Shown one piece after another: positions 1-64,000 of a stretch of 64,000 nucleotides of DNA. Each line of letters begins with the position of its first letter. The first letter of the stretch is position 1. Source of the DNA: Diphasiastrum complanatum (taxonomy: Eukaryota; Streptophyta; Lycopodiopsida; Lycopodiales; Lycopodiaceae); assembly GCA_029204225.1 (NCBI GenBank), contig CM055109.1, positions 32,806,927-32,870,926 of the forward strand, given 5' to 3'. The notes beneath the pieces were generated by a model. That model saw only the letters and a program-made list of their open reading frames with translations, did no database searches and was not told the origin of the DNA. The position numbers were made by a program, and so were the translations under genes.

Positions 1-701
1 ATGGTTTTTCAAGATTAGCACTTAACCTCATAGCTTTAGCACTTTCACATAAAGTCCTATTCTTCCTTTCAGCCACTCCATTTTGTTGTGGGGTCCTTGA
101 TGTTGTATACTCCCTCTTGATCCCATGCTCATCACAAAAGGCCTTGAACTTGGTAGATATATATGTACTCACCACTATTGTCACTCCTTAAGCACTATCA
201 TTGTGAAAAATTGGTTCTCCCTTGCATTCTTGAACTTGATAAAGACATCATAAACTTCATCCTTGATCTTTAGTAGATAGATCCAACAAAATCTACTAAA
301 ATCATCAAAGAATGTTACATACATCTTAGCTCCACTATTGCTAATTGTAGTAAATCCATGAATATCTGAATGTACAAATTGAAAAGGCTTTGTAGATCTA
401 GATATATATCTAGTATAAGGTAGTCTATGTGACTTAGACAAAGCACAAGACTCACAAACGTGTTCGATGCCACTTAAGAAACTTGGAAGACCTATCACAA
501 TCTTCTTCCTAGTCATTACCTCCAATGACTTGAAGTCACAGGTGTCCCATCCTTTTAAGCCAAACCTCTTGAATAGGTATTTGCTCCCTTGCAACACATA
601 CAACTTGGTTAGCAATAACACAAGCATCTAGTTTGAAAAACTTCCCTTGCTTTTTACCTTTTCCAATCAAAACATCCTTCCTTTTGATCATACAAGCATC
701 T
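1..701 (-). pseudogene. Ty1/copia family A fragment (GAG-pre-integrase and integrase), truncated
   Basis: Minus-strand remnant of a copia pol gene, cut by the window edge on one side. Its two frames read a GAG-pre-integrase zinc-binding region (WLKRMGHL, then CESCALSKSHR) followed by the start of the integrase core (VHSDIHG, VTFFDDFSRFCW). The protein closely resembles the intact element at 27851-31801, so it is the same family. Reading frames shift near 540-627 and again near 181, so it cannot encode a working protein. At about 701 the match to the family stops abruptly, and the next bases look like an LTR edge of another element. What lies beyond position 1 is unknown. Confidence 0.85.
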
Positions 702-1473
702 TGACAAAATTTCTTGAATTCACACGTGTGGGGATGATCCACAAGTATGATAGATCTAATTAAGCTTTATAATTAGCACAAGAACCTGATTCTAGATTGA
801 ATAGCAAGATCTAGTACAGAAGTTATGGCTTAACCACAATCTAGCATGCTAAGAAATAGAGAATGATAGCAATGAATCATAAATGAGCAAAAGTACAAGA
901 AATTAGTGTATTAGCATTAGCCTCAACATGAGTTAGAAAGAGAAAGTGAGAGAGATATCAAGCAAAAATGGTGTGGATCCAAAATGGCATGAGATAGCTA
1001 CAAAACTTTGGTTCTTCATCATAAAATATGAGAATGGCTACACATATTTATGGAGTTTGAGGTAGCTCGAGGTAGAACCACATCCATCCATCTTTCAATG
1101 ACATCTAAAGTGAAAACTAGAGTCTATATGACATTTCTCACATCTCATGCATGTATCTCTACCTACTTTTACCAAGTGTCCCAAATCATCATGCATGTGT
1201 CCATTTCACTTTGTGCATGCCTTGCATGTCACTATGGATCACTTACAATTAATGCATGTGAAATACGACAAGTTTTTACAAGCATATTTTTGCTAATTCT
1301 AAGTCTATAATCTATATGCAAGTTGTAATCATCAAACTAGATATGCAAATTCATATAGCTTGAGTTTTATCTAGGCCAAACTTTGGCATTTGCATTTATG
1401 GAACAACATACTTGCATGGTACAATGTTTGTAGCAAGCCTAAAGTCAGGATGGATTATTTTTCCATTTCAACA
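702..1473 (-). mobile_element. Putative 3' LTR of copia fragment B
   Basis: This non-coding stretch lies directly downstream (minus sense) of the RNase H end at 1491-1857. On the minus strand it begins TGTTGAAATGG just after a purine-rich tract (TTTTAGGAGGAG), the usual polypurine tract/LTR boundary of plant copia elements. The other edge is placed where family A similarity ends and the plus strand reads TGACAAAATTTC, giving about 772 bp. It contains the palindrome CACACGTGTG at 721-730. The inner edge is well supported. The outer edge is inference because no second LTR copy is present. Confidence 0.55.
721..730. promoter_or_regulatory. CACACGTGTG palindrome in LTR
   Basis: A perfect 10-bp palindrome with a CACGTG (G-box/E-box) core. 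The same or near-same palindrome recurs in LTRs of unrelated families in this window. Protein binding is inferred only from the core motif. Confidence 0.4.
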
Positions 1474-1490
1474 CTCCTCCTAAAAACAAT

Positions 1491-1857
1491 CTATATTGAC
1501 TTGAACATGGATCTTGGTATTACTCCAAGATTGGCTTTGCTTAAAGGTTTCGTAAGCAAATCTGCAATACAAGATGATGTGTCAATGTGCTCCAAGTAGA
1601 TTTCCCCTCCAATGAGCTTCTCTCTCACGAAGTGATGTGCAACTTCAATATGTTTTCTCCTTGCATGGAATATCGGGTTGTTGGCAAGGGCTTGGGTTGA
1701 AATGTTGTCACACATGATCATAGGTAGATCATCTTCCATGATTATCTCTAGCTCCACTAGCAACCTCTTAATCCAAAGCACTTCCTTTGTTGTTGTAGTG
1801 AGTGCCTTATACTCAGCTTCACAAGATGAGAGTGATACAGCATCTGGCTCCTTCGAC
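1491..1857 (-). pseudogene. Copia fragment B, RNase H C-terminal part
   Basis: Minus-strand remnant of the RNase H domain that ends copia polyproteins. Visible landmarks in order are SLSSCEAEYKAL (with the catalytic Glu), WIKRLLVELE, a CDN motif (third catalytic Asp), NNPIFHARRKHIEVAHHFVREK and IADLLTKPL. It ends just before the polypurine tract and LTR at 1473. At about 1857 it is fused directly to the integrase of a different copia lineage, so everything 5' of RNase H has been lost. Not functional. Confidence 0.85.
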
Positions 1858-3645
1858 TAGCGTTCTATTTTTCTTTCTGCCACAACGTTGTATTCTGGTG
1901 TGTATGCAGGAGTGAATTGGTGTTTGATCCTCTGTTCTTCATAGAATCTTGAGAATTCTATGCTTTTGTATTCACCTCCATTGTCAGATCTAAGGATCTG
2001 TATCTTTTTTGAGGTGTGTCTCTCTACGAATGCCATGAACTTCTTGAAAGAATCAAATACATTGGACAAGTAGTAGATCGTGGTCATTCATTTGTATCCA
2101 TCTATGAACGTTAGAAAATATCTCAAACCTGAGAGTGAATCTGTTTTCATCGGTCCACACACATTAGAGTGGACGAGCTCAAGAACTTCTTTGGCTCTTC
2201 TTCCCTCGTGTGTGAATGGATTCCGATGTTGCTTGCCTTTCTGACAAGCTTCGCAGAACTCAGCCTTTGGCCTTGAAATCTTGAGACCTGTGACAATGTC
2301 ATTTCTGCTCATGTCATGCAGGCTCTGCATGTTCAGATGATACATTCTTCTATGCCAAGGCTCTGCATCCGACCGTCAACAACTTGTTTGTCGTCTTCTC
2401 GATCATACGGCAAGTGTTGCCATTGAACAAAACTCGAATGCCTAGATCTGCCATCTTGGAGACAGATAGTAGATCCTTTCTGAGTGAGGGCACATAGAGT
2501 GCTCCTGGCAACTCTGCTTGGCCTGACAGTGTTTGTAGCTGTAGAGAGCCAATGCTTTTGACATCGTGTCTGATTTCATCGCCTAGAATCACTGCTCTAT
2601 CATTTTCAAGTTTGCGATAGTTGATCAAGATCTTCTTGTTGCAGGTTATGTAAGATGTTGCTCCTGAATCGATAACTACATCGTAGTTGTGTTCAGAGTA
2701 GCTTGTCAAAGCTTCGTCGAGTATCCTGAAAGCTTTGTCACCTCTTTCAGCATCCTTTTATGACTCTGCAACGTTTGTCTTTTCAACTTTGTTTTTTCTT
2801 TTTGGGTTGAATCTATGATCGTATGCAGAATGTCCTTTCTTCTTGTAGTGCATGCAAGGTATTGTTGGATTGAACCAGCATTTGTTGGCCGTATGGCCTG
2901 GTTTGTGGCAGTGATTGCAGGAAGAAGATTGTTGATTTGAGGACTTCTTCTTCTCGAATCTTGGCTTGTTTTTGTTCTTCTTCTTTCCTTTCATGAAGAG
3001 AGCCTTCTCTTGATCACGGCTTCCCTCTCCTTCATCTCTCATCAGCAACAAGACTGATTGCTTTGTCGAATGTCATATCTGGTAGACTTAGTATGAGCAT
3101 TCTCAGCGGCTGATAGAATGTCGGGAGAGATTTCATGAAGTACATCAGCTGCTGTGGTGCTGGGACCTAGTGCTCCTGTCCTAATACAGTGAGTTGAGCG
3201 AAGGTCATTCTGATCTTCTCAACGTGCTGATCTAATTGGTTGCCATCCCACCGTATGGATTGCAGCTAATTGTGAAGGTGCATGACTAAAGCTGCAGTCC
3301 TCACTTCATACTTCTGCTTTAATCTTTCCCAAGCTGCATGGCTGCTTTCGTAGTTTTCAATCTGCATGAGTAGATCTTCATTTATGGATGAAAAGATGAT
3401 CGCCATTGCGCGCTCATCCTTTCTGATCCATTCAGCTCTCCTCGGGTCTCCCTCTGGAGGCTGCACCTCTGAGAGCTCGATCACCGACCAGATGCCTTCG
3501 CCCTTCAAGAGTGTTTTGATTTTGAATTTCCAGATTCTGTAATTTGCACCATCAAGACTTATTGCTACTCTGGTCTGGATTGTCGTAGCTATATTGTGTT
3601 GTCTGGAAGAATCACTGCTGGAATATCAATAGTGATAACCTGTAG
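1858..3645 (-). pseudogene. Tnt1-like copia element T: leader, gag, protease, integrase (3' truncated)
   Basis: Read on the minus strand, this is the 5' half of a copia element. After the primer site come a short leader, a gag segment (3508-3266, WERLKQKYEVRTAALVMHLHN), a CCHC zinc knuckle (CNHCHKPGHTANKC near 2930) plus a second degraded one, an aspartic protease with DSGATSYIT near 2660, GAG-pre-integrase (ICACQ-type pair, CEACQKGKQHRNPF), and integrase to the AERK motif at about 1860. Several frame breaks separate these blocks. The first integrase Asp is changed (HSN instead of HSD) and IDDYS has become IDGYK, so catalysis would be lost. RT and RNase H are missing at the junction with fragment B. 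Confidence 0.85.
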
Positions 3646-3657
3646 GCTCTGATACCA
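3646..3657 (-). other. Primer-binding site of element T
   Basis: On the minus strand it reads TGGTATCAGAGC, complementary to the 3' end of plant initiator-Met tRNA, the standard Ty1/copia primer. It immediately follows the LTR terminus ...CAACA. Confidence 0.85.
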
Positions 3658-3870
3658 TGTTGCGGAAGCTTTTACGTTTCATGTTCGTCCTCTCTCTTCT
3701 GATTCACAAATAATTTTTTGTCTTTGAATTTTCTTTTTGTGCGAAGCTCTTACGGGATCCTAGACACTTGACTACGCATCACAGAACATATTTTATTCTA
3801 GCCATCAAGAGACACAGCAGAAGGCCAAGAGATACACAAAATAGAGCGACTATATTGTCAGTTTGGCACG
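3658..3870 (-). mobile_element. 5' LTR of element T (outer edge approximate)
   Basis: This is the minus-strand LTR just upstream of the primer site, so its inner edge (plus-strand TGTTGCGGAAGC) is fixed. The outer edge is placed at TATTGTCA before copia fragment C resumes near 3893. No second LTR copy is present, so length and TSD cannot be verified. Confidence 0.5.
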
Positions 3871-3892
3871 GTTCTCCCAAAAAATACTTTGA

Positions 3893-4565
3893 AAGTGAAG
3901 CATCTACTCTCATGGAATTTGTACATTCACATAAAGATCTATTCTTTCTTTTGACTATATCATTTTACTGAGGATTATAGACACTCACTAGAATCACAAA
4001 ACACCTTGAATCTTGTAGAGATATAATCTCCACCATTATTACATCTCAAGATTTTAATGTTAGCATCTAGTTGGTTCTCAACAAGTAGTTTGAACTTTAC
4101 AAGGGTTTTCAATGCAAGATAATTTTTAGGAAAAAAATAAAGCCATGAGACCTATTACAGTCATCTATAAAGGTGCATCTATAAAGGTGACATACGTATC
4201 AGCACCTCCATCATAGTGCTAAAAGAATGAACATTCGAGTGTATTAACTTGTGTGGTGATGTAGCTCTTGTTGAGGATCTTGAGAATGAAAGCTTGTGAA
4301 CCTTAGTGAGATCACATGCATCACATATTTTGCCACACTTCAAGGATCTTGGCAAACCAAGAACCACCTCCCTCTCAGCCATTGTCTCCATGCTCTTGAG
4401 GTTGGAGGTGACCCAACCTTTTGTGCCAAAGTTCCACCATAGAGATCTCCTCTTTTACTAGCATCACACATTCATTAGTACTCACATTTGTGCCAATCTT
4501 GAATAACCTTCCATGCTTAATGCCTCTAGCTATAATAAATCCATCCTTCTTGATGAACTCCTCAT
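3893..4565 (-). pseudogene. Copia fragment C (GAG-pre-integrase to integrase core)
   Basis: Minus-strand remnant. It starts with DGFIIARGIKHGRLFKIG near 4565, then WHKRLGHL, CDACDLTKVHKL (zinc-binding pair) and LIHSNVHS (first catalytic Asp changed to Asn). After a frame break it has an integrase end resembling VAERKNRSLCE (KRKNRSLCECTNSMR near 3900-3970). Internal sequence is missing or frameshifted. Element T's LTR interrupts or abuts it at about 3870-3893, and it meets fragment D head-on at about 4565. Confidence 0.7.
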
Positions 4566-5130
4566 GAGAAGAAAGCCATCAATGAAGAACCTAAGAGTAT
4601 TCGGCTATATCACCTATGCACAGATCCCAAAAGAGGCAAGGAAGAGATTGTTCCAAAGTCTAAAATCCATCCACATTGATTACACTTCTTCAGATAATAC
4701 CTATAAGATCTATGATCCCGATACCTCAAAGATATTCTTCTGCAAGAATGTTGTTTTTATCAAGGACAATTGATCGACTTAAAGGGCAAGAGAAAAGTTT
4801 CTAACAAACCATTGAATGCTCCTATCATCGACATTACAATTCGAGCCTCAGCTTTGAACGTGCTGATAGTTGAACAACTATTTGGAGATCCTAGTTTCAT
4901 TGAATCAATACCTTCCTTATCAAACAAGGATTCGAACCAAGCTCTAAAAATTGTAGTGTATACTTCAAAGCCATTCGACAATCATTTATCATCATCACAC
5001 TCTACATGGATGATAACGTTGTTGTTTAGCAACAATATCGAATTGGCAAGGATACCAAAAGGATGCTATCTCAAGAATTCTATCATCATTCTACAGCTAT
5101 CATGTATAAATACTCAATAGTACATTAGTC
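4566..5130 (+). pseudogene. Copia fragment D (integrase C-terminal region)
   Basis: This plus-strand remnant begins at KPSMKNLRVFGYITYAQIP, the conserved segment after the copia integrase core. It continues through YKIYDPDTSKIFFCKNVVFIKD and then, in another frame, a low-similarity linker. The open frame that appears to start at 4513 is misleading, because its first residues are simply the antisense of fragment C. No RT follows. Confidence 0.65.
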
Positions 5131-6110
5131 TAAACATTAATCCATGAATCTCTAAATCATATAGAATTAGACATTCAATCAGAGCGCAACCATTCGATCT
5201 TTTTCTCGAATTTCCAGAATATTGTTCAGAAAGATCGCACATATCCGAATGCACTCAGACTGTACACATACTTTTGACTCAATCAAATTATTTCCAATAA
5301 ACAGAGTCATGTTTGTGTCAACTTTATTGTTGTATCATCTGATTCATTGCATATAGATAATATAACTTGTAGATTGAATTGTTCTTGTGATTGACATTTA
5401 ATGTCAATTTTAATGAATGCTCTAGCTCTGACTTGCTTGCTCTACTTCATGTTGCATGCTTTTGCATCCTTACCATCTTTGTGTATGCTTACAGAATCGA
5501 TTGTATCGATTCTTGCAACTTTGAAGCTCCGATCAAGTAGAGCTATTATCCACTCATTCACAATAGCTCAAACCCATAAACGTAGATTCGTGCACCGAGG
5601 AATCCTTCCCTCATAGATTTTCGACATAATATATAATGATTTTAGATCACTACATAATATGCTACGACAACAATAACAACAACAAGTTCTTTCTAGTAAT
5701 CAACCTAAAACATCAATAAACTACATCTATTTATATTTGTACATCACCCGATAGTAGCTCCGATTCCTAGAAAATAAGGTCGCATTTTGCTACAATGTCC
5801 CACAGTTTATTTCTACTTGAAGATCAAAATTTATTTCAACCTTGAATTTCAATCCCCTACTACACTGGTCCACATGTCACATTTTGAGCTTGTAGATCAA
5901 AATTATAATTCAAGTCAAGTCAAGAAATAAGTCAAGTCAAGTCAAGTCAAGAAATAGAAATTATAAGTCAAGTCAAGTCAAGAATTAGAAATTATATCTC
6001 AACCTTGGTATTTCGATTCACTCTTTGAGTTGTCTGTAGTTTGCATTGTGTAAAAGTTATCTTTGTGTTTAGTTGCGTTTTGCTTCAATTACTCTATCTC
6101 TTATTTATAT
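5131..6110. other. No gene seen; AT-rich with short pentanucleotide repeat
   Basis: Only short stop-bounded frames are present. No conserved domain was recognised. The CAAGT repeat at 5914-5990 is listed separately. Part of this may be LTR debris of fragments D or E, but no termini could be assigned. Confidence 0.5.
5914..5990. repeat. Degenerate (CAAGT)n microsatellite
   Basis: Repeated CAAGT units in three runs, separated by AAATAGAAATTATA-like spacers that are themselves repeated. Confidence 0.85.
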
Positions 6111-6119
6111 TTAGTAAGT

Positions 6120-6780
6120 TGAAGCTTGCTTTGTGTAGCGGATTATGGTTTTGGTACATTTCTGTTTTGTTTCCAAGATCCTAAGCAAGCGACTACAGAT
6201 CACAGATCAATACAGAATCAATTGAGAAGACGACGTGAACGATGAGGTGGAGAAGAGAACAACTGTAATTTCTGTTTTACTTTTTCGGGTGAGTCGTTCA
6301 GTGTATCGCTCATTGGCGGCCTGACGCTCACCTCAATCTCTATGTTCTACTCATAGGTAGACTTGCATGCACAGCTCTCTCCTCTATCTATTCTTTTCAT
6401 TCTCTATCGTCCCCTCCTTGTTGATCAAAAAATAAGTATTTCTCCACTGTGTGGAGTTTACAAGATAGTTTATCAGAGAATCACAAGACAGGTTAATTCT
6501 AATTAACTAGTTAGTTATTCTCTGTTACCGTTGTCTCTTTCAGTTGAGTGTGAAGTACATTACACCATGCTCGTCGAGCTACCAGTTGGCAGCGTAAATT
6601 GTTCTCTTTTGTTTTGTGTCTTCCTTTGGTGTGTTTCGTCATCTGGTCGTCGGGCCAAATCTTGAACACTTTTCTTTCATTTCTTTTCGCTTCATCACCT
6701 TCGCGACAAAGTTGCAGGAGTTCGCTTCGTTTTGCTTCATCACATCGGGACAAAGTTGCAAGAGTTCACAATTTCTGACA
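6120..6780 (-). mobile_element. Probable 3' LTR of copia fragment E (left edge uncertain)
   Basis: On the minus strand the sequence AAGAGGGAG (polypurine tract, 6781-6789) is followed by TGTCAGAAATTG, the expected LTR start. The LTR therefore runs leftward from 6780. The left edge near 6120 is only a guess, since no second copy exists for comparison. Confidence 0.4.
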
Positions 6781-6960
6781 CTCCCTCTTGAACCTTGCAA
6801 CTTTGTATATTTAGTCCAATTGCTTTTCTTTGTCTTGTGAAGAGTGGTTTGTCGAGCGGCTTCGTGAGCAAATCCAATAAATCTTGTTGGCCATGAACTC
6901 TGGTTTGAAACGTTCACGTCCTTTGAGAGGGCAATATTTCAGATTTAGCCGCAAATATGT
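6781..6960 (-). pseudogene. Copia fragment E, last part of RNase H
   Basis: The minus strand reads DLLTKPLDKPLF followed by IGLNIQSC and a polypurine tract. This is the terminal signature of copia RNase H (usually ADLLTKPL or ADIFTKAL). Only about 40-50 codons are recognisable. The rest of the element upstream is gone. Confidence 0.65.
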
Positions 6961-8639
6961 GAGCACATTGAGGTAGCGTAAGAATGCCGACTTATTTGCT
7001 AAGAATATGGCCCACCTCCAAGCTGGTTGAGGTTCTAGTGCCTAAACTTTGGCCTTATGTGTGCGGCACTGCTTGAAATCGGGTATGGTAAACCCTCCAT
7101 GCTCTTCTTCTGTCGGATACTTGGCCTTAAATTCTCCATCATATCCCAACTTGGATTTCGGGGTGCCACCGATGCCGTTCAGGAGGTACCACTGTGGGTG
7201 GTGGAGGATTGGGAGATGTGAGAGGTTGAAAAAGGTTTGTTGGAAGTTGAGAGAAGCGGGTTTGGAGGAATGAGTACTGAGGATTAGATGGTGTCGAAAT
7301 GGAAGATGGTGGGGGGATGTCAGAGTGTGGAGGATGTCATGCCCATGGTTGGTCTCGGGTAGCGTGTCCACGCTAGGGACCAGTAGACCAACAACTCGTA
7401 AGTTAATTGTGACTATAAGGGAATTGGGGCCCTTATGTGTACATCATCATAATTAATGGTTGTAGACCTAAACACAAGGTGGTGGAGTTGGTATGGGTCT
7501 ATCAGTGAGTCATTAGGGAACTGGATGACGTGGCCCAGATAGGCTGCAGAGGTGTCCGGTGAGGTGTCACAGTGCACTACTAGTGGTGCATGGGCCTTGG
7601 AGGGTATAAGTATACCTGTTGGGCTCTCACTAGTGTATGCTTGATTTTGTGATTAGTAGCTACATGTTGCTGGTGTGACTCCTCTTTCCATGACTCTGAT
7701 TGATCCATAGCTTGGGGGCTAGATTCGTTCGATCTAGGTTTCGTTGGGTTGGTTTAACCTCCACCAGTTCCCATGTGTTATTGCTTTGTATGGTATGCTT
7801 AGACTAGAATCTTGTTGTGAGGACTTTAGTTTTCCTTGAGTTTTTTGAGGTTTTTTGAACTTGTGAATTTCTTGCTCGAAATGGGTTTTTCAGTTTTTTA
7901 GAACTAATGTTTAAATTTTGCTATTGTATGAGACAGCTTATGTAGTTGTTAACGATTTTCGGTGCATTGACATTTTAATTTCAGTATTTATTGCGTAAAT
8001 GATCCATTTGGAAATTCATTGGTATAATTGGTAGATAAAAGCATGTATGGTCTGTAAATTGGTTTTTTGTAGACATTGCTTGGTTCAATAACTATTATAC
8101 TCGTAATGAATGCGTTAACTGAATGTAATGTTTTTTAATTTGCAGTTGGCAAGCAAATGGATATCGATGAAATTAAACCAAATTTGTCACAAATGGATCC
8201 TACTCTTGCCAACTTGCTAATCACCATAACAATGCAAACTATTTATCAAGAATATATAGAGTTTTATAAAAATATAAATATTTGTATGCAAGAAAATAAA
8301 TTGTTATTACCTTACATGTCTACTCATTTTCAAAATTAAACAAGGCCATTTTAAATTTGAGGAGGAAGGTACATGTGTAGATATATCTATAGAAGAAAAC
8401 TTTCAATTTTTCTAAGTCCATATAGATTCTCATACATATATACCCTTTATTTTATAACAATAGTGTCCATCTATAGTTTCAACTTTTATCTTTATTTTGA
8501 TAGATACAAAGTAGATATAATCTCAATATCACTCGATTCCAATATGAGTTCAATATAATTATGATCCACTCTTGACCCAATTCAACCTTAAAGTTGATTT
8601 GACTCAAATTGATATATTTCAATCTTCATTGACCCACCA
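6961..8639. other. No recognisable gene
   Basis: A 109-codon minus-strand frame at 7042-7371 and 60-codon frames at 8157-8558 occur here, but none shows a known domain or conserved motif. The stretch 7640-8150 is T-rich, as in LTR or leader sequence, but no termini, primer site or TSD could be identified. Confidence 0.5.
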
Positions 8640-11575
8640 CTCCACATCTTGATTGTTTCCAACACTCAAGATGATATCATCCACATAGATTAGCAATATG
8701 GTAACATCATTTCCAGAAAACCGATAATAAAGTGAATGATCATACTCACTCATAACAAAGCCTTCAAAGAGCAAAAAAGTGTCGCGCTTAGCATACCAAC
8801 TCCTTGGTGCTTGCTTAAGACCATGCAAACTCTTTTGTAGTAGACACACATGATTTGGCTTTGTAGAAGAGATGTAGCTCTCGAGTTGCTCCATGTACAC
8901 TTCCTCCTCAAGATCACCATTCAAAAGAGCATCTGTAATGTCCAATTTCCATAGATCCCATCCATAAAGTGTAGCAAGTGAAATGATGACTCGAATCCTT
9001 ACCATCTTTGCCATGGGTGCAAAGATCTCATCATAGTCAATCCCTTGTTCTTGAGCATATCCTTTTGAACCTTGCCTTGTACTTGTTGATAGATCCATCT
9101 TGGTTTGTCTTCACCTTGAAGATCCATTTTCATCCAATAGCTTTCTTGTCCTTATGTAACTCCACCAATCTCCATGTTCCATTCTTCATAAAGAGCTTGA
9201 TTTTCAAGATCCATTGGTTGGATCCACTCCTCTTCTTTCCTTGCTTCATCTACACTTGTAGGTTCATAAAAAGAGGTTAGGAAAGCAACATAATTTTTAG
9301 AAACTACTGTCTTACCCTTTTTGTCATATGTGAGCCTTGAAGGCATTTGTCTTTCTCTTGATGTTCTCCTGGGCTTTTGACTTGATGAAGGTCCATCATC
9401 ATCACCATATAAAGTAGGATCCATCACATCAACATCAAGAATGTTAGATCCATCCACATCACCATCAATAATGCTTGAAGACACTTTAGGAATGTTCCCC
9501 TCATAAAAAATTACATCTCTACCAACAATCACTTTGTTAGTAGAAGGAATGTAAACCTTATCGGCTTTACTCACCTTACTATATTTGACAAAAATACCTT
9601 TCCTTGAAGATGGATCCTCCTTGGTCCTATCATCAAGAGTAATGTTGACATAGCATGTGCATCCAAAAGTTCTTAGAAAGTTGAAAGTCGGCCTCCTCTT
9701 GAATAGCATCTCAAAAGGTGTCCTTCCATCCAAAATAGCACTCGACCACCTATTGCACAAGAAATTGGCACACAACAAAGCTTGAACCCAAAATGGTTTA
9801 TCAAGATTAGCGCCCTCACGGATTTAGCACTTTCACATAAAGTCCTATTCTTCCTTTCAGCCACTCCATTTTGTTGTGGGGTCCTTGGTGTTGTATACTC
9901 CCTCTTGATCCCATGCTCATCACAAAAGGCCTTGAACTTCGTAGATATGTACTCACCACCATTGTCACTCCTTAAGAACTTGATCCTTGTGGAAAATTGG
10001 TTTGCCCTTGCATTCTTGAATGTGACAATGACATCATACACTTCATATTTGCTCTTTAGTAGATAGATCCAACAAAATTTGCTAATATCATCATTGAAAG
10101 TTACATACATCTTAGCTCCACTATTGCTACTTGTAGTAATTCCATGAATATCCAAATGTACTATTTGAAAAGGTTTTGTAGATCTAGATTTAGATCTAGC
10201 ATAAGGTTGTCTATGTGACTTAGATAAAGCACAAGACTCACAAACATGATTAATACTCTTTATGGAACTTGGAAGACCTATCACAACTTGCTTTCTAGCC
10301 ATTACCTCCAATGACTTAAAGTTGAGGTGTCCCATCCTTTTATGCCAAACCTCTTGAATAGGTATTTGCTCTCTTCCAGCACATCCAACCTGGTTAGCAA
10401 TAACAAAAGCATCTAGTTTGAACAACTTTCCTTGCCTTTTACCTTTTCCAATCAAGACATCCTTCCTTTTGATCATACAAGCATCTCCATCAAACACAAC
10501 TTTGAGGCCTTTACTTAGAAATTGACTCACACTAAGCAAATTCTTGGTAATAGATGGAATATACAAGACATCCTCCAAATGAACATTCCTACTTGTAGAG
10601 AGAGAAATAGGAATTGTGCCAATTACTTGCCATGTAGGTCCCTCTTGTCATATCCATATGCCAACAAAGAAGTGAAATACTCTTTCTGAAAAGTCATGTG
10701 TGAATCCACCATGGATCTAGATCTCCATCATTAGCAAGCATACATGAAGACATCACAAAAGCGTCATCATTTGCATCTTGTACATCCAAACCATCTTCAT
10801 CATGAGTAAGATTACCTTGCCTTGTCTCCTTGATCTCTCTTCTTCTTGTAGCACTCAGTTTCAAAGTGTCCTTTGATGCCACAATAGAAGCACTTGAGCT
10901 TTGATCTGTCCTTTCATTTGAAGAAGAATCCACTTGATCTTGCCTTTTAGACCACTTGCTTTTGCTTTTTCCCTTAAATTTTCCCTTGATGAACATAGCC
11001 TCCTCTCCAACTTGAGATGTTGATGAAGATCCACCTCTTTCTTGAAGCCTATATTCTTCATTGATCAAGATCTCTTGAAGTTCAATCAAATTTGGCAAAT
11101 TTCTTTGAATAACAAGACTTTGAACAATGTTAGCATGAGCATCCAACAATCCATTAAGAATAAGCTGAACAAGCTCTCCTTCCTTAATGTTTTCATCACT
11201 GCAAGCCAACTCATCATTCAGTGCTTTCACTCTCAAAATAAAAGTATTTGGAATTTCTTCATTCTTTTGAAAACGAGAAAAGATTTGCCTTCTTAGAGTC
11301 AACACTCTAGAAGTAGACTTGGATTCATAAAGTTTCTTCAATGAATGCCAAGCATCCTTCAACTTCCTTGAGAAGCTCATTGGTAACATTCATCTTTATC
11401 ATGTGTAGAGTCTTCTTGGCCCTCTTGTCATACCTCACTTGATGTTGTTGTATTGTTGATCTCTCTTCCAAACCTACAACTATATTCAAAACATCATTCA
11501 TCTTGGGCAAGAAGTGATTCCATCCTCACTTTCCACAATGATTAGTTACTTGAGGTGGCATGACAATCAAGTTAT
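8640..11575 (-). pseudogene. Copia family A2: gag, protease remnant, integrase and RT (3' truncated)
   Basis: A long minus-strand copy of the family A gag-pol. The order from 11575 downward is gag (KRAKKTLHMIKMNVTNELLKE, then SRVLTLRRQIFS), a CCHC knuckle now in a shifted frame near 10860, a badly damaged protease, GAG-pre-integrase (WHKRMGHLNFKSLE), integrase (VHLDIHG, LRSDNGGEY, NGVAERKNRT), a linker, and RT from KGYAQEQGIDYDEIFAP to YVDDIILS. It stops at about 8640 just after the RT active site, so the rest of RT, RNase H and the 3' LTR are missing. Multiple frameshifts and a deleted protease show it is dead. It keeps the family order and motifs of 27851-31801. Confidence 0.9.
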
Positions 11576-12299
11576 TTTACACTTATATAAAAGTAAATGA
11601 TGCAATGCACATTCAATCTATTAGAGAAAGGTGACCAACAAGTGTGATCAAATTAGACTAATTTGAGTCTGTGTATTAAGTTTTTCAAGAAATTATGAAA
11701 TTAAATTTTCAAAAATAGTACTATGATCGTTCTCGTACTATTTATAGCTCTTCAATTGTCAAATTTGATAATTTGAATAATTGATTCAGGTCTATGAATT
11801 GCTCTAAATTTTTTAATTTTAGCATTATTTTCACTTTCACACCCTTTTTTTTATTGTATTTACAATCTGAATTTGTAATTGGTTTGATGGCTTAAATTTG
11901 AGAATTCTCTATTTCTAAATTTTGACAAAATCACTTTAAATCTACACTACGAGTATACATTCTATCTTATTTGGATTCTTTGTCCATTCACTAAGAAACT
12001 AAGGCATAAATGCCCTTGGTTCTTGACAAAACTTAGCTAGTTTCCTTATCATGCTCTAACATCTTATGTCACGCATGCCAGAAAACTAAATCATCAAATT
12101 CACTACATGATATTTTTTAAATTGTATTATAGAAATAGATTTCAACATGCAACTAGGATCTACAATCACCATTATTTGCTACATTGCTTTTTGACAATTG
12201 GTTTATAAAGTCTTCCATGATATAGATCCGACTTTGATCCAATATATATCAATGCTCTTTGATGTAGACAAAAAAGTAGTAGAATGGCATACATGATAT

Positions 12300-12990
12300 A
12301 TTTATTCTCATGGGAAAGCATATAAGCATGGTCAAGAAAAACACTTTGAAAGTGGGTTTTCTATTTCCATTTCTACTTTGAACAAGTTCTGGCACATGGC
12401 CACCATGATCTCTACAACTCTCCATCACTCCTTTTACCATTTTGTAATGTGATGAAGTACCATGTGTAGTAGTTACTACACTCTTTGTAATTTCATTTGG
12501 AACATTGTGAAAAAGGGAAAGCATATAAACATGGTCCAGAAAAACACTTTGAAAGTGGGTTTTCTATTTCCATTTCTACTTTGAACAAGTTTTGGCACAT
12601 GGCCACCATGATCCCTACAACTCTCCATCACTCCTTTAACCATTTTGTAACGTGATGAAGTATCATGTGTAGTAGTTACTAATTTCATTTGGAACATTGT
12701 GAAAATTTCATCAATTCGTTGCAACTTGTTTACATGTCTTGCATGAAAAATAATAAGATTTTGCAAAAGAATGATGTCCATTTCTAGTGTGAACAAGTTC
12801 TAGCACATGTCCACCACTATCCCTACAACTCTCTATCACTCTTCAATTTATGTAACTTGAGAAAGTATCACATGTAGTAGTAAATACACTCTTTGCAATT
12901 TCATTTATGAAAATTTTGTCAATTTAAAAATGAGTTACAACTTGTTTACATGTCTTGCATGATAAATAATAAAATTTTGCATACAGATGA
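12300..12990. repeat. Three degenerate tandem units of about 200-260 bp
   Basis: A block containing AACACTTTGAAAGTGGG, CACATGGCCACCATGATC, CTCTCCATCACTC and CATGTGTAGTAGT recurs near 12316-12510 and 12517-12700. A more diverged third copy lies at about 12776-12990. The first two copies are very similar. The phrase CTTGTTTACATGTCTTGCATGA also repeats at about 12725 and 12945. Confidence 0.8.
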
Positions 12991-15074
12991 TGTCCTAAAG
13001 CACATACATAAAACAACACATACAAAGTCTTCCTGTAGTAAAGTTGAACAATTGAATGTTGTCTACATAAATTATCAACAAGAAAACCATGTCACCCTTT
13101 GTAGACAATTTGGTTCAAAGTGACTCATGTAATAATGATATCTCTAGGCTCAACTTTAACATGTACAAGGAGACATTATATGGTCCCATGGGCTCCTAGA
13201 ATTGCTTGAATTTTATATTTGTCTACTGATATACAATGTAAAGATTGGATGCTAGTGAAATTTACTTGTTAAATTTGTTGGTAATCATGTGTGATAATTT
13301 TCACTTCTTAAAAAGTTGCTAGAACCATAGAATCACCTTTTTTGAATCTTCCATTACTCATCTTTACTTTTGTAAAGACTACAAAACAAAGCCTATCAAG
13401 TATGTCTTTTATATAACACAAAGTTGGTATGTTCATTATAATAATTATCACTGATAAAAAGATATGAAACAACAACCAAGAAAATCATGTGATGATACAA
13501 ACTTGAGTCACAATGTTTGCAATCGATAGAACTCACTTTTCAGTACATAATTTTGTCTCTTTGAAGTTGAATGTTTGGCTACTAGCAATACACTTTTTAT
13601 TGCTAAATAAAAAGAACTAAGACAAACAGTATGTTGTAGGAAATCTAGCTACATAAGAAATTGTTAATGTCTCACAAGGCTCATTAAGAAGTTTTGTTGC
13701 AAGCAATGTAGACTCGAAATAGCCTTGCATAAATTTCAAATTGTGTAATGTAAAATTGTTTAGAAGTCCGTCTATTTTGTACTTTACTGACAGCCTTTCT
13801 TTGTTTATAGAGTACTAGAAATAGATAATGCCATATTATCAATTATTTTTGGATCACGGTACGTTGTATCCTGAAAAGTTATAGATGATTTTTGGTACTG
13901 TAACTCAAATATCAATAATTTACATCACAATCTAGAGGTACTTTGCACTGTGATTTTGTGCTCACATGGGAAAATTTTAAAAGTACATGGCCATCATAAC
14001 AAACTTAGGAATGTTTTACACAATTCTAAAGCCATAAAAAAACTCATTTTTTGTATTGCATATGCTTCTAGCTTTATTCATTTTTCCTAACTGGCTATTT
14101 ATATATCACACACGAATATTTTCTTGTCTTGATGATCAACGCTCCAATATACTTCAACTTTTTATCATTTCTTTTTGTCATGTTGTGAATAACCCTCTAT
14201 AGGCAAAATCATGAATTCGGCTTTTGTGTACTCTATTTTTGTAGCAAAAAATAGTATATAAAGTGGGCCATAATGAGAACAACATACTTTGATATTATAT
14301 CATGTAGTTTTTATATGAAATGTCCTATCTCTAGATTATGACAAAATAAAGATAAAAATGTATAGATAAATATTTAGAAAATTTTTTATCAATCTCCAAA
14401 ACAAAAAGAGACTTTGCCTTTGACGCAATTTCCTGATTGTATAATACTAGCTTCTAATGTGAGTTTCCAACATCATGAGATTGCTTATACTTCATAGAAG
14501 TACCTTAGATTCATTTAATGAGTCTAGTATCAACAAATAAAAACGATCCTCGAAAACTCAAACTCTTAATACATAACTTGTCATGACATAAAACAGCATT
14601 GGCATATTACTATTTGAAATGTAGATGTTTTCCTTCACATCTTTGTTGAGAGTGATGTTATCAGTTTTGTCGCTAATTAAAAAAATAAAAGACTAAAGTT
14701 TGATAATCTCAAATTAATTAAACTGCTTGATATATGTCAGTATACATAGGTGAAGACCAATAATGTGCCGTAACTATCAAACTCTTAAAGATATTGTATT
14801 AGTTTAGTTACCATAATGTGAAAGGGCTTGTTGAAAGATCACCCACATCTTCAGATTTAAATTCAAATATTTTCTAATTAGACAACAACAACCACACCCC
14901 AATCTTAGCAAGCTAAATATTTCCATGAGGTTTTATGACAATTCTACAATTAAAGAACACTAGTGACAATGGAAAAATATACTCATCTAAAACATCTATT
15001 TTTATAAAATGACAAGAAGTTGTAGTATGAGAGTAATGATTGTTTTTCTCTTGACAATAAAAAAATAGTCATTG

Positions 15075-15226
15075 GTGGTGCTATTTCTACACATAAATCA
15101 CAAGCTAGGGATGACTACAATAGCAATCCAATGAAATGGTAGTTCTACAATAGTGTTGCCATTCCTACACATAAATCACAAGCTAGGGATGGCTACAGTA
15201 GCAATCCAACAAAATGGTAGTTCTGC
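15075..15226. repeat. Two tandem copies of a 77-bp unit
   Basis: Both copies carry CTACACATAAATCACAAGC, TAGGGATGGCTACA (or GATGACTACA) and AATGGTAGTTCT, with only a few substitutions. Confidence 0.9.
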
Positions 15227-15497
15227 AGTGGTTAAAACCATGCAATTTAATACTTTTTAAACTCTTTCTTGATCATATTTACTATTTTAACTTCAATTCC
15301 ATTTTTTTTAATCATCATCTTTTTTGTTGGACTATGTTCAATAGAATTTATCAATCAAATCAACCTATTTCTATACACAACCATTCTTTAAATCACTAGT
15401 AGCTTAAAAACAAAAAAATTCATTTCCACAGTTTTGATTGAAGGATATATAATTTCTCTCAAATTTGTTGTTGCATCAATTTTTTTTAAATTTTATT

Positions 15498-15592
15498 TGT
15501 ATGTATATGTATATGTATATATATGTATATGTATATATATGTATGTGTATATATACACATACACATATACATATGTGTGTGTGTGTGTGTAT
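15498..15592. repeat. Compound TATG/TA/TG microsatellite
   Basis: Alternating GTATAT, ATACAC and TG runs. The centre (GTATATATACACATAC) is self-complementary and could form a hairpin. Confidence 0.95.
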
Positions 15593-15593
15593 C

Positions 15594-15860
15594 AAATACA
15601 GAACGGTTCTATATCATTCCATGAAAAAAATTCAGGGAACAAGATTTAAATGTTTTTTTTTATTAAAATGCTTCCCATACTAAGTTGGTACCCCCTACAT
15701 AGCGCAAAACTACAAAAAATAAATTGTTTAGGGTTTGATTTTTGAAGCCTTGAGCTATATAGGGGGTACTAGCTTGGTATGGAAAAAAATTTGGTAATTT
15801 TTTTTTTGTATTTTTCATGGTACGAAACCGTTTTGTATCGTGAAATCCCACGAAACCAAT
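15594..15860. mobile_element. Foldback / MITE-like inverted repeat
   Basis: Two imperfect inverted arms of about 100 nt face each other around a short loop near 15710-15750. Matching pairs are AACGGTT (15601) with AACCGTT (15826), CCATGAAAA (15620) with TTTTCATGG (15813), and GGTACCCCCTACATAGC (15686) with GCTATATAGGGGGTACT (15751). No transposase ORF is present. It resembles a MITE or foldback element, but no clean target duplication was identified. Confidence 0.6.
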
Positions 15861-15871
15861 TTCATGGAAAC

Positions 15872-15872
<1 letters not shown>

Positions 15873-15906
<34 letters not shown>
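15873..15906. repeat. (CA)n microsatellite
   Basis: An uninterrupted run of about 16 CA units. Confidence 0.95.
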
Positions 15907-15910
<4 letters not shown>

Positions 15911-18612
15911 CATTGTTGAAGGAGGAATCTCGACAAGCTCCGGTTCATGAGATGCTTGAAACTTTCAAAAATTATACCTTGGACGACGTGTAATTATGAT
16001 GCCGCAAGCCCAATGAGAACCTGATCAAAGTCAGGCACCAGTGGAACAAGTCTTTGAGGGACCTGCGCGAACACAGCCAATGAACCTTGCCGAGCCAGGT
16101 GAAGAAGAAAAGATAGTGCATGTGGGAGAGCAGTTAACACCCACACAGTTCAAGAGACTACGATCATTGTTGGTGGAGTATAAAGATTGCCTTGCCTGGA
16201 GTTACAATGATTTGAAGGGCATTCCACCAACAGTAGTCTAACACACCATACCCTTGGTGGATGGAGCAGTCCCCAAGGTAAGCCGTTACTACCGCTGCAA
16301 CCCAAATAATTAAGAGCTGATCAAGCAGGAGTTGCAGAAGCTGATGGATGCAGATTTCATTTATGAAATCGGGCACACAGAATAGGTATCACCGATAGTT
16401 ATAGTACCCAAGAAGGACATCAAAATGCGGATTTGTGTGAATCTGAAGGCGCTAAATGCAGTCACCAAAAAGGATCATTTTCCTTTACCATTTACGGAAA
16501 GTGTCCTCGATAGAGTAGCTGGCACCGAAGCCTACAGTTTTCTAGATGGCTTCAGCGATTACAACCAGGTGAAGATAGCCCCCCAAGACCAACACAAGAT
16601 AGCGTTTGCCACGGAATGGGGAACCTATGCCTATAAAGTGATGCCATTCGGACTTTGCAAGCACCTTCCAACTAGTCATGCAGGCGACATTCAAAGAATA
16701 TTTGCAAAAAATTTTGAAAATTTTCTTGGACGATCTGTGTGTATATGGACCAGATTCAAAACACTTATCCAATTTGGAACAAGTGCTACAAAAATGCCGC
16801 AACTTCCAGATCTCCTTGAATCCAAAAAAATGTCAATTTTGGGTGACACATGGCTTGATTCTCGGCCATATAGTGTCAAGACACGGGATCGCCACAGACC
16901 TATCAAAGATCAGGATCATTGTGAATCTACCACCACCGGGGACGATCCGCAAAGTCTACATCTTCATGGGTCATGCTAACTATTATAGGATCTTCATTCT
17001 TGATTTTGCGGAGTTAGTCCGACCACTTACGTCCACCCAATTGGTCCATTGAGTTTCATGTGCATACGGACGCATCGAAGTATGCAATTGGAGCGGTCTT
17101 AACCCAGCCAGGTGAACACAAAAAGGATTTTCCAATCCGATTTGCAAGCCGACAGCTCAGTGATACAGAAATGAATTATTCAACCACAGAGCAGGAAACA
17201 TTGGCCATTAATGATCTATGTGGTTAAGAAATTTTGGCACTACCTGATGGCCACACATTTCGCTTTTTATACGGACCATCAACCCTTGCTCTATTGCGTT
17301 AACAAAACTTGCAACACTAGGAGAATCACCAGATGGCTACTTCTATTGTTGGGGTTTGATTTTTGGATAGTAGTTTGCAAGGGAAAACAACACTACATGG
17401 CAGATCATGTGTCGCGGATCAAGGGAAAGGAGGTTTCAACCCAACCCGACAATGAGCTGACCGATGATGTCTTGTTTTATGTGGACACAGTACCAGAATG
17501 GGCTGCCAACATTGTTGAATATCTAATGCGGGGCCAACCAGACAAGTCACTACCTAAGGCGGATCAGCGAAAATTGATCTTGAAGGCTAGACCTTATCAG
17601 CTGATTGTCGGGTAGTTGTATTGAAGAGGACCAGACGGTATTTTTGGGAGGTGTATTCTCCCTCATGAGGCCACCCAGATCATTTCGCTTTCACATGAAG
17701 GCATGGGTGGGGGCCATTTTGCAACCGACATTACAGTTCACAAGATCCTGCAATCAGGATGGTGGTGGCCAACGATTCATAAGGATACGGAGGAATACTT
17801 GAGAAAGTGTGATGTGTGCCAAAGGGCGAGGAGACCAACAAAATTGAATTATGACCTATTGCACCTAGCCTTAGCCCAAGCACCATTCGAAAAGTGAGGA
17901 TTGGATTACATCGGTCCAATTCACCCTACAGCAAGGAGTACCCAGGTTTGATACATAATCGTAGCCATGGACTATCTCACCAAGTGGGTCGAAGCCAAGG
18001 CAGTGAGAGTAGCTGATGGTAGGACCACTGCCAAGTTCCTTTATGAAAATATCATTGTGCGCTTTGGATGCCCTATGGAGCTAGTCAGCGATCGTGGAAG
18101 TCATTTCATCAATGAGACCATCAAGGTCCTGTTGGAGGAATTTTTCATGATCCATAGAACCAATACGCCTTATTACCCTCGCGGTAATGGGCAAGCAGAA
18201 TCATCCAATAAGATCCTGTGTAGCGTGCTCATGAAAATAGTTGAAGCTAGCAGATCAGATTGGGAACATAAGTTGCATGCTGCTTTGTGATAGCATATAA
18301 GGGAAGTACTAATCAAACACCTTTCCAACTGGTATATGGTCAGGATGTTGTAATGTCAGTAGAGTTTCTAGTTCCTTCATTAAGGATTGCTATGACGCAA
18401 TGGCTTAATGAGTCCAAATCTCTACAACTACGCCACGAAGCTCTGCATAAACTCTGTGAAACACACTTACTAGTTGTGCAAGCACTGTAGTTCAAAAGGA
18501 AAGACACAAAGCATGGCACGATCGCAGGTTACAAAAGAAGGATCTTTGTTTCAGAGATCTGGTCCTGATGTATAAAACCAAGGCGATCAAGGAGAAATTA
18601 AAATTCACAAGT
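15907..18612 (+). pseudogene. Ty3/gypsy pol remnant (RT, RNase H, integrase)
   Basis: This plus-strand remnant shows the Ty3/gypsy domain order RT, RNase H, integrase. RT motifs are RICVNLKALN, FPLPFTESVLDRVAG, YSFLDGFSDYNQVKI, VMPFGLC and FLDD (in place of YxDD), then NLPPPGTIRKVYIFMGHANYYR. RNase H shows HTDASKYAIGAVL, STTEQETLA and FAFYTDHQPLLY. Integrase shows an HHCC-like segment ending CDVCQRARRP, MDYLTKWVEAKA, LVSDRGSHF and NGQAESSNK. Gag and protease are absent. At least four frame shifts or stops separate the blocks (near 16240, 16660, 17050, 17210, 17600 and 18290), so it is inactive. The GNGQAES signature suggests a TAT/Athila-like lineage (inference). Confidence 0.88.
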
Positions 18613-19045
18613 GAAGGTCCTTAAATCTATGTCTTCTATGGTCAAGCAAAAGAAGGCTATTGGCCTTCCAAAATCACTTTCCAAAGATTTCAAGCCTTGT
18701 GAGGCTTGTGCTATTGCAAAATCACATAGAAAGCCATATCAGAAATCTTTTATTAAGACTACTCATCCTTTGGAGCTTATACACTCGGATGTTCATTTTT
18801 TTTCTTCTAAAAGTATTGGTGGTGGAACATGTTCTGTCACCGTTATTGATGACTTTACTAGATATACTTGGTTGTATCTACTTTCTTCAAAAGCTATGGT
18901 ATTTGATCACTTCCTAATCTTCAAAGCTTATGTTGAGAAACAATTTTCTTTCAAAGTTAAAGCTTTAAGATGTGAGGTGAATACATCTCCAACAAGTTTC
19001 ATGAATATTGTGAAGGTGAAGGAATAAAGAGAGAGTTTTCTTATG
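18613..19045 (+). pseudogene. Copia integrase fragment
   Basis: A plus-strand fragment starting within GAG-pre-integrase (MVKQKKAIGLPKSL, CEACAIAKSHRKPY). It continues into the integrase core (LELIHSDVHFF, VTVIDDFTRYTWLYLL), then breaks frame at the second catalytic region (KALRCE, with the GGEY part shifted). It is joined on the left to gypsy sequence and on the right to a family G LTR piece, so both ends are chimeric junctions. Confidence 0.8.
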
Positions 19046-19356
19046 CTTATTCTGTGTGAGGGTGCTTTGTCATATGATGATTCATCATGCAAAATTGACG
19101 CTTGGACCAAACCTTCTATTTTGAGCACTTTCTGGTCAATTTTCTACTATATAGAAAACTCTTCTAGAAGTGCAAACTTGACTTCCTCAGCTTATTCCAC
19201 ACATGTGAGCAGACCTCTACACATGGGATTTGACACCTAATCTCATGATGTGGCTCATGCAATCTCTAGATTGATGCCATGTGGTATATGACTAAAAAAC
19301 ATGCTTTTGGCCTTTTTAGCCACTAGAACTTGATTTAAATCATATGTACAACCTAT
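19046..19356 (-). mobile_element. Family G LTR fragment, left part
   Basis: Closely matches the middle of the family G LTR (compare 34941-35250): GGTGCTTTGTCATATGATGA, CTTCTATTTTGAGCACTTT, TTATTCCACACATGTGAGC and GATGTGGCTCATGCAATC. It breaks at the CCTAT duplication made by element S. Its continuation is at 22634-22700. No primer site or coding part of G is attached. Confidence 0.8.
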
Positions 19357-20341
19357 TGTTGGAATTTTCATGAAATTCAATTGGTAATGAGGATCTATTT
19401 ATTACCTTCCTGCAGAACTGTTGGCAAAACAAGTCTGCATTTTTACTCGTGTTGTCGATACAATCTGCATTTTTACTCCTGAATTCCCACAGGCAAAAAA
19501 TGCAACACTGCATTCTTGCATGCATTTTATGACAGGCGACACTGCATTTTTACATGCAATCTCTAACAGTCGAAAAGAATGCGACACTTGCCTTTAAAAT
19601 TGCAAGGGTATCTTCCAAATGCTGAAGGTTGCCCTTAACTAAAGACAAAGGCCAAAAGCCAAGGAGTGTCGCATCGTCCATCTGCGGATTTACTCATTAC
19701 ATCTTCACGCTCCAACAATGACTGGTCTATTGATTAGTTTAGCAGCTGTTAAACGATCTTGTAATTGTAAAGTTAAGATAGCACAAGATCTTCTAGCTGC
19801 TATATATGTCAATGAGCGATTGAAAGAAAAGTGAGATTGTTAGTAATAGGCTCATGAATCTTCACAGATCGTGATTAGCTTTGGGAAGTACATGGTTATG
19901 CCCGCTATTGTCTTTGCTCACCTGCCTAATTGACTTGTATATTTTATTATACATAATCTGATTACAACTCTGTCTGTTTTTTCTTTCAGATTCATGTCAA
20001 TACTGCAATGCTTTTCTATGTTTTGTCTGGTTGTCTATTTGCTTAGTTTGGTTGTCAACTCATTGCTCCCGCAAAGTTATTGTTCGTAATAATTTGTCTA
20101 GCTATTCAAGACAAATTATCTTCCTGATGTTTTGATGTTTGGTTACGTAGTCAGATCGAACGTGATTTCTATCACTAATGTTTTGTTCAAATCTGATAGA
20201 CATAGTCATGCTTGAGAAAAGAGTGTGATAACTTATTCCGTTGCGCACGAACACTTTCCATTTGAGTTCGCTTCTCTTTCGAGTTTTGATTTCTTTTCTT
20301 TTCATGTTCGTTTCGTTTCTCATTATCCTCTTTCTCCAACA
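19357..20341 (+). repeat. 5' LTR of element S
   Basis: 985 bp, starting TGTTGGAATTTTC and ending CTTTCTCCAACA. It contains a TATA-like TGCTATATATGTC near 19798 and many ACACTGCATTTTT / CTGCATTTTTACTC short repeats near its start. Confidence 0.88.
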
Positions 20342-20353
20342 TGGTATCAGAGC
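20342..20353 (+). other. Primer-binding site of element S
   Basis: TGGTATCAGAGC directly after the LTR end, complementary to initiator-Met tRNA. Confidence 0.9.
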
Positions 20354-21045
20354 AGGTTATGAACCTAACATGCTATCTTGAATCTACTCTGTGAAATAGA
20401 TTTGTCATTAGTTACATTTAGAGATTTGGTCACCATTTCAGATCTTTCAAGATCTAATAGTTGACTTAAAATAAGTATGGAGTATGTGTGAAAAGTTTTT
20501 TTTTTTTTTTATGTTTTGAGACATTGTCTTAAGTTTTCAATTTCGTTTTTCTGCTATCCAAGATTATTTGCAAACAACAACAAGTTATCAAGGTGATTCT
20601 GTCAATGCCGTTTGAGCAACGAGGTTTCATTCCCATAAAGATCAGAATCAAAGAGATTTTATTCCTCAAAACATCTTTGATATGACGGGACCGGTTCTTG
20701 AAGACCTTTTGATCATGGAGGTTACATTCGTCAACAATGGGTTTCATTTCCATAAAGATCAAAAAGGGAAGAGGTTCCATTCCTCACTTTTATCAAGATG
20801 CTAGATTTTTTCTACCGTCACATGAAGATTATCAAACTAGGATAACTTATTCTGCTTTCAACAACAGGTTAAAAAACCCGTGGAGCAGCAAGGATTCTTT
20901 GATAAGATTGTTAATGTTGAAGCTCTACACTCCTGAGTCAATCCTGAGGGGGAGCGAGGGAAGCAAACTGTATTTTTCAGCATGCAGTTTGTCAACACAA
21001 TTTTTCCTATCTTTTCTGTAGTTACAGATCTACATTAAGGGGGAG
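20354..21045 (+). other. Internal non-coding domain of element S
   Basis: No open frame above about 94 codons and no gag, protease or RT motif. It contains a diverged internal duplication (GTTTCATTCCCATAAAGATC near 20625 and GTTTCATTTCCATAAAGATC near 20741) and ends in a purine-rich tract. Confidence 0.75.
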
Positions 21046-22628
21046 TGCTAGAATTTCTCTAAAATTCAATTTTTAATGAGGATCTGTTTATTACCTTCTT
21101 GCAGAACTGTTGGCAGAACAAGTCTGTATGTTGTCGCTATAGTCTGCATTTTTACTCGTGAATTCCCACAGGCAAAAAATACAACACTGCATTTTTGCAC
21201 GCATTTTATGACAGGCGACACTGGCGAGAAATGCGACAATGCATATTTACATGCAATCTCTGATAGCCAAAAAGAATGCGACACTTGCCTTTAAAATTGC
21301 AAGGGTGCCCTCCAAATGCCAAAGATTGCCCTTAACTAAAGACAAAGGCCAAAAGCCAAGGAGTGTCGCATCGTCCATCTGTGGATTTACTCATTACATC
21401 TTCATGCTCCAACAATGAACTGATCTATTGATTATTTTAGCAGCTGTTAAATGACCTTGTATTTGTAAAGTTAAGATAGCACAAGATCTTCCAGTTGGTA
21501 TATACGTCAATGAGCGATTGAAGAAAAAGTGAGGTGGACCTGCTCAGCATTCACATATTTCCTGCAATAGGCAATAGCAGCTGACATTTCTATGTCAGTG
21601 ATTCATGTAGTATTACTACGGTGATGTTTCCACCTTCCATCACTTGTTGTATTGTAGTATTCTACAATGTGGCACATTGCTGCGGATTCACCTTGTTCTT
21701 ATGTAGTAATTAACAGCAGCTAGCATTTCTACGTCAATGATTCACACATCAACATTGTAGCTATGTGCAAATGTATTGTCCAACCAATTATTTGATGTAC
21801 ATATTTTATTGTGCCATTCTTTTTCTGTTATTGCAAGAATGCTATTCTTTATGTCTTGTTTCTGCTAAGTGCATGGTGATCTTCGACACCTCAGTCACTG
21901 GCATAATCTATTGCATTTGTGACTGTTAAGTAGCTCTCTTTCTAAGTGATTGCGTCCACTGATCACAAGTAGTTCTACATGCAATTAGAACGATTCATGC
22001 ACTAGCAACGACATTCTTAAACACACACACACTGTACATGACCCATTCATGCTCTTTCACACTATTGACTCACATAGTTCATCCATTTACAACATATGAG
22101 ACAAACATTGTAGATGCCTTCGCGCATCGATTCTTTTTCTTTTGGACAGATCGTGATTAGCTTTGGGAAGCACGCGGTTATGCCCGCTATTGTCTTGTGC
22201 TCACCTCCTTAATTGACTTGTATATTTTGTTATACATAATTTGATTACAGCTCTGTCTGTTTCTGCGTTCAGATTCGTGTCAATACTGCAATGCTTTTCT
22301 ATGTTCTTTATGGCTGTCTATTTGCTTTGTCTGGTTGTCTACTCATCGCTTCCACAAATTTATTGTTCGTGACTGATAATTTGTCTAGCTGTTCGTGACA
22401 AATTATCTTTCTGATGTTTTGATATTTGGCTACGTAATTAGATAGAACAAGATTTCTATCACTAATGTTCTGTTCGAATCTGATAGGCGTAGTCATGCTT
22501 GAGAAAAGAGCGTGATAACTTATTCCGTTGCACACGAACACTTTCCATTCGAGTTCGTTTCTCTTTCGAGTTTCAAGTTCACTCCTTTTTGTGTTTGTTT
22601 CGTTTTTTGTTATCCTCTTTCTCCAACA
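21046..22628 (+). repeat. 3' LTR of element S, enlarged
   Basis: 1583 bp against 985 bp in the 5' copy. It starts TGCTAGAATTTC and ends CTTTCTCCAACA. The extra length is one block at about 21536-22146, listed separately. Confidence 0.85.
21536..22146. other. Extra ~600-bp block inside the 3' LTR of S
   Basis: After the shared AAGTGAG and before the shared ACAGATCGTGATTAGC, this copy holds about 600 bp where the 5' LTR holds about 28 bp. The block has its own diverged duplication (CAGCTGACATTTCTATGTCA and CAGCTAGCATTTCTACGTCA). No terminal inverted repeat or coding frame was recognised. Either an insertion here or a deletion in the other LTR explains it. Confidence 0.7.
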
Positions 22629-22633
22629 CCTAT

Positions 22634-22700
22634 ATGATTCTACTACATGAAAAGTACATTTATTTCACATGTGAGAATAGGCTCCACACATGTGTAATCA
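22634..22700 (-). mobile_element. Family G LTR fragment, right part
   Basis: Resumes family G LTR similarity after element S: ATGATTCTACTACATGAAAAG, then AGGCTCCACACATGTGT, matching 35260-35320. Together with 19046-19356 it shows S landed inside this LTR piece. Confidence 0.7.
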
Positions 22701-22734
22701 TAATAAGTACAAGTCATTATTTACAATGTTTGCC

Positions 22735-23725
22735 TTGCCAATTTTCACAAGCATTACTATCCTTGCTTTGTAGGAAGATGATAGACACTTACGTGGTAGT
22801 TGCATTGATGATATCATTATTGCCAAAATGGCATTGAAGAAGATTTAGGCCTTCTGCATTTCATTCTAGGCATATAAGAGTAGTTATAGAATTTAATTTC
22901 ACCTTCATTATCAATCAAAATATGCTACTCCATTGCTTAATAGATTTGGTGTAAAGGAATGCAAAAGTATAGAACTTCCATGGAGCATGTTGTAATAGTT
23001 CCTACAAAAGATAATGAAGCATCCTTTGATCCTATGAGGACATCAATCATTTTAGAAAATCCATTGCCTCCTTATATATGCATCACTATTACAAGACCCA
23101 ATCTTAGCTATAACGTGGCTAAGTTGCGTCAATTTACGCAAAGTCCATCAATCATCCTTTGGAAAATATAGTAAGAGGGTCCTTAGCTACATCTAAGGTA
23201 CCATAGATTATGGCATATTGTAGTGAGGCTTTGATATTTATGTGATTACATTTTTAGATGTTTTCTTTACATATGATATTGTGGATAGAACGTCCACAAG
23301 TGTCTTTGCAACTTTTATTTGTAAAAGTGTTATGTCGTGGTTGTCTAAAAGGCATGACACTATCTCTTTATCTTGAACTGAATCTAAGTACAAGGCATTG
23401 GCTACTACAACAAAGGAGATTATTTGGTTGAAGAGGTTTTTGGGGGAGCTTAAAGTTCAAAATGATCAAATCTCCACCATATTTTGTGACAATCAGTCCT
23501 CACAACATCTTGCTACCAATCTCATTTTCCATGCAAGATTTGAGTATATTGAGGTAGCACATTAGTTTGTGAGAGAGAAGGTCCAACTCCAACATGTCTT
23601 AAGCATTGATTTGTGGCTGATATATTTTACCAAGCCTTTGTCAAAAGGCCCTTGCATGAAGATAAGGTCAGCCTTACAAGTTGTGACTAAGAGTATGTTA
23701 GAACTAGTAAGTTAAATTTGAGGAG
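22735..23725 (+). pseudogene. Decayed copia RT/RNase H (element J)
   Basis: A heavily mutated plus-strand pol end. Recognisable pieces are DDIIIAK (RT active-site region), a KYATPLLNRFGVKECKS-like segment, ITRPNLSYNVAKLRQFTQSPS, SWLSKRHDTISLS, KYKALATTTKEIIWLKRFL, IFCDNQSSQHLATN, FHARFEYIEVAH and FTKPLSKGPC, ending in KSMLELVS. Many stops and shifts occur. The order is normal for copia, and it ends at the expected polypurine tract (GAGGAG) before an LTR at 23726. Confidence 0.8.
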
Positions 23726-24250
23726 TGTGAAAAATGCGAATCCTACTTGACTAGTTTTGGTCATTCTTGTAAATTTTGGTATGGATATAGTGGACCAAGA
23801 CCTCCACTTTGATGTAATATGCATGTCTTGTATAAATTAGGGTCACTTGTCATGTGTGATTACTTTGGAACGTCAGTACACGTTTGTCATCTAGTGGGGA
23901 GAATCAAGCCCCCTATTTTGTAGAGAATCTAGACAAGTTTGTGTCGTAAGTTTGGTGGCTCATCAAAGTCAAGGAATAAATGAAAAATGTATATTTTGAA
24001 CTGTTTGCAAGCGTTATACTCATACATGCTTTATATCTAGCCTTATAGGCAAGGTTTTGAACTACTATTAGCAAACTTAGTGTAAGGGTCGAGTAAACAT
24101 AGATTCAACTAAGAAGAGGTGAAACTTTATATTTTATTGGGGTATACTACAATCAATCTTGATCTGCTTCAACTAGGTCTTTCCCTCAATAAATTTTCCA
24201 AAATAGACCTGTATTTTTGTGCATATGTTGTTGTCAAGTAGTTTTTTCTC
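23726..24250 (+). mobile_element. 3' LTR of element J (right edge uncertain)
   Basis: Starts TGTGAAAAATGCG after AAATTTGAGGAG. The first bases resemble the family A LTR start (TGTGAAAAATTG), suggesting a related lineage. A TATA-like TATAAATTAGG lies near 23830. The end was not identified, and the 24250-24811 stretch is unassigned AT-rich sequence. Confidence 0.55.
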
Positions 24251-24811
24251 TTGCGTTTCTTAGGTCCTATCATTTATGTCTATTTTTCTTCAAAACATAT
24301 ACAATAGAGCATTTATAATTGATTGAGGAAACTTACCACTAATAAATAGCTGATATTTCATGCTACAAATAAACTTTCTCAACTAACTTGGAATATAAGC
24401 ATGCTAAGGGATTCCAGCTAGTGCCATTCAAACATTCATTTTAATCTAAGCTTGTATTATGGCGTCTTATGAAGTGATTCAAAATTTATTGCATTGTCCT
24501 TGTATCACACACATACTTGATCAATAATGCGAGAAGTATTGTAGTCATTATAAATCCTTCATAAAATCGAATAGACTATACAAACTTATATAGTCTTCCT
24601 CCCGTTATGCCTTTGGCTATACCAAAGATAAACCTTCTCGATCAAGCATAAATCAACGTAGAACTCAACATGATGTCCATCATCTTTCAAATCATAAATA
24701 TTGAATCATGAAATTTGGGACTACTTTCATGAACATTGTAATATTTTGAGTTGCAAAATGTGTGATCACTAAATTTGTAGATGTATAAAACATGAATACC
24801 GAATTGTGAGA

Positions 24812-25062
24812 TGTTAGAAATCAATGATAAACTTCATTGTTACTGTTTACGATGTACATTAATGTTGACAGCTGTTACCAACTGTAATTAGCCGTAGGCT
24901 AGTCTATTAGTCTATTCTCTCTATCAGGGTTCAGGGTTTATATGTACATTTTATATTCAATATGAAGGTAGTGTGATAGAGTGACAGTGCATGTTCTTCT
25001 TCCGCCTTCTTGTGGTGATTGTTTATGGTGAATGCTTGATGTTGCATATCTAATTCTTGACA
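24812..25062 (+). repeat. 5' LTR of copia element H
   Basis: A 251-bp stretch starting TGTTAGAAATC and ending ATTCTTGACA, directly followed by a primer site. It shows the TG...CA termini and the short length seen in many plant copia LTRs. The matching 3' LTR was not found in the window. Confidence 0.8.
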
Positions 25063-25074
25063 TGGTATCAGAGT
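25063..25074 (+). other. Primer-binding site of element H
   Basis: TGGTATCAGAGT, matching the initiator-Met tRNA complement in 11 of 12 bases. Confidence 0.85.
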
Positions 25075-25246
25075 AGCAATAGTCCTACGTGTCTGATCAG
25101 TGGATACAGCTTGTCACACGCTCCACAAAGAAGTGAGAAAGTCCTTCACGGGAGTTGAAAGCTTGGAGAGATAAAACGGCTGGAAGAAATCATTTCTTGG
25201 TGTATTTTGCAGGTTTGGAGCTCATAATCATCAGTGGGAAACGAAG

Positions 25247-25449
25247 ACATAGTCCCGGAGGCATCAGAAAGGCCAGGGCAGCATTAAACAAGTTGAAAAT
25301 CTGTTGAGTGGGGAGATTTTTATAATACCTCCTAGTTGTTGTGAAAAGCACAGTCTCGGAGGCCTCCAAAAGGCCAGGGCAGCATCAGACAGATTGAAAA
25401 TCTGTTGAGTGGGGGAGATTTTTACAATACTTCGTAGTTGTTGTGGAAA
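25247..25449 (+). repeat. Two tandem ~101-bp units in the H leader
   Basis: Each copy contains AGGCCAGGGCAGCAT, TTGAAAATCTGTTGAGTGG and GAGATTTTTA...TAGTTGTTGTG. The copies lie end to end between the primer site and gag. Confidence 0.9.
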
Positions 25450-25705
25450 GTGCTATTTGTGTGAGAGATTTGCCAATAAATCTCTCATTTGTCTGTTTGG
25501 AGTACCACAAATCATACTAGATAGTGTCTAGTACTGTTATTCAGAGTTAGAAAGCTTCATACTTTTCACATTACTGATCTTTGTCTTTTGAACGATCACA
25601 CATTTTAAAATCTTTGCAAAGAGGAGGCGGCGTAGTCGTCGCGCCGAAGTGGGAAATCTAGAATATTCTCTCTGAAAGTTCTTATATTCTCTCTTTTTAT
25701 TTGTA

Positions 25706-25947
25706 CCAATATCGGATCCAAGCGCGCTAGCTGAAGAGAAACTCGAGCAGCCATATATCTGCGCTCCAGTCCGATATCGCATGTTCGTACCAATATCGGA
25801 TCCAAGCGCAAGAGCTAAAGAGAATTCTTAGCAGTTGTACATCCGCGCTCCAGTTCGATATTGCATGCTCCAATATCGGATCCACGCGCACAAGTTAAAG
25901 AGGATCCTGAGCAGTCGTACTTTCGTGCTACATTCCGATATCAGGTG
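25706..25947 (+). repeat. Three tandem ~80-84-bp units in the H leader
   Basis: Units start at CCAATATCGGATCCA (25706, 25790, 25870). Each continues with AGCGC, a GCAG box and GCGCTCCAGT..CGATAT. This CpG-rich array sits about 110 bp upstream of the gag start and stands out from the AT-rich surroundings. Confidence 0.92.
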
Positions 25948-26055
25948 TATAACCGAAAAAAATTATTATACAATTCTGTGGCATGATAAAATTTGGAGAC
26001 TAAGTTGTGTGTTCAGACTGAGCCATTTTTGTGATCCGAACTTGTCTATCCAGTA

Positions 26056-26597
26056 ATGGCAACTCTAAGTGAGAGTGTCCTCAATGAGTCAACCAAATTG
26101 GAAGGAGCCGACAACTATGCAGTTTAAAAATTCAAACCAAAGAATATTTTGATGAAAAATGAGCTATGGAAGATCGTGATAGGTGAAGAGACAAGGCCAT
26201 TGATTGAAGAAGATCAATGGGCATTTGACAGGAGAAAATGGAAAGCACAGAATGTCATCAACTTATCATTTAGAGATGAAATTATTCACTACATTTTGGA
26301 TTCAGAAGGACCAAAAGAAGCATGGGATACGTTGAAGGCATTGTTTGAGACCACAAACACATCTCGAGTGCTATTCCTGAAGACGAAGCTGCACACATTG
26401 CGGATGGATGATGGTGCAACTGTTGCTGATCACCTACTGAAGATCAAAGAGATTCGTGACCAATTAGCAGCAGTTGGAGAGTGAGTATAGGATCGTGAGA
26501 TCATCAGTTGACATTGAATAGTTTGAGTGAGTCACATCAGATGTTTGGGAAAATCTTCCAACCTATGAAGAGTTAGGTGGATTGCTTTTGCAGGAAG
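26056..26597 (+). pseudogene. Element H gag, N-terminal part (interrupted)
   Basis: Starts ATG with MATLSESVLNESTKLEG, then (after one stop) NELWKIVIGEE, KEAWDTLKALFETTNTSRV and DHLLKIKEIRDQLAAVGE, typical of the copia gag (UBN2-like) domain. Further stops follow. The frame YEELGGLLLQEE is cut exactly at the GGAAG duplication, and gag resumes at 32455 with QRQENLSHHNKE. It was an ordinary copia gag before the family A element inserted. Confidence 0.88.
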
Positions 26598-26881
26598 TGT
26601 GAAAAATTGTCAACTAGTAGTATTTTCCTAACTTGAGATTTTGTAGGCCTATGGCCAAATAAAAGTTAGAGATAGGTTCATACATGTATGTAGAGGCCCA
26701 AAGTATGTGTACACTACTTTTGAGGTCACATTAATTAGAGGAGGTCGAGTGTGGAGCTCTTCTATTGGCTCATAATTTGGTGCATTCCTATTTGACCAAA
26801 TTTCTAGGTATATGGGTGAATCCTATTGGACCCCAATTTTAGCCTATCATAAGACAAGTGGCCAAGAGGCACTATGGCTGC

Positions 26882-26889
26882 TATAAATA
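26882..26889 (+). promoter_or_regulatory. LTR TATA box
   Basis: TATAAATA in the middle of the LTR, a normal place for the U3 promoter. Transcription would start roughly 30 bp downstream. The same box lies at 32081 in the 3' LTR. Confidence 0.75.
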
Positions 26890-27035
26890 GCCATCTCCAC
26901 GAGTATGTACACATCTCATTTTCATTCTATTGAATGAATGTTATGCTCTTTGAAGATCCATCTTCTTCTCTCTCACTTTTTTGTTCATATCTTGCATTCT
27001 AGCCACTAGAATTGTGATTTCTTTGTTGCTATGGC

Positions 27036-27049
27036 TTCACACGTGTGAA
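27036..27049. promoter_or_regulatory. TTCACACGTGTGAA palindrome in 5' LTR
   Basis: A perfect 14-bp palindrome around a CACGTG core, downstream of the TATA box. Its copy in the 3' LTR is at about 32235-32248. bHLH or bZIP binding is inferred only from the core. Confidence 0.5.
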
Positions 27050-27250
27050 ATGCAGGTTGTAGGCTCTGAAGTACGGACAGGGACAGCAAGTTTCTGTTTG
27101 TGGAAGCTTATGATCAGATTTTGATGTTTAGTTGATGTTTAGTATGCTTAACATCACAATTTCTATCATTTTTTCAATCTAGATGTGCATAACTTCCATG
27201 GCCAAGATCTTTATGAAACTTTAGCATCTTTTGGATCTGAGTTTTTCACA

Positions 27251-27262
27251 TGGTATCAGAGC
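27251..27262 (+). other. Primer-binding site of intact element
   Basis: TGGTATCAGAGC begins immediately after the LTR end with no spacer; complementary to initiator-Met tRNA. Confidence 0.95.
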
Positions 27263-27850
27263 ATTAGGCGGCCAAATGTGCAGGTTTTGCCAGATTTAGA
27301 AGAGATTTGTGGGCGAGTTTGCTTTTGTAGCATTCCAATCAAGTTTCTAGCTAAAAATCTTGTTGATTTATGTGTAGAAATTGGATCTTTGTGATCAAAA
27401 CATCATTTGTATGCATTTCAATTGAAGTAGGGCGAATTCCCTCTGTACTTATCAGAATAAGGAGACAAAATTTGTTTTGGAAAGAGGGAGATGCAAGATC
27501 CAACAAGATCCTATTAGTTTTCCATTCTAGCATATAGTTTTTTGATTCAATTTCTTGCTTCTTCATGTCAAAAACTTCAAAATTGATGTAACCCTCTGAT
27601 TTTCAGTTTGCTGAATGATTCAAGAGTGTATTTCAATCTTAGGAGTGAGGGAAAAGCAAGTATATTGAGGTTTGGTCTTGGTTTGATCAAGAAATCATAA
27701 AACTAGTGGCTAAAATTGAGGAAAAAGTGAGGAAAAAGTAAGGTTTTAGGTTCCAAATCTTTGTGATTTCTTCTTGTGTTTCATTTGTTGATTCAAGAGA
27801 GTGCTTAGTGCATTGGAACAGGTCAAAGATCAGAGATCAATCATTGCAAC

Positions 27851-30800
27851 ATGGCTACAAATGGAGGCTACATGTTGGAAAGCAATGATAGGCTTACCTC
27901 CCTCAACTATTCTACTTGGAAAGTAAGGATGGAGTCTTTGCTTGAGATGAATGAGTTGATGGATATTGTTGTAGGTGTGGAGGAGAGACCTTTGGCACCT
28001 CAAGAACAATTGAGGTATGACAAGAGGGCAAAGAAAGCCCTTCACATGATCAAGATGAATGTGACAAATGAGCTTATCAAAGAGGTTGGTAAGTGCACAT
28101 CATCTAGTGAAGCTTGGGAAGCCTTGAAGAAGGTTTATGAATCCAAGTCTACTTCTAGAGTGTTGACTTTAAGAAGGCGAATCTTTTCTTGTATGCAAAA
28201 GAAGAGTGAGAGTGGACATGCTTTTGTTTTGAGAGTTAAAGCATTGAATGATGAGTTAGCATGCATTAATGATGGCATAAATAATGAGGAGCTTGTTCAA
28301 GTGATTCTCAATGGCTTGTTGGATGATCATGCTAATCTTGTTCAAAGTTATGCTATCCAAAAATGTTTACCAAGTGTTGGAGACTTGCAAGAGGTCTTGT
28401 TGGCTGAAGAATTCAGGTTGCAAGCAAGAGTGGGAGCATCTTCTACATCTCAAGGAGGAGAAGAGGAGGCAATGTTCTCTAAAGGCAAGTTCAAGGGCAA
28501 AGGTAAAAGCAATTGGTCTAAAGGGCAAGACCAAGGTGAGCACTCTACTTTTGGCAAAAAGAAGGATAGATCTAAGCTAAAATGTTTCTATTGTGGAGTC
28601 AAAGGGCATTTTGCTAGTGATTGTTTTAAGAAAAAGAGGGATCAAGGGGAAAAGCAAACCAATCTAACTATTGATGAGGGTGGGGATGAGCTTCTTTCAA
28701 ATGATGCTTTTGTTATGTCATCTTGCTTGTTGGCTAATCATGGAGACATTGATCCTTGGTGGATTGATAGTGGAGCCACTTCTCATATGACATATCATAA
28801 AGAGTATTTTTCATCTTTAATGGCATTTGATGGTGATAGGAAGGTAATCTATACCGCAAATGATGGTGAGTGTGCAATCAAGGGGATTGGCACAATTCCT
28901 ATTTCACTTTCTACAAATAGGAATATAGAATTGAAAGATGTTTTGCTCATTCCATCCATTACCAAGAACTTACTTAGTGTAAGCCAAATGCTTGACAAAG
29001 GATTCAAAGTTGAGTTTGATGGTGATGCTTGCTTGATCAAAAAGGGGTGTAGTATCATTGCAAAAGGGAAAAGGCAAGGGAAATTGTTCAAGCTTGATGC
29101 ATGTGTTGTTGCTAACCAAGTTGGATGCATGGCAAATGAACAAATGTCAATTCAAGAGGTATGGCATAAAAGGATGGGACATCTCAACTACAAGGCCTTG
29201 GAGGTAATAGCCAAAAAGGAGGTAGTAAGGGGACTTCCCAAGTCTCTTACTTGCTTGAATCATGTTTGTGAAGAATGTGCTTTGTCTAAATCACATAGAT
29301 TGCCATATACTAGATCTATATCTAGATCTAAGATGCCTTTTTCTCTCTTGCATTCGGATATTCATGGTGTTACTACAATTAGCAATGGAGGTGCTAAGAT
29401 GTATGTAACTTTCATTGATGATTTTAGTAGATTTTGTTGGGTTTATCTACTAAAGAGCAAGGATGAGGTGTTTGATGTGTTTGTCAAGTTCAAAGTTGCT
29501 ATTGAGACTCAATTTACAACCAAAATCAAATGCTTGAGGAGCGACAATGGTGGTGAATACATTTCTAACAAATTCAAAGCCTTTTGCGATGAGCATGGGA
29601 TCAAGAGGGAGTACACATGTCCAAGAACACCACAACAAAATGGAGTGGCCGAGAGGAAGAATAGAACCTTGTGTGAGAGTGCAAAGGCAATGAGATTGAA
29701 TGCTAATCTTCCTAAACCTTTTTGGAGTGATGCTTTGTTGTGTGCAAATTTCCTATGCAATAGATGGCCAAGTGTTGTATTGGAAGGAAAAACCCCTTTT
29801 GAAGCTTTGTTTGGTACGAAGCCTAATGTCAAGTTTCTAAGAACTTTTGGATGCATTTGCTACTTCAACATTACTCTTGATGATAGAACTAAGGAGGATC
29901 CATCTTCAAGAAAGGGCATTTTTGTTGGTTATAGTGAAGTAAGCAAAGCATATAGGATTTATGTTCCTTTAATCAAGAAAGTGTTCACAAGTAGGGATGT
30001 CATTTTTGATGAAGGTAACATTCCAAAAGTTGTTTCAAGTGATGATGGTGTTGTTGCAACTAATGTGCTTGATGACAATGGAGTTGATGACACATTGGAT
30101 GTGGATGTTGAAGAAGCCTCTTCAAGTCAAATTCCAAGGAGAACTCCAAGGCATAAAGTGAAACCCTCAAGGCTCACTTATGATGGCAAAGGTAAGCAAG
30201 TGGTGGATGGATCCAACTATGCTTTCCTAACTTCTTTTGATGTACCTTCATGTGTAGATGAAGCAAGGCAAGAAGAGGAATGGATCCAAGCAATGGATCT
30301 TGAGTTTGAAGCACTTATGAAGAACAACACATGGAGATTGGTGGAGCTTCCAAAGGGCAAAAGTGCAATTGGATGCAAATGGATCTTCAAGGTAAAGACA
30401 AATCAAGATGGATCTATCAACAAGTTGAAGGCAAGGTTGGTGGCTAAAGGTTATGCTCAAGAGCATGGCATTGACTATGAGGAAACCTTTGCACCCGTGG
30501 CAAAGATGGTGAGCATAAGAGTAATCATTTCCCTTGCAACTCTTTATGGATGGGATCTTTGGCAATTAGACATTTCTAATGCTTTCTTGAATGGTGATCT
30601 TGAAGAGGAAGTCTACATGGAGCAACCCGAGAGCTATGTTTCTCATAGCAAGCCTAATCATGTGTGTTTTCTACAAAAAAGTTTGTATGGTCTTAAGCAA
30701 GCACCAAGGAGTTGGTATGCTAGGCTTAACTCTTTTCTACTTTCTCAAAACTTCACTATGAGTGAGTATGATCATTCACTTTACTTTAGAATTAGTGCTA

Positions 30801-31801
30801 ATGATGTTACAATCCTTCTAATTTATGTGGATGACATTATTTTAAGTGGAGGGAACAAGGAAGATATAGAAGATATCAAGAAAGCACTAAAAAAGGAATT
30901 TGAAGTGCATGATCTTGGTCTTTTGAGCTATATCTTAGGAATAGAAGTAATTAGAACTTCTCAAATCACTTTTATTTCACAAGAGAAGTATGCTATTTCT
31001 ATTCTCAATAGATTTCATATGGTAGATGCAAATCCTATTGATACACCTATGGAATCACATGTAAAGCTAACTATAAGAGGTAATGAAAGATCCTTCGAGG
31101 ACATTACTCTCTATAGGAAGCTAATAGGTTCTCTTATATATCTAACCATCACAAGACCTGATTTATCTTATTGTGTTGGTAGATTAAGCCAATTCATGCA
31201 AGATCCTAGCATAGAACATTGGAAACTAGGAAAGAGGATCTTGAGATACATCTCGGGAACAAAAGATTTTGGCATTGTTTATAGAGGCTCATCACCTAAC
31301 TTATTTGGTTTTTCAGATTCAGATTTTGCAGGAGACCTTATGGATAGAAAATCCATAAATGCACATGCTATTTTCATAGGTGATGGAGCTATCTCATGGA
31401 TGTCGAAGAAACAAGCAACTATATCACTTTCTTCTAGTGAGGCCGAGTACAAAGCTTTGACATCATGCACAAAGGAGATGGTGTGGATCAAGAGGATGAT
31501 TATGGAGCTTCATTTGCTGGATTTTTCAGAGAGTCCAATCATCTTTTGTGACAACCTTTCAGCCCAAAGTCTAGCAAGCAATCCGGTTTTCCATGCAAGG
31601 AGCAAACATATCGAGGTGGCTTACCATTTTGTGAGAGAACAAGTGTTGGCAAAAGAGATCAAGCTTGAACATGTCCCATCAAAGGAATGTGTGGCTGATA
31701 TCTTTACCAAAGCATTGGGAAAGGACTTATTTTTCAAGCATAGAACAAGTCTTGGTGTACTTTCTAAATCTATGCTAAAACTAGTTGAAGAGGGAGTGTG
31801 A
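27851..31801 (+). CDS. Ty1/copia Gag-Pol polyprotein (intact)
   Basis: A single 1316-residue polyprotein for retrotransposition. Gag (about 1-240) includes KRAKKALHMIKMNV and SRVLTLRRRIFS. A CCHC zinc knuckle spans 245-258 (C245, C248, H253, C258). The aspartic protease has DSGAT at 306-310. GAG-pre-integrase covers about 430-495 with H439/H444 and C473/C476. The integrase triad is D503, D565 and E601, with exact D-35-E spacing. RT (about 822-1065) has D907 and YVDD at 992-995. RNase H (about 1150-1290) has D1156/D1158, E1197 and D1234. The start follows a 588-nt leader and matches the start of the 54692 gag copy. The TGA stop lies within the first five bases of the 3' LTR. Gag and Pol share one frame, so their ratio must be set by another route such as splicing or processing (inference). 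Confidence 0.97.
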   Translation: MATNGGYMLESNDRLTSLNYSTWKVRMESLLEMNELMDIVVGVEERPLAPQEQLRYDKRAKKALHMIKMNVTNELIKEVGKCTSSSEAWEALKKVYESKSTSRVLTLRRRIFSCMQKKSESGHAFVLRVKALNDELACINDGINNEELVQVILNGLLDDHANLVQSYAIQKCLPSVGDLQEVLLAEEFRLQARVGASSTSQGGEEEAMFSKGKFKGKGKSNWSKGQDQGEHSTFGKKKDRSKLKCFYCGVKGHFASDCFKKKRDQGEKQTNLTIDEGGDELLSNDAFVMSSCLLANHGDIDPWWIDSGATSHMTYHKEYFSSLMAFDGDRKVIYTANDGECAIKGIGTIPISLSTNRNIELKDVLLIPSITKNLLSVSQMLDKGFKVEFDGDACLIKKGCSIIAKGKRQGKLFKLDACVVANQVGCMANEQMSIQEVWHKRMGHLNYKALEVIAKKEVVRGLPKSLTCLNHVCEECALSKSHRLPYTRSISRSKMPFSLLHSDIHGVTTISNGGAKMYVTFIDDFSRFCWVYLLKSKDEVFDVFVKFKVAIETQFTTKIKCLRSDNGGEYISNKFKAFCDEHGIKREYTCPRTPQQNGVAERKNRTLCESAKAMRLNANLPKPFWSDALLCANFLCNRWPSVVLEGKTPFEALFGTKPNVKFLRTFGCICYFNITLDDRTKEDPSSRKGIFVGYSEVSKAYRIYVPLIKKVFTSRDVIFDEGNIPKVVSSDDGVVATNVLDDNGVDDTLDVDVEEASSSQIPRRTPRHKVKPSRLTYDGKGKQVVDGSNYAFLTSFDVPSCVDEARQEEEWIQAMDLEFEALMKNNTWRLVELPKGKSAIGCKWIFKVKTNQDGSINKLKARLVAKGYAQEHGIDYEETFAPVAKMVSIRVIISLATLYGWDLWQLDISNAFLNGDLEEEVYMEQPESYVSHSKPNHVCFLQKSLYGLKQAPRSWYARLNSFLLSQNFTMSEYDHSLYFRISANDVTILLIYVDDIILSGGNKEDIEDIKKALKKEFEVHDLGLLSYILGIEVIRTSQITFISQEKYAISILNRFHMVDANPIDTPMESHVKLTIRGNERSFEDITLYRKLIGSLIYLTITRPDLSYCVGRLSQFMQDPSIEHWKLGKRILRYISGTKDFGIVYRGSSPNLFGFSDSDFAGDLMDRKSINAHAIFIGDGAISWMSKKQATISLSSSEAEYKALTSCTKEMVWIKRMIMELHLLDFSESPIIFCDNLSAQSLASNPVFHARSKHIEVAYHFVREQVLAKEIKLEHVPSKECVADIFTKALGKDLFFKHRTSLGVLSKSMLKLVEEGV
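31787..31796 (+). other. Polypurine tract of intact element
   Basis: GAAGAGGGAG abuts the 3' LTR. It is the expected primer for plus-strand synthesis and also encodes the last residues of the polyprotein. Confidence 0.85.
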
Positions 31802-32449
31802 AAAATTGTCAACTAGTAGTATTTTCCTAACTTGAGATTTTGTAGGCCTATGGCCAAATAAAAGTTAGAGATAGGTTCATACATGTATGTAGAGGCCCAA
31901 AGTATGTGTACACTACTTTTGAGGTCACATTAATTAGAGGAGGTCGAGTGTGGAGCTCTTCTATTGGCTCATAATTTGGTGCATTCCTATTTGACCAAAT
32001 TTCTAGGTATATGGGTGAATCCTATTGGACCCCAATTTTAGCCTATCATAAGACAAGTGGCCAAGAGGCACTATGGCTGCTATAAATAGCCATCTCCACG
32101 AGTATGTACACATCTCATTTTCATTCTATTGAATGAATGTTATGCTCTTTGAAGATCCATCTTCTTCTCTCTCACTTTTTTGTTCATATCTTGCATTCTA
32201 GCCACTAGAATTGTGATTTCTTTGTTGCTATGGCTTCACACGTGTGAAATGCAGGTTGTAGGCTCTGAAGTACGGACAGGGACAGCAAGTTTCTGTTTGT
32301 GGAAGCTTATGATCAGATTTTGATGTTTAGTTGATGTTTAGTATGCTTAACATCACAATTTCTATCATTTTTTCAATCTAGATGTGCATAACTTCCATGG
32401 CCAAGATCTTTATGAAACTTTAGCATCTTTTGGATCTGAGTTTTTCACA
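31797..32449 (+). repeat. 3' LTR of intact family A element
   Basis: 653 bp and, reading line by line, identical to 26598-27250. It is followed by the second GGAAG duplication. Confidence 0.97.
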
Positions 32450-34551
32450 GGAAGAACAACGTCAAGAGAACTTGAGTCATCACAACAAGGAATTTGATCA
32501 AGCTCTTGCAGTCAAGGGACGTGGTGGTAGATTTGGTCGTGGAAGACACCAATCAAGAGGTGGAAACTCAAATCGTGGATCATTCCAACAATTTCAAGAA
32601 CAATCCAATGATGGCCCAAATCGAGGCAATTGGAATCAAGGCCGAGGTCAAGGATGCAGCCATTTCAGGCAAAATAAACTTGGAAATTGTAGGTATTGCA
32701 ACAAACCTGGCCATTGGGAGCGTGAATGCTTCAAAAAACAGAAGGAGATGGAACAAAGAAAAGACAAAGGGCAAGTGAGAAACTATGTTGATCAACATCA
32801 ATTTGATGATTATTATTATGAAAACAATTATACTGATCAACATCAATAAGATGATGATCAATATGAAAATGATACAGGCGAGAGCTCAAAATTGTTCATT
32901 ACAGCATTAATGACAAGTGATGAAACCAAGGATACTTCGTACATTGATAGTGGTGCATCCAAGCACATGACTTCAAGGAAAGAGTGGTTTTCAGAACTCA
33001 AGAAAACTCACAATGGTGATGAAGTTGGACAAGCCGATGGCAAATTGTTATCTGTTAAAGGAGTTGGAGTGGTACTAGTGAAGTTAGCCAGCGGGAAGAT
33101 GAAGCGGATAAGCAATGTGCAATATGTACCTGGCTTAGCTAACAATCTACTATCTGTTGGGACGATGGCTGATCAACAACTCAAGGTTGAGATTGATAGC
33201 GACAAATGTCTTGTCAAAGACATCAAGAATCACTACAAAGTGATTGCTACAGGAGCTAGAGTCAACGGGAATCGACTCTACAAATTGAATGCGAGATCTT
33301 TTGCTCAAGCTATAGTAAGCACAGTTGATAGTCGAAGTGATCTTTGGCATCAACGATTCGGTCATATTAGTGCTCAAAGTTTATAGATTCTCAAAAGAGG
33401 TAATCTAGTTATAGGATTGCCTGATATTTCTTTTGAAGGAAAAATTTGTGAAGGTTGTATTTTGGGAAAACAACACAGAGAGAGGTTTACCAAAAGTGGA
33501 GCAAGGAGAGCCAGTATCCTAGATCTTGTCCACAGTGATCTATGTGGACCTATGCAGACTAGATCTCTTAGTGGCTACTATTACTTTATTACCTTCATTG
33601 ATGATTATAGCAAATGCATTTGGATTTATTTCATAAGCAAGAAATCAGATGCTTTTGCTAAGTTCAAAGAATTCAAGGCATTAGTTGAAAAGCAAACAGT
33701 ATGTTGCATCAAAACTTTGAGATCTGATGGAGGTGGTGAGTATTTTTTGACAGAATTTATTCATTTTTGCAAAGATCAAGGGATCAAGAGGCAGACTACA
33801 ACACCTTATTCACCACAACAAAATGGAGTTGCAGAACGAAAGAGCAGATCTATTGTTGAGATGGCCAGGGCGATGCTCAAAGGCAAGGGTCTGCCAAACA
33901 CCTTTTGGGCAGAAGCTTGTAGCACAACTATGCACATCCTGAATTGGTGTCCTACAAAATCTGTGGAAGGTAAGAAACCTAATACTTCTCATTTGAGAGT
34001 ATTTGGTTGTGATGCTTATGCTCATATTCCTGATGAGAAACGAAGGAAATTGGATGCAAAAGCTATCAAGTGTATTTTCCTTGGATATGATGAGAAGGCC
34101 AAGACATACATGATGTATGACACAAATGCACAGAAGCCTGTAATTTCTAGGGATGCTACGTTTGATGAAATGGGCCAAGGTGAACAATCTGAAGTAATCA
34201 CTGAACCTTTTGATGAGGGAGCGAAAGTACAGGTCAAGAAGGAAGTGGATTTTGATATAGAAAATCCATTGGACAAAGGCAAGCCTGATGCTGAAATTCC
34301 CAAGAGAGTGCCTAAATGGTACTTATCAGTCACAGATGGTGCAAAGAAGGGAGATACTCCCGAATCTAGTGAGCAGGGAGAGCTTAGAAGATCAAGTAGA
34401 AATTGAAAACCTCCTGCAAGATTAGAGATGAAATTATCCCTAATGGGATCCATCTTAACGGCTCAAGAACCTAAAAATTTCAACGAAGCAAAGGAACACA
34501 AGGAGTGACATGCAACTACGGAAACAAAAATGGAGGCTATATCGAAGAACA
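32450..34551 (+). pseudogene. Element H: gag end, protease, integrase
   Basis: Continues element H after the nested insertion. It reads a basic RGGRFGRGRHQSRGG region, a CCHC knuckle (CRYCNKPGHWEREC), a stop near 32848, protease IDSGASKHMTS near 32945, GAG-pre-integrase WHQRFGHIS, a stop at 33384, CEGCILGKQHRERF, and integrase with HSDLCGP, LRSDGGGEY and NGVAERKSRS. The C-terminal GYDEKAKTY segment follows, ending near LRRSSRN. Stops occur at 34404 and 34506. The frame IISKN-type text before RT is cut at the GAACA duplication where element G landed. This is a Tnt1/Tork-type layout, and the element is dead. Confidence 0.9.
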
Positions 34552-35376
34552 TGTGCAAAAAGTACAAAAAGGACCAAGAGTGGATCCTACCTCAAGAGGG
34601 ATTGGTTGTCAGATTACTTGATCTATCAATCTACTTGAGATTAAGATCAATCTAGATCAATTCTAGACACAAAATCCTAACAAGAACAATCATTAATTGA
34701 AGGTAGGTGTACTTTCTGGTTTCACACATGTGAAACACTGTCTGAGTACGCACTCCAACCTGAAAATCAAGTACACATTGATAGAACCTCAAAACAATCA
34801 AGAAAAATCAAGACAAATGGAGAGATTGACACAAAATTGCTTCCAAAACCAAGATTGGTGTCTCACAATGATTATGGCCAAATGTGGCTCTATATATACA
34901 ATAAGTGGAAGCTCGTGGTATTGATCATCCCTCTGATCCCACATGTGTGAAGGTGCTTTGTCATATGATGATTCATCATGCAAAATCAACACTTAGACAA
35001 AACCTTCTATTTTGAGCACTTTTGGTCCATTTTCCTTCTATGTGGAGATCTATTTGGAAATCTTCTAGAAGTCAAAATTCACCTACTTCAGCTTATTCCA
35101 CACATGTGAGCTGTCCTCTACACATGGGATATGACACCTAACCAAAGGATGTGGCTCATGCAATCAATAGATTGATGCCATGTGTCATATGTCTAGAAAA
35201 CTAGTTTTTGGCCATTTTAGCCACTAGAACTTGAATTAAATCATATGTACAACATATATGATTATGGTACATGACAAGTACACTAGTTTCGCACATGGGA
35301 ACAGGCTCCACACATGTGTGTTTCTCTATATACAAGATTTTTGGCCTCTACCAAGCTTATTTTTGCATTTTTCACA
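34552..35376 (-). repeat. 3' LTR of element G
   Basis: 825 bp. On the plus strand it begins TGTGCAAAAAGTAC and ends TTTTTCACA. The adjoining CTCCTC is the polypurine tract read on the minus strand. It holds several CACATGTG or CACACATGTGTG palindromes (34940, 35098, 35309). Confidence 0.92.
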
Positions 35377-36180
35377 CTCCTCAAAAATCTAGCTGATGGA
35401 AAACATGATGATCTTGAACTTGAATCCATGGGCTGAATTGGTCTTTGTTGGTTCAAAAGGTGTGAAGATCAACCGATGAGCTTGATGTTGATCTGAAATC
35501 ACCATATCCATGATAGTGCTTCTTTGATGTTGACATCTTTGATGAGCTTGAGAGCTTTGCACCATCCTAGCACCTCCAAAATTGATTCCTTCCAATTTTC
35601 ATGTAGATGCTTGACCTTGAGGCTTGCTCCTTCTTCATGTGCATGCTCCACATGGGATATGCTTCTCCTTTCCTTGAAATGTGAGCTACATGGATTCAAC
35701 CATATTTCTTGAGTTTCATTTTGGAATCACAATTTGAGAAGGTCTCTCCTCCTCAATCCTTGGCACATTTGAACCTTGAGATGACTCCTTAAGATCCTCT
35801 TCATGGTGCTCCTTTTTGATGGAAATCCGAGACCTCCATGTCTCATAATGATCACAACAAGTATGACCATTCAATATGCACTTCTAATGTTATCAAGATT
35901 ACTTATGCTAGAAACATAAGTCCAAAATCACTACAGCTTGGCATGATTTTTCCAATATTGAAATCAAAAGGTATTTCCATCTCAATAAGGGTAACTACTT
36001 GGTTATAGATATAAGAGTCCACTTTGGATGCTCACTTATTCTCATAAGAAGTTTACAACTTGCCTTTAAGATTGAAAACTTACAATTTTCATTTTTATGA
36101 ATGAACACATCATTCATGATCTTATTGAAACCAAAAGATCCTACATTATGAAGATATTTATATTTTCTTGACTTCATATT

Positions 36181-36870
36181 TTATGTAAGTTTACAAGGAA
36201 AACATGCTTTGCTATATTTTAAGGCATCACACTCAACTAGTATTGCCTTAATCCACCTTTGAGATACAAAAATCTCTTCAAAGCAAAATGGTTCTTCATA
36301 AATTGACATGAGAGCATAAATGAAACTATTTTCATTTTGTGATTGTTGCTCCTTATTCTTGATTGATTTCTCTTGGATCATAACAATAAGTTTGACCTTA
36401 TCTAAAGTTCTAAGCAAAATACTTTCCAAGGACACAAAATAAATCCAAGTTACTTTCATGAAAGTGATATTATGCACTCCCAAATGAAAAATTTCAACAG
36501 ATTTGACATGTGTTGTGATGGACTCTTGAAGACAAATCTTGCAAGTCCTTGAGAGACTCCAAGCCTCATTCACCTTTCCACAAAGGAAACACCTTTCCTT
36601 GGACTTGTCCTTCTTGTATTTGCATTTCGAACTTGAAGCTCCATCCTTTACCTCGGCCCCCTTGCTTTGGTTCTCCTTGGATGGATTGGTCTTCTTTTTG
36701 TAGCATCTTGAGGAAAAATATCCTTCCTTGCCACAAAGGTTGCACTTAGGATCCTTTCTTTCCTTCAATAGGATGCCACCTATTGATGCTATGTGAATAA
36801 AAACCTGTGATATGATTCTACAAATGTAATTTGTGACTCTCAAGAGACTAGATTTGAACATCTTCAACAA
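36181..36870 (-). pseudogene. Gag/RT-start remnant inside element G
   Basis: A 229-codon minus-strand frame without a recognisable full domain. It has a zinc-knuckle-like CNLCGKEGYFSSRC in which the His is Tyr, and a second partial CFLCGK motif. Near its end, EEPFCFEEIF...RWIKAILVECDALKYSK resembles the first segment of copia RT (EP..FEEA...W..AM..E..AL.KN). If correct, protease, integrase and most of RT have been deleted from between them. A working product is very unlikely. Confidence 0.6.
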
Positions 36871-38436
36871 TCTAGAAGGATCTAGAAAAGATCTAGCTCA
36901 CAAACCTAAGAATCAATCTTCACAGTATTGACTAGTCACTTGGAAACTTTGCTTTGATCATTAAGACAAAAGCACACAATCTTTGAATCAAATCACTAAA
37001 GAAATCAGACCCAATCTCCTATTGGAATCATCAAATACCAATGACTCTTTCTTTTAAAAGTTGAAATGGATATGAAAGATTTGACACCTAGATTTTCCTT
37101 TTTACTTGACTAGTTCTCTCAACACTTGAGATTCTTGAACAAAAGATGGGTTTTGTTTCAAACACCTGAAAATCAATCTTAATCACTTCTTTTGGACTCA
37201 CTCTTTACCCAAATAATCTCATTCTTGAGATTTAGAATGAATTTGATTTTATTTGAAAACAAACTATACCACCAATTTTTCACAAAGCTTAAAAATTAGA
37301 CAACTAGAGATTCACAAAGATCTCAACCATGCATAAATACTCAAATATGGACTCCTGCTCATTCTAGACATCAAATGGGATCACAAATTGACCCTCACAC
37401 TCTCACAAAGGAAGTTGAATAGAACTAATTTGAGTTTCATACATACTATGTCAATTTTTGCTCAACAAATTGAATTCAATCACTCTTATTGGATTCCACC
37501 AATTACTCTATTTTTTAAGACTTGGAATGAAATTCAAAATCAAAAGTTGAGATTTTTCTCACTAAGATATTGTGCTTCAAAGATCTAATGCCACTTAGAA
37601 AGATTTGATCACTTAGGAAGAGACAAACTCTCCACCAATAACAACACAAAATGAGCTTCTAGATCTTGCCCTCTACAAAGGAAGGAACTCTTAGAAAATT
37701 GGATCTCTCTCTACACATTTGCCATAGACACCTTAATGACTCTTCTCAAACCTTACAATCACTCAAACAAATTAAGTAGGGCTGAACAATGTGACTTGGA
37801 TCTCAATCTCTTTTCTAGAACTCTCAATTTAAGCCAATATATGTCAAATTCTACAATAAAGATTTGCATAGATGCTCTATATGCACTAAAAACTCTCAAA
37901 GGTTTCACTTGGAGGACAGATCTAAGGATGTTTTCTAGCAAATTGATGCTTCTAAACTTGACCCTATCGCTCTTGAACAAATCTAGAGTGATGGTACAGT
38001 GGATTTCATCCTCTCACCTTGCATATCACTCCTTAATCTATGATTTTTGGCAAAACCACTCTCAAATTCAACATGCACTCAAATAATGCACCTAATTCAA
38101 GCTTCAATTTTAATTTTTTGGCTGATCTAATCCAATAACTAATCAAGGGATTGAATTTATATAGAAAATGCTTGATTTTGCACCAAAATCACTCAAATTG
38201 GGTATGTGAGTCAAATTCTACAATTTTTTGAGATTTCTCAATTAAAATCGGAGCGGTACGACCTCACACGTGTGAAAAGGGTTCCTACAGCCCACAACAA
38301 GATCTGGACCAAAAATTTTGAGGATAGCTATCAAATCCAACTCGCTACACAAAATTTGACTAATTTCCAAAAAACTGCTAATTTTGGCATGGATTTGGAT
38401 TAACCCTATCAATTTCAACAAAATCTCTTGTACTAG
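36871..38436 (-). other. Leader/internal non-coding part of element G
   Basis: About 1.5 kb between the primer site and the first coding remnant, AT-rich with no recognised domain. It contains another CACACGTGTG palindrome at 38265-38274. Confidence 0.65.
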
Positions 38437-38448
38437 GCTCTGATACCA
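38437..38448 (-). other. Primer-binding site of element G
   Basis: On the minus strand TGGTATCAGAGC, directly next to the 5' LTR. Confidence 0.92.
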
Positions 38449-39268
38449 TGTGCAAAAAGTACAAAAAGGACCAAGAGTGGATCCTAATCTGATCCTCAAG
38501 AGGGATTGGTTGTCAAATTACTTGATCGATCGATCTACTTGAGATTAAGATCAATCTAGATCAATTCTAGACACACAATCCTAACAAGAACAATCATTTA
38601 TAGAAGGTAGGTGTACTTTCTGGTTTCAGACGTGCGAAACACTGTCTAAGTACGGACTCCAACTTGAAAATCAAGTACACATTGATAGAACCTCAAAACA
38701 ATCAAGACAAATCAAGACAAATGGAGAGATTGGCACAAAATTGCTTCCAAAACCAAGATTGGTGTCTCACAATGATTATGGCCAAATGTGGCTCTATATA
38801 TACAATAAGTGGGAGATCGTGGTACTGATCATCCCTCTGATCCCACATGTGTGAATGTGCTTTGTCATATGATGATTCATCATGCAAAACTGACACTTGG
38901 ACAAAACCTTCTTTTGGTCCATTTTCCTTCTATATGGAAATCTACTTGGAAATCTTCTAGAAGTCAAAATTTGCCTACTTCAGCTTATTCCACACGTGTG
39001 AGTTGTCCTCTACACATGGGATATGACACATAACCAAAGGATGTGGCTCATGCAATCAATAGATTGATGCCATGTGTCATATGTCTAGAAAACTAGTTTT
39101 TGGCCATTTTAGCCACTAGAACTTGAATTAAATCATATGTACAACACATATGATTATGGTACATGACAAGTACACTAGTTTCACACGTGGGAACAGGCTC
39201 CACACATGTGTGTTTATCTATATACAAGATTTTTGGCCTCTACCAAGCTTATTTTTGCATTTTTCATA
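38449..39268 (-). repeat. 5' LTR of element G
   Basis: 820 bp. On the plus strand it begins TGTGCAAAAAGTAC and ends TTTTTCATA, where the usual terminal CACA has mutated. It shares with the 3' copy the palindromes CACATGTG (38844), CACACGTGTG (38991) and CACACATGTGTG (39201). Confidence 0.9.
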
Positions 39269-40607
39269 GAACAAAACATGAAACTTGGTTGAGCTACCTG
39301 ATGGTAGGACGCCTATCACATGTAAGTGGATCTACAAGACGAAGTATGGAGCGGATGGGCAACTCAACACGTACAAGGCACGATTAGTTGCAAGAGGTTT
39401 TGAGCGGCAGGAAGGTATAGACTTTGAGGAGACCTTCGCACCTGTAGCCAAAATGGTAACTATTCATTCTATCATTGCAATTTCTACTTTCTATGGCTAG
39501 AAAATCTAGCAAATGGACGTCAAATCTGCTTTTCTTAATGGAGTATTGGATGAAGAGGTATATTAAGAGCAACCTCAAGGGTTTGTTGAGCCAGGAAGAG
39601 ATTATTTGGTTTGTAAACTCAACAAAGCCATATATGGATTGAAGCAAGCACCACGAGCATGGTACTCTTGCATTGATGAGCACTTCAAGCGAAGGAAAAT
39701 GGTAAAGAGTGATGCTGATCCTAATCTTTACATTCTAAGGCAAGATTCAGATATAGTGTTCATTGTGTTGTACGTGGATGATTTGATTATTACAAGAAGT
39801 AATGAGAGGTTAATTAATGAAATCAAATCAAATCTTTCCAATGCTTTTGACATGAGTGATCTAGGATTGATGCACTATTGTCTTGGCATTGAAGTTTGGC
39901 AAAAAGAAGAAATGGTCTTTCTTACACAAAGCAAATATGCACAAGATTTGCTTTATAAGTTCAATATGCAGGATTGTAAGCCCTTGAGTACACCTATGGA
40001 TGTCAACACGAAGCTTACTGCATATGATGAATTTGAGAAAGTGGATGCTTATTTGTATAGACAGCTAGTGGATAGTTTGATTTATTTGACACACACATGA
40101 CCTGATATTTCTTATGATGTTGGTGTTGTTAGTCAATTTATGCAAGATCCTAGTCAAGCACAATGGAAGTCTGCTAAACGTATTCTCAAATACATTCGAG
40201 GGACATTGAATTTTGGTTTGAAGTATGATCAGCCTGAAGCGCCAATTTGGTAGGCTATACAAATGCCGATTGGGCAGGGAATATTGATGACAGAAGATCT
40301 ACCAGTGGTCATACATTCAGTTATGGTACAACTACAATTTTATGGAGCAGCAAAAGGCAACCTAGAGTAGCTTTATCATCAACAAAAGCTGAATATCTAG
40401 CACTCAGCAATGCTACACAAGAAGCGGTATGGTTACGAAGATTGCTTGTGGATTTAGGTCAGTCACAATTGAATGCTACTACTATATCTTGCGACAATCA
40501 AAGCTGCATTCACCTTGCCAAAAATCCAGTTTTACATGCTTGAACCAAGCACATCGAAATACACTATCATTTTATTCGAGAGAAAATTGTCAATGGTAAA
40601 TTGTAAA
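39269..40607 (+). pseudogene. Element H: RT and RNase H
   Basis: Resumes element H after G. RT shows LVELPDGRTPITCKWIYKTK, ARLVARGFERQEGIDFEETFAPVAK, MDVKSAFLNG, AIYGLKQAPRAWY and YVDD (in LYVDDLII). The RNase H region follows with YISYDVG-like text, [28 protein letters not shown] and a CDNQS motif. Stops lie at 39499, 39564, 40099 and 40252, and one near 40541. The sequence departs from copia after HYHFIREKIVNGKL, so the ADILTKAL end and 3' LTR are missing. Without the two nested elements it would be a normal copia gag-pol order from 24812. Confidence 0.9.
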
Positions 40608-42005
40608 ATTATGAATATCCAAACCTTGAGGTGAGGAAAGAAATGCCAACAATATGTCACATTTCTAGGATTGTTTTGTCTTGCAAAATGCAAGTAATTT
40701 TTATCCAATCTTTATCAATGACAGTTTCTCATTTAAAACATTCACAAATATCAAAAGAGTACCTTTGTGGTATGCTCCAACGTTCTTGTCAAAGTACAAT
40801 TTTCAAAACACTCCTTGCATAGTGTGAGCCTATTTCTTGTGTGTATTTTCAATGTCGTCCTTCCATGGATTTTGTACATATTGAGGTTCTTCTATGTTTC
40901 CTTTTGTGTATGTACAATTGCATATAATATACTCCTATCTAGTAGCTTTGAACAAAAAAATTGAACTCCTCTCACATACTTACCAAAACTAGTTCAAGAA
41001 TAAGGTGTATCCATCAAAATTGGTCTTAACCTTCTTTGTCAAATGAATTTCTTTATTTGGTATCACTTTATTCATGACTACTATTATTGTCATTTGTTAT
41101 GTACAAATGTGCATTGCACATCAAATAATAGGTTATGCCAGAACATGTAGCACAAGGCTATTAAGAAGGTGCAGAGGGTGGGGGGTTCGAGCCTCGATCA
41201 ATGTGACTATAATGAACACTCTTACTTGTTGGCCTTGACTTTACAAAACTCAACCCACTAGCCTTTACTTGATCAAACAATTCAATGTCTAAGACACCAT
41301 TTGTTTAAGATAAATTGTCCAAAAAATCAACAAATGAGTACAATAATGAGATAAAGTTAAAACTATGAACATATTATGGAGTTTTTCCACATACAATTGA
41401 CATAAGCCCTTCTTAACATCTAGAGTACTAGGAATTTAAAGAGATCTCACGTGAGCAAAATGATCGCAATAGCCTAACAATTTTATAACATATGATGGCA
41501 TTTGGCATTAATATTGATATTATAGTGACTTATTTTATGAAGGGCATTTGTAATATCATGACATGTGGCTTATGCTTTGCTTTGGATATCTTGTTGAAAG
41601 TTATGATGGCGCAAATTTTTGCATCTTGTCATAAACAATGGGCTAAAATTTCTTTTTCCAAAGCAATCATTCCAAACAACCATCAACACCACCACCAACC
41701 CTAAGTTGGTTAGCATGTACATGTTTATGTTTTTGAGTGCATCTTGACCAAATGGTGTTATTTGGTGGTTCACCACCACTTATTTCCCCATATAAAAATT
41801 CATGCTTTTTGTACCAAAAAAAGTTCGCTATATGGAACTTTTTGAAAAATTCCATCAACAAATTTTAATGAGTATAATGCCACCTTCAATGTTCCTTGGG
41901 GATTATTACCTTAATCCAATCCAAGCTTGCATCATGATCTTGACCCTCAATAATTCTTTTTTTGTGGAATGATTTTCAAACCATTTTCCTAGATGTAACA
42001 CCTAC

Positions 42006-42008
<3 letters not shown>
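40608..42008. other. No gene seen; contains one tRNA-like A/B box pair
   Basis: AT-rich sequence with no recognised coding domain. It follows the broken end of element H. The A/B box candidate at 41148-41194 is listed separately. Confidence 0.5.
41148..41194 (+). ncRNA. Possible SINE head or tRNA relic (A and B boxes)
   Basis: TAGCACAAGGC resembles a Pol III A box, and GGTTCGAGCCT, about 36 bp later, closely resembles a B box. No complete tRNA cloverleaf was found, and no SINE tail was confirmed. It may be a chance match. Confidence 0.3.

Positions 42009-42084
<76 letters not shown>
42009..42084. repeat. (GA)n microsatellite
   Basis: About 38 uninterrupted GA units. Confidence 0.98.
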
Positions 42085-42086
<2 letters not shown>

Positions 42087-42439
42087 TTGATGATGGCTAC
42101 ATGCACTCTCAAAAAAAGCACGCTTCCTTGATGCACATATTTGTTGTGCTTCCTTTCATGTTGGTGCTACAAAGTTTTTGAGATTTGAAATACATTTTAT
42201 GCAATGACTTGACATGGACATTGTGGGTCCCATACATTTAAGAAAATAAATTTTGATCTTTAGATTGTGGAGATAAGCATATCATTTTCTCAAGGTGAAT
42301 GTGGACGTGAGCCTATGTGCGACAACTAAAGGAGTCAGGAATTTTCACTTCATGGAGCAAGTTCCGAGGGGGCATGAATTTTCACTTCAAGCAGCAAGTT
42401 CTTTGTCCCCCCACGCGCACGCATACACACATACACACA

Positions 42440-42442
<3 letters not shown>

Positions 42443-42508
<66 letters not shown>
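42443..42508. repeat. (TA)n-(GA)n compound microsatellite
   Basis: About 16 TA units running directly into about 17 GA units. Confidence 0.98.
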
Positions 42509-42512
<4 letters not shown>

Positions 42513-42771
42513 TTTGAATATTTTCAACATTTTGTCCCATAAACAAACCTTAAAATGACTCTGGCATATTTATCAAGTTAGTTGCATCTTTGTCAATGAG
42601 GGCATCGAGAAAATCTGCTCCCAAGAAACCTTGAGTTGAGATTTGGGTTTTGGAGCTAAAAAAATGAACCAAAAATGGGAATCTAGAGAGAGAGAGAGGC
42701 AGAGAGATATGAGATGAGATGAGAACCCGTGTGGTAAATAAATTGTTCAACAAGTCTAGAGAGAGACCCCT

Positions 42772-42776
<5 letters not shown>

Positions 42777-42814
<38 letters not shown>
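42777..42814. repeat. (GA)n microsatellite
   Basis: About 19 GA units, flanked by further GAGAG-rich sequence from 42680 to 42850. Confidence 0.95.
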
Positions 42815-42818
<4 letters not shown>

Positions 42819-43039
42819 TTGTTCTCAAAAATTTTAGAGAGAAAGAGAGGTTTCACAAATGGTGACCGAGTGGGTGAGTTAGAGTTAGGGTTAGGTCTTT
42901 GTTATTTTTCTCTCTCTTTTTTGAATTAGAGATTAGGAAGAGAAAATTAGCAACATATATTATGAGTTGAAGAGTGGAGAGTGGAGTGTGTGTGTGTATT
43001 TTAAGTAGAAATATGAATGAAAGTAGGTGACCCACCATT

Positions 43040-43335
43040 TTCAGCGTTTTGTCTTGTTACTTTGTCATGTGGCCACGATTGGCATGCAGTCAACTGCCGG
43101 CAGGACCAAGGCGACCGTCAGCCCGTCGCCCCCACAAACCGCCGAGTAACTGCGGAGCATCTGCAGCCGTACGATGGAAGCTGCTAAATCCTGCACCGTT
43201 CCTTTTTATGTCTACCTTGTACCTTTATCGAGTGCGGAGGGTTCTCCAGTCACATCATCTCTCTCTTTCTCTCTCTCGCTCTCTCGCTCTCTTTTTCTCT
43301 CTCTCGCGATCCATTCATTTTCTTTGTGAGAAAAG
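43040..43335 (+). promoter_or_regulatory. Putative core promoter and CT-rich 5' leader
   Basis: Base composition changes here to GC-richer sequence with several CpG sites (43075-43200). A TC-rich tract follows at 43255-43311, the Y-patch-like leader common in plant genes, and then the ATG at 43336. No clear TATA box is visible. The position and composition support a host-gene promoter rather than an LTR. Confidence 0.45.
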
Positions 43336-43503
43336 ATGATCGATCGTAACCATTCTGTGACTGATTTGAGTGAAGAGGTTGATGGATTTGTATTTGATGA
43401 TGGTGTTGTTGGTGAAGGAAGTGATGGCGCTGAAAGGCACTGTTCTGGGTTCGATTTCACCACCACCTTCGGTAGCAGCAGTGACTGGAGTAATCTGAAG
43501 AAG
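43336..43503 (+). CDS. Candidate host gene, first coding exon
   Basis: A 56-codon open stretch starting MIDRNHSVTDLSEEVDGF, acidic and serine-rich, ending SSDWSNLKK at a good plant donor (AAG|GTATGG, 43503/43504). Acceptors that keep a frame include TTTTTTGATAG|CTGAC at 43579 (which adds 23 codons and then a stop at 43649) and CTCCTCCCAG|GATAG at 43758 (phase 0, joining the ORF below for about 210 residues in total). I cannot tell which is used. No known family was recognised. Its codon and base use differ from the surrounding transposons. Confidence 0.5.
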
Positions 43504-43659
43504 GTATGGATGGAGTGCTTGCGTCTTACCCGAAGAGGCATTTTTAATCTTTTGTAGCATGCGATCTATTTTTTGATAGCTGACTTGCGAAGACGAAAGC
43601 GACTGTGTGAGCCTGGATTGGAATATAAGGCAGAGCTGGAAGATTGATTGACGATTATT

Positions 43660-44223
43660 ATGGGCAGCATGCACAGAGTTGAAGAGCCGGAAGGTAACTC
43701 GCAAGCAAGCTCGAGTACAGCTAGAAATAATCCTGAGGTTCAGTCTGGCTCCTCCCAGGATAGCCTTATTCAGGATAATTTGGCTGTCCTCGAGGGTGCG
43801 TTTGCTAGAGAGCCTGCAAATCGAGGAGTGATTGTTTTCAATTTACCCGGAAATAGAAGATCTTTTATAGATGATTTAAGTGGAGTTTTAGAGACAAAAT
43901 ATAACTTGAGTTTACAATTAGTAGAGGATCCTGGAACTCCTGAGCTTCCTCTCGCTGTGAGGGCCTTCAATCCTGTAATCGAGCCTCGACCCGCGCGGAT
44001 TCAAGATATCTGGGTACAGAATGAAACCTTTCAACATACCGAACTAATGGCGCATGAAGTCATGACGGAGATTATGCACGTCCCCAGCGCTTCATGCTCT
44101 GCAGAAGATTCGGACGATTCTGAACACTCCCAAGACGAGGTCAGGTCGGTCGCAAACGTGTCCAAGGAGGAAGCCAGCTCCTCGAAAAAGAGGAGAACAG
44201 ATTCAGACGGACATCATGATTAG
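43660..44223 (+). CDS. Hypothetical protein, Ser/acidic-rich, possible nuclear protein
   Basis: An intronless frame from ATG at 43660 to TAG at 44221 (187 residues). It runs in the same frame as the upstream exon, so it may instead be exon 2 of one gene. The middle part (GVIVFNLPGNRRSFIDDLSG through LAVRAFNPVIEPRPARIQD) looks like a folded region. The end is acidic and Ser-rich (SAEDSDDSEHSQDE) and carries a basic KKRRTDSDG that could act as a nuclear signal (inference). I do not recognise the family. Mixed codon use, CpG content and no retroelement motif argue for a low-copy host gene. A pseudogene or a gene fragment is also possible. Confidence 0.5.
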   Translation: MGSMHRVEEPEGNSQASSSTARNNPEVQSGSSQDSLIQDNLAVLEGAFAREPANRGVIVFNLPGNRRSFIDDLSGVLETKYNLSLQLVEDPGTPELPLAVRAFNPVIEPRPARIQDIWVQNETFQHTELMAHEVMTEIMHVPSASCSAEDSDDSEHSQDEVRSVANVSKEEASSSKKRRTDSDGHHD

Positions 44224-45811
44224 TTATAGGAAGATTTAAAAATCTATTCAACTTTCATAAGAATACTTCTAAGGCATCTTAGAGATTGATGCTTAGAATT
44301 GAGGCCTTAACTCTGTCGCGGAAATGTCTTCCACCCTCATCATATATATTGATAAATTCAAGAGCTCGAGGTCAGTTCGAGTCTTTTCTTGTCATGCATC
44401 TCTTGGTTGGATCTTTCTGCATGTTCATGAGGAGCTTTTCGCTATAAAAAGTTCGATCAGAACTTTTGGACTAGAGTATAGCATCCTATTTATCTAAAAT
44501 GACGGAAGTTTGACAAAAACAAACTGCTTCATTGCATCAACTGTTACAGTCAATTTAGTTGTTGCCTCTTTGCAACGTAACTTGTTTCATGCTATCTCTT
44601 CTTATCTGCTTTATCTTAAACATCTGCTAACTCGTTTACTGCATCGTTGTAAGTGAATCTACGAATCATATCATGATTATTGTAGAAAGATCTCCTTGTT
44701 TTGGACAAGACAAGGAAAAGATTGTAACGATTATACAGTGCTAAATGAAGACTATAACTTGTGGATGTCGGGTTACTACGAGGCAAACAGGACAAAAATT
44801 ATGTCAAAATATCAACCGACGCACTCAAGTTCAAATACGTCATGCTATTTATGCCGTGCACGTGCCTTCTTCGTAGTGCCTCTCGTCACCTTTTGACCCA
44901 GACCTTGCCTTAATCTTTCTACTGAATGATGCTTGTCCCTCAGTCGATCTAACTTCTGAGGAAAATCAAGCGTACGTGACACCACACGCTCCATTCAAAC
45001 TCACTTGAACAACTGTATAATATCTTGTTATTTGAGATAACTTCTTTTGGCATATTGAGTCTGAAACTTTAGAATATGTCCTTTGGAATTGGCGACTTCC
45101 AAGGTCTTCCAAAACCTTACAGGTCTATTGTCTTCAGATTGCTACTACTACTGTTTATGGATTTCTATAACAAGCCACAGGCCTAGAGTTCGTTGAAAGT
45201 TTCCTGAGGTTACTCATCTCTGCTAGCTGGGAATACGCAGGCTGAGACTAGACGTCCGGCTGTCCATTAGATTCAACAGAGAGGGAAAGTTATTGAGTAG
45301 TTTTTATGGTCGCATTGTTCTTCTCTTCTGAAGGGGTTCCAGTCGGCTCCTTTGGATTTAGATGACTGTCACATCAGGCTTGGGGAATCGTTTCTGGTAA
45401 ATAATCGTCTGTATCTATGTTACCTGTTTGAGCCTTGAAGCGTGACTTGTGAATGTGATGAATGCATTCTAACAGCATTATCCAAAGGAATCAGCTACTT
45501 AACCCAGTTATTTGAACCTTCAACCTCTTACAGCAATGTCGCTCAACCAGTTTTTAATAAGCTCTCATTGGATGAGAAATAACCCCTGCAGATTGATGCT
45601 ACTATTTGCCTCAAATCCTGAATCCATTATAATATTGAATCATACATTTAGCCAAGCATTTAAAACTAGGACCACAAGGGAAACTCAATGCTCACAGTGG
45701 TAGCCATGCTCCCACTTGAGTAGCTCACTTGGCATGTAGTTTTTTCATTTGCAACAAACAAATAAAAAGCACAAACTAGCAAAAAGCTAATTCATGGCCT
45801 CTGTTTTGACA

Positions 45812-45847
<36 letters not shown>

Positions 45848-46200
45848 TGGTATTTTTTATTTGTTCATGAAAAATATTTGGTAAAATGTATTGATATAGA
45901 ATTTCATAGATGGATTGATATATGATTATATAGATTTTTTTGGTTAATGCTATTTGGCATTATCAATCTATGGGATCATAGATAATCGAATCAAGGTGGG
46001 TGAGCCAAAACTCATGCATGATACACCAATTCACTTGTTTGAAGTTTTTTGTCAATGCTTCTTAAAGTTACCAACTTGTGGGATCACAAAGAACTTAATG
46101 GGGGGTAGGATCCAAACTCAATCATGATACATCAACTCACCACGTTGAGAAAGTTGTTGTCTATTGAAATTATTTAGGATATCTATTGTTTTGTGGAATG
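44224..46200 (+). other. Downstream flank of candidate gene, no further gene recognised
   Basis: May hold a 3' UTR or further exons. Frames of 63-66 codons at 44696 and 45512 show no known domain. A (GA)n repeat lies at 45812-45844. Two diverged copies of a TGGGATCA...GATACA(C/T)CAA segment lie near 45970-46040 and 46080-46140. Confidence 0.4.
45812..45844. repeat. (GA)n microsatellite
   Basis: About 16 GA units. Confidence 0.95.
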
Positions 46201-46239
46201 CATTGATGAAATTTTTTTCAATAGATTGTTTCTTTAATG

Positions 46240-47085
46240 ATTTTAATACATAGATTGATTTAAGGATTTGAAAGATGGATAAATAAGTGGATGAATGGAT
46301 TCAATGAATGGATGGTTTTTTTGATAGATGGATTGACTAAGGCTTTGGTAGATGGATTGTTCGAGGATTTGGTCGATGCATTTTGAAAATGAATTGATTG
46401 TTCAATAAATTGGTGAATGGACACTTTTTGATATTTAAATTTTAGAAAGATGCATACTTGGTAGATTTCAAAAGATAAAAAGATGGGCTTGATCAATGAG
46501 TTGACTATTCAATGAATTTGATAGGTGGGTTGAAAGAAGAGGAATGATTTTAAAAAAATTACAATTGGGAGAAAAGAGAACAATGAAAGTTATAAGCAAA
46601 AAGGGAAATTATGTTCGAAGCCAAAGGGCAAAAATGACATATTTGAGTTAGGCGGATGCACAAATGGATTTTTTTTTATAGATTGTCTATTCAATGCTTT
46701 TGATAGATGGAATAATAAAGATTCGCTAAATGAATAGATAAGGCAATCTATGGTTCTAACAAATAGATGAACATTTTTAATAGATGAATTAATCACGAAT
46801 TTTGTAGATGGATTAATCAACAATGTGATAGTTGGATTGTAAGAAGATGGATAGCTTTTAAAAAAATGGATTGATTGTTTGATGAATTGATGGATAGATT
46901 TTAATTACTGGAATTTGAAAAGTTGGTCGGACGAAAAGTTTTGATAAATGGATGGTTGTGATTGATATATAGATGGTTTTAATGGATGCCTTGATTAAGC
47001 ATGTCATAGACAAATGGATGAATGGGCTCGGTTTGATAGATGGATTATAACAAGAAGAAGGATAGTTTGATAGATGGAAAGATGG
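46240..47085. repeat. Degenerate GATGGATTGAT minisatellite region
   Basis: About 850 bp dominated by variants of GATGGATTG, GATGAATGG and GATAGATGGATT. Minus-strand frames here read repetitive NPSTK, NPSIK and HLSK peptides, which come from the repeat and not from a gene. Confidence 0.8.
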
Positions 47086-48200
47086 ACTTGAGGCATCATA
47101 AAACAAAGAATTAAATACATTGCATTAATAATTTTAAATCATTACATAAAAGGACATAAAGAGTGTTGCATTAACAAAAATTAGGAAAATTGCAACAATA
47201 GATATAAAGCGAAAAGAACATTTTTATTCTCAAAAATAGAGCACAACATAGGTTTTCATTTTTCAAAAGGAGATGTCTTTTTTCTCTATTACAATATGTA
47301 TTTAGAAGTTTTAAAGAATTAAATCATGATTTTTATCATTAGCAATTGAATTTGAGTCATCATCAATATCCTCCTCACTACCCCTTTTCTCAATTCATCT
47401 CTTCCCTTTGACTATGCTGCTTTCTCAACCTTGCTTCTTTCAAGAGAGATTCATAGTCAACGACTTAGATATATTTAACGACATTCTCCTTCCAATGTAA
47501 AATAATTCACAAAATATTGTTAATATTGAATAAAGATATAAAATATTTATTTTCGTCACAAATACATGTATAACAATTGAAATTTAGCAAGATATTTATT
47601 GATATCTTACAAATTGTGTTTAAATGTTACTCTTTCCTTCTGAAGCTAAATGGGTTTCTAATCTCCAAAAGTGCAAGACATGTCATTGTTGCCTCATTTG
47701 TCGAGACTTTGCAAAATTGGACTTTTTGAACACATTTGAATCTTCCTCTCTAATCAATGCATGAAGTCTCAATGTTTTACCTTCTTTGAGGGTGAACGAC
47801 GTCTTAGATGCTCTATATGAAGCCATGTTGAGTGATTCATTGTGGTTTGAGAGCACTTCTCATATTTGTCATAGATTTTTGACTTTTGGTGTATCTGAAC
47901 CGATATTCACCTTTGCACAAACTGCTTTTCTTTCTTGACATTGTATAGATGTTGAAGCCTTACAATACTTTGTATGGTCAATAAATGATTGAAACAATTC
48001 ACTCATGTGTACTTTTCCACTTGAGGACAACCCAATTTCGATGAAGATCCAAGGTAGTACGCAAAGCATGTACGACTGTCTTGCAACCGTCAAGAGTAGC
48101 GCAACCAAACTGATGAGGAAATAGGAGGCCATGTAAACTATCACGAAGCTGAACCCAAGAGCCCAAGAAATCAACATGCATAAAACCTCACACATGTGAG
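47086..48200. other. No recognisable gene
   Basis: A 115-codon minus-strand frame at 47869-48216 is rich in hydrophobic residues but has no recognisable motif. The rest is AT-rich. Confidence 0.45.
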
Positions 48201-48877
48201 GAGTCCGACATCTCAAACAATGTGAATGATCTCCTAAGATGTGTGTGATTGCACATAGATCTATCTTTCACAAGACAAGCAATGTAGCTCCAAAAATCTT
48301 AGCAAGAGCACTCAACATTGGCATGCATCTATCACTTACCATTCATCACACATAATGAGAGGCAACTTTGGAAAAACAAAACTAGGTACAATTTTTTGGC
48401 TTGCTCTCGGGTAGAGAAAGAATGCTACATCAAGCTCTCAAGTAGAGAGAGAATGTGAAAAGTAATGTAAGTGTTGGATCATGCAACCTCCAAATTTCTC
48501 ATCAAAAAACTAAGTGTAGACTCAATCTCGCTCTCACTCATAGTAGCTCGAGATCCATGAAGAGTGGTAATGGAGTACACAATGATTGGACCTCTCTAAA
48601 ATCACCTCTTACTTTGATTGGACCACCTACATGCCACCTCTTACAATGATTGGACCATTTTGGTGCATCTTACAATATGATGTGTCCAAATTGACAAATG
48701 AAATCAAGAAGTGCTATGTCACTAGACCTCTATCATCAAGCCAAGTGTAAGTAGCCTACAATGTCATGAGCTAATCCAACTCTAAATTTGGCCTAATCAC
48801 TTATTTACAAGTGTACAATGAGTGGTTTTGATAGAGGACCCCCAAACCTCAAGATAGATGACTTTTACAATTTCAAA
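48200..48877 (-). mobile_element. Probable 3' LTR of copia element I (left edge approximate)
   Basis: Lies downstream (minus sense) of the RNase H end, after a polypurine tract (TTAAGGAGGAG). On the minus strand it starts TTTGAAATTG, probably a mutated TGTGAAATTG. A CACACATGTG palindrome lies at 48189-48198, near the presumed far end. The far edge was not verified. Confidence 0.45.
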
Positions 48878-48891
48878 CTCCTCCTTAAAAG

Positions 48892-49986
48892 ATATCTATC
48901 TACTTTAACATAGATGTTGGAATCAAGCCAAGATTAGATCTAAACTTGATGAAGGCACTCTTGAGAAATGGTTTAGTGAGGAAATCAGCTATACATGATG
49001 ATGATCCGATATGCTCCAAGTTGATTTTTCCTCCAATGACCTTTTCCCTTACAAAGTGGTGTGAAATCTCAATATGTTTGCTTCTTGCATGAAAAATAGG
49101 ATTGTTGGCAAGAGATTGAGTGGGAATATTTTTACACTTGACAATTGGTAGATCTTCTTCTTTGATGCACTTGAGCTCCATATGTAGCCTCTTGATCCAT
49201 ATAATACCTCCTTAGTAGTTGTAAGGGCCTTGTACTCGGCTTCACATGAATATAAAGATATAGTATCTTGTTTCTTGGACAACCAAGACAAAGATTGCCT
49301 CCAATAAATATAGTCTATCCACTTTGTCAATATCTCAAGATCCTTTTGGCCGATTTCCAATGGCAAACCTTTGGATCTTGTATGAATTGGCTTACTTTAT
49401 GCACACTAAAACTTAAATCTGGCCTAGTAATTGTAAACCATATAAGGGAGCCAATAAGACTCCTATAAAGGGTGACGTCCCCACATCTAGATCCTCTAGC
49501 TATCATCTCATCCTCACTCTTGATTATACATGTGTCAACATCAAATTTGACATCAAGACCATTTTCAAATAATTGACCAACACTAATGAGATTCTTTGTT
49601 AGTTTTGGCACATAAAGCACATCATTGAGACACAAAACTTTTGATGATGCTACATTTAATGGAATACTTCCTATTCCTTCAATTCTACACTCACCATCAT
49701 TTGCAGTACCCTCATAAGGCTTGAGACTAGCAAATGAATTTTTGGAACTAGACATATGGGAACTAGCCCCACTATCAATCCACCACAATTTATCACACTT
49801 GAAAGGAGAGGAAGAAAAACTAGACATCATAAGTGAGTCCTCCATATCACTATCATTAGCATCACTCTCTTTCTCATTAGTGAGGTTAGCTTGCTTGAAT
49901 TGGTTCTTTTTCTTGAAGAAAGTAGAGGCATATTGGCCTTTCTTGCCACAAAAGAAGCACTTGCTCTTCTTCTTCTTCCCAACCAC
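48892..49986 (-). pseudogene. Internally deleted copia element I (gag/protease fused to RT end and RNase H)
   Basis: The 219-codon minus-strand frame (49986-49327) begins with a degraded zinc knuckle (CFFCGKKGQYASTF, where His and the last Cys are lost) and protease DSGASSHMSS. The protease/pre-integrase text LYVPKLTKNLISVGQLFENG then runs through EDEMIARGSRCG directly into DVTLYRSLIGSLIWFTITRPDLSFSV, the end of RT. Integrase and nearly all of RT are missing, yet the frame stays open. A second deletion follows RILRY. RNase H then appears at 49290-48900 (SWLSKKQDTISL, EAEYKALTT, NNPIFHARSKHIEISHHFVREK, IADFLTKPF). Confidence 0.85.
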
Positions 49987-49989
49987 AAA

Positions 49990-53329
<3,340 letters not shown>

Positions 53330-53345
53330 GTGTGTTGCACCAAGA

Positions 53346-53400
53346 GTGGCGCAATGGTAGGTACGATAGATGGGAAACTATTCAGGACCGAGTTTGAACA
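53346..53400 (+). ncRNA. Possible tRNA-derived SINE head
   Basis: TGGCGCAATGGTAGG fits the Pol III A-box consensus well. GAGTTTGAACAC, about 45 bp later, is a weak B box. Spacing is right for a tRNA-derived promoter. No tail or duplication was confirmed. Confidence 0.35.
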
Positions 53401-53476
53401 CTTGATTAAGATAAAACAAAAAATCACTGAAACAATTGTCCCCTACAGCAGAGACTTTGGAGATTAGTGCAAAAAT

Positions 53477-54399
53477 TTGACAGTTCTCGATTGCTTTTGC
53501 TACCACTCAATTGGGGCTATCTTTGTACTTTGCATAAAAAACGTAAAGATTTCGCTGGAAATCCTCCTTCTTTGGCAACCCCTAATCCATAGTGGATGCA
53601 TCAGCCCAAGGCAAACGTCTCTTGACCAGGTGATATGTAGGATCATCTTGAAGGTGATGAGGCACTGCGAAGTAGACCTCCAGTGCACAGAGTTCAATGA
53701 GGAATACCTTCTCCCACCATTTGAACTGTGGTTGGAATCGAGTCAAGGTGTGTTTTAGGGAATGGACCTACAATTTTGAGGCTGAGAACGAGAGTTTATA
53801 ACCCGCTTGGATTGCAAGGTTTGACAAGGAGTCAAGGAAGGTGGTGGTGGAGGTTTGCACTAGTGGTAAACGTTCTATAAAAATTGTGCGATGCACCTAG
53901 GCACCTGGACCGGACTCATAGAGGAGAAATTTGTGTCGTCCGCCGACAACAATTGGTCGAGAACAATTTTGTGTCAAGGGGTTGGATCATCATGAACGTA
54001 CCATCATTTGTGTTGATAGTAAAAGTGGAGGATCCATGTTAGGTGGCAAAGGTCTGGTCAATCCATGAGGGATTTTGGTAGGTGGGAGGGATAAAACCAC
54101 CAATAGACGTTTTAAGTTGTGAAGGAGGCAATGACATCCATCAATGATTTGGGAAAAATATCAATGCTAGAGCATGCTAGATTGGATTCTACACCAAAAT
54201 CGAGTTTCTTGCCTATGTAGATTGGACCTTTTGTAGATCAAGATCCTATATAGGTTTATAATGTTGATCATTTCCGATTTCTCACATCACATGTTGGATT
54301 TGGCCAATTTTTGGATCATTGGAATAGCTTAAGTGGTGGCTAATAGATTGCATATCAAGTTTTTGACATTTGCATGTAGGTTTTGAAATAATCATTTTT
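53477..54399. other. Mixed non-coding sequence
   Basis: Contains a 93-codon plus frame (53477-53758) with no recognised domain. The base composition is less AT-rich than the flanks. It ends where family A leader similarity begins. Confidence 0.4.
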
Positions 54400-55105
54400 T
54401 TGTGATTTTGTCAAAACCCTAATTTTGATTGGAACTCTAGATAGTGAGGTTACTGAACATCATTTGAGTGTGTTTCAATCATAGGAAGTGGCAAGAGTCA
54501 TTAGATTGAGGATAGATCATAGGTTGATCAAGATTTCATGATTCTATGTGTTGATTTGCTTGGTATAAGTGCTAGCAAAGAATTGAGAAGTTTCATTTCT
54601 TTGTGATTTTCTTTTGAAAACATTTGTTGTTGTTCAAAAGAGTGCTTTGTGCATTGAAACAGGTTGAAAGAGAGGATCGGATCATTGCTACATGGCTACA
54701 TTAAGTGGAGTCATGTTGGAATCCTCAAGTAACTATTCATTGTGGAAAGTGAGGATGGAATCACTTCTTAAGATAAATGATGTTTTGGATATTGTTGTAG
54801 GTTTGGAGGAGAGACCAACAATACAACAAGTTCAAGGGAGGCATGACAAGAGGGCCAAGAAGGCTCTGCATATGATAAAGATGAATGCTAACAATGAGCT
54901 TCTCAAGGAAGTTGGTAAGAATACTTCATCAAAGGATGCTTGGGATTCATTGAAGAAGCTTTATGAATCCAAGTCTACTTCTAGAGTGCTGACTCTAAGA
55001 AGGAAAATCTTTTCTTGTTTTCAAAAGAATAAAGAAAGTCCAAATACTTTTATTTTGAGAGTGAAAGCATTGAATGATGAGTTGCTTGCATTGATGAGAG
55101 TGCTG
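54400..55105 (+). pseudogene. Copia family A3: leader and gag N-terminal part
   Basis: The leader part (54400-54691) resembles 27590-27850 of the intact element (GTGTTTCAATC, TTGATCAAGA, GAGTGCTTTGTGCATTG). Gag then opens at ATG 54692: ESSSNYSLWKVRMESLL, IVVGLEERPTIQQ, KRAKKALHMIKMNANNEL, SRVLTLRRKIFSCFQKN and LRVKALNDELLA. Similarity stops at about 55105 and an unrelated sequence follows, so only about 140 codons remain. The start position supports the start chosen for the intact copy. Confidence 0.9.
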
Positions 55106-55949
55106 TCAAGTAGTATAACTTCTTTTGGATATGTATAACAACTGACGTTCAGCTATGACACATGTCTTCCTCACTAAACTAACTTGAGCGATTTTGTTTT
55201 GTGGGATCGTGGTAGGTATCAGCTGGACCTCTTCAAAGTGGTTATGCTTTATGGTACTTTATTGTACTTCTCAGTTATATTTTACCTTGTTAGATTATGA
55301 ATAAAGGCTTTAAAAGATTTTAGTCTTACTTTGTCAAGGGGAACTAAGTGCAGTCTTGTATCTCTCTCTCTATAAGACACTTTAATATAAAAAAATGAAA
55401 TCAAAGGACATGCAACAGAGGCATATATCATAGGTATTACGACCCTAATGGGGGGTTTGGACCATTAGGGGGTGCCTTGGACATAGGGATTGGGCCTAAT
55501 CTAGATAATAGTTGAGTAATGGACATGGGTGAGGATATATATAGAGTGTAGAACCCACCCTGTCTGCCATGCATTGAATCCACATGTAAGCATACTATCA
55601 GTCCATGTCCAACAAATTTTGACACATGTCCACTACATATAGGCATCCCTAACCCATAATGTGAAGAATTATTAGATCACTAAGATCCAATATGTCCCTT
55701 TGATCTTTGGTTATGAACTACAACACAACTAGCACCATTGACAATGTAGAAATCTAACGTTTACTACACATAGAAGATGCAAACTCAACAAGATCTTGAT
55801 CAAACATCAAATATATGATAAAACATACAATAATAGTAAGGTACTATATTGTTTCAAGTCTTTCTCATGTTTCAAGCACCTTTGTTTAGTGATTAGTCTA
55901 GAAAGAGTTAAATATGAGTGTGTCATTATGATCATCACCTAGTTTTCAT
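55106..55949. other. No recognisable gene
   Basis: Includes ATGAATAAAGGC near 55299, a possible polyadenylation-type signal, but no coding domain. The minus frame at 55437-55646 is unrecognised. Confidence 0.4.
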
Positions 55950-56430
55950 ATGTAGGTAGCAGGCTCGATAACAATGTCATGATTGCACCTTGAGCGATAG
56001 TTGATCTGATAGCTACCATCTATTGCAAGAGATTCTTGAACTAGTTTACGTGATTCTGTAGTGAATCACCATTAGACATCTTGTGTGAGAAGAATTCCCT
56101 TTTGAGATACAATTTATAAGTCATGTCTCTCACGTCATATAGTGCGCTCAGGATGTCTCAAACTTCTTTCGAAGTTTGAGCTTTAGATACATGGACAATC
56201 TGTGTATCTGATATATTGAGAATGATTAGTGTGAAAGCCTTACCATCCTTCAATTTCCATTTTTTGAATCAACTGTGTCATCTTGAGGTTTCACTTCGAT
56301 ACCTATAACAACATCTCACAACTCATTGGCAATTAACATGGTCTTCATCTTAAATTTCCATAGATGATAAGTGGATCCATTTAGCTTGTCTATTATGAGA
56401 CCAGATTTGCTTTGTGAATCCATCCCATCA
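55950..56430 (-). pseudogene. Decayed copia gag fragment
   Basis: The minus strand shows a copia gag in several frames: LNGSTYHLWKFKMKTMLIAN, VVIGIEVKPQDD, then LIILNISDTQIVHVSKAQTS, a WDILSALYDVRDM-like segment with its Trp codon lost, LYLKREFFSHKMSNGDSLQ and NHVN. The order matches the UBN2-type gag of plant copia elements, of a lineage different from family A. Stops and shifts make it inactive, and it is missing from the ordinary frame list because it is so broken. Confidence 0.7.
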
Positions 56431-56470
56431 CATCAACATCAAGATTGTTAGATCCATCCACATCATCATA
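56425..56470 (-). other. Short fragment matching family A2 linker
   Basis: CCATCACATCAACATCAAGA and TTAGATCCATCCACATCA match 9420-9465 in the integrase-RT linker of copy A2 almost perfectly, but the similarity covers only about 45 bp. Confidence 0.6.
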
Positions 56471-58720
56471 TGTTTTATGTGCAAGGAGGTCTTTTTTATT
56501 TGTCAAAGTGGAGGACACAGTTTTAATATTTTTGTTTTGTGCTTTTGATCGTGCAAGTAACTCGCAATCATGTTTTCACTATTGAAATTTGAAATATGTA
56601 GCACCATTATTATATTTCCAAGTAACTTTGGCTCAAAAAGTACCATCCCCACTAGTTTGGTCATGCAACCATGAATATCTAACTAAGATATCAAAGAATC
56701 AAACTCTTTTTTATATGTAAATATGGTGGTCCACAAGATAATAACTTTATGCTTAATCACATATAAGCCATTCACCACCTATAACCATCATAATGTCTCC
56801 TATATTTTCCATATTTACTTTTTTTTTATAACACTTTGTCATCGACCTTCTATAATTTATCTCAAAATAAGAATCGTACAATCTTGTCCCTTCTTATGGA
56901 TAAAATTTTTTAGCAACTAGAAACAACTATTATGATCAGGGATTGGTATTTTGTTGTGTATAGACTTTTCTTTTCTTTATTGCATGAATTGTGTATTCCA
57001 CCTTGTATTTGCAAAACTGGATTCCTACATTCCAAATAAGAAAAAGAATTCGCTTTTAACAATTTAATGCTCATTGTTCTAGTTATCCCAAAAGAAACTT
57101 TATCTTTTTTTAACTATTTGAGCATGATGAAAAAAAAAAAATTGATTAGGCTTTTCAATGTGAAATCATTCTATACTTGTTTTAAAAGATAAGTGTCCTT
57201 GTATTCATTATGTCATTATGCTTTATTTATTAGCCTCCTTCAATTCCTATTTTTTACATGTTGCTAAATCTTTCAAAAAGAAAAATATTATTGGCAAACC
57301 TACACACACCCTCCTAAAATGTCCTAGTAGTTGTGTCCTTCAATAAAAAGATCGCACAACAATCTTATGTCATGGACATATCTTTGAGTAGATATGTGTG
57401 ATTGCATCACTTCAATGTTAAATAAAAGCTAATTATATCAAACCAATTCAAGAGAAACTAATGAACTCCAAACCAAAACATTAAGTACTCAAATCTTTTA
57501 AAATTTTAGTAGTCCAATGTTGTTGGAATCATCATATGCATATTGTTTGAAATAACGCATACTTTTGTCTTGTTAATTTTGCATCGATATGGACAACATA
57601 CAAAAGCAGGCCATTGGCAATACGAAATTTTTTTAACACAAGGTAGCTATCATAGAAGGAGTGTTTCTCTTAAGACACCAATACATTTCTTCCTTACAAC
57701 CTAAAACATATGCAAACTATACACTAGAATCTTATAAACTTTGGCCTCTCCCTTTTTCCAATTATTAACGAAAAAAACACCATCCACGGAGTCTATAAAC
57801 TCTAATATATGGTAGTATTTAAGCATCAACTTTTAGAAGAAGACTTGTTTATGATTTTTTATTTTTCTTAAGTCTAGCTTTTTTGAACTTTATGATTGAA
57901 ATAGTTCAATCATTATAAAAGGTTAATCCAAAAGGCCTAATTCATGTTGCAAATCATTTGTGCTTGAGGAATGATTGATGATACTTGCAAAGTACTCTCT
58001 AGTTGTTCATATTGACATACACCTTTAGCAAAGTTTCTCGCTTAGACATCTTTCAATCTCTCTTGATCATATGATTCAAATGTGATTTATTATTCTAAGG
58101 ACTAACATCATTGGCCATAGAAAATATTCCAACAATCAATTCAAGAGAAGTGGAAGCAATATAGGATACCATTGGTGAACTATTTGAATGAGGTATTGCA
58201 GATGGATTGTCATGAAGAGACAATGTTGAAGGCACAAGACAAGCATTAACATCATTCAAAACATAAGTAAGGATAGAGAGATCATCAAACTATGTCTTAT
58301 TAGTAGGATTGATTATGGCTAAAGGATTGTGTGGAGGGGATGGTAAAACACTTAGTTGATAGATACTTGCAACTAATGGTAGGAGCAAACTAAAACTTGA
58401 ATAAAGCTTTTGCATTTTAAAACATGGAAAATCTTGATCATGATAACTTGGCAACAAATATATCAAGTTTACACATAATTCTTGCTCTAATGTGAATGGA
58501 AGACTAAGAGCTATTTAATGAGAACAACAACAAAAAAAAAATTCAAGAGCTAAGCAACACAAGCATCAAATAATGAAATATCAATGGAAAATGAGACAAT
58601 TGAACCCATTTATATTAGGACAACAAGGCTTTGCAAATTCTAATTGAAAAATTAAATGGTATATCAAGATACTAAACCAACCTATCTTGAATGATCTGAA
58701 ATCCTTCACACGGGGCCCAC
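56471..58720. other. AT-rich, no recognisable gene
   Basis: Only short frames. No LTR termini, primer site or domain was seen. Confidence 0.55.
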
Positions 58721-58777
58721 TGTTTATGTGCCATGTGGCCCCGATGCCTACACGGGTGGTGCTTGTAAAAATTTGAA

Positions 58778-58892
58778 GGTGGGCGCCGGGTAGCCTACAG
58801 TGGCGCCGGTGGACAGGGCAGCGCAAATGGGCACCAGGTGGGCGGCCAGGTAGCCCAAATGGGCACCGGGCAAGCAGTGGGTGCCAGGTACC
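58778..58892. repeat. GC-rich degenerate minisatellite
   Basis: Repeats of GGGCACC, GGGCGCC, CCAGGTAGCC and AAATGGGCACC form a GC-rich island inside AT-rich DNA. The minus frame reads repetitive GAHL/PGAH peptides, which come from the repeat. Confidence 0.75.
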
Positions 58893-61044
58893 TTCATGTC
58901 CAACCACACACATGCGAGGTAATGGAGAAGTTTAGTTATATATTCACTTTGAGTAATCCCACGAAAAAGCTTATGGGATATATAATGGTTGCCCGACACG
59001 TGGCACCCGAGCAACCAGTTTTCAAAAAAAAAAAAAACAATCCCTCGTTGGCACACCTTGACGCGTGCCAACACCCATCAAAGTGCTGAAAATAAGCGGA
59101 GCCTGCAAATGTGACAACTAAATTTAATATAAATGGTCTTCAAAGCCCTTTGAATGCATAACATAAACTATCCATATATTAAGTAGGATATTTCACTTTA
59201 GGATACCCTGAGAGACATATGTGGACCACACCTTAAGGCAAGGCCATCACATGATTTCAACATAATGGTGTATGAAACCCATCATAAGTGCTTGCATTAG
59301 AAGGATTCCCAACTCTATGAGGGCCCTTGTAAAAGATACTTTTATTGGTTTACTTCCTTGTCTGCATCCACAACATCCTAGATATCTTACAAATGGACCT
59401 TAACGTAATGAACCAAAACTCCCATAATGTAAACATAGACTCTGGTTGCCCATCAAACAAGTCTAAGAAAACTTGCCCATAGTCAAAATGGTTGCTCGAA
59501 CACATACTCCTATAATATGGACATGAACTTGGGCAACATTGAGCAATGCTTATGTGGCATTTTTTATAGGGCCCTTTTTTAGTTCAATAGACTTTCTACT
59601 TCCTAAAAGTCATCCATTTAGGTACATAAAGTTAAGAGCTTTTGGAGGTAAATCAAAGATAAGAATGCTTCATAAGAGAATGATGATGAGAAGTTTGCAC
59701 AACCTTTGAGTTGATAATGGCATTTCATTGCTTGAAGGTATGAAAATATTATCTCTATTTTAAAAGTTATCATGTTGGAAAAATCTATAAATCAATCATC
59801 CACTTGTTCTAGCGCATATATTCAAAAGTGTGGGTGAGACCATACGGAAACACTTGATTGGAAATAGGGATATTATTTAATGTAGATGAGACCATTGAAC
59901 AAATATTATCAAATAGATCTTAGCAATCCCCTCCCAAAAGTACCTTGGATCCTAATGAAGATAGATTAAAAATAGGTGGGATCCTTTAGCTGAAAATTGA
60001 GAACACCAATGGGTTATGCATGTTAGCTACAAACACTATCCATGAGAAATGGCAACCTGCAAGGTCTCGAATCTCATAATTGGCATATAATGCTTCTATA
60101 CATTATTCTTTCTACCTTTTGCAAAATTTGTTTGAGAAGATATGTATAACTTGTTATATGTTGTTAGGTATGCAAATTACATACTAAATAGTCTATTTTT
60201 TATTTCCATCTATTAAAGTCAACTTGTGTGATAAACATATCCAAATTGAAATGAATAAAAATTATCATTTTGTAGATAAATGTCTTCAAAAGACAGCCAT
60301 GAATTTCATGTAAAACAAAAGCATGACAACATGGTTGCAACACTATGCATGCTTGAAAGAGAATTTCGTAAGGCATGACAACATGGTTGCAACAATATGC
60401 ATGCTTGAATGAGAATTTTCAATCTCAATTTAACACACACTAATGAATTTTTTCTATAAGTTAGACTATACAAAGTTTTATGACTTCATATTTTACTAGG
60501 TTATACTTAAATGTAAAATCTACCACTTAATGTTTTGGTTTTCAAAACTATGATATTTATCATTAAATTTGAAAATCTTTTTCCCTCATAGAATATTCTT
60601 CAACATAGATGATATTTAACTGAAGATTGACACCATCATTTTCCATGTCCAATGTTTCAAAATGTAGGACATGCTAGGAAAACTAGGGTATGTCATGGTG
60701 AGAAAAAGTCTATACGGAAATTTTTTTAGATTCTTTTATATCAAATTTGTTGTTGTAGATTTGTTCTGTTCAACCAAGAATAGTAGTCGATGAGAAACAA
60801 AAACTTTACAATTCTGATTTTTTTATTTGTAGTGTAAAGCATGTAGTTGGGCAATACCACTCAAATTTTCATGTTAAATGATTTTATTGATTTTTGTGAT
60901 TAACAAGACAAATTTCTACCTCTTATCAATCAACAAAGAATGGGATCACAAAAAGAAAGAATAGGATGATAGTCAAGATGGCAATATCAATGTAGAAAGG
61001 TAAAAATTTTGCAAATTCCTATTGGGATGAATATGTAAAAAATT
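58893..61044. other. AT-rich, no recognisable gene
   Basis: Contains one short tandem duplication (60317-60425). No conserved coding domain was seen. Confidence 0.5.
60317..60425. repeat. Two tandem ~55-bp units
   Basis: GCATGACAACATGGTTGCAA followed by ATGCATGCTTGAA and GAGAATTT occurs twice in direct succession. Confidence 0.9.
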
Positions 61045-61605
61045 GTTTTTGTTAAATAGGTGTTCTACCAAATCGGTTGAGTATATGACACAAGAAGAGG
61101 CATTCTTTGGAATCAAGCCCAAGGTAACTCCATTTCAAGGTACTTGGATGTATTGCCCATGCACTTACTTTTAAGAAGAAATGAACAATTGGATGCCAAA
61201 TCCATTAGATATGATGAAAAATATAAAGTTTACAAGTTGCATGACCAAGAGAAACCATAAATAGAGATGTAATACTTGATGAGCTAGATACTTTGACATA
61301 TGATCGAGATCTATATAGGCACTTCCTCAAACATGGTGAGGAAGAGGAAGAGAAAGATGAGACTTTGAACTTTTAACACGAAAAAGAAGAAGATCGAGCA
61401 TCAACATCAGATACAACAAGTGACAAAGTGTTCTCACAAAGTCATGAAGGATACAAAATAAAGTGAATTGAAAAGAGGATACTCCAAGATGATTGACAAG
61501 TGAACAAAAACTGCCTTAAATGTTGGAAATGAACTTGGCCCTAATGAGTAGAGTGTTGCAAAATGAAAAGCCAAAGTCATATGAAGAAGTCAAAGAGCAA
61601 GGATT
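61045..61605 (+). pseudogene. Copia fragment F, integrase C-terminal part and linker
   Basis: A decayed plus-strand pol region: CSTKSVEYMTQEEAFFGIKP, then in other frames LDAKSIRYDEKYKVYKLHDQ (the GYDEKSKAYKLY segment of copia integrase), an acidic linker, and LALMSRVLQNEKPKSYEEVK just before RT. It is interrupted at the GGATT duplication by a solo LTR, and RT resumes at 62602. Confidence 0.75.
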
Positions 61606-62601
61606 TGTTGGAGAGGGGAGTTGAATGATGAACACGAACGAGAAACGAACTCGAACAAGAAATGAACTCGAACAGAAAATGTTCGTGCACAGCGGAACGA
61701 GTTATACGACTCTATCCATAAGCATGACTACGCCTATCAGAATGAACAGAACTTTAATGATGGAAATCATGGTCATTCTAGATTACGTAGCCAAGCATTA
61801 ATAGATGAAGCGCCAGAAGAATAATTTGTCGTGAATAGCAAGACAAACTATATGTCACGAATGATTCGCGAAGAGCTAGACTATGCTCGACTGATAATTA
61901 GTGGCGAATGATTTGCGAAAGACAAGACCAAATATTAGTCGTCTATTACTAGAAAGAACAACTACTCAGACAGAATGAATGATAAGCATAGCAATATTAA
62001 CATAGATCTGAACACAAAACAAAGAGCTGTATCAGATTAAGTAAATCACGTATACATGTCAATAATGTGGTAGTGCATAAGATAATAGCGGACGAAACCG
62101 CGTGCCCTATGAAACTTATTTCAATCTGTAACAAAAAGGGATGAAATCTTAATTCTGAAAAGAATGAGGAATCAATGCTCAAGGCATCTACTTCATCTAC
62201 TTCTGTATCTGTCTCTTCACTCATCAACTTATTCACCCATCCTCGTCTTTGGTATATATAGATTATATTACAGGTGTGCAGATGTGGATAGTACAGTGGA
62301 TGTGTTGTTTGTAAGAGATCGTGGGTGGCCGCAGTCGTTGTCCAATCTATTAGCGTAGCTGCATGGGGTGAGCATGAAAAGGTGTGACGTCAATCACTGC
62401 TGAACTGACCATTGGTGATGATGTTTCGCCTGTCACCATAACCTGTGTAAAAACACAGTGTTGCGATTCTTTCGTCTTTTATTCATCTGTGCGAATTTGC
62501 ATGTAAATAGGCAGACTGTGCGACAACGTTAGTAAATATGTAGCATGAATGGAGGCAGAATAAAATGGGATTTAAGGAGAGTAGAAGTAATAAATCCAAC
62601 A
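61606..62601 (-). mobile_element. Solo LTR of family S
   Basis: A 996-bp minus-orientation copy of the S LTR (plus-strand TGTTGGAGAGGGG to TAAATCCAACA). It is flanked by a perfect GGATT duplication (61601-61605 and 62602-62606). It shares CGAACACTTTC-type, AGCATGACTACG and GATTACGTAGCCA blocks, read in reverse, with 20100-20320 and 22400-22560. There is no internal domain or second LTR. This is the classic product of recombination between two LTRs. Confidence 0.88.
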
Positions 62602-62880
62602 GGATTAGCAAAGCCAATAGAAAATGAGATGGAGTCTACCATAAAAAATGATATATGAGATCTTGTGGACTCACCTCATGACAAGCACATTATTATTTGC
62701 AAGTGGGTCTATAAGATAAAACATAAATTTTTTGTTTTCTTTGGACAAGTACAAAGCTAGACTTGTTGTGAGAGTTTCTCAACAACAAGAAGGTATAGAT
62801 TTTGATGAGGCATTTGCACTAGTTGCTAATGTAGCTAATATTTGTACGTTGGATTTTCATATTTGGTCAAGATCTAGCTT
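62602..62880 (+). pseudogene. Copia fragment F, RT N-terminal part
   Basis: Continues fragment F after the solo LTR: LAKPIENEMESTIKND, DLVDSPHDKHIIICKWVYKI and then, in shifted frames, a KYKARLVVRVSQQQEGIDFDEAFA-like segment. This is the start of copia RT. The sequence leaves copia similarity near 62880. Confidence 0.75.
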
Positions 62881-64000
62881 TTACTGATTTTTTGCAAGGG
62901 TTGCACTTATTGCGAGCCTTTTTCCCTGGTAGGCGAGCCTTTCTTTTAGCAGACGAGTGTTTAGCAATGAATAGTTTTTAGTTTTTGAACATAAGAATCA
63001 TATCTACCTTGATGATAACTAAAATTAGATATCAAGAGGGTGTGACTACAGTGCATCCACCATCCACTTACATTGTCTTATATTCTACATTAGTTCTTTT
63101 CATAGCTATTCAACCAACTGAAAAATTTTAGCAGGAGGGTATTCATCCACCGAACTAGATTTGATCGTTGACTAACCATCAAATCTAGGTCAATTTTTGA
63201 ACATACATCATATTACCTAAGTTCTCTTCAAGTCTAGCATCAGTACTTTCAAATGCTATTATTTTCTTGATCTTAGATCATGTTTCTTGCTAAATATAAT
63301 TTTTTCTATAAGGGTATTCACATAATCAAGGCAAGTAGATCCTTGATCTTTGATCAGTCTTTGACCATAGAAATATCTTTGATCAGAGTACCTTTTCTTT
63401 GACCAACAAAACTCATAAAAAAAAATACTCCCAAAAACACAAAACCAATACATATTAGAAAACAAAAAAACAAATGGCCAATGTTAGACTCCTTGAGTTC
63501 CTAAGAACCACCTTGTAGAGTAAACATTTGAATATCACAAGCTTGGATGGACCTACAATAACAAGTGCCTTGCTCTGTGGATAGGATCTTGGATGGACCT
63601 ATGATTCCAGGTGCCTTGATCAGTGTTACTTCTAACGATTGCTCTAGTAAAATCAAAACTCAAAAACTGTATCAAAATTTGCAACAAAATTCAAAAATAT
63701 TCAGAAAATATCACAAATAAAAGAAAGTCGTACTCTCACATCTAGATCGCAATTACAATCAGTAAAAAGAGTCACAAGACTCTGACCTCCATGATCATTA
63801 CATCCACTAGATCTAGCATATTAGATGTTATAGACCCAGCACAATCAATTCTCCTAGTGGTGATTCCAATCATGGCAAACATCAAAAATGCCCTTTTCCA
63901 TAACAGAGGTCTGTCTAAGATAGAGTTACCAAAGTCTAATGGCCAAGGTGACCCAATCAAGTTTTTCTAGATGTACATAAAGCCTACAAGACTTGTGGAA
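62881..64000. other. No recognisable gene to window end
   Basis: AT-rich with short frames only (63259-63465 and 63772-63960 minus). A diverged repeat of CTTGGATGGACCTA...GGTGCCTTG occurs twice near 63542-63625. The region may be TE debris continuing beyond the window. Confidence 0.45.

What the first reader, a model, noticed from the sequence alone, without database searches (positions are those of the whole stretch)
26598..32449. Complete, probably young and possibly mobile copia element nested in an older one
Both 653-bp LTRs read as identical over their whole length. The target duplication GGAAG is perfect, and the 1316-codon gag-pol keeps every catalytic residue I could locate. All other coding retroelements in the window are broken, so this is the only candidate for current activity.
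Basis: partly seen in the sequence, partly recalled or inferred. Interest (0 to 1): 0.8.

Follow-up and report, generated by a model that had tools for sequence, protein, structure and literature searches.

The report
Very young, high-copy copia retrotransposon
This is an intact jumping gene of a well-known plant type that landed so recently that the matching stretch of a second, near-identical contig in the same genome assembly still lacks it, and its family has more than a thousand almost identical members there.

Summary
The element spans 26598-32449: two 653-bp LTRs with 0 differences, a perfect GGAAG target duplication, PBS and PPT abutting the LTRs, and one open 1316-codon gag-pol frame with protease, integrase, RT and RNase H motifs. 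It lies inside an older, broken copia. The genome search adds two things. (1) A 60-kb contig, C1657, is colinear with the locus (162 mismatches in 59,904 aligned columns) but has a clean empty site with a single GGAAG, so the insertion is polymorphic, most likely heterozygous. (2) It is not alone: its LTR-PBS junction occurs 1173 times with up to 3 mismatches, 1127 of them exact, with 0 control hits. In 20 sampled copies, all on C1, LTR pairs differ by 5 substitutions in about 13,060 bp and 19 of 20 have perfect target duplications. One further copy also has an empty site on a partner contig; three others tested were uninformative. So: an ordinary copia by anatomy, in a very recent and possibly ongoing burst. 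RNA and mobility were not tested. New member of a known kind.

The parts
26593..26597 (+). target-site duplication GGAAG, 5' copy
   Evidence: single copy in the empty site of C1657
26598..27250 (+). 5' LTR, 653 bp, TG...CA with 9-bp perfect terminal inverted repeat TGTGAAAAA/TTTTTCACA
26882..26888 (+). TATAAAT box in the LTR (position 285), likely promoter
   Evidence: function inferred
27251..27262 (+). primer-binding site TGGTATCAGAGC, abutting the LTR; recalled as complementary to plant initiator Met tRNA
27263..27850 (+). leader; LTR-to-ATG distance 600 bp here, 609 bp in 27 and 610 bp in 2 of 29 sampled copies with a located start (gap near 27731)
27851..31801 (+). intact gag-pol ORF, 1316 aa, stop inside 3' LTR
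27929..28426 (+). copia-type gag (Retrotran_gag_2)
   Evidence: E 2.3e-22
28583..28624 (+). CCHC zinc knuckle
28757..28786 (+). protease motif WWIDSGATSH (motif only)
29165..29278 (+). integrase H-x4-H...C-x2-C zinc-binding motif, aa 439-476
29351..29656 (+). integrase core with D503, D565, E601; region aligned to Ty1 integrase
30323..31054 (+). reverse transcriptase (RVT_2), YVDD at 30824-30835
31316..31555 (+). RNase H motifs (DSDFAG, SSSEAEY, CDN) with the family's SINAH box
31787..31796 (+). polypurine tract GAAGAGGGAG abutting 3' LTR
31797..32449 (+). 3' LTR, identical to 5' LTR
32450..32454 (+). target-site duplication GGAAG, 3' copy
26056..26592 (+). older host copia, gag part left of the insertion (stops present)
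32455..34406 (+). older host copia, rest of gag, protease and integrase part
39270..40591 (+). RT/RNase H part on the same strand, probably of the same host copia, beyond a second nested element
   Evidence: continuity inferred

Best explanation
An autonomous-looking Ty1/copia LTR retrotransposon that integrated very recently into the gag of an older, decayed copia. Inferred mechanism, from knowledge of the superfamily: transcription from the 5' LTR, Gag-Pol translated from one frame, tRNA-primed reverse transcription regenerating two identical LTRs, and integrase inserting the cDNA with a 5-bp staggered cut that yields GGAAG twice. It belongs to a family with about 1170 near-identical LTR-PBS junctions in this assembly, from a very recent burst, and its insertion is polymorphic (probably heterozygous). 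Shown: structure, LTR identity, empty site, family count, low divergence in a sample. Inferred: allelism of the empty contig, transcription, present mobility.
For: 0 of 653 LTR differences, perfect TSD, PBS, PPT, open 1316-aa ORF with gag, protease, integrase, RT and RNase H motifs. Empty site: window 24450-26597 and 32448-33954 match one uninterrupted stretch of C1657 with a single GGAAG, 6 mismatches in 3655 bp; 60,000 of the contig's 60,077 bases were fetched and are colinear with C18, 162 mismatches in 59,904 columns. Family: 1173 junctions at up to 3 mismatches, 1127 exact, control 0; LTR 3' ends 2365, close to 2 x 1173. Of 20 sampled copies 20 have the second LTR in place, 19 perfect TSDs, 16 identical LTR pairs; 5 substitutions in about 13,060 bp. 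Gag open over the 304 codons read in 29 of 29 copies with a located start (30 examined); RNase H stretch open in 20 of 20. A second copy (C1:2956076) has an empty site on C3645. dN/dS 0.23, 0.20, 0.42, 0.23 against four pools of broken window relatives.
Against: No transcript, protein or new-insertion data. C1657 could be a recent segmental duplicate rather than the other haplotype; besides chromosome/short-contig pairs, one search also lists equal-scoring copia places on the same chromosome (for example two on C14, two on C3). Identical LTRs alone bound the age loosely (95% upper K 0.0046). The 20 dated copies come from exact-junction matches in the first 35 Mb of one chromosome, which favours young ones, and family members with more than 3 mismatches in the junction were not counted. 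The window copy has a private shorter leader and a private R110 in gag (Q in 29 of 29 others), of unknown effect. Only the gag start and RNase H stretch of other copies were read, not whole frames. Two dN/dS pools (host element, 'other') were saturated and gave no ratio. Three of five answered flank tests were uninformative.
Confidence: 0.92

Rival explanations
1. The empty contig is a recent segmental duplicate made before the insertion, so the insertion is not heterozygous but simply younger than the duplication.
For: A single 60-kb contig; allelism was not tested by depth or linkage. One search lists equal-scoring copia places on one and the same chromosome as well as on short contigs.
Against: Colinear end to end at 0.27% mismatches with no break in 60 kb; the only other ~100% place among 40 scored for the flank; several chromosome places have an equal-scoring partner on a short contig, as expected of unplaced haplotigs. 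Either way the insertion is recent.
Confidence: 0.12
2. An older insertion whose LTRs were homogenised by gene conversion or by the assembler.
For: Identical LTRs can arise this way; assembly of near-identical repeats is error-prone.
Against: Empty site on a contig 0.27% diverged; in 16 of 20 sampled copies both LTRs carry the same variants while LTRs differ between copies; 1127 of 1173 junctions exact.
Confidence: 0.03
3. A recent but now extinguished burst: the copies are intact yet silenced, and nothing moves today.
For: Mean LTR divergence is small but not zero (5 substitutions in 20 pairs). Intact sequence does not show transcription.
Against: 16 of 20 pairs identical; both informative sites empty on the partner contig. 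Neither shows movement today.
Confidence: 0.5

Closest known systems
Ty1/copia superfamily (Pseudoviridae) of plant LTR retrotransposons
   Same: gag, protease motif, integrase, RT, RNase H in one frame in that order, TG...CA LTRs, PBS directly after the LTR, PPT, 5-bp TSD.
   Different: Nothing of substance found; an unusual RNase H box (SINAH) shared by the sampled family. The lineage (Tork, Ale, etc.) was not determined for lack of a reference set.
TARE1 of tomato (PMC3701649; outline with abstract and section 20 seen)
   Same: A copia family in a recent massive amplification with few solo LTRs.
   Different: TARE1 per its abstract: 354 copies, 194-bp LTRs starting TA, solo:intact 0.05:1, most insertions 0.75-1.75 My old. 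Here: 1173 junctions (some alleles counted twice), 653-bp TG...CA LTRs, LTR divergence 0.038% in 20 sampled copies, about 0.015 My (0.005-0.034) at the rate that paper used, 1.3e-8.

Membership tests
Ty1/copia superfamily | integrase upstream of reverse transcriptase | tested here: met
   rve then RVT_2 in one ORF
Ty1/copia superfamily | copia-type gag, zinc knuckle, protease DSG | tested here: met
   protease by motif only
Ty1/copia superfamily | LTRs TG...CA with short TSD | tested here: met
   5-bp TSD confirmed by the empty site
Ty1/copia superfamily | PBS and PPT abutting the LTRs | tested here: met
Ty1/copia superfamily | integrase H-H-C-C and D-D-35-E | tested here: met
   alignment to Ty1 integrase
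Ty1/copia superfamily | RNase H conserved residues | tested here: met
   D/E/D motifs present; box SINAH atypical but shared by 19 of 20 copies
Ty1/copia superfamily | assignment to a named plant lineage by RT phylogeny | not tested
   no named reference RT sequences on hand
currently active family | transcription and new insertions | not testable with these tools
   no RNA or pedigree data
currently active family | insertion polymorphism | tested here: met
   empty site on a partner contig for 2 copies (window, L039) of 5 answered; the other 3 (L040, L041, L042) uninformative; L043 unanswered. Allelism of the partner contigs inferred

The most novel reading that the evidence does not exclude
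The family is in an ongoing burst: over a thousand near-identical copies arose within tens of thousands of years, a large share of them still heterozygous in this one plant, with hardly any older members among the 1173 junctions counted, as after a recent escape from silencing or a recent arrival from another species.
Probability: 0.35. Interest if true: 0.65.

Novelty: new member of a known kind. Interest (0 to 1): 0.42.

Why it matters
By anatomy it is ordinary. What is useful is the state it is caught in: a copia family with more than 1100 near-identical junctions and at least two insertions still absent from a near-identical contig of the same assembly. Such a family gives ready insertion markers, a chance to see how a plant genome silences a burst while it happens, and a check on whether intact copies still move.

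Tried and rejected
Tried and led nowhere: DNA search with the LTR itself returned 0 even for its own locus; the tool says it skips very common words, so this tells nothing about copy number, and pattern searches replaced it. Rfam at gathering threshold and ARAGORN on the window: nothing. PDB search with the RT-RNase H part: no hit at E 0.01. Search for the host element's own LTR pair between 22.5-26.15 kb and 40.3-44.5 kb: only one 59%-identity match. Further paper searches were seen as listings only, apart from PMC3701649; one search found none. Flank tests: copies L040 and L041 lie in repeats with 3353 and 2937 matches; L042 gave its own filled site and two one-mismatch, empty, probably paralogous places on C7 and C1031. 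L043 was asked eight times and never answered.

Considered and rejected: LTR recombination or excision as source of the empty site (recombination would leave a solo LTR; a single GGAAG with no LTR is the unfilled state; recalled knowledge); the SINAH RNase H box as a private inactivating change (shared by the family).

Rows dropped: 3 of 31 LTRs (L055, L058 with a length change, L064 with cut ends) were left out of the pairwise count. In the LTR-pair sample 20 of 30 fetched copies were used: the first 22 rows less L047 (interrupted by another copy) and L052 (skipped for no good reason); L060-L067 were not asked for. tblastn cells with stops or gaps were left out.

Full report
The element. The two LTRs at 26598-27250 and 31797-32449 are both 653 bp and identical (0 differences). 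They begin TGTGAAAAA and end TTTTTCACA, a perfect 9-bp inverted pair. GGAAG flanks the element on both sides (26593-26597, 32450-32454). TGGTATCAGAGC, recalled as the usual plant initiator-methionine primer site, starts at the first base after the 5' LTR (27251). A purine run GAAGAGGGAG ends at the last base before the 3' LTR. One frame, 27851-31801, encodes 1316 aa and ends on a TGA inside the 3' LTR. Searched in pieces against Pfam it shows copia gag, zinc knuckle, Pol_BBD, gag-pre-integrase, integrase core, SH3 and RVT_2, in copia order. The integrase piece aligns to Ty1 integrase in the PDB (E 3.5e-24). CCHC, DSGA, YVDD and the RNase H motifs are present, and the integrase has H-x4-H...C-x2-C and D-D-35-E (the narrower H-x3-H pattern found nothing). 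The LTR carries TATAAAT at position 285.

The surroundings. The insertion splits a copia gag: related gag lies left (26056-26505) and the rest of gag, protease and integrase right (to 34406), with RT and RNase H, probably of the same element, beyond another inserted LTR pair at 34550-35374/38447-39266 that is 93.6% identical. The host has stop codons on either side of the insertion, and the 38 other scored places of its left part in the genome are 90-94% identical, so it is clearly older. The longest other frame in the window is 339 aa. Relatives of the element itself lie in the window, broken, at roughly 64-79% DNA identity. Against four pools of them dN/dS is 0.23, 0.20, 0.42 and 0.23 (A, B, C, E); two further pools, one of them the host element, were saturated. 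The frame was thus under purifying selection in its ancestry.

The empty site. The 648-bp left flank, searched in the window's own assembly (1.74 Gb, 5176 contigs), gives 40 scored places; only two are at about 100%: the own site on C18 and C1657:37715-38362. The fetched C1657 locus matches window 24450-26597 with 4 mismatches and, without a break, window 32448-33954 with 2, leaving a single GGAAG. Bases 1-60000 of the 60,077-base contig were fetched and run colinear with C18 from 11.8 kb left of the window to window 54047, with 162 mismatches in 59,904 aligned columns (0.27%). Other differences are a 79-bp stretch at window 2378-2456 that C1657 lacks, a length difference at the GA repeat near 42035-42058, and indels of 1-52 bp, many at simple repeats or near the contig ends. 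The plain reading is that C1657 is the other haplotype and the insertion is heterozygous; a recent segmental duplicate is not excluded. In either case, since these elements are not known to excise cleanly (recalled), the insertion is younger than the split of the two sequences: 0.10 My at 1.3e-8 substitutions per site per year, 0.68 My at 2e-9 (the first rate is the one used in PMC3701649, the other is assumed).

The family. A 35-base pattern over the LTR end, PBS and leader occurs 1173 times with up to 3 mismatches (589 + 584) and 0 times in the reversed control; 1127 of these are exact (567 + 560). More diverged copies were not counted, and alleles on unplaced contigs are probably counted twice. 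A 32-base pattern at the LTR 3' end occurs 2365 times, 19 more than twice 1173. That is a net figure: among the 100 rows listed (all exact, C1 up to 65.0 Mb) I count by eye 3 isolated LTR ends with no junction, and 3 junctions without a paired end, against 50 junctions; so the solo share looks like a few per cent. Thirty copies (the first 30 exact rows, all on C1) were read at their 5' end; for 20 the 3' LTR was fetched too. All 20 have it at the expected distance, 19 have a perfect 5-bp TSD (L038 does not), 16 pairs are identical, and the pairs differ by 5 substitutions in about 13,060 bp. That is 0.038%, about 15,000 years at 1.3e-8 (5,000-34,000) or 96,000 at 2e-9. The sample favours young copies, since it comes from exact matches; but exact matches are 96% of the 1173. 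Between copies the 5' LTRs differ by 0.31% on average, and 5 of the 27 others compared equal the window's LTR exactly, so several close source lines were probably copied. Gag is open over the 304 codons read in 29 of 29 copies with a located start, of 30 examined; the RNase H stretch is open in 20 of 20. Whole frames of other copies were not read.

More polymorphism. For copy L039 (C1:2956076) the left flank has a 100% partner on C3645, and 150 bases there show an empty site with one GTTTT. Copies L040 and L041 lie in abundant repeats and L042 has only one-mismatch, probably paralogous places besides its own; these three tell nothing. L043 did not complete. So both informative sites, of 5 answered, are empty on the partner contig. 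That is suggestive, not a rate.

Verdict. By kind it is an ordinary copia. Whether it moves now cannot be told from sequence.

Noticed in passing
31349-31375 (aa 1167-1175): RNase H box reads KSINAHAIF instead of the ST(T/S)G(Y/H)-like box of most other copia sequences compared; shared by the family (19 of 20 SINAH, 1 SINTH), so evidently compatible with amplification.
   Followed up: partly
34550-39266: A second element, probably on the minus strand, with LTRs 93.6% identical and only about 3 kb inside, also sits in the same old host copia.
   Followed up: no
25703-25942: An 84-bp minisatellite, 2.9 copies, upstream of the host copia's gag.
   Followed up: no
L046/L047 (C1:21289841 and 21295097): One family copy is inserted in the leader of another family copy in opposite orientation, TSD CAAAT.
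   Followed up: yes
L064 (C1:43866335): A family copy whose outer LTR ends are altered (first 9 bases of the left LTR not matched, last 5 bases of the right LTR different), directly followed by another copy (L065); perhaps an atypical integration.
   Followed up: partly
26598-27250: The LTR holds only 4 CpG in 653 bp (114 C, 128 G).
   Followed up: no
G000, whole assembly: Several copia places on chromosomes have an equal-scoring partner on a short contig, which suggests unplaced second haplotypes; others pair within one chromosome. Copy counts given here may include alleles twice.
   Followed up: partly
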